DNA of 42,668 nucleotides from Candidatus Hadarchaeum yellowstonense (GTDB taxonomy: Archaea; Hadarchaeota; Hadarchaeia; Hadarchaeales; Hadarchaeaceae): the NCBI GenBank assembly GCA_001515205.2, contig LQMQ01000047.1, positions 1 through 42,668 on the forward strand, in the 5' to 3' direction. The notes beneath the pieces are model-generated. The model worked only from the letters and a program-made list of their open reading frames with translations. It was not told where the DNA came from and searched no databases. Below are positions 1 through 42,668 of this stretch, one piece after another. The position numbers and the translations under genes were made by a program. Each line of letters starts with the position of its first letter. Position 1 is the first letter of the stretch.

Positions 1-1
1 C

Positions 2-568
2 ATCCATTTCGTCACGCTGAAGAAGTGGATTTATGCTGGCAAGGTCAAAGCGATCAAAACACTGGGAGGGCAGTACCGCATTCCAGAAAGCGAGATACGG
101 CGGCTACTCGGGCAGCCAATGCCGAAAAACAAAGCGATAATCTACGCGAGGGTTTCCTCGGCGGATAAAAAGGAGGACTTGAAACGCCAGAAGCAGATGC
201 TTCAAGAATACGCAAAACAACACGGGTACGAAATTGTCGCAACTTTTGAGGACGTGGCGAGCGGGTTGAAGGATGATCGGAGGGGGCTGAAAAAGGTGTT
301 TGATGCGCTCCGAGCTGGTCAAGCCAATGTGATCGTTGTCGCTTGGAAGGATCGCCTCACGCGGTTTGGATTCAGGTATTTGGAAAACCACGCCGAGGAT
401 CTGGGGGCGAGGATCGAGGTCATGAACGAACAGGAGGAAAAGGCGCCTCAACAGGAACTTGTGGAAGACTTACTGTCGATCGTAACTTCGTTCTCCGGAA
501 GGCTTTACGGCATGCGCAGCAGTAAGACGAAAAAAGTCGTGGAGGTGGTGAAACGTGCAATCAGTTAG
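2..568 (+). CDS. tnpA: IS607-family serine recombinase TnpA (5' partial)
   Basis: Serine-recombinase transposase of an IS607-type element; it would cut and rejoin DNA through a serine-DNA intermediate. The frame is open to the window edge, so the start is missing; the ORF-track start at 119 is internal. The first 39 visible residues look like the end of a MerR-type helix-turn-helix (VTLKKWIYAGKVKA, then GGQYRIPESEIRRLL), followed by the resolvase fold with the nucleophile region IIYARVSS and the arginine-rich stretch AWKDRLTRFGF. DNA-binding domain first and catalytic domain second is the IS607 order, opposite to ordinary resolvases. It overlaps tnpB by 14 bases, as is usual for this family. 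Base composition looks lower in GC than the genes downstream. Family assignment is firm; whether the element is active is unknown. Confidence 0.92.
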   Translation: MHFVTLKKWIYAGKVKAIKTLGGQYRIPESEIRRLLGQPMPKNKAIIYARVSSADKKEDLKRQKQMLQEYAKQHGYEIVATFEDVASGLKDDRRGLKKVFDALRAGQANVIVVAWKDRLTRFGFRYLENHAEDLGARIEVMNEQEEKAPQQELVEDLLSIVTSFSGRLYGMRSSKTKKVVEVVKRAIS

Positions 569-1850
569 CTCTGCCCGCTTCATCACGCCGCCGCTTACAC
601 AGCGTAAGCGCGAGCTACTCGAATACCTGCTGAACCAGTTCGCTGCCTCTGTGAACTTCTGCATCCAGCGTTGCCTCGAGCACGGCATCACCTCTCGTGC
701 TAGCCTACACCACATTGCCTACGAGGAGTGGAAGTCGAAGTTTGACTTGGCGACGCACTGGTTCCACTCAACGGGACAGGTGGCCACGCAGACGTTGCGG
801 TCGTGGCGGAAGCTCTGTCGTCAAGGCCGAGCAGACCCGAAAAGACCACCAGTCTACGACGCAAGAACGATGCGACTGGAACTCTGGGGCGAAGACAACG
901 CTTCGGGTATTTGCAGGTTCCATGGAAAGGCAATCCAAATCCGTATCCGCAGGGGCGAGCACCTCTGGCTCCCCCTAGTCGTGACCGAGCACCATGAACG
1001 GATGTACCTCAAGGACTGGCGGGAAGGCAGGCTGAATGTCGGCGAGATCACCGTCTCGGCCTTCAGGGACAGGGCGAATGTCTTCGTGCCGTTCAAGCAG
1101 GAGGTCGAGCCAAAGAAAATTCAAGGGGTCTGTGGAATCGACATCAACGAGCGGAGCGTCGATTTGACCATCCTGAAGTCAAACGAGCAACCGAAACACA
1201 TTACTCTCGATGTCTCAAAACTTCCAGCGATAAGGCACTCGTCGCAACTCAAGCGGAAGTCAATCCAGAAGAAGCTCGATGCGCCACCGCAGCGACCAGT
1301 GCAGAAGCAGAGGCTCAAGGCCAAATACTGGCGCAGGGAGCGAAATCGAACCAACCAGATCATACACATCATCAGCAAAAAGATAGCAGAAATTGCTGAC
1401 CAAGAGCGAGTCGCAGTCGCGTTTGAGGGTATCAAAGGAATCCGCGGTTCGATGCGCTCAAAGCGGAAGTCGGAGAACGGCAAAGCTCTGCGGAAGGACA
1501 TGCGGAGGCGGCTCAATCAGTGGCCGTTCAGAAAGCTCCAGTTCTACGCAGAGTACAAAGTGGCGCGGCAGGGCTTACCAACGGTGGAAGTGAGCAGCTA
1601 CCGCAAGTCCAAGCTTTGCCCAATGTGTGGCCAGTATAATAGGCCGAATGGGCACGCCTACGGGTGCAAGGCCTGCGGGTTTGAGGCCAGCCGCCACCTA
1701 GTGGCGAGTTGGAACATAGCTAAGGATGGGGCGAGGCACGTCCCCGCCGACTGCTGGCAGATGCAGCCGATGGCGGAGCGGCTTGTAGCCGCCGAGAAAC
1801 CATCGGTGGAGCCAGAAAGGATCCCGTTGCAGTTTGTTACGGGATTTTAG
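555..1850 (+). CDS. tnpB: TnpB RNA-guided nuclease-like protein of the IS607 element
   Basis: TnpB/OrfB protein, 431 residues, normal length for the family. Known TnpBs are RNA-guided DNA nucleases and ancestors of Cas12. The RuvC-I motif is clear (GIDINERSVDLTIL, Asp about residue 196) and RuvC-II is clear (VAFEGIKGI, Glu about 291). A CPMCG...CKACG zinc finger follows. The RuvC-III segment reads EASRHLVASWNIA, where most TnpBs have a DRD-type pair; the usual Asp positions hold Ser (about 379) and His (about 381). The protein could therefore be inactive, or could use a shifted acidic residue, which is known in some TnpB branches. The start overlaps tnpA. A guide (omega) RNA would be expected to overlap the 3' end of this gene, but I could not delimit one. 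Confidence 0.93.
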   Translation: MQSVSSARFITPPLTQRKRELLEYLLNQFAASVNFCIQRCLEHGITSRASLHHIAYEEWKSKFDLATHWFHSTGQVATQTLRSWRKLCRQGRADPKRPPVYDARTMRLELWGEDNASGICRFHGKAIQIRIRRGEHLWLPLVVTEHHERMYLKDWREGRLNVGEITVSAFRDRANVFVPFKQEVEPKKIQGVCGIDINERSVDLTILKSNEQPKHITLDVSKLPAIRHSSQLKRKSIQKKLDAPPQRPVQKQRLKAKYWRRERNRTNQIIHIISKKIAEIADQERVAVAFEGIKGIRGSMRSKRKSENGKALRKDMRRRLNQWPFRKLQFYAEYKVARQGLPTVEVSSYRKSKLCPMCGQYNRPNGHAYGCKACGFEASRHLVASWNIAKDGARHVPADCWQMQPMAERLVAAEKPSVEPERIPLQFVTGF

Positions 1851-1974
1851 GACGGTCAGCCAGGCGGAGGACGCGCAGCTGACGTTCCGGGATCTGGTGA
1901 TCAGATACCGCAGGGGCAGGATAGTTGGCATCACGGTGCTGGATTTCTCCCGGCGTGTTTTTCACCAAATTTAG
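1849..1974 (+). pseudogene. Truncated 3' remnant resembling DUF2283, probable insertion target
   Basis: Directly after tnpB, in another frame, an open stretch of about 41 codons has no start codon of its own. It reads as protein-like sequence (QLTFRDLVIRYRRGRIVGIT, then VLDFSRRV) and ends at a TAG. The pattern 'strand, GRIVGI, vLDfS' is like the C-terminal half of DUF2283 family proteins, where a similar GRIVGIE-LDAS segment ends the domain. The simplest reading is that the IS607 element inserted in, or beside, such a gene and cut off its 5' part. This rests on motif resemblance only. Confidence 0.4.
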
Positions 1975-2017
1975 TCGGTTGAACGCCTTCAGCAGCCGCG
2001 CTGAAAAGAATCGCTGA

Positions 2018-2053
2018 TATTTATTTAGCGCGACTATCAATATTGGGGATGAT
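2018..2053 (+). promoter_or_regulatory. TATA box and ribosome binding site of pncA
   Basis: An AT-rich TATATTTATTTA-like stretch lies about 30-37 bases before the TTG start of pncA, the right place for an archaeal TATA box. GGGGATGAT sits just before the start codon and matches the archaeal Shine-Dalgarno type. These two signals support the TTG at 2056 as the start. Confidence 0.55.
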
Positions 2054-2055
2054 TT

Positions 2056-2598
2056 TTGAAGACGGCGTTGATCGTGATCGACATGATCAAGGATTTTGTG
2101 ACGGGGAAGTTTGGTTTCCCGGGAGCGGTGAAAATCGTGCCCGGGATACAGCGGCTCCTCGCCGCCGCCAGATCCCGCGGTGTTCCGGTGATCTACGCCT
2201 GCGATGCCCACTCTCCTGAGGATCCGGAGCTGCGCGTCTGGGGGGAGCACGCCATGGCCGGGACTGAGGGTTCTGAGGTGATTCCAGAGCTGAGGCCGGT
2301 TAAAGGGGATGTGGTGGTGACCAAGCACACCTATGACGTCTTTCAGGCTCCGGGGCTGAAGAAGCTCCTCCGGAGAAAGGGCGTGGAGGAGCTGATCCTC
2401 ACCGGGGTGGTCACCGAGATCTGCATCCAGCACTCTGCGGCCGGGGCCTTCTTCAACGGCTATCGGGTGATAGTGCCTGAGGACTGCGTGGCCTCACCCG
2501 ATGCAAGGGCCAAGAGATATTCCCTGAACTACATGAGAAGGATCTACGGAGCACAAATCACAAATTCCCGGGAGATAATCAGGGGGTGGGTAAAATGA
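2056..2598 (+). CDS. pncA: Nicotinamidase, isochorismatase-like hydrolase
   Basis: Hydrolyses nicotinamide to nicotinate and ammonia in the NAD salvage pathway. The 180-residue protein shows the full catalytic layout of the family: Asp9 in ALIVIDMIKDF, Lys90 in VVVTKHTYDVF and Cys123 in GVVTEICIQHSA form the catalytic triad, and Asp50/His52 (YACDAHS) with His65 are the likely metal ligands. The start is TTG at 2056, chosen for its preceding GGGGATGAT site and upstream TATA box. Its stop overlaps the ATG of pncB by four bases (ATGA), and pncB uses its product, so the pair forms a two-step nicotinamide-to-NaMN salvage unit. Other isochorismatase-fold activities are possible but much less likely in this context. 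Confidence 0.92.
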   Translation: MKTALIVIDMIKDFVTGKFGFPGAVKIVPGIQRLLAAARSRGVPVIYACDAHSPEDPELRVWGEHAMAGTEGSEVIPELRPVKGDVVVTKHTYDVFQAPGLKKLLRRKGVEELILTGVVTEICIQHSAAGAFFNGYRVIVPEDCVASPDARAKRYSLNYMRRIYGAQITNSREIIRGWVK

Positions 2599-3791
2599 GG
2601 AAGTTCAACGTGGCCTCCGATGAGGAGATAAAGAGCGGCGGGACCACGGACATCTACTTCGTCCGGACGAGCCAGGTCCTGAGGGCGAAGGGCCTCGACG
2701 GGACCAGAGTGGTGGCGGAGGTGACGACGGGAGGGCTCCCGGAGAGATGGCCCTGGGGGGTCCTCTGCGGCCTGGATGAGGTGGTTGCTCTTTTTGAGGG
2801 CTGCCCGGTTGACGTTTATGCCCTGCCCGAGGGGACAATTTTTCGCCCGCAGGATCACTTCGGAAACAGATTGCCGGTGATGGTCATCGATGGCCCCTAC
2901 GGGAAGTTCTGTGAGCTGGAAACGCCGCTGCTGGGGTTGATCTGCCAGGCCTCCGGTGTGGCCACGATGGCCGCCAGGCTGAGGAAGCTGGCGTGGGAAA
3001 AGCTGCTGGTCTCCTTCGGCATAAGGCGCGTTCATCCCGCGCTTTCCCCCATGATTGACCGGGCGGCCTACATCGGTGGCTTCGATGGCGTCTCCAGCCT
3101 CTCCGGGGCCAAGAAGATCGGGAAGGAGCCGATGGGCACCATGCCCCACGCGCTGATCGTCGTCTTCGGAGATCAGGTGAAGGCCTGGAAGGCCTTTGAC
3201 CAGGTGATTCCCCGCGAGGTGAAGCGGGTGGCGCTGGTGGACACCTACTTCGATGAGAAGGCCGAGGCCCTCATGGCGGCGGAAGCCTTGGGTGAAAATC
3301 TCTGGGGGGTCAGGCTGGACACTCCCAGCTCCAGAAGGGGGAACTTTTCCGAGATAGTTAAGGAGATCAGGTGGGAGCTGAACATCCGGGGCCACAAGAA
3401 GGTGAAGATCATCGTCTCCGGGGGGATAAACGACCAGAACATCAGCGAGCTGGTGAAGGCCGGGGTTGACGGCTTCGGGATTGGAACCTCCCTGAGCAAT
3501 GCTCCGACGATAGATTTCGCGCTGGACATCGTCGAGATAAACGGGAGGCCCGTGGCCAAGAGGGGCAAGCTGGGCGGGAGGAAGCTGGTCTGGAGGTGCC
3601 GGAAGTGCTTGGAGGACGTGGTGTTGCCGGCGCGGGAGCGTCGGCCCCGCTGCCCCGTCTGCGGCGGGAGAACCTCACCGCTGCTGGTACCACTGATAAA
3701 GGAAGGAAAAATTGTTTCCGGTCAGGAATCCGTGGATGAGATAAGGTCTTATGTGCTGTCGCAGCTAAAGAAAATTCCAATGGTGGATTAG
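2595..3791 (+). CDS. pncB: Nicotinate phosphoribosyltransferase
   Basis: Joins nicotinate and PRPP to give nicotinate mononucleotide, the second step of the salvage route begun by pncA. About 398 residues. Family features are DIYFVRTSQVL near the N-terminus, the central SFGIRRVHPALSP segment, and the phosphate-binding end of the barrel (IIVSGGINDQNI, then GVDGFGIGTSL). The C-terminus carries a zinc knuckle of two CxxC pairs (WRCRKCLE and CPVCGG), as in archaeal members of the family such as the Thermoplasma enzyme. I prefer the ATG at 2595 over the ORF-track GTG at 2586 because GGGGGTGGG precedes it and ATGA couples it to pncA. The next gene, proB, begins right after its stop. Confidence 0.93.
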   Translation: MRKFNVASDEEIKSGGTTDIYFVRTSQVLRAKGLDGTRVVAEVTTGGLPERWPWGVLCGLDEVVALFEGCPVDVYALPEGTIFRPQDHFGNRLPVMVIDGPYGKFCELETPLLGLICQASGVATMAARLRKLAWEKLLVSFGIRRVHPALSPMIDRAAYIGGFDGVSSLSGAKKIGKEPMGTMPHALIVVFGDQVKAWKAFDQVIPREVKRVALVDTYFDEKAEALMAAEALGENLWGVRLDTPSSRRGNFSEIVKEIRWELNIRGHKKVKIIVSGGINDQNISELVKAGVDGFGIGTSLSNAPTIDFALDIVEINGRPVAKRGKLGGRKLVWRCRKCLEDVVLPARERRPRCPVCGGRTSPLLVPLIKEGKIVSGQESVDEIRSYVLSQLKKIPMVD

Positions 3792-4589
3792 ATGAACAAG
3801 GAGAGGAAGCGGCTGGCCAAGGCGAAGAGAATTGTTGTCAAGATAGGCACGAGCAGCATCACCGATGAAAACCACCGGCTCGACCCGGAGAAGATCGGGA
3901 GGCTGGTGTCCAATGTGATGGGCCTGCGCGCGCGGGGCAAGGAGGTGATAATCGTCTCCTCCGGTGCCATCGGAGCCGGCGTGGGGCGCCTGAACCTCAG
4001 CGGCAGACCCAAGGAGATCTCCGCGCTACAGGCGACAGCAGCGGTGGGGCAGAGCATGCTGATGCAGGTTTATTCCAAGTACTTTGGTGAATACCAGCAG
4101 CCCGTGGCCCAGATCCTGCTGACGGCGGAGGACTTCAACGACCTCAAGCGCTACCGGAACTTCAAGAACATGCTGGCGACCCTGATGAGCTGGGGCGTGG
4201 TTCCGATAGTTAACGAGAACGACAGCGTGGCCTCCGAAGAGATAAAGCTGGGCGACAACGACATCCTTTCCGCCTACGTGGCCATAGGCGCCTCGGCCGA
4301 CCTGCTGGTGATCCTCACCGACGTTGACGGCCTTTACATGGGATATTCCAAGGAGGGCAACCACGGCAGGATCATCAGGACGGTGAACGGAAGCACCAAC
4401 GTTGAGCGCTATGTTGCTAAGGCCTCCCGAGGCTTCGGCGGCATGCTCACCAAGATCAAGGCGGCCCGAATGGCGACGAAGAAGGGCATTCCTGTGGTGA
4501 TCGCCAGCAGCAGCGAGCCCCGCGTCCTAGAAAGGATTCTGGACGGAGAGGAGATCGGAACCCTGTTTCTTCCGGAGAGAAAAAGATGA
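3792..4589 (+). CDS. proB: Glutamate 5-kinase
   Basis: Phosphorylates glutamate to gamma-glutamyl phosphate, the first step of proline synthesis. The 265-residue protein is an amino acid kinase fold alone: VVKIGTSSIT (phosphate-binding), IIVSSGAIGAGVGRL, VPIVNENDSVA and GDNDILSAYVA (glutamate and nucleotide binding) are all present. There is no C-terminal PUA domain, so this is the short form. The ATG directly abuts the pncB stop, and its own end overlaps proA by four bases (ATGA), so the two proline genes are translationally coupled. Only part of the archaea make proline by this route, so the pair may have been acquired; that is inference. Confidence 0.95.
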   Translation: MNKERKRLAKAKRIVVKIGTSSITDENHRLDPEKIGRLVSNVMGLRARGKEVIIVSSGAIGAGVGRLNLSGRPKEISALQATAAVGQSMLMQVYSKYFGEYQQPVAQILLTAEDFNDLKRYRNFKNMLATLMSWGVVPIVNENDSVASEEIKLGDNDILSAYVAIGASADLLVILTDVDGLYMGYSKEGNHGRIIRTVNGSTNVERYVAKASRGFGGMLTKIKAARMATKKGIPVVIASSSEPRVLERILDGEEIGTLFLPERKR

Positions 4590-5917
4590 GCGATGTTTTT
4601 CAGAAGGCGGCGGCGGCCAGGAGGGCGGCCCTGAAGCTGGCCAACGTGACGACCGAGGTCAAGAACTCGGCCCTGCTTAAGATCGCCTCGGCCATCTTGA
4701 AGGAGAAGGAGGCCCTGTTGCGGGCCAATGCCAGGGATCTGAAGGCGGCCGAAGCCCTGCTGAGGAGGGGCAGGATAACAGCTGCCCTGGTTCAGAGGTT
4801 GAAGCTTTCGGAGGAGAAGTTGAGGGATATCGCCAAGATGGTTCAAAGCGTGGCCCAGCTGGCTGACCCGGTGGGGAGAACACTCTACGCCGTGGAGCTT
4901 GACCGCGGACTGGAGCTGTACAAGGTCTCCTGCCCCATTGGGGTCATCGGCGCGATATTTGAGTCCAGGCCAGATGTTCTGCCCCAGATCTCGGCTCTCT
5001 GCTTGAAATCGGGAAACGCAGTTGTGCTCAAGGGCGGTAGCGAGGCCAGATACTCCAACGAGGCCCTTTTTGAGGTGATACGCGGAGCCAGCGAGGAGGC
5101 CGGAATTCCCCCCGGCTGGATCCAGCTCATCGAGGCAAGGAGCGAGGTCAGGGAGCTGTTGAAGCTGGACGAGCTGATCGACCTCCTCGTCCCCCGGGGG
5201 AGCAAGGAGTTCGTGAAGTACATTCAGGCCCACACCAGCATCCCCGTTCTGGGCCACGCTGAGGGGCTCTGCCACATCTACGTCGACGCCGACGCCGACA
5301 TGGAGAAGGCCCTGAGGGTTTGTTACGATGCCAAGGTGCAGTATCCGGCCGTGTGCAACGCGGTGGAGACCATCCTGGTGCACAGCAGCATCGCGGAGAG
5401 ATTTCTGAGGGAGCTGGGCCGGCTCTATGCCGAGGCCGGGGTGGAGATCAGGGGCGACGAAAGGGTGAGGGAAATCCTGCCCTGGGCTAAACGGGCCACG
5501 GAGAAGGACTGGCGGACCGAATATCTGGACCTGATTGTTTCGATTAAGGTCGTTGACAGCGTTCAGGAGGCGATTGACCACATCAACACCTACGGTTCCA
5601 AGCACACCGACGCCATCGTAACCGAGAACGGGAAAAACGCGCTTCTCTTTCTCTCCGAGGTTGATTCCTCCAGCGTGATGCTCAACGCCTCGACCAGGTT
5701 CAGCGATGGCTACCGCTATGGCCTCGGGGCAGAGGTCGGAATCTCCACGGGCAAGATCCACGCCCGGGGCCCGGTGGGGCTGGAGGGGTTGACCACCTCC
5801 AAGTACTATTTGCTCGGTCGTGGACACGTTGTGGCGGATTACCTGGGACCGGGGGCCAAGCCTTTTACCCACCGCCCGTTGAAGAGGGAATGGCTCGATG
5901 TCAAAAGGAAGCTTTAG
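4586..5917 (+). CDS. proA: Gamma-glutamyl phosphate reductase
   Basis: NADPH-dependent reduction of gamma-glutamyl phosphate to glutamate semialdehyde, second step of proline synthesis. 443 residues, slightly longer than many bacterial ProA proteins. The aldehyde-dehydrogenase-like catalytic cysteine is in VQYPAVCNAVETILVH (about residue 257). PIGVIGAIFESRPDV, GNAVVLKGGSEA and VLGHAEGLCHIY are typical ProA segments, and the region EVDSSSVMLNASTRFSDG with GLGAEVGISTGKIHARGP closes the active site. It starts inside the proB stop. No proC was found in the window, so the last proline step is encoded elsewhere. A 574-residue antisense ORF across proB and proA is a codon-bias shadow. Confidence 0.95.
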   Translation: MSDVFQKAAAARRAALKLANVTTEVKNSALLKIASAILKEKEALLRANARDLKAAEALLRRGRITAALVQRLKLSEEKLRDIAKMVQSVAQLADPVGRTLYAVELDRGLELYKVSCPIGVIGAIFESRPDVLPQISALCLKSGNAVVLKGGSEARYSNEALFEVIRGASEEAGIPPGWIQLIEARSEVRELLKLDELIDLLVPRGSKEFVKYIQAHTSIPVLGHAEGLCHIYVDADADMEKALRVCYDAKVQYPAVCNAVETILVHSSIAERFLRELGRLYAEAGVEIRGDERVREILPWAKRATEKDWRTEYLDLIVSIKVVDSVQEAIDHINTYGSKHTDAIVTENGKNALLFLSEVDSSSVMLNASTRFSDGYRYGLGAEVGISTGKIHARGPVGLEGLTTSKYYLLGRGHVVADYLGPGAKPFTHRPLKREWLDVKRKL

Positions 5918-5923
5918 AGGTCG

Positions 5924-6418
5924 ATGGTGTTGAAGTTCCGGAAGGTTGTGGTCGGGGGGACGTTTGATTTTCTCCACAACGGTCATCTCGCGATCATCTC
6001 CAAGGCATACGAGGTTGGCGAGAGGGTGACCATAGGCATCTGCTCGGACGAGATGCAGCAGCTGCTCATGAAGGACTCGGCGGGCATTCAGCCCCTGGCC
6101 ATCAGGTTGTGGCGGCTCCTCAACGAGCTGCACAGCCGGGGCTGGCTGGGGCGCACGGAGATAAACATCCTCTCGGATCCCTATGGCACCGCGGTCACCG
6201 ACAGAAACATCGATGCAATTGTCGTCAGCCCGGAGACCAGGGCCAGGGCCGAGGAGATAAACAGGATCAGGATCTCAAGGGGCATGAATCCCCTGGAAAT
6301 AGTGGAGATTCCCTTTGTGCTGGCTGAGGATGGTCGGCCCATCTCGTCGATTAGAATCCGCTACGGTGAGATAGATCTCCACGGCAAAAAACTGAACCAT
6401 TCCAAGACTGAAATTTGA
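5924..6418 (+). CDS. coaD: Archaeal phosphopantetheine adenylyltransferase
   Basis: Transfers AMP to 4'-phosphopantetheine to make dephospho-CoA. 164 residues of the nucleotidyltransferase superfamily: the HxGH signature is in VVVGGTFDFLHNGHLAI (His18 and His21), and the second signature is ISSIRIR near the C-terminus. The archaeal/eukaryotic PPAT branch is suggested by GTFDFLHNGH and by GICSDEM. A GAGGT site overlapping the proA stop supports the ATG at 5924. It is followed by coaBC and pantoate kinase, which act in the same pathway, so the functional call is well supported by context. Confidence 0.92.
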   Translation: MVLKFRKVVVGGTFDFLHNGHLAIISKAYEVGERVTIGICSDEMQQLLMKDSAGIQPLAIRLWRLLNELHSRGWLGRTEINILSDPYGTAVTDRNIDAIVVSPETRARAEEINRIRISRGMNPLEIVEIPFVLAEDGRPISSIRIRYGEIDLHGKKLNHSKTEI

Positions 6419-6428
6419 AAACGGATGA

Positions 6429-6439
6429 CTTTAAATTTT
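6429..6439 (+). promoter_or_regulatory. TATA box upstream of coaBC
   Basis: CTTTAAATTTT lies about 45-55 bases before the chosen ATG of coaBC, with GGTGA at 6475-6479 between. It suggests that coaBC has its own promoter although it follows coaD closely. Confidence 0.5.
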
Positions 6440-6483
6440 GCCCCAGACAACGTTTAAGCGCGATGGTAAATCGTGGTGAATTT

Positions 6484-7692
6484 ATGCATCCCTCCAGGGA
6501 CATCGTGGGCACAAGGGGGAAAGAACTCAGCGGCCGAAAAATTGTCCTCGGCATCACGGGCAGCGTTGCCGCGGTCAAGTGCCCTGAGCTGGCCCGGGAG
6601 CTCATGCGGCACGGGGCAGAGGTGCGCGTCTGCATGTCCCCGCGGGCAAGGGAGCTGATAACCCCCCAGCTGATGCACTGGGCCACCGGAAATGATGTCA
6701 TTGTCGAGTTGACCGGTAAACTGGAGCACGTGGAGCTGGCGAACTGGGCTGATTTGATCCTGGTTGCTCCCGCCACCGCCAACACCATCAGCAAGGTGGC
6801 CTGCGCCATTGACGATACACCGGTGACCTCGGTGGTCTCGGTGGCGCTCGGCCTGAAAAAACCCGTGGTGCTGGTCCCGGCCATGCACGCGTCGATGTTT
6901 GCTCACGAACTCTTTCAGCAGAACCTGGCGAAGCTCCGCTCGGCTGGGGTGCAGCTCCTGGGCCCGAGGATGGAGGAGGGTCGGGCGAAAATAGCTGAAG
7001 TGGCGGAGATTGTCCAGTTTGTCATCGGGGCCCTGGGGCCGAAGGACATGGTTGGCAAGCGAGTGTTGGTCACGGCTGGCCCCACCATCGAGCCCATCGA
7101 CCCGATCAAGATTATCACCAACAGGAGTTCCGGAAAGATGGGACTGGCCGTGGCAAGCGCGGCAGCGGCCAGAGGCGCCAAGGTTGTCTTGATCTACGGT
7201 CCCGGCACCGAGACGCCGCCGGCCGGGGTGGAGGTCATCAGGGTGGAGACAACGCAGGAGATGCGTGACGCCTTTGTTAATGAGTTGCGGGCGCAGCCCG
7301 ACATCGTGGTCTCCGCGGCGGCGCCCCAGGATTTTGTGGTGGAGAAACCGTTCCAGCGCAAGCTCAGGCACACGGAGCCGTTGACGCTCAGGTTGGTTCC
7401 CGCCCCCCGCGTACTCTCCGGTGTGCGAGAGTTATCGCCCCGGTCCTATGTGGTCGGTTTCAAGACGGAGCATGGGGTCAGCGACGAGGAACTCCGCCGC
7501 GCCGCCGAGGCAAAGCTGGATGAAGGACTTGACATGGTCGTGGCGAACGACGTGAGTCGTCCGGGCGCCGGCTTTGGCACGGACACGAACGAGGTTTTGA
7601 TCGTCACGAGATCGGGTTCGAGAAAGATGAAGGCCACCAAGGCGGAGATCGCCGGAGTGATTTTGGACTTAGCCCTGGGTGAACTGCGCTGA
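6484..7692 (+). CDS. coaBC: Bifunctional phosphopantothenoylcysteine decarboxylase/phosphopantothenate-cysteine ligase
   Basis: Two-domain CoA pathway enzyme (Dfp) that ligates cysteine to 4'-phosphopantothenate and decarboxylates the product to 4'-phosphopantetheine. About 402 residues from this start. The N-terminal flavoprotein domain opens with IVLGITGSVAAVKCPEL and contains the substrate clamp PAMHASMF, where bacterial enzymes usually have PxMNxxM. The C-terminal ligase begins around KRVLVTAGPTIEPIDPI and includes TNRSSGKMGLAVA and MVVANDVSRPGAGFGTDTN. I chose ATG 6484 because GGTGA precedes it at the right spacing and a TATA box lies upstream; the ORF-track start at 6415 would add about 23 poorly supported residues. 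It sits between the genes for the PPAT and pantoate kinase steps. Confidence 0.93.
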   Translation: MHPSRDIVGTRGKELSGRKIVLGITGSVAAVKCPELARELMRHGAEVRVCMSPRARELITPQLMHWATGNDVIVELTGKLEHVELANWADLILVAPATANTISKVACAIDDTPVTSVVSVALGLKKPVVLVPAMHASMFAHELFQQNLAKLRSAGVQLLGPRMEEGRAKIAEVAEIVQFVIGALGPKDMVGKRVLVTAGPTIEPIDPIKIITNRSSGKMGLAVASAAAARGAKVVLIYGPGTETPPAGVEVIRVETTQEMRDAFVNELRAQPDIVVSAAAPQDFVVEKPFQRKLRHTEPLTLRLVPAPRVLSGVRELSPRSYVVGFKTEHGVSDEELRRAAEAKLDEGLDMVVANDVSRPGAGFGTDTNEVLIVTRSGSRKMKATKAEIAGVILDLALGELR

Positions 7693-7698
7693 AAGCTG

Positions 7699-8664
7699 GT
7701 GATCAGGCTGGCCGGGTCCTTGAAAACAGGAACACGGCGCTCAAGCGCCTCGACCTTTGTTCCGGCGCACATTTCCGGTTTCTTCCAGCCCTGTGATGCC
7801 GCCGCGCCGGAAATGATGGGCTCCCGGAATGGCGGCCCCTGCCTGGACCTCGGGGTGGTGACCAAGGTTGGCGTTGAGATTTCCAACCGGACCAGCCTGA
7901 GTGTTTTCATCAATGGCAGGCCGGCGCCGGAGGCCAGGACCACTCTGGCGGCGGCAAGACAAATCCTGGGCCTGGTGCCCGGGAGCTTCAAGGTGAGGGT
8001 GGATCACCTCTGCCAGATCCCGATCGGTTCCGGTTACGGGGCGAGCGGGGCGGGAGCCCTGGGGACAGCCATTTCTCTGGCCGAGGCCCTGGGGCTGCGC
8101 GTTCCCAGGGACAGGCTGGTGACCGCCGCACATGTGGCCGAGGTCCTCTGCTACACGGGCCTCGGTGACGTGGGCGCACAGGCTTTCGGGGGCCTGGTCA
8201 TCGGCCTTGAGCCGGGGGCGCCGCCGTATGGAAAGTGGAGAAGGATCCCGGTCCCGCGGGGAGTTCGAGTGATTTGCGCCACTCTGGGCCCCATCCCCTC
8301 CAAGAAATTTCTGAGCGATGGTGATTTCAGAAGGCGCGCCAGCGAGATAGGTTCCCTGGCCCTCAAGAGAGTTCTGAAACAGCCGGACATCCGGGGTTTC
8401 GTTGCCGCCTCGAAAGCCTTTGCGGAGAATCTCGGACTTCTCGACGAGGAACTCCTGGAGCTTGTCAACCTAGCCGAAAAATCCGGGGCAATCGGCGCCA
8501 GCCAGGTCATGATTGGCCGTTCGGTTTTTGCCCTCGCCACCGGTAAAAAGGTCGAGGCGGTGAAGAAGGCTTTTTTAGAGGTCCTGAAGCCGGAGGCGCT
8601 CATGGTGGCCCAAATTTATCAGGGAGCAAGATCCCCCCGTTCCGGATCGGTTGACCGAGGTTAG
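7699..8664 (+). CDS. Archaeal pantoate kinase (GHMP family)
   Basis: Phosphorylates pantoate to 4-phosphopantoate, the archaeal replacement for bacterial pantothenate kinase entry into CoA synthesis. 321 residues. The GHMP N-terminal pattern TFVPAHISGFFQPC matches the way archaeal pantoate kinases begin, and the ATP-binding motif is IPIGSGYGASGAGALGTAI. The C-terminal half has the GASQVMIGRSVFAL segment. The start is uncertain: GTG 7699 is near the coaBC stop, while TTG 7720 is nearer the conserved core. With PPAT and CoaBC next door, three of the five archaeal CoA steps lie consecutively; phosphopantothenate synthetase and dephospho-CoA kinase were not seen. The 3' end overlaps the convergent nitroreductase gene by four bases. 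Confidence 0.88.
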   Translation: MIRLAGSLKTGTRRSSASTFVPAHISGFFQPCDAAAPEMMGSRNGGPCLDLGVVTKVGVEISNRTSLSVFINGRPAPEARTTLAAARQILGLVPGSFKVRVDHLCQIPIGSGYGASGAGALGTAISLAEALGLRVPRDRLVTAAHVAEVLCYTGLGDVGAQAFGGLVIGLEPGAPPYGKWRRIPVPRGVRVICATLGPIPSKKFLSDGDFRRRASEIGSLALKRVLKQPDIRGFVAASKAFAENLGLLDEELLELVNLAEKSGAIGASQVMIGRSVFALATGKKVEAVKKAFLEVLKPEALMVAQIYQGARSPRSGSVDRG

Positions 8665-9182
8665 AAAGTTTCTTGGTGGATTCTCTCCCGCAGCGGTGTC
8701 CTGGGGGTTGGCTTCGGCTTTTCCCGGGGTTTACCGATGGGGATCATTATCAGCGGCCTGACCCCTGCAGGAGCTTTTATGGCCTCGGCGGCGGCGCTTT
8801 CGTCAAAGGCTCCAACCCAGCAGGTGCCGTAGCCCAGGGCGTAAGCCGCAAGGTGGATGTTTTGCGCGGCGGCCGCGGTGTCCTGGATGCAGTAAAGGGT
8901 CCTGCCCCTTTCCCCATAGCGGCTGGCGGTCCTGTTGACGTCCGCGCAGATCACGATGACCACAGGGGCCTCGGCCAGGAAACTCTGCCCGCGGGCGGCC
9001 TGGACCAGCTTCTGTTTTATTTTCTGGTCCCTGACGATGACGAATTCCCACGGCTGGCAGTTTCCCGCGCTGGGCGCGGAAATTCCAGCCTCCAAAATTT
9101 TTTCCAGGTCGGCATCACTGATCGATTCCGGTTTAAAGCCGCGGATGCTCCTTCTACCCTTTATCGCCTCAAAAACGTCCAT
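8661..9182 (-). CDS. Nitroreductase-family flavoprotein
   Basis: FMN-dependent oxidoreductase of the nitroreductase family, 173 residues, short single-domain form. The N-terminus has the FMN phosphate-binding pattern IKGRRSIRGFKPE, then ISAPSAGNCQPWEFVIV and the central YALGYGTCWVGAFDESAA. The family reduces many substrates (nitro compounds, quinones, flavins), so the substrate cannot be named from sequence. It faces pantoate kinase tail to tail, and its start lies only about 17 bases from a symmetrical TATA box shared with the divergent gene on the plus strand, which suggests a leaderless or nearly leaderless message. Confidence 0.85.
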   Translation of the reverse strand: MDVFEAIKGRRSIRGFKPESISDADLEKILEAGISAPSAGNCQPWEFVIVRDQKIKQKLVQAARGQSFLAEAPVVIVICADVNRTASRYGERGRTLYCIQDTAAAAQNIHLAAYALGYGTCWVGAFDESAAAEAIKAPAGVRPLIMIPIGKPREKPKPTPRTPLRERIHQETF

Positions 9183-9198
9183 TCTTTCGCCGAAGTTA

Positions 9199-9208
9199 TT
9201 TTATAAAA
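9199..9208. promoter_or_regulatory. Palindromic TATA box shared by divergent genes
   Basis: TTTTATAAAA is a perfect palindrome between the nitroreductase gene (minus) and the small gene at 9238 (plus). It is about 17 bases from the minus start and about 30 from the plus start, so one box could serve both directions. Confidence 0.55.
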
Positions 9209-9237
9209 AGAATGTTAAAGATTTTTTGGTGGTCGTG

Positions 9238-9492
9238 ATGATAGAATCCTCTGAGCTGGACTGGATCGTTCAAAAGACGGCCGAGTTCCTCGCCGACAAG
9301 GTCAAGGACGGCCCCCTGACCGATCGAGACATCAACTTGGCCTTTGAGATCTTCGCCCGGCCGAGGCTTGAGAGCCTGAGCTCTTCCTTCGAGAGCGACC
9401 TGGAGCGCATGCAGGCCCGCGACTTCATCATGATGAAACTCAACGACCGGGCCAAGCAACTGAACGCCGAGTTCTGGAAGAAAACGGAGTAA
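9238..9492 (+). CDS. Small conserved-looking protein of unknown function
   Basis: I do not recognise this 84-residue protein. The ORF track extends it to 8935, but that overlaps the nitroreductase gene in antisense; ATG 9238 follows a TATA box and a GGTGGT site and gives a plausible protein. It looks all-helical and charged: LDWIVQKTAEFLADKV at the N-terminus, DRDINLAFEIFARPRLESL in the middle and a basic-acidic helix ending in EFWKK. No membrane segment, signal or metal motif is seen. It could be a small RNA- or protein-binding helical protein; that is only a guess from composition. Confidence 0.6.
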   Translation: MIESSELDWIVQKTAEFLADKVKDGPLTDRDINLAFEIFARPRLESLSSSFESDLERMQARDFIMMKLNDRAKQLNAEFWKKTE

Positions 9493-9615
9493 CGATCGGC
9501 AGGGTCCTTTCAGGTGGATGAAAGGCGTACGGATGAGATTTCTTAAGGTGATTGAGGGCCTCCAGCGGTTGGGATGGCAGCGCTGAAAAGTTTACACCCT
9601 CTCTGCCGGTCCCGA

Positions 9616-9888
9616 CTAGATGAGCAGCAGCGGCTTACCCGTCCACAACCAGAACACTATCAGCAGGCAAATGATGGCAATGAGGAACAGCCCGAGGCCC
9701 CACTTCCTCGCCTGTGCCTTTATACAAATGTACCCGAAGATTCCGGTGGCGCCTATGACCGCGACCAGCACAATCGTCAGGATGACCTGCGCGGCCAGCT
9801 TGACCAAGCCACTGCCGAGCAGAAATCCGATGAGCGGCAGGACGACGACCAAGAAGACAACGATGCCCAGCAGATAGGTCGCCCGCAC
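9616..9888 (-). CDS. Small three-helix membrane protein
   Basis: 90 residues with three hydrophobic segments: YLLGIVVFLVVVLPLIGFLL, then VILTIVLVAVIGATGIFGYI and LGLFLIAIICLLIVFWLW. Function unknown. The GTG start is supported by GGTGA four to five bases upstream and by a TATA-like box at 9918-9927. A short basic loop (KAQARKWG) separates the second and third segments. It is divergent from the ABCE1 gene and shares that palindromic promoter box with it. Antisense ORFs at 9574 and 9620 are shadows. Confidence 0.6.
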   Translation of the reverse strand: MRATYLLGIVVFLVVVLPLIGFLLGSGLVKLAAQVILTIVLVAVIGATGIFGYICIKAQARKWGLGLFLIAIICLLIVFWLWTGKPLLLI

Positions 9889-9917
9889 TTTTTCACCAAT
9901 GCCCTTTAGGTGCGGTT

Positions 9918-9927
9918 CTTTTAAAAG
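9918..9927. promoter_or_regulatory. Palindromic TATA box between the membrane-protein gene and the ABCE1 gene
   Basis: CTTTTAAAAG is a perfect 10-base palindrome almost exactly midway between the GTG at 9888 (minus) and the ATG at 9955 (plus), about 33 bases from each. It is the second such symmetrical box within 1 kb. Confidence 0.55.
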
Positions 9928-9954
9928 TTAATGTAATAGCAGTAGGGGTGGAAC

Positions 9955-11718
9955 ATGCCCAGACTGGCGGTGATCAGACAGGACTTCTGCCAACCGAAGA
10001 AATGCTCGCTGGAGTGCTATCGCTACTGTCCCGGCGTCAGGACCGGAGATGAAACGATTCTAATCGACGAGAAGACGGGCAGGCCGACCATCTCGGAGCA
10101 GCTGTGCAGCGGCTGCGGGATCTGCGCGCACAAGTGCCCCCTGAGGGCGATTTACATCATCAATCTCCCCAGCGAGCTGGAGGGACGCTGCGTCCACCGC
10201 TATCAACCGAACGGCTTTGCCCTGTTTGAATTGCCGATACCGCGGGCGGGCAGCGTCACCGGGCTGGTCGGTCAGAATGGCGTGGGGAAGACGACGGCCC
10301 TTCAGATTCTGGCGGGGAGGCTCAGGCCCAACCTCGGCAAGGAGGAGGCGACCCAGGAGGAGTTGATGGAGTTCTTCAAGGGGTCAGAGTTGCAGAATTA
10401 CTTCAGAAAGATCGGGGAAATGAAAGTGGTCTACAAGCCCCAGGCGGTTGACGATTTACCCAAGGCTGTCAAAGGGAAGGTTCAGGATCTTCTGGAAAAG
10501 GTAGACGAGCGCGGTGTGGTAAAGGAGCTGATCCGTTCCCTGGAACTGAGCGATTTTCTCAACCGGGAGGTGAAGACGCTGAGCGGCGGTGAGATGCAAC
10601 GGCTGGCCATAGCAGCCGCCGCGTCCCGGGAGGCCGATGTTTATTTCTTTGACGAGCCGAGTTCCCACCTCGATGTTTACCAGCGTCTGAACGCGGCGGC
10701 GGCGATCCGCTCCCTAGCCGCGGCGGGAAAGGCGGTTTTGATCGTGGAGCATGATCTGGCAATGCTGGATTACGTTTCCGACTACGTTCACGTCCTCTAC
10801 GGCAGGCCGGGGGTCTACGGCGTTGTCTCCTCCCCGCGTGGCGTCAGGGTTGGAATCAACGTCTTTCTCGATGGTTATCTTCCCGAGGAGAACATCATGT
10901 TCCGGCGGGAGCCCATAAAGTTTGAGGTGCGGCCGCTCTCAAAAGCCGAGGTCGGCGGCAGGCTGCTGCTGAGCTATCCCAAGCTGGTCAAGGTTTTCAA
11001 GGGCTTCCGGTTGGAGGTCTCTCCGGGTGATATCTATGCCGGTGAGGTGGTGGGGATTGTGGGCCCGAACGCGGTGGGGAAGACCACCTTTGTCCGCATT
11101 CTCGCCGGGGAAATCGCACCCACTTCCGGAAAGCTTGATTTCAACCTGAGGGTTTCACACAAGCCCCAGTATCTGCGGGTTGATTTCGAGGGCACGGTTG
11201 AGGCTTGGCTTCACCAGCAGCTGGGTGATTTCGACCCCTCCTTCACCCCGGAGATCCTGCAGCCGTTGGAGGTCGAGCCGCTGATGGAAAGGGAGCTGAA
11301 AAGCCTGAGCGGCGGGGAACTGCAGCGGGTCTGCATCGCGGCATGTCTGGGGCGGCAGGCCGACCTCTATCTGCTTGACGAGCCCAGCGCCTATCTGGAT
11401 GTGGAGCAGCGCCTGAGCATGTCCAAGTGCATCAGGAGGACGATGGAGAAAAGGGAGGCGGCGGCCTTCGTCGTCGATCACGATGTGCTCAGCATCGACT
11501 ATCTCTCGGATCGAATATTGGTCTTCACCGGGGAGCCCAGCAGGGAGGGCAGGACGCACGGCCCCCTGAAGATGCGCGAGGGCATGAATCTTTTTTTGAA
11601 GCATGTGGGGGTGACCTTTCGAAGGGACCCGCAGACGGGACGGCCCAGGGCCAACAAGCCCGGCAGCGCCTTGGATCGGGAGCAGAAGGCAAAGGGCGAG
11701 TACTTTTATCTTTGTTGA
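9955..11718 (+). CDS. ABCE1/RLI ribosome recycling ATPase
   Basis: Splits ribosomes after termination in archaea and eukaryotes. 587 residues. The N-terminal iron-sulfur domain has eight cysteines for two clusters (CQPKKCSLECYRYCP and CSGCGICAHKCP). Two ABC ATPase domains follow: Walker A GQNGVGKTT with signature LSGGEMQRLAIA, then GPNAVGKTT with LSGGELQRVCIA, and Walker B segments VYFFDEPSSHLDV and LYLLDEPSAYLDV. AGGGGTGGA precedes the ATG. All key residues look intact. The next plus-strand gene, a small winged-helix protein, starts 18 bases after its stop and may be co-transcribed. Confidence 0.97.
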   Translation: MPRLAVIRQDFCQPKKCSLECYRYCPGVRTGDETILIDEKTGRPTISEQLCSGCGICAHKCPLRAIYIINLPSELEGRCVHRYQPNGFALFELPIPRAGSVTGLVGQNGVGKTTALQILAGRLRPNLGKEEATQEELMEFFKGSELQNYFRKIGEMKVVYKPQAVDDLPKAVKGKVQDLLEKVDERGVVKELIRSLELSDFLNREVKTLSGGEMQRLAIAAAASREADVYFFDEPSSHLDVYQRLNAAAAIRSLAAAGKAVLIVEHDLAMLDYVSDYVHVLYGRPGVYGVVSSPRGVRVGINVFLDGYLPEENIMFRREPIKFEVRPLSKAEVGGRLLLSYPKLVKVFKGFRLEVSPGDIYAGEVVGIVGPNAVGKTTFVRILAGEIAPTSGKLDFNLRVSHKPQYLRVDFEGTVEAWLHQQLGDFDPSFTPEILQPLEVEPLMERELKSLSGGELQRVCIAACLGRQADLYLLDEPSAYLDVEQRLSMSKCIRRTMEKREAAAFVVDHDVLSIDYLSDRILVFTGEPSREGRTHGPLKMREGMNLFLKHVGVTFRRDPQTGRPRANKPGSALDREQKAKGEYFYLC

Positions 11719-11736
11719 CAAAATTAAGGTGATGGT

Positions 11737-12006
11737 ATGGGAGTCGCTGAGGACATCAACTGGCTGAAAGCCGACGAGGACGGTGTCGGGAAGGTCTTCA
11801 CCATTATCGCGAGCAAAGGGGGTCTAAAGCTGCGCGAGCTTAAGGAGCTTTACGGCTCCGAGGATTGGTGGCCGGTGAAGGCGTACGTCAGCTCCTTGAT
11901 CGCCAGAGGCCTGGTGGCGGAAATGGAGGGCATTTACCGGCTGACCGAAGATGGTAAAAAGGTCTTTGAAAGTTTCAAGGCGATGGAGGTCGTCAAGGCG
12001 ATCTAG
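11737..12006 (+). CDS. Small winged-helix domain protein
   Basis: 89 residues that fit one winged helix-turn-helix domain: IIASKGGLKLRELKELYG (helices 1-2), WWPVKAYVSSLIARGLV (recognition helix) and AEMEGIYRLTEDGKKVFESF (wing and last helix). The pattern LIARGLV...YRLTEDGKKV is typical of archaeal wHTH proteins. Start at ATG with GGTGAT upstream. It closely follows ABCE1 and overlaps the LSm gene tail to tail by four bases. It could be a DNA-binding regulator or a ribosome/RNA-associated wHTH; the sequence does not decide. Confidence 0.75.
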   Translation: MGVAEDINWLKADEDGVGKVFTIIASKGGLKLRELKELYGSEDWWPVKAYVSSLIARGLVAEMEGIYRLTEDGKKVFESFKAMEVVKAI

Positions 12007-12248
12007 GTCGAGATATCCGAGATGTTCCCTCCCTTCAACAGGACAAATTTGTGCTTTATCGGCCCCTTCTCCGTGAGCTCCTCGGTTTCCTCCAGGATGA
12101 TGTTCATGTGTTCGTCGTAGTTTGTCAGCCTGCCACGGAACCTTCGACCGTCCTTGGCGGTGACGGTGATTACTGTGTTGAGAAATTTCTCCATTCCGGC
12201 AATGGTCACAGTTTCCTGAGACTCTGCGTCCTCTTCCATAGAACCCAT
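12003..12248 (-). CDS. LSm (Sm-like archaeal protein)
   Basis: Sm-fold RNA-binding protein, expected to form a ring that binds U-rich RNA. The Sm1 motif is TVITVTAKDGRRFRGRLTNYDEHMNIIL and the Sm2 motif is KFVLLKGGNISDIS. About 81 residues from ATG 12248; an ATG at 12239 is also possible, and the ORF-track GTG at 12266 would place the start close to the TATA-like AATATTTTA. A short acidic N-terminal extension (MEEDAESQE) precedes the fold, which is unusual but not unique. It is divergent from radA across a large inverted repeat. Confidence 0.9.
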   Translation of the reverse strand: MGSMEEDAESQETVTIAGMEKFLNTVITVTAKDGRRFRGRLTNYDEHMNIILEETEELTEKGPIKHKFVLLKGGNISDIST

Positions 12249-12252
12249 CAAA

Positions 12253-12332
12253 TAATGAGGAGGCACCGCCTAAAATATTGTTCTCTGGGCAGTTTGCCGG
12301 GAGAGCAATACTTTCGGCGACCCCCCTCATCA
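12253..12332. repeat. About 80 bp imperfect inverted repeat between LSm and radA
   Basis: Two arms of roughly 39 bases face each other around a three-base centre (GTT at 12292-12294). The inner 16 bases pair almost completely (TATTGTTCTCTGGGCA with TGCCGGGAGAGCAATA: one mismatch and two G-T pairs). Similarity continues outward with about three-quarters identity and one gap, through TTTAGGCGG versus TTTCGGCGA to CCTCAT on both sides. The left arm contains the likely LSm TATA box. Confidence 0.75.
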
Positions 12333-12384
12333 AAAAACGCTTGAATCACGAGGGCGAGGGATTGAACAAAGAGGGATGATGGCA

Positions 12385-13317
12385 ATGGTTGAACTTGAAG
12401 AACTTGAGGGAGTTGGCCCGGCGATTGCCGAGAAGCTGCGCTCAGCGGGTTATGACTCCATCGAAAGCATCGCGGTAGCCACTGCGGGCGATCTGATGGA
12501 AGCGGCCGAGATTGGGCTGAGGGTGGCAATGAAGGTGATAAATTCGGCGCGGGAGGCGTCGAAGATGGGCTATGAAAAGGCCCTAGAGGTCCTGGAAAGG
12601 CGAAAGCACCTCGGCCGCATCACCACCGGCAGCCAGCTTCTGGACAAAATAATTGGCGGAGGAATCGAGACGCAGGGGGTGACCGAGTTCTTTGGCGAGT
12701 TCGGTTCGGGGAAATCTCAGATTGCCCACCAGCTCTGCGTTAACGTGCAGCTTCCGCCGGAGCAGGGTGGGCTCAGCGGTAAGGCGGTTTACATAGACAC
12801 GGAGAACACCTTCAGGCCGGAGAGGATCTCGCAGATGGCGATGGCTCTGGGAGAGGATCCCCAGAAAATCCTTGACGGCATCTACGTGGCCAGGGCACAC
12901 ACGACTGACCACCAGATGCTTCTGGCTGAAAAGGCTGCCGAGATCGCCAAGAATGACGGCGTCAGGCTGCTGGTGATTGATTCGTTGACGGCGCTCTTCC
13001 GCACCGAGTACTGCGGGAGAGGGGCTCTGGCGGAGCGACAGCAAAAGCTGGGTCGCCACATAGCGGAGCTTCACAAGCTGGCGGAGCTCAACGACATGGC
13101 TGTCTTCGTAACCAATCAGGTACAGGCCAGGCCGGATGTTTTCTTCGGAGATCCTACAAAGCCTGTGGGCGGCCACGTGCTGGGTCACGCAGTCACCGCC
13201 CGCGTGTACCTCAGAAAAGGCAAGGCCAACATGCGAACGGCGCAGCTGGTAGATCATCCCGGGCTGCCACCTGAGAGCGCGACGTTTCAGATAACTGAGG
13301 CCGGCATACGGGACTGA
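12385..13317 (+). CDS. radA: DNA repair and recombination protein RadA
   Basis: Archaeal RecA/Rad51-type recombinase that forms filaments on single-stranded DNA for strand exchange. About 310 residues from ATG 12385. The N-terminal helix-hairpin-helix domain is [18 protein letters not shown]. The ATPase core has Walker [10 protein letters not shown], Walker [13 protein letters not shown], and the L2/NQV region [13 protein letters not shown]; the subunit-interface phenylalanine is in [10 protein letters not shown]. Three in-frame ATGs lie close together (12376, 12379, 12385); GGGATGAT before 12385 favours the last. No intein is present. It is divergent from LSm across an inverted repeat. Confidence 0.96.
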
Positions 13318-13460
13318 AATGTCGGAACGCGCCTGGTAATTTTGAGCCGGTAGCGCTGGATCAGCATCTTCCATGGATAGGCGATTGCCTTAGCGAGGCG
13401 TCTCAGGTTCACCTCCATTATCCTTTTGAAAGCAGCCGCGCCTATGCTATTGGTGATCCT

Positions 13461-14315
13461 TTGGGGTTCAAGCTGGAGGCGCAGGGGCTGGAGATTGAGC
13501 TTGGCATCAAGCCCGCCGGCGGAGTCTACATTCACGAGGAGATAATCCCGCGGATGCTGGATCAGCTAATTTTGGATATCAAGCAAAACAACGAGGTCAG
13601 GAACCCGCTTATCGTGGACCGGAACACCTCCGTGGTGCTTGACGGCATGCATCGGGTGGCCGCCCTCCAGAGGCTGGGCTGTCGCTATCTGCCCGTCTGC
13701 CTGGTCGACTACAGCAGCCCGAGGATTCAGGTCGGCTGCTGGTACCGCGTGATTCAGGACTGGGTCAGTGATTCGTTTCTGCTGGAAATTTTTCGATCCC
13801 TGGGACTGAGCATTGAACCCTCCTCATTTGAAGCGGCCCTCAAGGAACTTGAAGCCAGGAAAGCCACGGCGGCGCTGTTCACGATGAAGAGCTGCTATCT
13901 GGTCAGGGCGCCGAAGACCGACATCGTGGAGAGCTACAGGTGGATCAAACGCTTCGAAGCCGCCGCCGAGGGAGAGGGCCTGCACATAAGCTATGAAATG
14001 GAGCATGATGCCGAGTGGCAGGTCAGGTCGGGGAAAGCCCCCGCGGCCCTGCTAGTTCCCCGGACCACCAAGGAGGAGGTTGTTCAGACTGCCTTGTCCG
14101 GAGAAGTTTTCACGCACAAGACGACTCGGCACATCCTGCCCGCCCGGCCAGTCAACGTCAATGTTCCTCTCAGCTGGCTGACGGGGGAAAAACCAATGGA
14201 AGAGGTGGAGAGGCTTTTGGTGGAATATCTCTCAGGACGGAAGGTGGTGAGGCTTTCCAAGGGCAGTGTCTTTGACGGTAGGCGTTACGACGAGGAACTT
14301 CTGGTTTTCAGGTGA
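13461..14315 (+). CDS. ParB-fold protein, probable SerK-like free serine kinase
   Basis: 284 residues. The N-terminal 100 match the ParB/sulfiredoxin-like fold as seen in the archaeal ADP-dependent serine kinase SerK: YIHEEIIPRMLDQLILDI, NPLIVDRNTSVVLDGMHRV (Asp61, His64, Arg65) and LGCRYLPVCLVDYSSPRI. SerK phosphorylates free serine to O-phosphoserine for cysteine synthesis. A C-terminal region of about 180 residues, including HKTTRHILPARPVNVNVPL, follows. The start is uncertain: TTG 13461 has GGTGAT close upstream, and the frame stays open further upstream without a start codon. It ends in a GTGA overlap with an ApgM/homoserine-kinase-like gene, which suggests shared amino acid metabolism. 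A ParB DNA-binding role is less likely because no HTH is seen. Confidence 0.7.
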   Translation: MGFKLEAQGLEIELGIKPAGGVYIHEEIIPRMLDQLILDIKQNNEVRNPLIVDRNTSVVLDGMHRVAALQRLGCRYLPVCLVDYSSPRIQVGCWYRVIQDWVSDSFLLEIFRSLGLSIEPSSFEAALKELEARKATAALFTMKSCYLVRAPKTDIVESYRWIKRFEAAAEGEGLHISYEMEHDAEWQVRSGKAPAALLVPRTTKEEVVQTALSGEVFTHKTTRHILPARPVNVNVPLSWLTGEKPMEEVERLLVEYLSGRKVVRLSKGSVFDGRRYDEELLVFR

Positions 14316-15511
14316 AGCCATTGGCAGGCAAAAAGTTTGTGATCGTGGTCGGGGACGGGATGGCCGATTACCCCGTCGAGGAGCTTGGTGGAAGGACCCC
14401 CCTGGAGGTGGCGGAGAAGCCCAACATGGATCTCTTGGCCAGAGAGGGCAAGGTCGGCTTGATCAGGACGATTCCCCGGGGAATGTCGAAGGATTCGGCC
14501 GTTGCCAACCTTTCCATCCTGGGCTACGATCCGAGGAAATGCTTCACGGGGAGGGGCCCCCTTGAGGCCGGCTCCATGGGCGTTTCCCTTGGCCCCAATG
14601 ACGTCGCCTTCCGGTGCAACCTAGTGACGGAGAGGGAGGGCAGGCTCGTCGATTACTCCGGTGGCTGCATCACCACTGAAGAGGCCGCGGAGCTCCTCAG
14701 CGAGCTGCAAAAACAGGGCTTTGGTGAGTTCCACCTGGGAATAAGCTACCGGCATATCTTTGTGCTGCGGAATGCCCGGGTCAGCGAGGGGTGTTCTCCT
14801 CCCCACGACATCGTCGGCGAGCCAATAGCGAAACACCTCATCAAGTCCCGGGACAGGATTTCCCTTCGCCTGAACGAGTTCATGCTGGCATCAAGGCAAA
14901 TCCTTTCCCAGCATCCCGTCAACCAGAGGCGGGTGAAGCTCGGCAAGAACCCGGCCAACATGATCTGGCTCTGGAGCCCGGGCAAACGTCCCGATCTGGA
15001 GCCATTTGAGAAAAAGTATGGGATCAAGGGCGCCATCATTTCCGCGGTGAATGTGATCAACGGCATTGGGGTTTGGGCGGGGATGGAGGTCATCAAGGTT
15101 CCGGGAGCGACGGGTTACTACGATACCAACTATGAGGGCAAGGCCGATTACGCGCTGAAGGCGCTGAAGGCCAATGACCTGGTCTTCATCCATGTTGAGG
15201 CACCAGACGAAGCCGGTCACGCGGGCGACGTTGAGCGGAAGATAAAGGCCATTGAGGATCTGGACAGAAGGCTCCTGGGCAGGATAGTGAGGAAGGGGAG
15301 GGAGGCAGCCGTGGCTGTCCTGCCTGACCATCCCACCCCGGTGACGGTCAGGACGCACGTCTCTGACCCGGTTCCATTTGCGGTGTTTGTTCCCGGCGGA
15401 GAAGGCGACGGGCTCAGGTTCACCGAGGCGGAGGCCAAGCGCGGCTCGCTGGGTTTGGTGCAGGGGCCAAGGTTCATGAAATTATTTTTGTCGCTGGGCT
15501 CGGCTCCCTGA
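14312..15511 (+). CDS. ApgM-family enzyme: phosphoglycerate mutase or proposed homoserine kinase
   Basis: 399 residues of the alkaline-phosphatase superfamily, cofactor-independent phosphoglycerate mutase branch. Motifs seen: FVIVVGDGMADYPV (metal), SKDSAVANLSILGYDP (catalytic region), GRGPLEAGSMGVSL, PPHDIVGEPIAKHL, HVEAPDEAGHAGD and VLPDHPTPVTVRTHVSDP (metal ligands). The run YRHIFVLRN, NPANMIWLWSPGK and ATGYYDTNYEGKADYAL is, as I recall it, typical of the subgroup annotated as proposed homoserine kinase (ThrB2-like) rather than the archaeal glycolytic ApgM. The GTG start overlaps the SerK-like gene stop, so the two are coupled. Convergent overlap of about 38 bases with the MFS gene follows. 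Both functions remain possible. Confidence 0.85.
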   Translation: MKPLAGKKFVIVVGDGMADYPVEELGGRTPLEVAEKPNMDLLAREGKVGLIRTIPRGMSKDSAVANLSILGYDPRKCFTGRGPLEAGSMGVSLGPNDVAFRCNLVTEREGRLVDYSGGCITTEEAAELLSELQKQGFGEFHLGISYRHIFVLRNARVSEGCSPPHDIVGEPIAKHLIKSRDRISLRLNEFMLASRQILSQHPVNQRRVKLGKNPANMIWLWSPGKRPDLEPFEKKYGIKGAIISAVNVINGIGVWAGMEVIKVPGATGYYDTNYEGKADYALKALKANDLVFIHVEAPDEAGHAGDVERKIKAIEDLDRRLLGRIVRKGREAAVAVLPDHPTPVTVRTHVSDPVPFAVFVPGGEGDGLRFTEAEAKRGSLGLVQGPRFMKLFLSLGSAP

Positions 15512-16652
15512 GGGTCTTTCTCAGCAGGACCATTGCCGCGGCCTGGGCAGTTATGGAGAACCCCACCGCGACCAGGGCTAAATTGTTGTCCATCAGGAAG
15601 CCGAAAACGGCGCCGCTTATGAGGAAGCCAAAGCCATAAAGGGTGTGGAAGATTCCGTAGGCCGATCCCCTGACCTCGGCTGGCGTGAGGTCCGCCACTG
15701 CCGCCCTGTAGATGGACTCGTGCATTCCGAAGATTGCTCCAAAGAAAATTGCCGAGAGGATGACGAACTCCAGCCCGCCGAGGAAGATCAGGGAGGAGGG
15801 AATCACCGAGAGGGCAAAGGGCAGGTAGAGAAGCTTCCTGCCCATCCGGTCGTAGAGATAACCGGCCAGTGGTGCCGCCGCGGCGTCGACGGCTTGGGTG
15901 AGCAGATAAATGAGGGCCACTATCCAGGGCAGGACCTCAGGCGAGGCCCGGTACAATATCAGCCCGATGGAGACCAGCCCCGCCGCGTTCAAGGCCACCG
16001 CGGCTGAGTAGGTGGCCAGTTCACCAGGCAGCTGTTTGAGGCCGGTTCTTTTCGTGGTCATGGCCGGTAGTGGGATCAGCGGCCTGAGTTTGAGGTAGCT
16101 CCAGAGAAGGGTGATTACCATGAGGAGGTAGGGGACAAAAAGGAAGGAGAAGGCAGCGCTGAAATTCCCACCGGAAGTGAACAATATCGCGGCGACCAAT
16201 GCCGGCCCGGTTATCGCCCCGATCTGGTCCAGCAGCTCATGGATGCCGAAGGCCTTGCCGCTTCCTATTCCTCTGGTGGCATAGGAGAATACGGTGTCCC
16301 GGGCCGGTGACCTCACGGCCTTGGATAACCTTTCCATCAGAACCAGGATGACGGCTAGGGGCCAAGCGCCGGCAAAGGCGAGCAGGGGCACGGCGATGAG
16401 GAGAGAATAGCCCAGGATGAAGATCGTCCAGTAAGACCTGGTTCGATCGGAGAGAAACCCGAAGACCATCCTCAGGGCGTAGCCGAGGAACTCCCCGGCG
16501 CCGAGGACCAGCCCCACGATGAAAGCCGAGGCGCCGAAGCTGAGCAGAAAGGGCGAGATGATGCTCCTCGATCCCTCGTAGATGATGTCCCCGAAGAGGC
16601 TGATGAGGCCAAAGATGATTATGCTTATCGCGGCTACCCTTTTGGGCTGCAT
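15474..16652 (-). CDS. MFS transporter
   Basis: Major facilitator superfamily permease in the cell membrane, 392 residues with about twelve hydrophobic segments. Between helices 2 and 3 the loop GFLSDRTRSYW fits the MFS motif A, and a second copy appears in the second half (GYLYDRMGRKLLYLP). It begins two bases after the thrS stop on the same strand, so it is probably transcribed with thrS. The PARDTVFSYATRGIGSGKAFG region resembles transporters of the arabinose-efflux type, but the substrate cannot be predicted. The 3' end overlaps the convergent ApgM-like gene. Confidence 0.88.
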   Translation of the reverse strand: MQPKRVAAISIIIFGLISLFGDIIYEGSRSIISPFLLSFGASAFIVGLVLGAGEFLGYALRMVFGFLSDRTRSYWTIFILGYSLLIAVPLLAFAGAWPLAVILVLMERLSKAVRSPARDTVFSYATRGIGSGKAFGIHELLDQIGAITGPALVAAILFTSGGNFSAAFSFLFVPYLLMVITLLWSYLKLRPLIPLPAMTTKRTGLKQLPGELATYSAAVALNAAGLVSIGLILYRASPEVLPWIVALIYLLTQAVDAAAAPLAGYLYDRMGRKLLYLPFALSVIPSSLIFLGGLEFVILSAIFFGAIFGMHESIYRAAVADLTPAEVRGSAYGIFHTLYGFGFLISGAVFGFLMDNNLALVAVGFSITAQAAAMVLLRKTLREPSPATKIIS

Positions 16653-16654
16653 GA

Positions 16655-18514
16655 CTATCCGCCGAAGAAGGTTGGACGCAGCGACAGCAGGCGGTTCATC
16701 GCCAGAGGCCTGAAGGGCATCCCCCTCGTCTGCTTTTTGATCTCCGCCGAGAGTTCCTTCACCGTCAGCGGCTTTAGTTCCTTTTCACCCCGGACTCTGA
16801 CGGGAATTTTCTCCAGCTTTGTTTCCTTGTCGCCGATCACGACCACGTAGGGCACCCACTCCCGCTCGGCGTCCCTCACCTTCTTCGAGACGGATTCCTC
16901 CCGATCATCTATGTCGACCCTTATCTTGGCCTTCTCAAGCTCGGAGGAGATCCTCCGGCAGAAATCCAGGTGCCGGGTGGCGAGAGGCACCAGTCTCACC
17001 TGGGTTGGCGAGAGCCAGAGGGGCAGGCGCGGCGCCTTGCCGGCCATCTGGGCCTTGGCTGCCTCCTCGAGTATTGCGTAGATCCACCGCTCTATGGAGC
17101 CGATGGAGGAGTGCAGGATCACACAGCCGCGTTTTTCCCCCTTTTCGTCAATGTAGTGAATGCCGTAGCGCTCCGAGTCCTCCAGATCCAGCTGGATCGT
17201 GGAGAGCTGGGCATTCCCGCCGACGGAGTCGATCATCTGAAACTCATGTTTGAGAACCCAGTAGTGCTTGCGTTCGGTGAGCAGCTCGATCAGGGCCGGG
17301 CGTTTGACCAGCCTGAGCAAGCGGACGATGAAATCCCGGTTTTGGCGGTAGAAGTCCTCCACCACCCGGAAGACGACAGCGTAGTCCACCACCATCGAGC
17401 CAACCATTTTCACATAAATTTTGAAGAGCCTCTCATACTCCTCCAGGCCTTGATCCAGGTCCCGGCAGAAGCAGTGTATGTCGGGCATGGTGAAGGCCCT
17501 GAGGCGCTTCAGCCCCACGGTCTCCCCACTCTGCTCCAGCCGGTAGGAAGGGGAGAGCTCGAACACCCTGACCGGCATCTGTTTGTAGGTCATCAGGGTG
17601 CTCTTCATCATCTTAAACAGGCCGAAGTCACCGGAGAACCGCAGGATGAGGGTTCGGTTGGGCAGCTTGATCTTGTAGTCCTTTTGCAAGAACTTGGCCG
17701 CCTGTTCAGCGATGTCGGGTTCGTCGGCGCGGTAGAGCACGGGCGTCTCTATTCTGAGGGCACCAATCTCAGCAGCGATCTTTGAGGCGAAGTCCTCCAG
17801 CAGCCCCTTGACGAGGGCGCCGTTGGGGTAAAAGCGAAAGTGGCCGGTATCGCTGGCGGGCTCGTAGTCCACCAGCTCCAGGCGCCGCATCAGCTTGATG
17901 TGGGCCGGCTCTTCCCCTGACTTTTGTCCCAACACCTCACTCAGGATGTACTGTTTCAGCACTGGGGCCTTCAACAGCGGCGGGCATGATTCTAATTTCG
18001 ACTTATCCAGATCATGCTCTTCCCCCTCTGGAGTGAGAACGATCAGCCGGCTGGGTGCGGCCTCCGTGACAGCCTCCTCGATTTCCCGGGCCTCAGCGGT
18101 GATGGTGCGCGAGAGTTCTGATAGCGGGTGTCCCTTGCAGCTTATGGTGAATGCCTTGTACCAGCCAAAGGGCAGCCGGTGAACCTCAAACCCCATTTCC
18201 CGGAGCCGGGCGGCAGCGGCGTCGAGCAGCTTGACGGCTCCTTTTGGTGAGGCAAGTGAAGAGCTCAGGTGAGCGTAGGGGTAAATGGCAATCCTTCGGG
18301 CCTCAACTTTTCGGGCAACGTCGGAGATCTCCGCGGCGGCATTTTTCGCCACTTGTTCGATGTTTTCCTCATCAGCTTCTTCCGCGGCTGAGAAGACGAC
18401 GAGCACATCGTTCAGCTGTCCTGAATGCTGTTCGGGTTTAAGCTCCTCGGCCACCGGCGTCCGTTGTTTTACCTCGAAGCGAAGGTAGTCGGCGTGTATC
18501 AGCAGCAGTTGCAA
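16655..18514 (-). CDS. thrS: Threonyl-tRNA synthetase, archaeal type
   Basis: Class II aminoacyl-tRNA synthetase charging tRNA-Thr. 619 residues. The first 145 residues are the archaea-specific editing domain related to D-Tyr-tRNA deacylase (MQLLLIHADYLRFEVK, RIAIYPYAHLSSSLASP, GFEVHRLPFGWYKAF), which removes mischarged serine. The class II core follows: motif 2 region VFELSPSYRLEQSGETVGLKR with DIHCFCRD, and motif 3 in VILHSSIGSIERWIYAIL. The anticodon-binding domain starts near LPLWLSPTQVRLVPLA. No segment is missing. The MFS gene follows two bases downstream, and the promoter region at 18515-18607 is shared with the divergent NMD3-like gene. Confidence 0.95.
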   Translation of the reverse strand: MQLLLIHADYLRFEVKQRTPVAEELKPEQHSGQLNDVLVVFSAAEEADEENIEQVAKNAAAEISDVARKVEARRIAIYPYAHLSSSLASPKGAVKLLDAAAARLREMGFEVHRLPFGWYKAFTISCKGHPLSELSRTITAEAREIEEAVTEAAPSRLIVLTPEGEEHDLDKSKLESCPPLLKAPVLKQYILSEVLGQKSGEEPAHIKLMRRLELVDYEPASDTGHFRFYPNGALVKGLLEDFASKIAAEIGALRIETPVLYRADEPDIAEQAAKFLQKDYKIKLPNRTLILRFSGDFGLFKMMKSTLMTYKQMPVRVFELSPSYRLEQSGETVGLKRLRAFTMPDIHCFCRDLDQGLEEYERLFKIYVKMVGSMVVDYAVVFRVVEDFYRQNRDFIVRLLRLVKRPALIELLTERKHYWVLKHEFQMIDSVGGNAQLSTIQLDLEDSERYGIHYIDEKGEKRGCVILHSSIGSIERWIYAILEEAAKAQMAGKAPRLPLWLSPTQVRLVPLATRHLDFCRRISSELEKAKIRVDIDDREESVSKKVRDAEREWVPYVVVIGDKETKLEKIPVRVRGEKELKPLTVKELSAEIKKQTRGMPFRPLAMNRLLSLRPTFFGG

Positions 18515-18542
18515 GCCAACACCGCGGGAACTTGAGTTTGTG

Positions 18543-18590
18543 AATTTAATAATTTATCGTTTTAAAATCGCGGAGGCAGATGTTTAAACG
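18543..18590. promoter_or_regulatory. Divergent promoter region of thrS and the NMD3-like gene
   Basis: AT-rich stretch between divergent genes. AATTTAATAATTTAT (18543-18557) is placed about 30-40 bases from the thrS ATG, and the palindrome GTTTAAAC (18582-18589) about 30 bases from the ATG at 18617, so each gene seems to have its own TATA box. Confidence 0.5.
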
Positions 18591-18616
18591 GGAAAAGTAG
18601 AGCTTGGTTGGTGCCG

Positions 18617-19372
18617 ATGAAAAGATTCTGTTATAGATGCGGTGCTCTGGAGGACGAGGCCGGGCCGTTGATCCAAGGGCTGTGCCAGCGCTGTTTTTCT
18701 GAGGTACCGCTGTTGCAGCTGCCGGCGGAAGTCGAGGTTGTCCTTTGCAAGAGATGCGGCGCCGTCAGGATCGGCCGGCAGTGGCAGCTTCAATCGTCGG
18801 GGGCATCTGTTGAAGATGCGGTCAGACAGGCTGTTCTCCATGTCGTTCGGGTGACCCGAGACACCGAAGCCGGGAGAAAATTTCTCAGGCCGGAGGAAGC
18901 CGGCGTCCAGGTCGAGGTTAATCCCCGCCTTAAGGAGGGCCTAGTGGATGTCAGGGCTTCGGGCAGGGTTCATCACCTCCAGGTTAACCCCAAGGTTGAG
19001 GAGGCCACCTTGAAATTGAACCTGAAATACACCACTTGTAACCTGTGCAGCCTGAAAAGGGCCCGGCACTATGAGGCCATTTTACAACTGCGCGATTTTC
19101 CGTCAAGAGAGACGCGGCTCCGGGTCCAGGAGGAGATGGAGAGGCTCGCTGCTCAGTCAAGTAAGGTCAAACCCGGGAATTTCATCGCCGAGGTCAAGGA
19201 GCATCACGGTGGGCTTGATTTTTACTTGAGTTCGGTGAGCCTTGCCCGAATGATGGCGGCCCGGCTGAAGGAAAGTTTTGGGGCCACCACGGTTGAGAGC
19301 GCTAAGCTCATCGGGCAGACAAAGAACGGGCGGAGGAAATACCGGGTTTCCATCCTGGCCAGGTTTAAGTAA
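18617..19372 (+). CDS. NMD3-family 60S/50S export-adaptor homologue
   Basis: Archaeal homologue of eukaryotic NMD3, which binds the large ribosomal subunit late in assembly. About 251 residues. The N-terminus has several CxxC zinc pairs: FCYRCGALED, LCQRCFSEV, LCKRCGAVRIGRQW and, later, TTCNLCSLKRARHYEAILQLR, the last being a hallmark of the family. ATG 18617 is favoured by the preceding GGTG and by a GTTTAAAC box about 30 bases upstream; the ORF-track TTG at 18608 adds three residues. The C-terminal part (GLDFYLSSVSLARMMAARL) is also family-like. It precedes ilvB but does not share its function. Confidence 0.9.
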   Translation: MKRFCYRCGALEDEAGPLIQGLCQRCFSEVPLLQLPAEVEVVLCKRCGAVRIGRQWQLQSSGASVEDAVRQAVLHVVRVTRDTEAGRKFLRPEEAGVQVEVNPRLKEGLVDVRASGRVHHLQVNPKVEEATLKLNLKYTTCNLCSLKRARHYEAILQLRDFPSRETRLRVQEEMERLAAQSSKVKPGNFIAEVKEHHGGLDFYLSSVSLARMMAARLKESFGATTVESAKLIGQTKNGRRKYRVSILARFK

Positions 19373-19419
19373 TATAAAGCAGGGAATTAATAACTTTATA
19401 ATTGATGTCCATGGTCGAA

Positions 19420-21093
19420 ATGACGGGAGCCAAGGCGCTTTTTGAGGCCCTGAAGGCGGAAGGGGTAAGGGACATCTTCGGCATTCCCGGTGGAGCCATG
19501 ATACCAGTTTACGATGCACTTTACGATGAGCCAGAGATCCGCCACATATTGACCAGGCATGAGCAGGCGGCGGCGCATGCGGCTGACGGCTATGCCCGGG
19601 CCACAGGAAAACCGGGCGTCTGTTTCACCACCTCTGGTCCTGGTGCAACCAATCTGACTACGGGAATACTGAATGCCTATATGGACAGTTCTCCCGTGGT
19701 CGCCATCTCCGGTCAGATGCCGAACTCGGTGCTGGGTAGCGATGCCTTCCAAGAAGCCGACATGCTGAGCATCATGCTGCCGATAACCAAGCATAACTTT
19801 ATCATCCGCCACGTCACTGAACTGCCTGCCATCATCCGGCTCGCCTTCAAGACGGCGACGACCGGGAGGCCGGGACCGGTGCACATTGATCTCCCCAAGG
19901 ATGTCCAAGTAAGCAAGGCGGACCTGAAAATTCCGGCCGAGGTGAATTATCACAAGAAGATAAAGCTGGATCCCGACCCTGAGGATATCAGGAAGGCCGT
20001 CAGGATGCTGGTGGACGCCGAGCAGCCCGTGATCTACGCCGGCGGCGGGGTCATTTGGTCCTCAGCTTCGGCAGAGGTGGTTACCCTGGCTGAGATGTTG
20101 GGAGCCCCAGTGGTCACCTCTTTGATGGGCAAGGGGGTGATCCCCGAGGACCATCCTCTGGCGCTCGGCATGCTCGGCATGCACGGGAGGATGGCGGCCA
20201 ACCTTGCCGTGAGCGAGTGTGATGTCCTGCTGGGGGTGGGCGTCAGATTCAGCGATCGAGCTACTGGTGATGTTCGCCACTTTGCTTCGCGGGCCAAGAT
20301 CATTCACATCGACATTGATCAGGTGGAGCTGGGGAAGAACGTTCGCGTGGACCTGCCGATACTCGGCGACGCCAAGCGATCGCTTGCCGCGATAATTGAA
20401 GGAATCAAGCTGCAAGTGAAAAAGGGGAGGACCAGCGCCTGGCTCCAGAGGGTGAAGAGGATGCGCGAAGAGCTGGCCCCGCGGATGGACTATGATGAGG
20501 TCCCCACAAAACCTCAGCGCGTGATCAAGGAGATAATGAGTGTGCTCGATGAAGACGCGATAATAGTGACCGAGGTGGGGCAGTGCCAGATGTGGGCGGC
20601 TCATTTCTATGTGGTCAAAAAACCGAGACACTTCATCTCTTCGGGAGGCCTGGGCACAATGGGGTTTGGTTTCCCCGCCTCCATGGGCGTCAAAATTGCC
20701 CGCCCGGAATGCGATGTGGTCACCATAGCCGGTGATGGCAGCTTCCTCATGAACTCTCAGGAGCTGGCCACGGTTGTGGAGAATAAGATAAACGTGGTTT
20801 CCTGCATCTTCAACAACCGCTACTTGGGGATGGTCAAGCAGTGGCAGGATCTATTTTATCAGAAGCGGCGATCTGGTGTTTATTTGGGTAAAGTGCCCGA
20901 TTTCGTGAAGCTGGCCGAGGCCTACGGTGCCTGGGGCGATCGCGCGACCAGACCCAGCGAGATTGCACCGAAGCTGAGGGAAGCGCTGAAGTGCGGAAAG
21001 CCAGCGATCCTTGACATACCGATCGACCCCGATGAGCATGTTCTTCCCATGGTGCCCGCAGGGGGAAGGCTTGATGAACCGATACTTACCTAG
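19420..21093 (+). CDS. ilvB: Acetolactate synthase, catalytic subunit
   Basis: Thiamine-diphosphate enzyme that condenses pyruvate to acetolactate (or with 2-ketobutyrate), first common step of valine, leucine and isoleucine synthesis. About 557 residues from ATG 19420. The catalytic glutamate is in LTRHEQAAAHAADGYARATG; the FAD-type middle domain and the ThDP motif GDGSFLMNSQELATVVENK...FNNRYLGMVKQWQ are intact. Homologues typically begin 'M-GA-AL--AL--EGV', which fits MTGAKALFEALKAEGV at 19420; the TATA-like TTTATAATT about 25 bases upstream suggests leaderless initiation. ATGs at 19405 and 19411 are alternatives. It is followed directly by ilvN and ilvC, forming an operon. Confidence 0.95.
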   Translation: MTGAKALFEALKAEGVRDIFGIPGGAMIPVYDALYDEPEIRHILTRHEQAAAHAADGYARATGKPGVCFTTSGPGATNLTTGILNAYMDSSPVVAISGQMPNSVLGSDAFQEADMLSIMLPITKHNFIIRHVTELPAIIRLAFKTATTGRPGPVHIDLPKDVQVSKADLKIPAEVNYHKKIKLDPDPEDIRKAVRMLVDAEQPVIYAGGGVIWSSASAEVVTLAEMLGAPVVTSLMGKGVIPEDHPLALGMLGMHGRMAANLAVSECDVLLGVGVRFSDRATGDVRHFASRAKIIHIDIDQVELGKNVRVDLPILGDAKRSLAAIIEGIKLQVKKGRTSAWLQRVKRMREELAPRMDYDEVPTKPQRVIKEIMSVLDEDAIIVTEVGQCQMWAAHFYVVKKPRHFISSGGLGTMGFGFPASMGVKIARPECDVVTIAGDGSFLMNSQELATVVENKINVVSCIFNNRYLGMVKQWQDLFYQKRRSGVYLGKVPDFVKLAEAYGAWGDRATRPSEIAPKLREALKCGKPAILDIPIDPDEHVLPMVPAGGRLDEPILT

Positions 21094-21102
21094 GTGTTTG
21101 AA

Positions 21103-21585
21103 ATGAAGACGCGAATTTTCTCGGTGCTTTGTCAGAACGTCCCCGGGGTCATGATGAGGATCTCCCGATCTTTTACCCGGAGGCAGATTAACCTGGATTC
21201 CATCACCGTGGGGATTGAGCCCTCCGGCCTGGCCAGGGTTATCCTGACCTTTAAGGCCGACGATCGCCTGGCGGAGTTCATGCGCCGGGTCCTAGCTCGA
21301 GCCGAGCCGATAATAGACGTGGAGGTGATTGATCCGGAGCGCAGCATTGCCCGTGAGATAGCGCTGCTGAAGACGAAAAAACTTGATGAAGAGCAACTCT
21401 GGAAGGTGGTGGAGCTGGTCGAGAGGGCCGGGGGCAAGGTGCTGGAAAACAAGGGAAACGTCTTGATCGTGGAGTTGAGCGGCAGCCATGAACATATAGA
21501 GAAGGTGATCACCGAGCTGGGCCCGGATATCCTCAAGGAGGTCGCCCGCTCGGGTCAGGTTCTTATATCCCGGGAGACATGTTAA
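21103..21585 (+). CDS. ilvN: Acetolactate synthase, regulatory subunit
   Basis: Small subunit of acetolactate synthase, about 160 residues, with an N-terminal ACT domain ([32 protein letters not shown]) that usually gives valine feedback control, followed by the C-terminal ALS_ss domain ([42 protein letters not shown]). The ORF track starts at GTG 21094, but AGGTG at the ilvB stop is well spaced for ATG 21103, which also gives the normal family N-terminus MKTRIFSVL. It is sandwiched between ilvB and ilvC with only a few bases on each side. Confidence 0.94.
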
Positions 21586-21595
21586 AGGGGATAAC

Positions 21596-22582
21596 ATGGT
21601 GAAGATATATTACGATAAGGATGCGGATCTAGCCCCGCTGAAGGGAAAGACGATCGCGATCATTGGCTACGGGAATCAGGGGCAGGCCCAGGCCAAGAAC
21701 CTCAGGGATTCCGGCTGCCGGGTGATCATCGGTAGCATAAAGGATGCCAGCTATGAGCAGGCGAAGAAGGATGGTTTTGAGGTCCTCGACATCGCTGAGG
21801 CCGCCAAGCGGGCAGACATAGTTCACATCTTGATCCCGGATGAATATCAGGCGGAAGTTTATCGGGAGCAGATTCAACCCCACCTCACCGCGGGCAAGGT
21901 GCTTTGCTTCAGCCACGGTTTCAACATCCATTTCAAGCAGATAGTGCCGCCGAAGGACGTGGACGTGATCATGATCGCTCCCAAGGCTCCGGGGGCAATG
22001 TTGCGGCAGATGTACGAGAAGGGTTCCGGGACGCCGGGGCTGCTTGCGGTGGAGCAGGATGCCAGTGGAAAGGCGAAGAAGATAGCCCTGGCCATGGCCA
22101 AGGGCGTGGGACTGACCCGCATAGGGGTGGTCGAGACCACCTTCAAGGAGGAAGTGGAAACTGACCTTTTCGGCGAGCAAGCGGTTCTGGTGGGCGGGGT
22201 TTCCGAGCTGATGAAGGCCGGTTTTGAGACGCTGGTTGAGGCGGGTTACCAGCCGGAGATAGCCTACTTTGAGTGTATCAACGAGATGAAACTGATCATC
22301 GATCTGGTCTACGAGCACGGTATCGAGGGGATGATGCAGGCCGTCAGCAATACCGCGGAGTATGGCGGCCGCACGAGGGGAAAGTGGATAATCGACCAGC
22401 GGGTGCGGGAGACGATGAAGAGGATGCTTGAGGATATCAAGAGCGGGAAGTTCGCTCAGGAATGGATAGCGGAGAGCAAGGCAAAACTGCCCAACCTCCG
22501 CCGGATGCGCGAGGAAGGCAAAAAGCACCTGGTTGAGAAGGTCGGAAGGGAGCTCCGAAAGTGGGCGGGAATTGAAAAGTGA
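21596..22582 (+). CDS. ilvC: Ketol-acid reductoisomerase, short class
   Basis: Converts acetolactate to dihydroxyisovalerate using NAD(P)H and magnesium. 328 residues, class I (short) form. The Rossmann motif is [21 protein letters not shown]. The knotted domain carries the metal and substrate residues in [16 protein letters not shown] and [26 protein letters not shown] precedes the ATG. After its stop come six thymines, a likely transcription stop for ilvB-ilvN-ilvC. The loop after the second strand ([12 protein letters not shown]) is the part that sets NADH or NADPH preference; I cannot assign it. Confidence 0.96.
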
Positions 22583-22588
22583 TTTTTT
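22583..22588 (+). terminator. T-run terminator after ilvC
   Basis: TTTTTT begins directly after the ilvC stop codon, in an otherwise mixed sequence and before the promoter of ilvD. Short T-runs end transcription in archaea. Confidence 0.45.
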
Positions 22589-22613
22589 CAGTTACCTCAG
22601 TTCAACCACCAGA

Positions 22614-22652
22614 AATTTATATTGAGAATGTGAAGCCTTCTCGGAGGCAGGA
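22614..22652 (+). promoter_or_regulatory. TATA box and ribosome binding site of ilvD
   Basis: AATTTATATT (22614-22623) is about 35-40 bases before the ATG, and GGAGG at 22644-22648 is close to it. ilvD therefore seems to be transcribed separately from ilvBNC. Confidence 0.5.
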
Positions 22653-22655
22653 CCG

Positions 22656-24314
22656 ATGAAGCTTCGCAGCCGAGAAGTTGTAGCAGGCCTTGAGAGCCTC
22701 CCCCGTCGGGCACTGTTAAGGGCTGACGGCTTGACGGATGCGGACATGGAGAGGCCCTTTGTTGCCATAGCCAACTCCTACACCAACATCGTCCCCGGCC
22801 ATCTTCACCTGCGACAGCTGGGCGAGGCGGTTGCTGCCGGAATCCGGGAGGCCGGTGGTACCCCCTTCGAGTTCAACACGATTGCCATTTGTGATGGCAT
22901 CGCGATGGGCACCCGTGGCATGTGTTATTCGCTGCCTTCCCGGGAAATCATCGCCGACAGCGTTGAGTTGATGCTGGAGGCCCACCGCTTCGACGCCGTG
23001 GTTTGTCTGGCTAGCTGCGACAAGATTGTCCCTGGGATGTTGATGGCCATGGCGCGGGTGAACATTCCAGGAATAATGGTCACCGGTGGCCCGATGATGC
23101 CGGGGGAATGGCGGGGCCAGAAGCTGGACGTGATCAGCGCCTTTGAGGCCGTGGGCGCCGTCAAGGCGGGCAGGATGAGCGAGAGGGAAGCGCGGATGGT
23201 TGAGGAGCACTGCTGCCCCGGCTGTGGTTCCTGTGCCGGTCTCTTCACGGCCAACACAATGGCTTGCCTTACTGAGGCCATGGGGATGTCACTTCCGGGC
23301 ATGGCCACCATGCATGCCATCGACTCCAGAAAAGCAGCCTTGGCTAGGCAAAGTGGCTTTCAGGTGCTGAAGCTGCTTCGTCAGGGGATAACTCCGCGAA
23401 AGATCATGACGAGAGCAGCCTTCGAGAATGCCGTGATTGTTGACATGGCCATCGGGGGCTCGACGAACACGGTGCTTCACCTCCCCGCGATTGCCCATGA
23501 GGCCGGTGTTAAGCTGGACCTTGATACCTTTGACAGGTTGAGCCGGAGGACGCCGCACATCTGCAGCCTGAGGCCCGGTGGCCAACATACCATGCTGGAT
23601 CTGGACAGGGCTGGTGGGATACCTGCGGTTATGAAAAGGCTGGGTGGCCTCATCCGGGGATCACCTCTCACAGTTACGGGGAGGAGCGTTCAGGAGAACC
23701 TCAAGTTTGTCAAGATGCCGGAAAACGGCGTCATCAGACCGCTGAAGAAGCCTTACCACCGCGAGGGAGGAATCGCAATTCTCTACGGGAATTTGGCCCC
23801 GAAGGGTGCCGTGGTCAAGTATGCTGGCGTCAGGCCGAGCATGCTGCGGCACAAGGGCCCGGCCAGAGTATTTGACCGCGAGGAGGATGCCGTGAAGGAG
23901 ATACTTAACGGCGAGATCAGGCGGGGAGATGTCGTGGTCATCAGATATGAAGGGCCCAAGGGAGGACCAGGAATGAGGGAGATGCTTGCCGCCACTTCAG
24001 CCATAGCTGGCATGGGGTTGATCGATTCTGTGGCGCTGGTGACCGATGGAAGGTTCTCCGGGGGGACAAGGGGAGCGGCGGTGGGGCACGTTTCTCCCGA
24101 GGCCGCCGAGGGAGGACCAATTGCCGCTGTCAGGGATGGAGATAAAATATTGATCGACATCCCGCGTCGCAGGTTGGAGGTGCTGGTCTCCGGGCAGGAG
24201 CTGGAAGAAAGGCTGGCGAAGATAAAGCGCCATGTCCCCCGAGTGAAAACAGGATATCTTGGCCTTTACTCCAGGATCGTTAGCTCAGCTTCAGACGGAG
24301 CCATTCGCCTTTAG
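22656..24314 (+). CDS. ilvD: Dihydroxy-acid dehydratase
   Basis: Iron-sulfur dehydratase that makes the 2-keto acids of valine and isoleucine. 552 residues. The cluster-binding cysteines are visible in [16 protein letters not shown] and [20 protein letters not shown], with an earlier metal-site region in [39 protein letters not shown] and the C-terminal [24 protein letters not shown] are family signatures. ATG 22656 is preceded by GGAGG and a TATA box. It has its own promoter but lies in the same direction as ilvC and leuC. Confidence 0.96.
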
Positions 24315-24348
24315 CCCATTTTCCGGCGGCCGGCGTTGGTGCGGTAAA

Positions 24349-24379
24349 ACTTAAAGATTGGGCCACGTAATCAGGTTGG
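24349..24379 (+). promoter_or_regulatory. TATA box and ribosome binding site of leuC
   Basis: ACTTAAAGA (24349-24357) is about 30-40 bases before ATG 24388, and AGGTTGGG (24373-24380) provides the ribosome binding site. Confidence 0.4.
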
Positions 24380-24387
24380 GCAAGCTC

Positions 24388-25644
24388 ATGGCGATGACCA
24401 TTGCGGAGAAAATATTGGCCCGGGCGTCGGGGCGCCAGAGAGTGTCGCCGGGTGAGATAGTCGAGGCCAGAATTGATGTGGCGATGATCAATGACATCAC
24501 CGGCCCGATCACGGTGGAGGCTTTGGAGCAGATCGGGGTTGAGGAGGTCTGGGACCCCTCGAGGGTGGTCATCGTCTTGGATCATCAAGCCCCATCCACA
24601 TCAATCGAGGCCTCGCGGGAGCACAGCAAACTGCGCAGGTTTGCGGCTCAAAATAAAATTAGAAATTTTTTTGACGTTGGTGAGGGCATCTGCCACCAGG
24701 TGCTCCCCGAACGTGGTTTCGCGCTGCCCGGGGAGCTTGTCGTGGGGGCCGACTCTCACACCTGCACCTATGGGGCCTTCGGCTGTTTTGCCACCGGCAT
24801 CGGCTCCACCGACATGGCGGCTGTTTTTGCCACGGGAAAGCTGTGGTTTCGGGTTCCCGAGAGCATGCTCGTCAAGGTTGAGGGTAGACTTGGAAGGCGG
24901 GTCACCCCGAAGGATGCAATACTGAAGATGGTGGGGGACATCGGGGCCGATGGCGCCACTTACCGTTCCATTGAATTCTCCGGCAGCGGCATGAGCCGGA
25001 TAGGCATTGGCGGGAGGATGACGATGTGTAACATGGGGGTGGAGATGGGGGCGAAGACGGCGATTGTTCCAGCCGACGAAGTCACAGAGGCATACCTGAG
25101 GGGCAGGGCCAGGTGGAAATACAGGGCAGTTAACAGCGATCAAGGCGCGAGCTACGTTGAGGAGAGGGAGTATGATTTATCCCGGCTTGAACCCCAGGTG
25201 GCGCTGCCCCATAACGTGGACCGGGTGCGTCCGGTGCGGGAGGTGGCCGGGGTGAAGGTGGATCAGGCCTTTTTGGGCAGCTGCACCAACGGCAGGCTTG
25301 AGGACTTGATCGAGGCGGCAAAGATTTTGAAGGGCAGGAGGATAGCGCCTGGGGTGAGGATGCTCGTCGTTCCCGCTTCCCGTGAAATTTACCTGGAGGC
25401 GCTCAAGAAAGGAGTGCTGCAAAAGTTCGTGGAAGCGGGCGCCGTCGTCGGGTCACCATCCTGCGCGGCCTGCATGGGAGGACATATCGGAATCCTCGGC
25501 CCGGGTGAGGTCTGCATCTCCTCATCCAACAGAAATTTCCGTGGCCGCATGGGCAGCCCTGAGGCCGAGGTTTATCTGGGCTCGCCGGCCACCGTCGCCG
25601 CCTCGGCCTTGAAGGGGGAGATAACCGATCCGAGGGATGTCTGA
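24388..25644 (+). CDS. leuC: 3-isopropylmalate dehydratase large subunit (homoaconitase-type)
   Basis: Iron-sulfur isomerase subunit of the aconitase superfamily, about 418 residues, the shorter archaeal-type form. MTIAEKILARASG opens the protein. The cluster cysteines appear in FLGSCTNGRLEDLIEAA and in GSPSCAACMGGHIG; ADSHTCTYGAFGCFATGIGSTD is a further signature. The ORF-track start at 24358 is less likely than ATG 24388, which has AGGTTGGG upstream. It shares one base with leuD. Proteins of this type act on isopropylmalate, citramalate or homoaconitate; the ilv and leuB neighbours support isopropylmalate, but citramalate is not excluded. Confidence 0.93.
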   Translation: MAMTIAEKILARASGRQRVSPGEIVEARIDVAMINDITGPITVEALEQIGVEEVWDPSRVVIVLDHQAPSTSIEASREHSKLRRFAAQNKIRNFFDVGEGICHQVLPERGFALPGELVVGADSHTCTYGAFGCFATGIGSTDMAAVFATGKLWFRVPESMLVKVEGRLGRRVTPKDAILKMVGDIGADGATYRSIEFSGSGMSRIGIGGRMTMCNMGVEMGAKTAIVPADEVTEAYLRGRARWKYRAVNSDQGASYVEEREYDLSRLEPQVALPHNVDRVRPVREVAGVKVDQAFLGSCTNGRLEDLIEAAKILKGRRIAPGVRMLVVPASREIYLEALKKGVLQKFVEAGAVVGSPSCAACMGGHIGILGPGEVCISSSNRNFRGRMGSPEAEVYLGSPATVAASALKGEITDPRDV

Positions 25645-26156
25645 TGGCCAGGGCTTGGGTTTTCGGCGATAACATTTCAACCGATGACATCATCGCGGGG
25701 AGATACCTGGTTCAGCATGATCCCCGGGAGCTCGCGAAACACGTGATGGAGGCGGTGGACCCTGAGTTTGCTTCCAAGGTGCGGGCGGGGGACGTCATCG
25801 TGGCCGGGAGAAACTTTGGCTGCGGTTCAAGCCGGGAGCATGCACCGATGGCGCTGAAGGGTGCCGGGGTGGCCGCCGTTGTCGCCACATCCTTCGCCCG
25901 GATATTCTTCCGCAACGCGATAAATCAGGGCTTGCCGGTTTTGGTTTCAAAGGAGGCGAAGGAGGGCTTCAGGACCGGAGATGGCATCAGGGTGGACGTC
26001 AGCAGGGGTGAGGTGATTAACACCAGCACCGGAAAGGTCTACCGGGCCGAGCCACTCCCCGATTTCTTGATGGAGATCTTGCGGGCGGGAGGGCTGCTGC
26101 CCTATCTGAAGGAAATGAGGGGAAAGGAAGTCAGAAAAGGACAATCAGTTATTTAA
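25644..26156 (+). CDS. leuD: 3-isopropylmalate dehydratase small subunit
   Basis: Swivelling-domain partner of LeuC, 170 residues. [17 protein letters not shown] and [21 protein letters not shown] are the substrate-binding signatures, followed by [18 protein letters not shown]. The loop that discriminates substrates is [16 protein letters not shown] cannot assign specificity from it with confidence. The ATG overlaps the leuC stop by one base, so the two subunits are coupled. The end of the gene contains the TATA-like TTATTTAAG that probably serves leuB. Confidence 0.94.
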
Positions 26157-26157
26157 G
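26149..26157 (+). promoter_or_regulatory. TATA box upstream of the leuB-like gene
   Basis: TTATTTAAG overlaps the leuD stop and is about 40-47 bases before the TTG start of the dehydrogenase gene; GGGTGA lies in between, close to the start. Confidence 0.45.
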
Positions 26158-26195
26158 CTTAAGAAGTTCGGTGCCAAAATTGTTCGGGTGAAATT

Positions 26196-27326
26196 TTGAC
26201 CAGATACAGGATCGCGGTCATTCCTGGTGACGGCGTCGGCCCCGAGGTCATCCGGGAGGGCGTGAAGGTCCTCCGGGCTGCAGCCGATGCCGTTGGTGGC
26301 GTTGACCTGGACTTCGTGGAGTTCCCCTTCGGCGCCGAGCATTACCTGATGACGAAGGAGCTGATACCGGAAGAGGCGCTGAAGGAACTGTCCCGCTTTG
26401 ACGCGATCTACCTTGGAGCTCTGGGAGATCCCCGGGTTCCTCCGGGCGTCCTTGAACAGGGCATACTGCTCCGGTTGCGCTTTTACTTTGATCAGTACAT
26501 AAATCTGCGCCCCGTCAAGCTCTATCAAGGTGTCCCCTGTCCCCTGGTGGGGAAGGGACCGGAGCACGTGAACTTCTACGTGGTCCGGGAGAATACCGAG
26601 GACTTCTACGTGGCCCTGGGAGGCAGGGCCAGGGGCAGCTCCAGCGCTGAGCTGGATCTCCTCAGGTCGCTTTATGAGGCCAAGTTTAAACTGGACATCG
26701 ACGTCGACAGGGATGAGATCGCCTATCAGCTGGGGGTCATCAGCAGGAGGGGGGCGGAGAGGGTCATCCGCTACGCGTTTGAGCTGGCGCGGAGGAAGGG
26801 AAAAAGGCGCGTCACCTCGGTGGACAAGGCCAACGTCCTCACCCATGTCTACGGGCTCTGGCGAGAGGTCTTTGAGTCAGTTGCCCGGGATTATCCTGAA
26901 ATTGAAACCGAGTTTGCCTTTGTGGATGCAGTTTCCATGTGGTTCGTGAAGAATCCGGAATGGTATCAGGTGGTGGTGACGCCCAACATGTTTGGTGACA
27001 TCATCACCGACCTCGGGGCCATGATTCAAGGTGGTTTGGGTCTGGCGCCGGGAGGGAACATTAATCCCGACGGAGTGAGCATGTTTGAGCCCATCCATGG
27101 GTCGGCTCCCAAGCATGCGGGAAAAAATGTGGCCAACCCGATCGCCACCATTTTGGCCGGGCAGATGATGCTGGAAGAGCTGGGGGAAAAGAGGGCGGCG
27201 GATGTCGTCGAAGAAGCGGTTGCCGCGGTGCTCCGGGAGGGCAAGGTCAGGACATATGATCTGGGGGGAAAATCGAGCACCTCAGAAGTCGGCGATGAAG
27301 TGGTGCGAAAGATAGAAAACAAGTAG
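26196..27326 (+). CDS. leuB: Isopropylmalate dehydrogenase-family enzyme (LeuB-like)
   Basis: NAD-dependent beta-decarboxylating dehydrogenase, 376 residues. [18 protein letters not shown] opens the fold; substrate-binding arginines are in [19 protein letters not shown], and [44 protein letters not shown] and [13 protein letters not shown] follow in order. Context (ilv genes and leuCD) argues for 3-isopropylmalate. However, [18 protein letters not shown] and the 376-residue length look closer to the tartrate/D-malate dehydrogenase-like branch than to short archaeal LeuB. The TTG start follows GGGTGA. leuA was not found nearby. Confidence 0.85.
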
Positions 27327-27358
27327 CCTTGGTTTCCACCGGTCTGATGGTGCGCCGA

Positions 27359-27367
27359 TTATATTAA
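27359..27367 (+). promoter_or_regulatory. TATA box of ubiX
   Basis: TTATATTAA lies about 28-36 bases before the ATG of ubiX, and GTGAGGAAAG between them provides a ribosome binding site. Confidence 0.5.
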
Positions 27368-27394
27368 CATGACAGAGATAATAGTGAGGAAAGC

Positions 27395-27958
27395 ATGCGC
27401 CTGTTGATTGCCATAACCGGGGCGAGCGGTGCCCCCTACGGTTTGAGGTTGCTGGAGGCTTGCCGGGACTTGGGGGTGGAGACGGAACTGATCATCTCCA
27501 GAAACGCTGAAAAAATTCTGGAGCTGGAGCTGGAAAAAACCGCCGCGGATCTGGAGAGACTGGCCACGCGGAGTTATTCCCCCGATGATCTGGAGGCGCC
27601 ACCGGCGAGCGGGTCTTACCCGGTCGACGGCATGGTGGTGATCCCCTGCAGCATGAAGACCCTTGGCGAGATTGCCAACGGGATCTCCCAGAACCTGATC
27701 ACCCGGGCGGCCGACGTGATTCTCAAGCAGAACCGCACCTTGGTGCTGGTGCCGCGGGAAACCCCCTTAAATCTGATTCATCTTGAAAACATGGTGAAGC
27801 TGAAGCGGGCAGGGGCAATCATCCTGCCCCCCGCCCCGGCATTTTACATCAGGCCCAAGAGGATATCGGATCTGGTGGACTTCATCGTGGGGCGGGTTCT
27901 GGAGATGTTTGGAATTGAGCACCACCTCTATCCCCGGTGGGCCGGGCCGGGCGAGTGA
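27395..27958 (+). CDS. ubiX: Flavin prenyltransferase UbiX
   Basis: Makes prenylated FMN, the cofactor of UbiD-type decarboxylases. 187 residues. The flavin-binding start is LIAITGASGAPYGLRLLE, PCSMKTLGEIANGISQNLITRAADV holds the conserved S-M-K region, and VPRETPLNLIHLENMVKL plus PPAPAFYIRPKRISDLVDF are family signatures. No ubiD gene is in the window, so its client enzyme lies elsewhere. Its last part is overlapped by the long form of the next ORF, but the better start of that gene lies beyond the ubiX stop. Confidence 0.94.
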   Translation: MRLLIAITGASGAPYGLRLLEACRDLGVETELIISRNAEKILELELEKTAADLERLATRSYSPDDLEAPPASGSYPVDGMVVIPCSMKTLGEIANGISQNLITRAADVILKQNRTLVLVPRETPLNLIHLENMVKLKRAGAIILPPAPAFYIRPKRISDLVDFIVGRVLEMFGIEHHLYPRWAGPGE

Positions 27959-27981
27959 TCGGCTCTGGTCGAGGTGATTTG

Positions 27982-29154
27982 ATGGGGTCAAAGCTGCCCC
28001 CGATCAGAAAGTTTGAGTGCATGGAATGCAAGTATGTTGATTACAGGATGTCCACCCGCGAGGTCGGCGAGACAGTACCTGGCGATTGTCCCAGATGTGG
28101 TGGCAACCTGCAGGTAACCGCGGTGGGTGCCCCGGACTGGCTGATCAGGCCGCTGGAGCTGGTTGCGCAAAAATTTGACATTTTGGATGTGGTGGCGCGC
28201 CCGGACAGGATTGAGCTGGAGGTCTCATCAAGAAAATTTCCCACGGCCTTCCGCTATCTCCTGAAGGCATTTGGAGGGGAGAATTATCTCCCGGTGATGC
28301 GGGAGCAGGAGGGTGAGCTGAGGCTCACGCTCGTCAGGCGCCAGGAGGTCCGGGCGGGCAGTGTTCTGGTGAATGTTGTCCTCTTCCTTGCCACCGTGGC
28401 GTCAACTTTTGTGGCGGGTTATTATCTCTTTGACGGCTCCATCGCCAGCGCGGCACTTTTTTCCGCCTCGCTGATGCTAATGCTGGTGGCCCACGAGCTG
28501 GGTCACAAGATATCGGCCTGGCACAACGGGGTGGTTTCCACCTTGCCCTACTTCATTCCCGCTCCTCCTCCCTTCCCCCTGGGAACCCTCGGCGCGGTCA
28601 TCAACATCAAGAGCCCCATTCCAACCAAGGAGGCCTTGGTGGAGATGGGCGCCTCCGGGCCAATCACCGGCTTCGCTCTTTCCGTGGTGATTACTTTCAT
28701 CGGGCTGACCTTTTTGAGCCCGGGGGGGCTGGAGGTACCCCTGCCTTTTGTGCCTGTGATGTTTGGCCTGCTGCAGCTACTGACCCTGGGCCGGGTCACC
28801 GCCACCTTTGCGCTAAACCCCCTGACCTTTGCCGGCTGGGTGGTGATGCTGTTGACGATGTTTAACATGATTCCCGTGGGGCAGCTTGACGGGGGGCACA
28901 TCGCCCGGGCGGTCTTGGGCCGGCAGCGCCATTTTCTGCTGACGCGGGTGCTGGGCTTTTCGCTGCTGTTTCTGGGTCTGGCCTTTCCCGATCTACCGAT
29001 CTTCTTCATCTGGGGACTGTTAATACTGCTCTTTTTCAGGGGCTACCACCCCGGAGCTCTGGATGATGTCTCGCCGCTGTCATTGCGGCACAAGGCTTTG
29101 GCGGCGGTGGCGCTGGTTGTTTTTATCCTCTGCCTGCCCATTCCTTTAATGTAG
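27982..29154 (+). CDS. Site-2-protease-type M50 metalloprotease with N-terminal zinc ribbon
   Basis: Intramembrane zinc protease, about 390 residues. The N-terminus is a zinc ribbon (Cys13, Cys16, Cys36, Cys39: FECMECKYVDY and GDCPRCGG), followed by a soluble region to about 125, then several membrane helices. The catalytic HExxH is MLVAHELGHKISAWH (His171, Glu172, His175) and the third ligand is in GQLDGGHIARAV. No PDZ domain is seen. The ATG at 27982 has GAGGTGATTT before it; the ORF-track start at 27937 lies inside ubiX. M50 proteases usually release membrane-bound regulators; the substrate here is unknown. The ribbon may bind a partner. Confidence 0.9.
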   Translation: MGSKLPPIRKFECMECKYVDYRMSTREVGETVPGDCPRCGGNLQVTAVGAPDWLIRPLELVAQKFDILDVVARPDRIELEVSSRKFPTAFRYLLKAFGGENYLPVMREQEGELRLTLVRRQEVRAGSVLVNVVLFLATVASTFVAGYYLFDGSIASAALFSASLMLMLVAHELGHKISAWHNGVVSTLPYFIPAPPPFPLGTLGAVINIKSPIPTKEALVEMGASGPITGFALSVVITFIGLTFLSPGGLEVPLPFVPVMFGLLQLLTLGRVTATFALNPLTFAGWVVMLLTMFNMIPVGQLDGGHIARAVLGRQRHFLLTRVLGFSLLFLGLAFPDLPIFFIWGLLILLFFRGYHPGALDDVSPLSLRHKALAAVALVVFILCLPIPLM

Positions 29155-29200
29155 GCGATGACTACATAGAGTTGAGAGAAAAATCAGCCATGGTGTGCGG

Positions 29201-29791
29201 GTGAGGGGAAAGTTCATCAGCGTCGAGGGGCTTGATGGCTGCGGAAAGAGCACCCAGGTGAGGCTTCTCGCCCGCTGGTTGCGGCGCATGGGCCACGAGG
29301 TCGTGGTCACCGAAGAGCCAACCGATGGGCTGATAGGCAGAATCATCCGGATGGTGGTGGCCGGAGGCTTCAAGGTGCCAGTGGCCGCCGAGGCACTTCT
29401 CTTCGCCGCCGACAGGCTGCACCATGTTGAACGGGTGATAGCACCGGCGGTTAGTTCAGGCAAAGTTGTCATCTCCGACAGGTACATTGCCTCTTCCCTC
29501 GCCTATCAATCGGCTCGCGGCCTTCCCCTCAGGTGGGTGATGAAGATAAACGAGATGGCTCCGGAACCAGACCTGATGATATTGATCGATGTTCCCGCCG
29601 AAGTTACAGCGGGGAGGATAAACCGTTCACGCAGGCCGGATGGGTTCGAGAGGGATCTTGAGCTTCAGAAAAAGGTCAGACAGGTCTACTTGAACATTGC
29701 CCGGCGGTATAAAATGAAAGTGATTGACGGCAACCGCCCCGTCGACGAGGTGCAGGAGGACATCAGGAGATGGGTGAAGAGGCTACTGTGA
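29201..29791 (+). CDS. tmk: Thymidylate kinase
   Basis: Phosphorylates dTMP to dTDP. About 196 residues. P-loop FISVEGLDGCGKSTQV, the DR motif VISDRYIASSLAYQSARG and the lid arginines in GRINRSRRPDGFERD are present. Starts at 29195 (GTG) and 29201 (GTG) are both possible; the second gives the common family N-terminus MRGKFI and is better spaced from GGTG upstream. It follows the M50 gene with about 45 bases between and faces the HD-domain gene tail to tail. Confidence 0.93.
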   Translation: MRGKFISVEGLDGCGKSTQVRLLARWLRRMGHEVVVTEEPTDGLIGRIIRMVVAGGFKVPVAAEALLFAADRLHHVERVIAPAVSSGKVVISDRYIASSLAYQSARGLPLRWVMKINEMAPEPDLMILIDVPAEVTAGRINRSRRPDGFERDLELQKKVRQVYLNIARRYKMKVIDGNRPVDEVQEDIRRWVKRLL

Positions 29792-29815
29792 CCAGAAATG
29801 GCCACTTGCCTCCAG

Positions 29816-31123
29816 CTACATGTTTATCTGGGCTGAGAAGGGCAGGGTTTTGAAGACTTCGCTCGCGGCCCTTTCGACTTTCGTTCGATTTTCTGGGCTG
29901 GTGTAAACGCGGATGATATCGACGTATCCCTTCAACACATTGATCAGTCGCGAGTATCGGGAGAGCTGCACGAGTTCCTTTTTCCCGCCGCTGTTGGTGG
30001 TGAAGACGGGGATCTCCATCGGGTCTATCTCCCGCGGGTAATAGGGGATGGAGTCCAAGGTGGGCACGTCCACCACAACCTCGTCGCTGTCTACCCCCGC
30101 CAACTTGGCGATCTCCTCCTCCTTCTGGTGCCTGACGTTTTTGTCGCCCAGCAGCCTTGCCACGTAGGCATCCTTGATGTGAACATCTCTCTGGTAGGCG
30201 ACCTTCAGAAGTTCTCGGTTGTCCAGCTTTCTCATTATTTCCTTGGCCTTTTCGGCCCGCCGGCGCTTCTCCGGTTCCTTGCAGGTGGTCGGGTCCAGCT
30301 CCCTCATTTTGGTCGCCACGTAGCCATCGTCCATCTTTAGAAAATCTTCAACGCTGGCGAAGGAGGTCAGGCCGATCAGCTCGTCGGCGTGGTCCATTGC
30401 CTTGTGAAGGAGGATCTCCGCCGCCCTGACGGCGTGGTGATAGTAGACGGCGAGGAACATCTCATATCGGGCTATCATGAATGCCTCAAGGGCGTAGAGC
30501 GCCTTGAGATCGATGGCGATGTCTTCCCCGCAGACATCCATCGCCTGGATGAGCCTGTTTATATCGATGCGCCCGTATTCGACTCCGGTGTAGTAGGAAT
30601 CCCGAACCAGAAAGTCCAGTTTATCAGCATCAACCTGGCTGGCGGTGATCTGGTGCAGATAGGTTTTCCCGCCCGTTCTCTTTCCAAAGGCAAGCTCAAT
30701 GATTTCATCCGGCCTATAGCCGCTCTCCTTCAGGGCATCGGCAAGCTCGCTCTCCTTCACAATTCTGGCCCCCATTTGCTCATGGTTGATGCCGAGTTTT
30801 TGCACGATGAGTTCCTCGTAGGAGTGCGAGAAGGGGCCATGGCCGATATCGTGCAGGAGGCTGGCGAGCCTGACGAGTTGCCATTCGTCTTCGGAGATTT
30901 CCACGCTTTTTTTCAAAGAGTCGGCAATCTGGCCGGCCACGTGCATGGCACCGAGAGAGTGGGAGAATCGGGTGTGCTCGCCGCCGGGGTATACCAGTGA
31001 TGCGATCGAAAGCTGCTTTATCCCGCGCAAACGCTGAACGGGCCAAGTGTCTATTATCCGGCGCTCCACATCGGTTATGCCGATGTAGCCGTGGATCGGG
31101 TCGCGGATGTATTTGATCATCAT
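29816..31123 (-). CDS. HD-domain phosphohydrolase (SAMHD1/dGTPase-like)
   Basis: 435-residue metal-dependent phosphohydrolase of the COG1078 type. MIKYIRDPIHGYIGIT opens the protein; RFSHSLGAMHVAG and LLHDIGHGPFSHSYE supply the HD-domain metal ligands, and ASQVDADKLDFLVRDSYYTGV holds the later aspartate. Relatives cleave dNTPs or other nucleotides; the natural substrate is not decidable here, though the neighbour tmk is also in deoxynucleotide metabolism. A TATA-like CTAAATAG about 25-30 bases upstream suggests leaderless start at ATG 31123; the ORF-track TTG is two codons earlier. Confidence 0.9.
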   Translation of the reverse strand: MMIKYIRDPIHGYIGITDVERRIIDTWPVQRLRGIKQLSIASLVYPGGEHTRFSHSLGAMHVAGQIADSLKKSVEISEDEWQLVRLASLLHDIGHGPFSHSYEELIVQKLGINHEQMGARIVKESELADALKESGYRPDEIIELAFGKRTGGKTYLHQITASQVDADKLDFLVRDSYYTGVEYGRIDINRLIQAMDVCGEDIAIDLKALYALEAFMIARYEMFLAVYYHHAVRAAEILLHKAMDHADELIGLTSFASVEDFLKMDDGYVATKMRELDPTTCKEPEKRRRAEKAKEIMRKLDNRELLKVAYQRDVHIKDAYVARLLGDKNVRHQKEEEIAKLAGVDSDEVVVDVPTLDSIPYYPREIDPMEIPVFTTNSGGKKELVQLSRYSRLINVLKGYVDIIRVYTSPENRTKVERAASEVFKTLPFSAQINM

Positions 31124-31241
31124 ACGCAATCCACTCTGTACCTAGATCTATTTAGCTCTCTCTAAAATTGCGCCAGAAAAAAGCCCATTTTTCACGAATT
31201 CGAGCACCTCGGTAATTCAACGCCAAAATTTGGAGGGGAAA

Positions 31242-31307
31242 TTGTCTGCGGTGCTGGAGGCCAAGGAGGTTGTTTCGGAGTCAGTCACACCACTGGCATT
31301 ATTTTGA
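31242..31307 (+). CDS. Possible 21-codon ORF or gene fragment
   Basis: In the 240-base gap between the HD gene and the nucleotidyltransferase gene, a TTG preceded by GGAGGGGAAA begins a short frame (MSAVLEAKEVVSESVTPLAL...) ending in TGA. The ribosome binding site is one of the strongest in the window and the peptide looks natural. It may be the N-terminal remnant of a lost gene, a small peptide, or chance. No other feature was seen in this gap. Confidence 0.2.
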   Translation: MSAVLEAKEVVSESVTPLALF

Positions 31308-31367
31308 TTGCCGTCTTCAATGGGCGATTCTGGATCGAAAACCGAAATTAATTAATTGTCGGGGCCG

Positions 31368-32384
31368 TTATCCCCTTTCCCCATATCTTTCAAAAACTGA
31401 GATGAAAATGAGGTCTTTATCTTGAACGTTGTACACCCGGTGGAACTCGTTGGGCGCGATCGTCACTACATCCTTCTCCCTCACGCGGCGTCGCCTTCCA
31501 TCGGTTTCGATCTCCCCCTCTCCCTCCACAAAGAAGTAGACCTCTCCAACGGGGTGAGAATGTCCGGTGGTCTGTTTTCCGGCGTGCAGGATGGTGATGG
31601 AAAGCACTAGATTTTCGTCGACGCCCCTGTCGCAGACGATGTAGCGTTCATCGTTCTTTATCACCCGGGCCTCGCGGAAGGCCTGGAGATAGCTCTTGTG
31701 CGAGACATCATACCACTCACCGTTGAACAGGTACCCCTTGACTTTTTCTCCCCTCTCCATGAGGTGCTGTATGAAGAACCCCGGAGCATCCCGTTTTGAA
31801 TTCCTGCAGAAATCTCCGAGGATTGGAAAGATGCGCTTGGGGAAAAGGTAAACACCGGTGCTCACGTAATTGCTCAACGGCGGCTTGACCTTTTCCTTGA
31901 AGTCGGTGAAGAAAAAGCTGTTGGCGGGCGGGGGGTAACCATCGCTGCCCTCAAACTTGACCGTGGCCATTTCCTCGGGATTCATCTCGGGGTTCTGCCC
32001 CACGTAATATACCCCCACCAGCGGCTCTCCGGTGTAGCTCGAAATGAATCCCTCAAAACCCGAGGAGAAGTAGTTGTCGGCGCAGACCACCATCAGATCT
32101 TCATCGATTTTCAGCTCTCTGATGGCGTTCCAGATCGAGGAGACGGCCCCCAGTTTCTGCTCCTCGGCCATCGCCTCCTCGACGATGACTTTTTCATAGC
32201 CGGAAAAAAACCGGGCAAATTTTTTGTTGGTCGTGATGATGGGCTCCAGGTTCACCGCGCGGATCTTTTGGAGCAAATGGTTCAGGATGGTGTCTCCCCG
32301 TTCCATGATCATCGCCTTGGGCAGCAGTTCCCCGATGGTGCCCAGCCTTCTGGCAAATCCGCCGGCGAGAATCAAGGCCTTCAT
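31368..32384 (-). CDS. Sugar nucleotidyltransferase fused to a C-terminal cupin
   Basis: 338 residues. The N-terminal 240 are a sugar-phosphate nucleotidyltransferase: MKALILAGGFARRLGTIGELLPKAM is the nucleotide-binding signature, VVCADNYF the metal aspartate region, and STGVYLFPKRIF and GEWYDVSHKSYLQAF fit the sugar-binding end. The last 80 are a cupin with metal-binding pattern GHSHPVGEVYFFVEG (His275, His277, Glu281) and EFHRVYN (His315). A similar order occurs in type II mannose-phosphate guanylyltransferase/isomerases, but the N-domain here looks like the glucose-1-phosphate thymidylyl/uridylyl type. A cupin isomerase step could be coupled to activation. ATG 32384 is preferred over 32402 because homologues begin at MKALIL. 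Confidence 0.85.
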   Translation of the reverse strand: MKALILAGGFARRLGTIGELLPKAMIMERGDTILNHLLQKIRAVNLEPIITTNKKFARFFSGYEKVIVEEAMAEEQKLGAVSSIWNAIRELKIDEDLMVVCADNYFSSGFEGFISSYTGEPLVGVYYVGQNPEMNPEEMATVKFEGSDGYPPPANSFFFTDFKEKVKPPLSNYVSTGVYLFPKRIFPILGDFCRNSKRDAPGFFIQHLMERGEKVKGYLFNGEWYDVSHKSYLQAFREARVIKNDERYIVCDRGVDENLVLSITILHAGKQTTGHSHPVGEVYFFVEGEGEIETDGRRRRVREKDVVTIAPNEFHRVYNVQDKDLIFISVFERYGERG

Positions 32385-32413
32385 CTCAGTACCGGGAAAC
32401 ATTTAGTTGCTAT

Positions 32414-32423
32414 CTTTATTTAT
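32414..32423. promoter_or_regulatory. AT-rich divergent promoter of the nucleotidyltransferase gene and srp54
   Basis: CTTTATTTAT lies about 30-40 bases from both starts (ATG 32384 on minus, ATG 32455 on plus), so it can act as TATA box for either or both. Confidence 0.45.
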
Positions 32424-32454
32424 CTTTCATGAGAGACATTAGAGAAGTGAGCCA

Positions 32455-33834
32455 ATGGTGCTGGAACAGCTGGGAAGGGCCCTGCACGGTGCCCTGCAGA
32501 AGATAACCCGTGCGACCCACGTGGACGAGCGGGCCGTGAAGGAGCTGGTCAGGGAGATTCAGCGGGCCCTGCTGCAAGCCGACGTCAACGTTGAGCTGGT
32601 GCTCGATCTCACCAAGCGGATAGAGAAGAGGGCGCTTGAGGAGAAGTTGCCCCCCGGGATGAGTCGCAAGGAACACGTGATAAAAATAGTCTATGAGGAG
32701 CTCTCCTCGTTCCTGGGTAAGCCGGCGCCGCTGCAGCTTGAACCAGGGAAGCCAAAGGTGCTGCTCATGGTGGGACTTCAGGGCAGCGGCAAGACAACAT
32801 CGGTTGCCAAGCTTGCGGCTCATTTCAAGAAGCGTGGCTATAAGGCTGCGATCGTTTGTGCCGACACCTACCGCCCCGGAGCATACGAGCAGCTGAGCCA
32901 GCTCGGGCAGCAGATAGGCGTCGAGGTTTTCGGTGATCCCGGAGCCTCGGATCCGATAAAGATAGCCAGGGAGGGCGTGGCACGCTTCAAGAGGGAGCGC
33001 GCGGAGCTGATCATTGTCGATACTGCGGGCAGGCATCGGCGGGAGGAGGCCCTGATGAAGGAAATGCAGGAGATCGCCAGGGCCGTGGAACCTGATGAGA
33101 TAATGTTGGTCATAGATGGAACCATAGGGCAGCAGGCTAAGGAGCAAGCCGCGGCTTTCAAGCTGGCCACACCCATAGGCTCCATTCTGGTTACCAAGCT
33201 CGACGGCACGGCGAAGGGGGGTGGGGCTCTTTCGGCCGTCGCGGCTACGGGGGCTCCGATAAAGTTCATCGGGGTCGGGGAGCACATCGAGGATCTTGAG
33301 CCCTTCGTGCCGCAGAAATTTGTGGCCCGATTGCTCGGGATGGGGGACATAGAGACGCTCTTGCAGAAGATTGAGGAAGCGGCGAAGGAGGAGAAGCTGA
33401 AGCCGGTTGACGTGAAGGCGATGATGGCGGGCAAAATAACGCTCCGCGATGTCTATGACCAGTTGGAGGCGATGAGCAAGATGGGGCCGCTGAGAAAAAT
33501 TATGCAGATGATACCCGGGGTCGGAGTTTCCCTGCCCGAGGAACAGATGAGGATCGGGGAGGAGAAGTTGAAGAAGTTCAAGTACATCATGCAGTCGATG
33601 ACCCCGCAGGAGCTTGAGGATCCCAAGATACTCAACGCTTCACGCATCCGCAGGGTGGCCCGTGGCTCGGGGACGACCGAGGCCGAGGTCCGGGAGCTTT
33701 TAAAGCAGTACGAGCTGATGAAGAAGTTCATCAAGGCCTTCGCCAAGGGAAGGGGCCCGAAGCTGGGCCAGCTGGGGAAGATGTTCCGGTCGGGATTTGG
33801 ACCCGCGGAAAAGGGCCCTGGAAAAGGCTCTTAA
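32455..33834 (+). CDS. srp54: Signal recognition particle protein SRP54
   Basis: GTPase that binds 7S RNA and signal peptides and targets ribosomes to the membrane. 459 residues with all three domains: N domain ([19 protein letters not shown]), G domain with [15 protein letters not shown] (G1), [14 protein letters not shown] (G3) and [13 protein letters not shown] (G4/5), and the methionine-rich M domain ([37 protein letters not shown]). The tail is basic and glycine-rich. GTGAG precedes the ATG. The SRP RNA gene is not recognised in the window. Confidence 0.97.
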
Positions 33835-33850
33835 ACGAGGGAGTCAATCA

Positions 33851-33860
33851 ACTTAATAGG
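33851..33860 (+). promoter_or_regulatory. TATA box of the L21e-rpoF-DUF655 operon
   Basis: ACTTAATAGG is centred about 35 bases before the ATG of the L21e gene, in the short gap after srp54. Confidence 0.4.
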
Positions 33861-33889
33861 CAGGGTAAAATCTGGTCTGTGTGGTTTAA

Positions 33890-34186
33890 ATGTCCGGACG
33901 TTCTAAGGGCTTGAGGAGCAAAAGTCGGAAGAAGTTGACCAAACACCCCCGTCAGCGTGGGCTATCTCCCGTCAGCAGGGCGGTTCAGGATCTTCCGGTT
34001 GGCACCAAGGTCTCCATAATAATTGATCCGGGTGTGGTCAAGGGACAGCCGCACCACCGCTACCATGGCAGAACCGGAGTCGTCACCGAAAGGCGCGGCC
34101 GTGCCTATGTGGTTGATGTTCGTGATGGCGGCTCGATAAAAAGGATTATTTCCCGCCCCGAGCACCTTAGGGTGGTGGAGGCATGA
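33890..34186 (+). CDS. rpl21e: 50S ribosomal protein L21e
   Basis: Archaeal/eukaryotic large-subunit protein, 98 residues, basic. RSKGLRSKSRKKLTKHPRQRG is the N-terminal signature; GTKVSIIIDPGVVKGQPHHRYHGRTGVV is the SH3-like core. Its end overlaps rpoF by four bases (ATGA). Gene order L21e-rpoF-DUF655 is conserved in many archaea, which supports all three calls. Confidence 0.96.
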   Translation: MSGRSKGLRSKSRKKLTKHPRQRGLSPVSRAVQDLPVGTKVSIIIDPGVVKGQPHHRYHGRTGVVTERRGRAYVVDVRDGGSIKRIISRPEHLRVVEA

Positions 34187-34521
34187 TCGGTAAACGCGTG
34201 GTGAAGGAAAAACCTGTGTCGCTCCCGGAGGTCCTCGGCATCCTGGAGAAGGTTAAGAAGGAGGGGGAGCTGGAGTACTGGCAGCGGCTCACCTTCGATT
34301 ATGCGCAAAAGTTTGCCAAGCTCAAGCCCAAGGAGGCCCAGGAACTTTTGGAGGAGCTCCTCAAGATGGATAAGATTAAGGAGCACCAGGCCGTGGCGAT
34401 CATCGACCTAATGCCGCAGACTAAGGAGGATCTCGAGCTCATTTTCTCCAAGGAGAGGGTGAAGCTCGAGGACGATGAAGTGAAAAGAGTTCTCGAGCTG
34501 GTCAAGAAATATAGCGGTTGA
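34183..34521 (+). CDS. rpoF: RNA polymerase subunit Rpo4/RpoF (Rpb4 homologue)
   Basis: Stalk subunit that pairs with Rpo7 on archaeal RNA polymerase. 112 residues, helical. SLPEVLGILEKVKKEGELEYWQRLTFDYAQKFAKL and the HRDC-like tail EHQAVAIIDLMPQTKEDLELIF...VLELVKKY match the family. Coupled to L21e by ATGA overlap; DUF655 follows after about 20 bases. Confidence 0.94.
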   Translation: MIGKRVVKEKPVSLPEVLGILEKVKKEGELEYWQRLTFDYAQKFAKLKPKEAQELLEELLKMDKIKEHQAVAIIDLMPQTKEDLELIFSKERVKLEDDEVKRVLELVKKYSG

Positions 34522-34540
34522 AATAAGCTGGCTCGGGGGC

Positions 34541-35137
34541 ATGTTTTCGGTGGAAAAAAAGTACGAGGACCGGGGAATAGTATTGGACTTTCTCCCTCAG
34601 GGGCACCCGAATGATCCCAGGCCCATTCACCTGAGGGAGCCCATAGCCCAGATACTAGGCGACACCTTCTTCACCCTGCTGGAGGTCGTGCCCGTCAAAG
34701 GGGTTACCTTTTTGCCGCACGAGCGAGTTTCCATCGGGAAGGGGGAAAGGGACAAGGTCGAGAGGATAAAGCGCCGCATAGGTTATGAGGATTTGACCGC
34801 CGCCGCCAAGGCCGAGCTGCAGCCGGTTGTGGAAAGCCTGGTCAATGAGAACCCCGATCGTTTTGTTGAGTTCTTTAACCGGGCCGGGCCGCTCACGACC
34901 CGCTTTCATCAGCTGGAGCTGATCCCCGGAATAGGCAAGAAGCTCATGTGGGCGATAATTGAGGAGAGGAAGAAGAGTCCCTTTGTTGACTTTGCCGACA
35001 TAGAGAACCGGGTGAAGGGCCTGGTGAACGTCAAGTCGTTAATTGCCAAACGGATAGTGATGGAGCTTCAGGGAGTGGACAAGTACCGGATATTTGTGCG
35101 ACCTCCAGCGAGGAAATCAACGGAGGAGGCACCTTAA
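34541..35137 (+). CDS. DUF655 family protein, putative RNA-binding
   Basis: 198 residues, archaeal DUF655 family. The N-terminal half is an OB-like strand region (RGIVLDFLPQGHPNDPRP, GDTFFTLLEVVP, PHERVSIGKGERDKVERIKRRIGY). The C-terminal half has a helix-hairpin-helix (LELIPGIGKKLMWAIIEERKKSPFVDFADI), suggesting nucleic-acid binding. It follows L21e and rpoF as in many archaea. In several lineages the rRNA methylase ksgA comes next; here the strand switches and ksgA is absent. Exact function is unknown. Confidence 0.92.
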   Translation: MFSVEKKYEDRGIVLDFLPQGHPNDPRPIHLREPIAQILGDTFFTLLEVVPVKGVTFLPHERVSIGKGERDKVERIKRRIGYEDLTAAAKAELQPVVESLVNENPDRFVEFFNRAGPLTTRFHQLELIPGIGKKLMWAIIEERKKSPFVDFADIENRVKGLVNVKSLIAKRIVMELQGVDKYRIFVRPPARKSTEEAP

Positions 35138-35143
35138 ACCTTT

Positions 35144-35485
35144 TCACTCTGCAGGGACCTTGAGTTCGTTAAGGACTTCAACCCAGGCGGTATCAAAACC
35201 CTGTTCATCCCTGGGTCGGAATTTCTGCGAGATCCTATTCTTCGCTTCGCGGATGATTTCAGCAATCTGCTCAGCGGAGTACTTTCCCTCCAGCACCTTG
35301 TTGATGGTGGCCAGCTCACTGCCCGATTCCAGCGCTGAGACCATCCCCTGCAGCGCCAGCAGGTAGCCCCTGGTGAATTCGTCCCCAGAGCGGAGTTGGT
35401 TCTGGTTGGCCTCCAGCCATTCCCTGGCCCCTTTGATATCCCTCTTCTTCAAGGACTTTACCAGAGGCTTTATGTCGATGACCAT
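35144..35485 (-). CDS. Small helical protein of unknown function
   Basis: 113 residues; I do not recognise a named family. VIDIKPLVKSLKKRDIKGAREWLEANQ and FTRGYLLALQGMVSALESG look like paired helices of a tetratricopeptide-like or helical-bundle protein. The rest (YSAEQIAEIIREAKNRISQKFRPRDEQGFDTAW) is also helical. It is convergent with DUF655 and lies just downstream of the UPF0147 gene on the same strand, about 75 bases apart, so they could be co-transcribed. Protein-like composition supports a real gene. Confidence 0.7.
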   Translation of the reverse strand: MVIDIKPLVKSLKKRDIKGAREWLEANQNQLRSGDEFTRGYLLALQGMVSALESGSELATINKVLEGKYSAEQIAEIIREAKNRISQKFRPRDEQGFDTAWVEVLNELKVPAE

Positions 35486-35558
35486 CACTGTCCACGCCCC
35501 GGCCGCCTTTTAACCTTGATGATTCCCCGCATGTGCAGACAACAACTTCAACTCATCC

Positions 35559-35825
35559 TCACTCTTTAATCGTCTCCAGGATGCTGATGGCGTTCCAGAT
35601 CAGGGTGCGGGTGTGAACGGGCATGTTGGGATCGTTGCTTATTTCATCCAGTATGGAGATGGCTGTGGAAGCCCTGACCATGGCGTCGTTATTTTTGTTC
35701 AGAAGCGCGTTTTTGGCCTCGCTCGCGGCCCTGCGGATGTTGCGCGGAACCGTGGTGTCGTCTGCCATGCGCGACATCATCTCTGCAACCTGTTTCAGTT
35801 TTTCCTCGGAGGACACGGACACCAC
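35559..35825 (-). CDS. UPF0147 family protein
   Basis: 88-residue small archaeal protein. EEKLKQVAEMMSRMADDTTVPRNIRRAASEAKNALL and DPNMPVHTRTLIWNAISILETIKE are the family signatures; it should form a compact helical bundle. Function unknown. Three GTG codons lie at the start (35825, 35822, 35816); GGGGTGGT favours 35816 while a TTAAAATTA box about 25 bases upstream would allow the first. It is divergent from the UPF0148 gene. Confidence 0.9.
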   Translation of the reverse strand: MVSVSSEEKLKQVAEMMSRMADDTTVPRNIRRAASEAKNALLNKNNDAMVRASTAISILDEISNDPNMPVHTRTLIWNAISILETIKE

Positions 35826-35889
35826 CCCGCCACATGCTCAATCACCTAATTTTAATCCTGAGACCCAATAAAGGGTTTTGGGGTGGGGC

Positions 35890-36210
35890 ATGAAGGAGGA
35901 GGACATACCCAAGGTTGTGGAGATGCTGATGGCCGGAGGCAAGATGTTAGCGGTCCACTGCGGTAATTGCCTGAGCCCCCTGTTTGAATATCAGGGGAAG
36001 GTGGTTTGCCCGGTCTGCGGCGGTAAGACAAAGGCGCTCAAAGCGGAGGCCAGACCCCCTTCCCTCGACAAGGTCAGGGAGACGCTTCTGGCCAAGATAA
36101 ACTCCCTCACTGAGCAACTTGCCAAGGAGACCGATCACGCTAAGACTTTAGAGTTGCTGGACAGAATAAAATCAGCCCTCGAGGTGCTGGAGAGGCTTAA
36201 GGAGGGGTGA
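35890..36210 (+). CDS. UPF0148 zinc-ribbon protein (Sjogren/scleroderma autoantigen-like)
   Basis: 106 residues with an N-terminal zinc ribbon (HCGNCLSPLFEYQGKVVCPVCGG) and a C-terminal coiled coil (KVRETLLAKINSLTEQLAKETDHAKTLELLDRIKSALEVLERL). This matches the archaeal UPF0148 family related to the p27 autoantigen. ATG 35890 has GGGGTGGGG in front; the ORF-track start at 35878 is less likely. The next wHTH gene starts four bases after its stop, so the two are probably co-transcribed. Confidence 0.9.
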   Translation: MKEEDIPKVVEMLMAGGKMLAVHCGNCLSPLFEYQGKVVCPVCGGKTKALKAEARPPSLDKVRETLLAKINSLTEQLAKETDHAKTLELLDRIKSALEVLERLKEG

Positions 36211-36214
36211 TGGC

Positions 36215-36421
36215 TTGAAAAGGGACGTCATACTGAAGGCCCTGATGGAGGCGGGGACGCCGGTAACCACCGAAGAGCTGTCCAAGAGGACGGGCATAGA
36301 TATCGTGAGGTTGCGGGTCGACCTTTACCATCTGTCTGAGGAGGGGAAGGTCGAAAGAAGGCTGCGCGGGAACACTCCGGTGTGGACGATAAAGCTGGGT
36401 TCCATCCCGGAAGGCCGCTGA
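36215..36421 (+). CDS. Small winged-helix DNA-binding protein
   Basis: 68 residues: ILKALMEAGTPVTTEELSKRTGIDIVRLRVDLYHLSEEGKVERRLRG is a complete HTH with recognition helix and wing, and VWTIKL ends the wing. The TTG start is preceded by a strong GGAGGGGTGAT. It follows the UPF0148 gene by four bases and precedes the CPBP protease gene by 12. Likely a transcription factor or a ribosome-associated wHTH; target unknown. Confidence 0.8.
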   Translation: MKRDVILKALMEAGTPVTTEELSKRTGIDIVRLRVDLYHLSEEGKVERRLRGNTPVWTIKLGSIPEGR

Positions 36422-36433
36422 AATCAACAGCAC

Positions 36434-37042
36434 GTGATTTTTTTGAACTGGCTCGACTTGGTCAGGGTCATCGGTGCCGGGGTCCTGCTCGGCATCGTCG
36501 TGGGTCGAATAGTTGTCTTAAGACCCCGCCACCTGGAGAGGTTGCGGCCCAGAGTTTGGCTTCCTGAGTTAAAGAGAATGAGCGTTCGAAGGTGGCTGGT
36601 CCTTTTCTCGGCGGCATTCTCGGTGGCGGTGGTCTCCCTCCTCTTTTCGACGGTGGTCGGCTGGCTTTTGCAGCTTTTCGAGGTGCCGGCTGTTTCACCT
36701 GAGGATTATCCCTTTGTCACCTTGGAGCGCGATTATCCTTGGTTGGTTCTGGCGGTGGTCAACATCCTCCCGATATTTGAAGAATGGATCTTCCGTGGCA
36801 TCATAATCGATGAGGTGATCCGCTGGCGGGGGTCAAAGTTTTTCGCGGTCCTGATTTCCGCAGCCCTCTTTTCCGCCTTTCACCTCTCCAACCCCGGCAC
36901 CTACCCGGGGATTGTCCTTTCCATGTTTCCGGCCAGCCTGCTCCTCTCCCTGTGCTATCTTTACACAGGGCTGGGCGGCGCGATCTTGGCTCATGATTTT
37001 TACAATACCCTGCTGCTGGCGATCGCCTTCCTGACGGGATAG
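36434..37042 (+). CDS. CPBP-family intramembrane metalloprotease
   Basis: 202 residues with about five to six membrane helices. The Abi/CAAX protease motifs are intact: IFEEWIFRGIIIDEV (Glu116, Glu117, Arg121), ALFSAFHLSNPG (His150) and LAHDFYNTLLL (His187, Asn191). Archaeal and bacterial members process prenylated or membrane peptides, or confer bacteriocin immunity; substrate unknown. GTG start, no clear ribosome binding site. It is in line with the wHTH gene and the ATP-cone/nuclease gene. Confidence 0.9.
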   Translation: MIFLNWLDLVRVIGAGVLLGIVVGRIVVLRPRHLERLRPRVWLPELKRMSVRRWLVLFSAAFSVAVVSLLFSTVVGWLLQLFEVPAVSPEDYPFVTLERDYPWLVLAVVNILPIFEEWIFRGIIIDEVIRWRGSKFFAVLISAALFSAFHLSNPGTYPGIVLSMFPASLLLSLCYLYTGLGGAILAHDFYNTLLLAIAFLTG

Positions 37043-37077
37043 CTGTTGAGACGGGGCTTAAATCCAGGGAGCCACCA

Positions 37078-37953
37078 GTGATCAGGGGAAGGCCGTTGGT
37101 AATCAGGGTGGTCAAGTCTAACGGCGAGCTTGAGGATTTCCGGCCAGAAAAAATACTGCGGACTCTTCGCAGGGCCGGCGCTGATAAAAGGACGGCCAGA
37201 GAAATTGTCAGAAAAATTGAAAAAAAGGTCTACGACGGGATAGCGACCAGGGAAATCCTGCGGCTCGTCAAGGAGATGCTTTCCGAGGAGCAGCCACACG
37301 TGGCGATGCGCTATGACCTCAAAAGTGCGATAATGCGCCTTGGCCCGGCCGGATTCACCTTCGAAAACTTTGTCGCCGAATTGCTCAAGTGCTACGGGTA
37401 TCAGACCAGGCTCAGGAGCGTGGTGAGGGGCAGATGCGTTCAGCATGAGGTTGACGTGATAGCGGAGAAGTCGGACGGGGATTTTGTCAGGGCCATGATC
37501 GAATGCAAGTTTCACAACCTTCCCGGTGGCGCCGTGGGGCTGAAGGATGTCCTCTACACCTACGCTCGATTTTTGGACCTGAATGAGTTCGCCGAGGAGG
37601 GGAAGGGTGAAAGATTCGATGAGGTCTGGCTGGTTTCCAACACCAAGGCTTCCGCTGAGGCAACGCGGTATGCGGAGTGCCGCGGGATGAAGCTCATCTG
37701 CTGGAGGTATCCCCCCAAGCTCGGGCTGGAAAAGATGATTGAGAGGAAGGGAACTTACCCCGTGACCATCCTGCGCTCGGTGGACAGGGGAACTTTAGAA
37801 AAATTATCTGCGGCGGGGATAGTCCTGGTCAAACAGCTGCTGGAGTGTGATCTCAGCCGGATAGGCATCAGCAAGGCGCGGTTGAAGAAGTTGATCTCTG
37901 AAGCCGAGCAGCTGGTGGCCGAAGAAAGGAGCAATCGGCGAGGCGAGCACTGA
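37078..37953 (+). CDS. ATP-cone domain fused to a PD-(D/E)XK restriction-like nuclease
   Basis: 291 residues in three parts. Residues about 8-90 are an ATP-cone (VIRVVKSNGELEDFRPEKILRTLRRAG), the nucleotide-sensing domain of ribonucleotide reductases and NrdR. Residues about 92-235 are an Mrr/RecB-like nuclease: FTFENFVAELLKCYGY, HEVDVIAE (Asp126) and MIECKFH (Glu142, Lys144) form the PD-(D/E)XK site. The end (LSAAGIVLVKQLLECDLSRIGISKARLKKLI) is a helix-hairpin-helix-like region. All catalytic residues are present. The start is uncertain: GTG 37078, or TTG 37096 after AGGGGAAGG. A nucleotide-regulated DNA nuclease is inferred. Confidence 0.85.
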   Translation: MIRGRPLVIRVVKSNGELEDFRPEKILRTLRRAGADKRTAREIVRKIEKKVYDGIATREILRLVKEMLSEEQPHVAMRYDLKSAIMRLGPAGFTFENFVAELLKCYGYQTRLRSVVRGRCVQHEVDVIAEKSDGDFVRAMIECKFHNLPGGAVGLKDVLYTYARFLDLNEFAEEGKGERFDEVWLVSNTKASAEATRYAECRGMKLICWRYPPKLGLEKMIERKGTYPVTILRSVDRGTLEKLSAAGIVLVKQLLECDLSRIGISKARLKKLISEAEQLVAEERSNRRGEH

Positions 37954-37959
37954 TTTTTC

Positions 37960-40278
37960 TCACTGGGTCATTTTTACCTTGGCGGCGACCACGGCCTGTC
38001 CCGCCGAGAGGCAGCCATCCCCTGGGGGCAGGGCCTCATGTCTGATGAATTTCAACCCGGCCCCCTCCACCTCCCTTCTCAGGGCAGTGGTGATCGCCCG
38101 GTTGCAGAAGACGCCACCAGAAACCCCGACAGTTTTAATGCCCTCAGATTCCGCCACTTCCCGAGCCATCAGGCCCAGCCCCCGAGCGATCGCCAGCTGG
38201 GCCGCGGCTGCAATGTGCCTGCGCGGGACGCGCTTTTTCAGGGCGGAGAGAACATCGAGAAGCAGCCTTGAAGTGTTCAAGGTCAGTCTTCCGCCAATTT
38301 TTTCAATAAGGGGATCGATCTCAGCCTCACTGGCATCACCCCCTCTGGCCGCGGCTTCCAGCTTTATCGCTGGTTCTCCCTCGTAGGTTCTCTGGCTGCA
38401 GATGCCCAGCAGACAGGACACGGCATCCAGAACCCGACCGCAACTGCTGCTCAAAAACACGTTTAGCCCTCGTTCAAGCTGGTGAAGGACAACTTTTCTC
38501 TCTCTCGCTCCATGTTTGAAGCCGCTGGGGCAGTAATCCTGGAGGAGCTGGTCGAGTTCTTCCCGGTCGAGGTGTCCCCAGAGAATTCCGGCCACCATTC
38601 TCGCCGGGTAGATGGCGGCCAAGTCTCCTCCCGGCATCGGCTGCTTCATCAGGCCACCACAGTGCTTGTAGGAGTCCAGCCGGGCCACCATGATCTCCCC
38701 TCCCCAGGCCGTTCCATCGGGCCCATAGCCCACGCCGTCAGCAGCGACCCCCACCATCTCTTCAATCCCGTGTTCGGCCATGAGGGCGCAGAGATGGGCA
38801 TGGTGATGCTGGACGGCTATTGGCCTGGCCCCAAATTTCTCCGCCAGCCGCGGGGCAAGCCGTGAGGTGGCATAGTCGGGGTGCAGGTCGTGGGCCACGA
38901 TGTCGACTTTTTTCAGATTCAGCAGGTGCATCAGCCTCGCCGCGGCATCCTGCAGGTACTCAAGGGTTTCGACCTTGGTGGTATCCCCGATGTGCTGGCT
39001 GAGGAAACACCTGTTGCCCAGCAAAATCGAAACTGTGACGTTGAGGTCACCGCCCAGCCCGAGCACGCTCAGGCCGCTGTTGAAGGCCAGCTTGATGGGC
39101 TCGGGGACGAAGCCGCGTGAGCGCCTCAGGAAGGCAGGCTTTCCCTCAATTATCTTGACCACCGAGTCGTCACACCTGTTGACAATGGTGCGGTTGTGCA
39201 GCAGCAGGTAATCGACGACGTTGCGCAGCTTCGTTAGGGCTTCCTCGTTGTCCACGATCATGGGCAATCCGGTGACGTTGGCGCTGGTCATCACGTAGGC
39301 GGGGTCCTTGCCGGCCCGCAGGAGCAGGTGGTGGATCCCGGAGTAGGGAAGCATCACGCCCACGGTGTCGAGACCCGGGGCCACCAGCTCAGAGAGGTTA
39401 TAGCCTGAGGAGCGGTTCAGGATGACGATCGGCCTGCGGTAGGAGAGAAGCATTTCCTCCTCTTCCGGGCTCACCTCAGCGAAGGTCTTCACGGTGTCCA
39501 AATCCTTTGCCATCACCGCGAAAGGCTGCTGCGGATGGTCAAACATCTTCCTGAGTCTGGCCAGCACCTCATCGTCTGTGGTCTTCGTTGCGATGTGGAT
39601 GCCGCCGATGCCTTTCACGGCGACGATGTGCCCCTCGTCGAGCAGCTTGGCGGCTTCCACGAGAGGGTCCTGCGTGGGCAGGATTTCGCCGCTGGGATGG
39701 TACAGCTCCAGGCGCGGCCCACAGACGGGGCAGGCCGTGGGCTCGGCATGGTATCTTCTGTCGACCGGATCTAGGTATTCCCGCAGGCAGTCGGGGCAGA
39801 GAGGGAAGACCTTCATCGAGGTCCTGACGCGATCGTAGGGAAGTTCCTCAATGATGGTGAATCTGGGGCCACAATTGACACAGGTGATGAAGGGATAGTT
39901 GTATCTGCGGTCCTTTCTGTCGAGCATCTCCCTGAGGCAGTCGTCACACAGGGCTAGGTCCGGAGGTATCACCGAGGGGAGGCCGAGGCTTGTCCTGTTG
40001 CTGGGGGACACCTGGAAGTCGGTGAATTCCCCGGTGGGGGGCTGCCAGGATAGTTGCAGTTCCTCAATTTTGGCGAGGGGTGGCTGCTCCGACCGCAGCG
40101 CCTCAACAAATTTTTCTATATTTCCCCTGTTGCCCTCAACAACTATCTGCACCCCGGCGTCACCCATGTTGCGGACAAATCCCTTGAGTAAATGGCGCAC
40201 GGCCAACCGGAAGACAAACGGCCTGAAGCCGACACCCTGGACGATGCCGCTGATCCTGATTTCGGCGCGAGCTTCCAT
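37960..40278 (-). CDS. hypF: Carbamoyltransferase HypF, NiFe-hydrogenase maturation
   Basis: Makes and transfers the carbamoyl group that becomes the cyanide ligand of [NiFe]-hydrogenase. 772 residues with the full domain order: acylphosphatase (ISGIVQGVGFRPFVFRLA), zinc fingers (LCDDCLREM, CVNCGPRF, CPDCLREY, CPVCGP), YrdC-like domain (IVAVKGIGGIHIATKT) and Kae1-like domain (VQHHHAHLCALMAEHG, GVSGGVFCNRAI). No other hyp gene or hydrogenase subunit is adjacent. GTGGGGAAAT precedes the ATG; a TATA-like TTATAAT lies about 25 bases upstream. Confidence 0.97.
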   Translation of the reverse strand: MEARAEIRISGIVQGVGFRPFVFRLAVRHLLKGFVRNMGDAGVQIVVEGNRGNIEKFVEALRSEQPPLAKIEELQLSWQPPTGEFTDFQVSPSNRTSLGLPSVIPPDLALCDDCLREMLDRKDRRYNYPFITCVNCGPRFTIIEELPYDRVRTSMKVFPLCPDCLREYLDPVDRRYHAEPTACPVCGPRLELYHPSGEILPTQDPLVEAAKLLDEGHIVAVKGIGGIHIATKTTDDEVLARLRKMFDHPQQPFAVMAKDLDTVKTFAEVSPEEEEMLLSYRRPIVILNRSSGYNLSELVAPGLDTVGVMLPYSGIHHLLLRAGKDPAYVMTSANVTGLPMIVDNEEALTKLRNVVDYLLLHNRTIVNRCDDSVVKIIEGKPAFLRRSRGFVPEPIKLAFNSGLSVLGLGGDLNVTVSILLGNRCFLSQHIGDTTKVETLEYLQDAAARLMHLLNLKKVDIVAHDLHPDYATSRLAPRLAEKFGARPIAVQHHHAHLCALMAEHGIEEMVGVAADGVGYGPDGTAWGGEIMVARLDSYKHCGGLMKQPMPGGDLAAIYPARMVAGILWGHLDREELDQLLQDYCPSGFKHGARERKVVLHQLERGLNVFLSSSCGRVLDAVSCLLGICSQRTYEGEPAIKLEAAARGGDASEAEIDPLIEKIGGRLTLNTSRLLLDVLSALKKRVPRRHIAAAAQLAIARGLGLMAREVAESEGIKTVGVSGGVFCNRAITTALRREVEGAGLKFIRHEALPPGDGCLSAGQAVVAAKVKMTQ

Positions 40279-40347
40279 ATTTCCCCACTACATTCGTTTG
40301 AAATTATAATACAAACTGGAAGTTCTTAACCATGTGTTTTACGCAGA

Positions 40348-40357
40348 TTTAAAATCG
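40348..40357 (+). promoter_or_regulatory. TATA-like box before the GC-rich non-coding stretch
   Basis: GATTTAAAAT is followed after about 20-25 bases by an abrupt change from AT-rich to GC-rich sequence. It would fit a promoter for an RNA gene on the plus strand. It could equally be a T-rich end for transcription on the minus strand. Confidence 0.35.
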
Positions 40358-40367
40358 AAGAGATTTC

Positions 40368-40612
40368 AGGGCCGCTGGGAAGTCGCGAACAAGACAGGGT
40401 AGGAAACTGTGGGAAGTGACTCGGCCGCTCCTTGGTTAGATGGCGCGGTAAACCTGACCTGCGTCTGACCATGTTGTGCAGGTGGCGGGCGAGGACGGGA
40501 GAGGGGATTTGAGAGGCGGGTTGCGAGAGCGGTCCTCAACTCCCTGACGAAACCCCACGTGAGGTAAAGCCACCGGCACCGGTTTCTGTGATGCACCGGA
40601 GTTGCCCGAAAA
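40368..40612 (+). ncRNA. Candidate structured non-coding RNA, family unknown
   Basis: This 370-base gap between hypF and the glycosidase gene is not empty: about 245 bases are GC-rich, flanked by AT-rich ends with TATA-like boxes. Complementary segments can be paired by eye: GGTGGC (40481) with GCCACC (40569), GAGGAC (40491) with GTCCTC (40532), ACCTGC (40457) with GCAGGT (40478, an alternative), AGTC with GACT and ACAG with CTGT inside CGGCCG ends. It has no good ORF. Signatures of tRNA, 5S, SRP RNA and RNase P RNA were not found. A group II intron fragment is one untested alternative. Strand is uncertain; plus is chosen because of the upstream box. Confidence 0.35.
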
Positions 40613-40617
40613 AAACA

Positions 40618-40627
40618 GGTTTAAACG
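40618..40627 (+). promoter_or_regulatory. TATA box of the glycosidase-like gene
   Basis: GGTTTAAACG is centred about 26 bases before ATG 40649, which suggests a leaderless transcript. The same GTTTAAAC palindrome occurs before the NMD3-like gene. Confidence 0.5.
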
Positions 40628-40648
40628 GTCCAATGAAGAAACAAAATT

Positions 40649-41704
40649 ATGAAAAAGATAAGGAAGTTGGAAATAGCAGCGCTTTGTGTTCTACTCATTG
40701 CCGGAATTCTGTTAATCGGCAGCAGCGCTAGAAATGAGGCAACTTCTACCGAGACCGAAACTCTATTTCCCTTGGATGCCCCGCAGCTTCCGTCAAGGGG
40801 GTTCTTTATGGGTGTTTTGCCCACCACCGCTCGGGGGCAGACGTTTGAAGAAGCCTATGCCCAGGCCGCCCGATATTCGGAATTTGTTCCGGTGTGGGGC
40901 AAGCCTACACCCTTCTATGACTTGGCCGCCGATTTAAGTGGAAGCTGGGGACAAAACTTCGTCCAACAACTCATTCGCGGAAATGGAATGTTTCCGATAA
41001 TTAACCTTTCTTTCATGAGTGCCGAATTAACCCTTGTCGCACCCCCGGAAATGAAAAATGCAACCCTAGATGATCCCGAATGGAGGGCGGCATACAAGCA
41101 AGCCGCACTCGACGTGGTGCGCTCTTCGCGCCCCCGCTACCTCTCGCTCGGAAATGAGGTTAATCGGTGGTATGAAAAATATGGAGAAGAGGGCCCCAAC
41201 GGTTTCCTGAACTACGTGAGCCTCTATGAGGAAATTTATGACGCTGTTAAACTGATCTCCCCGGAAACAAATGTTTTCTGCGTTTTTGCCAGAGAGATAG
41301 TTTCCCAAAACCGTGAAGCAAACCTGGAGATTCTTCATTTGTTTAACCCTGACAAAATGGATTTACTCGTTTTTACCAGCTACCCCTACGCCTTGGGAAA
41401 AAGGGATCCTTCAATGATCCCCGATGATTATTATTCCAGGGCCGCCGCTTACCTCCCGGGAAAACCTTTTGGCTTCAGTGAAATTGCTTGGGCGTCACTC
41501 GATGCCACTGGCGGGGAGCGGGCGCAGGCGGATTTCCTCGTCCAAGCAACCGGTCGCCTCACTCGCGAGAGAGGGATGGATTTACACCTGTTTGGCTGGC
41601 CCTGGCTCCATGATTTAAGCGAAGATGATGCCGTAGGCCTGATCAGAATTGATGGAACCGAAAAGCTGGGCTACGCGGTTTGGAAAAGCATATCTGGAAA
41701 GTAA
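40649..41704 (+). CDS. Exported glycoside-hydrolase-like protein (clan GH-A-type TIM barrel)
   Basis: 351 residues. An N-terminal signal or membrane anchor (residues about 9-24, ALCVLLIAGILLIGSS) is followed by a Ser/Thr-rich linker and a TIM-barrel-like domain. RYLSLGNEVNRWYEKYG has the 'NE' acid/base position (Glu170), and KPFGFSEIAWAS has the nucleophile-like Glu278 expected for clan GH-A enzymes. I cannot name the family. It would act outside the cell on a glycan. Its composition is more AT-rich than most neighbours (AAAAATG, GAAATTTATG), a possible sign of transfer. It probably has its own promoter. Confidence 0.7.
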   Translation: MKKIRKLEIAALCVLLIAGILLIGSSARNEATSTETETLFPLDAPQLPSRGFFMGVLPTTARGQTFEEAYAQAARYSEFVPVWGKPTPFYDLAADLSGSWGQNFVQQLIRGNGMFPIINLSFMSAELTLVAPPEMKNATLDDPEWRAAYKQAALDVVRSSRPRYLSLGNEVNRWYEKYGEEGPNGFLNYVSLYEEIYDAVKLISPETNVFCVFAREIVSQNREANLEILHLFNPDKMDLLVFTSYPYALGKRDPSMIPDDYYSRAAAYLPGKPFGFSEIAWASLDATGGERAQADFLVQATGRLTRERGMDLHLFGWPWLHDLSEDDAVGLIRIDGTEKLGYAVWKSISGK

Positions 41705-41911
41705 ATGATCGGTGTTCGAAACTCCGGTTGATTTGCCGCCTCGCCCCAGGGGCCTCGTGGTGGTTAATAAATGGTACCTTTTTAGATGGGCCAACCGCCG
41801 CCGGCTTTGGTTCTTGCTGGTGTTTGGCAATCAACGCCGAGTTAACCAGGGGATATCTTATGAAAATTTGCGGACGAAGACAAAAACAGGGGTTGATACC
41901 GAGCCATCGCT

Positions 41912-42668
41912 TTAATCAATTCCCAGCCGCCGGCACTGCTCGTCGACCATTTTCTGGATCTCATTTATTTCCTCTTCGGTGAGGTGCCTGAATCTCCCCT
42001 GGAGCTTCAGGTATTCGGCGACCGGCCTCCTCTTGGCGGGCTTGAAGGTGACGGTAGTTTTGCCCCCCTCATGTTCGTAGAGAATCCAGGCCCCGGTCAG
42101 CACGGCTAGGCGGGCGACCTCTATGGATTTGCTGCTGTCTATTCTCCATCCCGGGACGCAGGGGGCGTGAACGTGCACGTAGGTCGGCCCCCTGATTGCC
42201 GCTGCTTTTTTTACCTTTTTCACAAAGTCAAGAGGATAGGCGACCGAGGCCGTGGCGACGTAGGGGGCACCGTGGGCGATCATTATTGCCGGAATATCCT
42301 TCTTCGGTCGGTCCTCCCCTCGCCTAGCTTTACCCACCGGCGTTGTGGTGGTCCAGGCTCCAAAGGGTGTGGCACCGCTGCGCTGGATTCCCGTGTTCAT
42401 GTAGGCCTCGTTGTCATAGCAGATGTACAGCAGATCCTCCCAGCGCTCCACTGCTCCTGAAAGTGCCTGCAGTCCGATATCAGCGGTACCGCCGTCGCCA
42501 GCAATGGCCACCGATTTGATGTGTGTTTTTCCCAGAACCTTCAGTGCTCGGGAAACTCCCGAGGCCACGGCGGCGGCATTCTCAAAGGCGACGTGGATCC
42601 AGGGCACTCTCCAGGCGGTTTCAGGGTAAGGCGTCGTGGTCACTTCCATGCAGCCCGTGGCTTGGCTG
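41912..42668 (-). CDS. porB: Pyruvate:ferredoxin oxidoreductase beta subunit (5' partial)
   Basis: Thiamine-diphosphate subunit of the enzyme that oxidises pyruvate to acetyl-CoA with ferredoxin. The visible part is 252 residues and runs off the window edge; the ORF-track start at 42649 is internal because the frame continues as [13 protein letters not shown]. The ThDP motif is [21 protein letters not shown]...[16 protein letters not shown]. The conserved Cys-Pro region is [11 protein letters not shown]. The N-terminal cluster-binding cysteines would lie outside. Relatives also act on 2-ketoisovalerate (VorB), so the substrate is not fully certain; [13 protein letters not shown] favours PorB. 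Confidence 0.9.

Follow-up and report, generated by a model that had tools for sequence, protein, structure and literature searches.

An imperfect palindrome of about 80 bp (positions 12253 to 12332) lies between the genes for an Sm-like (LSm) protein and the recombinase RadA in Candidatus Hadarchaeum yellowstonense, and raises the question whether it has a function as a palindrome or whether the sequences that make up its arms do. The window, that is, the whole stretch of DNA that was analyzed, comprises 42,668 nucleotides of contig LQMQ01000047.1. The palindrome, which a first-pass annotation had pointed out, is real: the region 12243-12342 folds at -41.6 kcal/mol on the plus strand and -47.4 kcal/mol on the minus strand (z -6.2 on both), none of 200 dinucleotide shuffles folded as stably (0/200), and after correction for GC content the two 90-nt segments that begin at 12241 and 12256 exceed all others of the 42.7 kb in stability, whichever strand is folded. 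Ungapped self-complementarity around the centre at 12293 amounts to 48/81, the highest of all odd centres in the window, but other places score up to 44-46, so that the palindrome stands out only modestly by this measure alone. It was not reported by a plain inverted-repeat search of the window, because its arms pair with bulges. The palindrome region matched no RNA family in Rfam, and a search for an intrinsic terminator found none.

The folding is confined to this genome among the relatives compared. In the sister species (locus L066), whose RadA is 95% identical, most of the right arm is kept and so are 19 nt around the LSm TATA box in the left arm, but the spacer and the outer left arm have changed, and the region folds no better than its shuffles (z -0.7). 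Eight further Hadarchaeota relatives also lack the hairpin at this locus (z -1.7 to +0.7). Kept pairing, which the first-pass annotation had proposed to look for, is thus not seen, since all nine relatives fold like shuffles and the comparison with the sister species gave no pattern of compensatory changes. Nine of the ten relatives read have LSm and radA side by side in divergent orientation, and because relatives with this gene pair have no hairpin we judge the palindrome to be local, by the reasoning of the first-pass annotation itself. Blastn of the 100-bp palindrome region against the home genome, a 1.23-Mb draft, gave three further matches with E < 0.1, all to right-arm bases 64-93, and a fourth (E 1.3) to a different part of the region, and none of the further matches has an inverted partner. 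With no hairpin in relatives and no other palindromic copy in the genome, the palindrome fails the check that the first-pass annotation had set for it; a hairpin RNA finds no footing in either the relatives or Rfam, and a small mobile element is contradicted by the lack of palindromic copies. Mobile elements did not create the palindrome, but in relatives they carry the sequence of one of its arms, as described below.

The two arms can be assigned separately. The right arm (12305 to 12329, plus strand) contains GCAATACTTTCGGCGACCCCCCTCA, a replication-recombination box upstream of radA (12376 to 13317, plus strand; Pfam Rad51, E 4e-89) that is matched by the profile at E 2e-5. The probable radA TATA box (CTTGAA; 12340 to 12345, plus strand) starts 32 nt past the start of the box, a spacing also seen in relatives, and its function is suggested by its sequence and place. 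The left arm, as had been proposed, holds the probable LSm TATA box, TAAAATATT at 12271-12279 (AATATTTTA when read on the minus strand), whose distance to the start of the LSm gene (12003 to 12266, minus strand; Pfam LSM, E 2e-15) is normal; the probable ATG of this gene, at 12239, was picked by comparison with L066. The palindrome is real, but as a palindrome it has no conserved function: one of its arms is an important element, and the left arm is the core promoter of LSm. It is best explained as a lineage-specific coincidence or mutational elaboration between the box and the core promoter of the divergent LSm gene, rather than as a hairpin RNA, and may have arisen by chance or through templated correction of an imperfect palindrome. 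The operator suggested earlier holds for the right arm alone, a conserved regulatory site common to other replication and repair genes, but not for the palindrome. Of the suggested conjunction of an Sm protein with a recombinase, the link to the recombinase is real; the Sm protein seems to be a neighbour in divergent orientation that has no part in a mechanism.

The box is about 20 bp long (consensus AWTACTTTCGGYGACCYCYC) and precedes radA in each of the ten related Hadarchaeota that were read. Its core ACTTTC is present in the window and in 9/10 of the related radA promoters, the remaining one (L068) having ATTTTC. The Hadarchaeal radA consensus is AWTACTTTCGG[TC]GACC[CT]C[TC]C, followed by a C-rich run, A-rich BRE-like bases and CTTAAA. 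When the home genome was scanned by sequence search and by reading the stretches around the matches, three further copies of the box were found, upstream of a primase-like gene, nurA-herA and mcm-orc1. The exact 13-mer TTTCGGCGACCCC occurs four times in this genome, at the radA, primase-like, nurA-herA and mcm sites. About 3 kb past the start of mcm comes orc1, followed by what reads as a gene for the small subunit of polD. The primase-like protein has weak sequence matches only (primase small subunit, LigD prim-pol); its structural model is moderately confident (pLDDT 66), and the PDB fold matches listed, none of which reaches E 0.001, are primases or prim-pol domains. In four genomes an ORB-like sequence (CTCCAGTGGAAATGAAGGGGT) and an AT-rich stretch lie a few bases upstream of the box of this gene (L006, about 6015-6075, corresponding to G000:C2:20,510-20,575; also L049, L259, and L272), which are likely to be a replication origin. 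The herA-like gene after nurA (L007, 5939-7873) seems to bear an intein, judging from its translation.

Because the profile had been trained partly on sites selected by pattern, a matrix was also built from the ten other Hadarchaeal radA promoters alone, with the window excluded. This radA-only matrix finds the box as the best match in the window (24.7, the next being 12.7) and puts it in first place by a wide margin at each of the four home loci, which shows that the gene set does not come from circular reasoning. The distance to the core promoter is nearly constant: a TATA box begins 32 or 30 nt from the start of the box in 11/12 radA, 11/11 nurA, 9/10 primase, and 2/2 RPA promoters, and in 22/30 promoters of homing endonucleases, compared with 2% of control positions. 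At the MCM and IS sites a TATA box at the standard spacing of 30-32 nt is mostly missing. In many promoters (L067, L070, L236, L256, L274, and others) TTTATAAA abuts the box on its 5' side. The opposite strand of the box reads GAAAGTAA, which resembles a BRE and would suit a bidirectional promoter; in the case of radA, LSm would be the gene served.

The profile search detected the box at E < 1 in all 22 genomes of the family, in G021 only at E 0.07, and also in family f2, and did not find it in the four f3 genomes searched. The genes after 126 distinct box sites encode MCM (17), RadA (12), NurA (11), primase (10), RPA (2), topoisomerase I (1), and Hel308 (1), counts that overstate the number of events because related genomes are not independent. 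The rest consists of about 30 LAGLIDADG-type genes, about 20 IS200/IS605 or other transposon genes and a mixed remainder; downstream genes were called by Pfam on representatives only, and some of the LAGLIDADG-type genes by clustering or by matches below the cut-off. The hel308 of G018 (L055) also seems to bear an intein. Most f1 and f2 genomes searched have two radA paralogues, one with the box and one behind another gene and without it. The f3 radA reads examined are only of this second kind, without the box, and the gene ahead of them reads as an OB-fold gene.

The box also precedes mobile genes. In eight f1 genomes a box lies at most 1.6 kb upstream on the same strand of 15/18 free-standing LAGLIDADG_3 genes and of 10/17 TnpB genes (two of the box-positive TnpB matches look like near-identical contig ends in G011), where about 1% would be expected for each. 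For LAGLIDADG domains within long frames (inteins) the count is 1/10. In IS elements the box is often found just inside the end hairpin. The only TnpB (Cas12f1-like_TNB) match at threshold in the home genome, at 1527-1718 of the window (plus strand), is without a box, and the strict box pattern had 0 matches in the viral contigs searched.

Outside the Hadarchaeota, TACTTTC occurs at most 110 bp upstream of radA at 16/62 loci from other archaea (0.4 expected), chiefly in Thermoplasmatota and Methanomicrobiales. An extended Thermoplasmatota motif, TACTTTCAGTCTCC, occurs in four genomes at radA and nowhere else, and in a fifth genome once, without a clear gene. Since its matches are essentially at radA alone, no wider regulon is visible in Thermoplasmatota with this pattern.

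From the sequences compared here, the box is most likely an upstream activator site of a replication and recombination regulon that mobile elements have joined, and the palindrome would be incidental to it. A function of the palindrome itself, as a hairpin RNA or as an operator of two inverted sites for the joint control of LSm and radA, seems quite improbable. The strong fold and the identity of the left-arm TATA region in the sister species would fit such a function, and with the full matrix the left arm ranks second among the box matches of the window (11.3, followed by 7.5), a likeness that is not independent evidence because the palindrome itself implies it. However, neither invariant C of ACTTTC is present in the left arm, which falls outside the top three with the radA-only matrix, the hairpin is absent in the sister species and the eight other relatives, and Rfam offers no match. 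The fixed place upstream of BRE and TATA, together with the occurrence of some unrelated genes behind the box, could also indicate that Hadarchaeota use the box as a general element of strong promoters, with no regulator specific to it. We regard this as unlikely, as the home genome has four strong sites only, all before replication or recombination genes, and a specific sequence of about 20 bp goes far beyond what a core promoter needs.

The position of the box just inside the end hairpin of many IS copies would suit a transposon end, spread by IS200/IS605 elements and left behind at host genes. Such an origin is already disfavoured, since host sites have no IS end hairpin and do have the TATA box at 32 nt that most IS sites lack, and the box occupies the orthologous radA position across f1 and f2. 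In addition, the ACTTTC core upstream of radA extends to other phyla and the home genome has box genes, yet its TnpB match is without a box, which together make the transposon-end origin very improbable.

For the activator site, the functional element would be the right arm, the box of about 20 bp just upstream of the radA BRE/TATA, which most likely binds a putative transcription factor. The predicted factor is probably an activator, because the box precedes the core promoter and keeps an almost constant distance of 30-32 bp to TATA. It would coordinate radA, mcm-orc1, nurA-herA and the primase-like gene, in relatives also RPA, topoisomerase I and hel308, and may couple these genes to DNA damage or to the cell cycle. 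Against this reading stand the MCM and IS sites, most of which lack TATA at the standard spacing, and the Thermoplasmatota, where the extended motif marks little else than radA. In several Hadarchaeota free-standing LAGLIDADG genes and IS200/IS605 elements have the same box, and they would therefore be expressed with recombination and replication proteins, at the time when homing or ssDNA transposition could succeed; we infer from this a benefit to the mobile elements. If this is true, homing endonucleases and TnpB under a host recombination promoter would be selfish nucleases timed to the repair machinery that they need. To our knowledge, no general DNA-damage or S-phase regulator has been established for most archaea. 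A long, specific and readily recognised box before mcm, primase, nurA-herA, radA, and hel308 offers a direct handle for finding the regulator.

A related element has been described in Halobacterium, where TTTCACTTTCA is found upstream of TATA in four UV-B-induced genes (radA1, top6B, vng17, and vng280); other haloarchaea and Methanospirillum have sequences like it, and a transposase gene has a near-match (Boubriak et al., 2008; PMC2556686). The Hadarchaeal box, too, has ACTTTC as its core and precedes TATA at radA and further genes (PMC2556686), and its presence at mobile genes resembles the near-match at the transposase gene. However, it is longer, differs downstream of the core (GGYGACCYCYC), and has no internal TTTCA repeat; the haloarchaeal 11-mer with this repeat is not matched, the Hadarchaeal consensus being AWTACTTTCGGYGACC. 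The Hadarchaeal box also covers mcm, primase, nurA-herA, and hel308, and in relatives homing endonucleases and TnpB. It ties the UV motif of Halobacterium radA1 to a wider archaeal element. In Sulfolobus, Orc1-2 binds ANTTTC, the six-base Sulfolobales DNA-damage response element in the promoters of DNA-damage genes (PMC9738581). ACTTTC fits ANTTTC, and there too a DNA-damage gene set has the element in its promoters, but it comprises six bases compared to about 20 bp for the Hadarchaeal box.

Most Hadarchaeota genomes have two Orc1/Cdc6 genes, the second of which is without a box upstream and is present in the box-less f3. Orc1/Cdc6-B, considered as box regulator, showed no co-variation with the box and is less favoured as the box-binding factor. 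A small winged-helix gene (11737 to 12006, plus strand; HTH_45/Sso10a-like, with a weak Pfam HTH_45 match and an Sso10a match) is syntenic with LSm-radA in 9/10 Hadarchaeal loci (families f1 and f2) and has only a distant homologue in f3, so that we consider it a candidate regulator and nothing beyond that. It is absent from the radA-neighbour position in other phyla.

Bacterial LexA/SOS boxes are a common operator before recombination and replication genes, and mobile elements are tied to the same signal. In contrast to these, the promoter here is an archaeal BRE/TATA promoter, and the Hadarchaeal box is asymmetric and upstream of the core promoter, which suggests activation rather than repression. 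Tentatively, and with somewhat less than even confidence, we propose an SOS-like regulon in which one factor, perhaps the winged-helix protein of the LSm-radA locus, would act through the box to switch genes of replication, resection and strand exchange. LAGLIDADG and TnpB/IS200 elements would have acquired the box repeatedly, so that their nucleases act when recombination is available, and the whole may descend from an ACTTTC-type damage element common to Thermoplasmatota, methanogens and haloarchaea. Downstream of radA, the window (13461-14315, plus strand) encodes a relative of the archaeal ADP-dependent serine kinase SerK, which scores below the curated cut-off.
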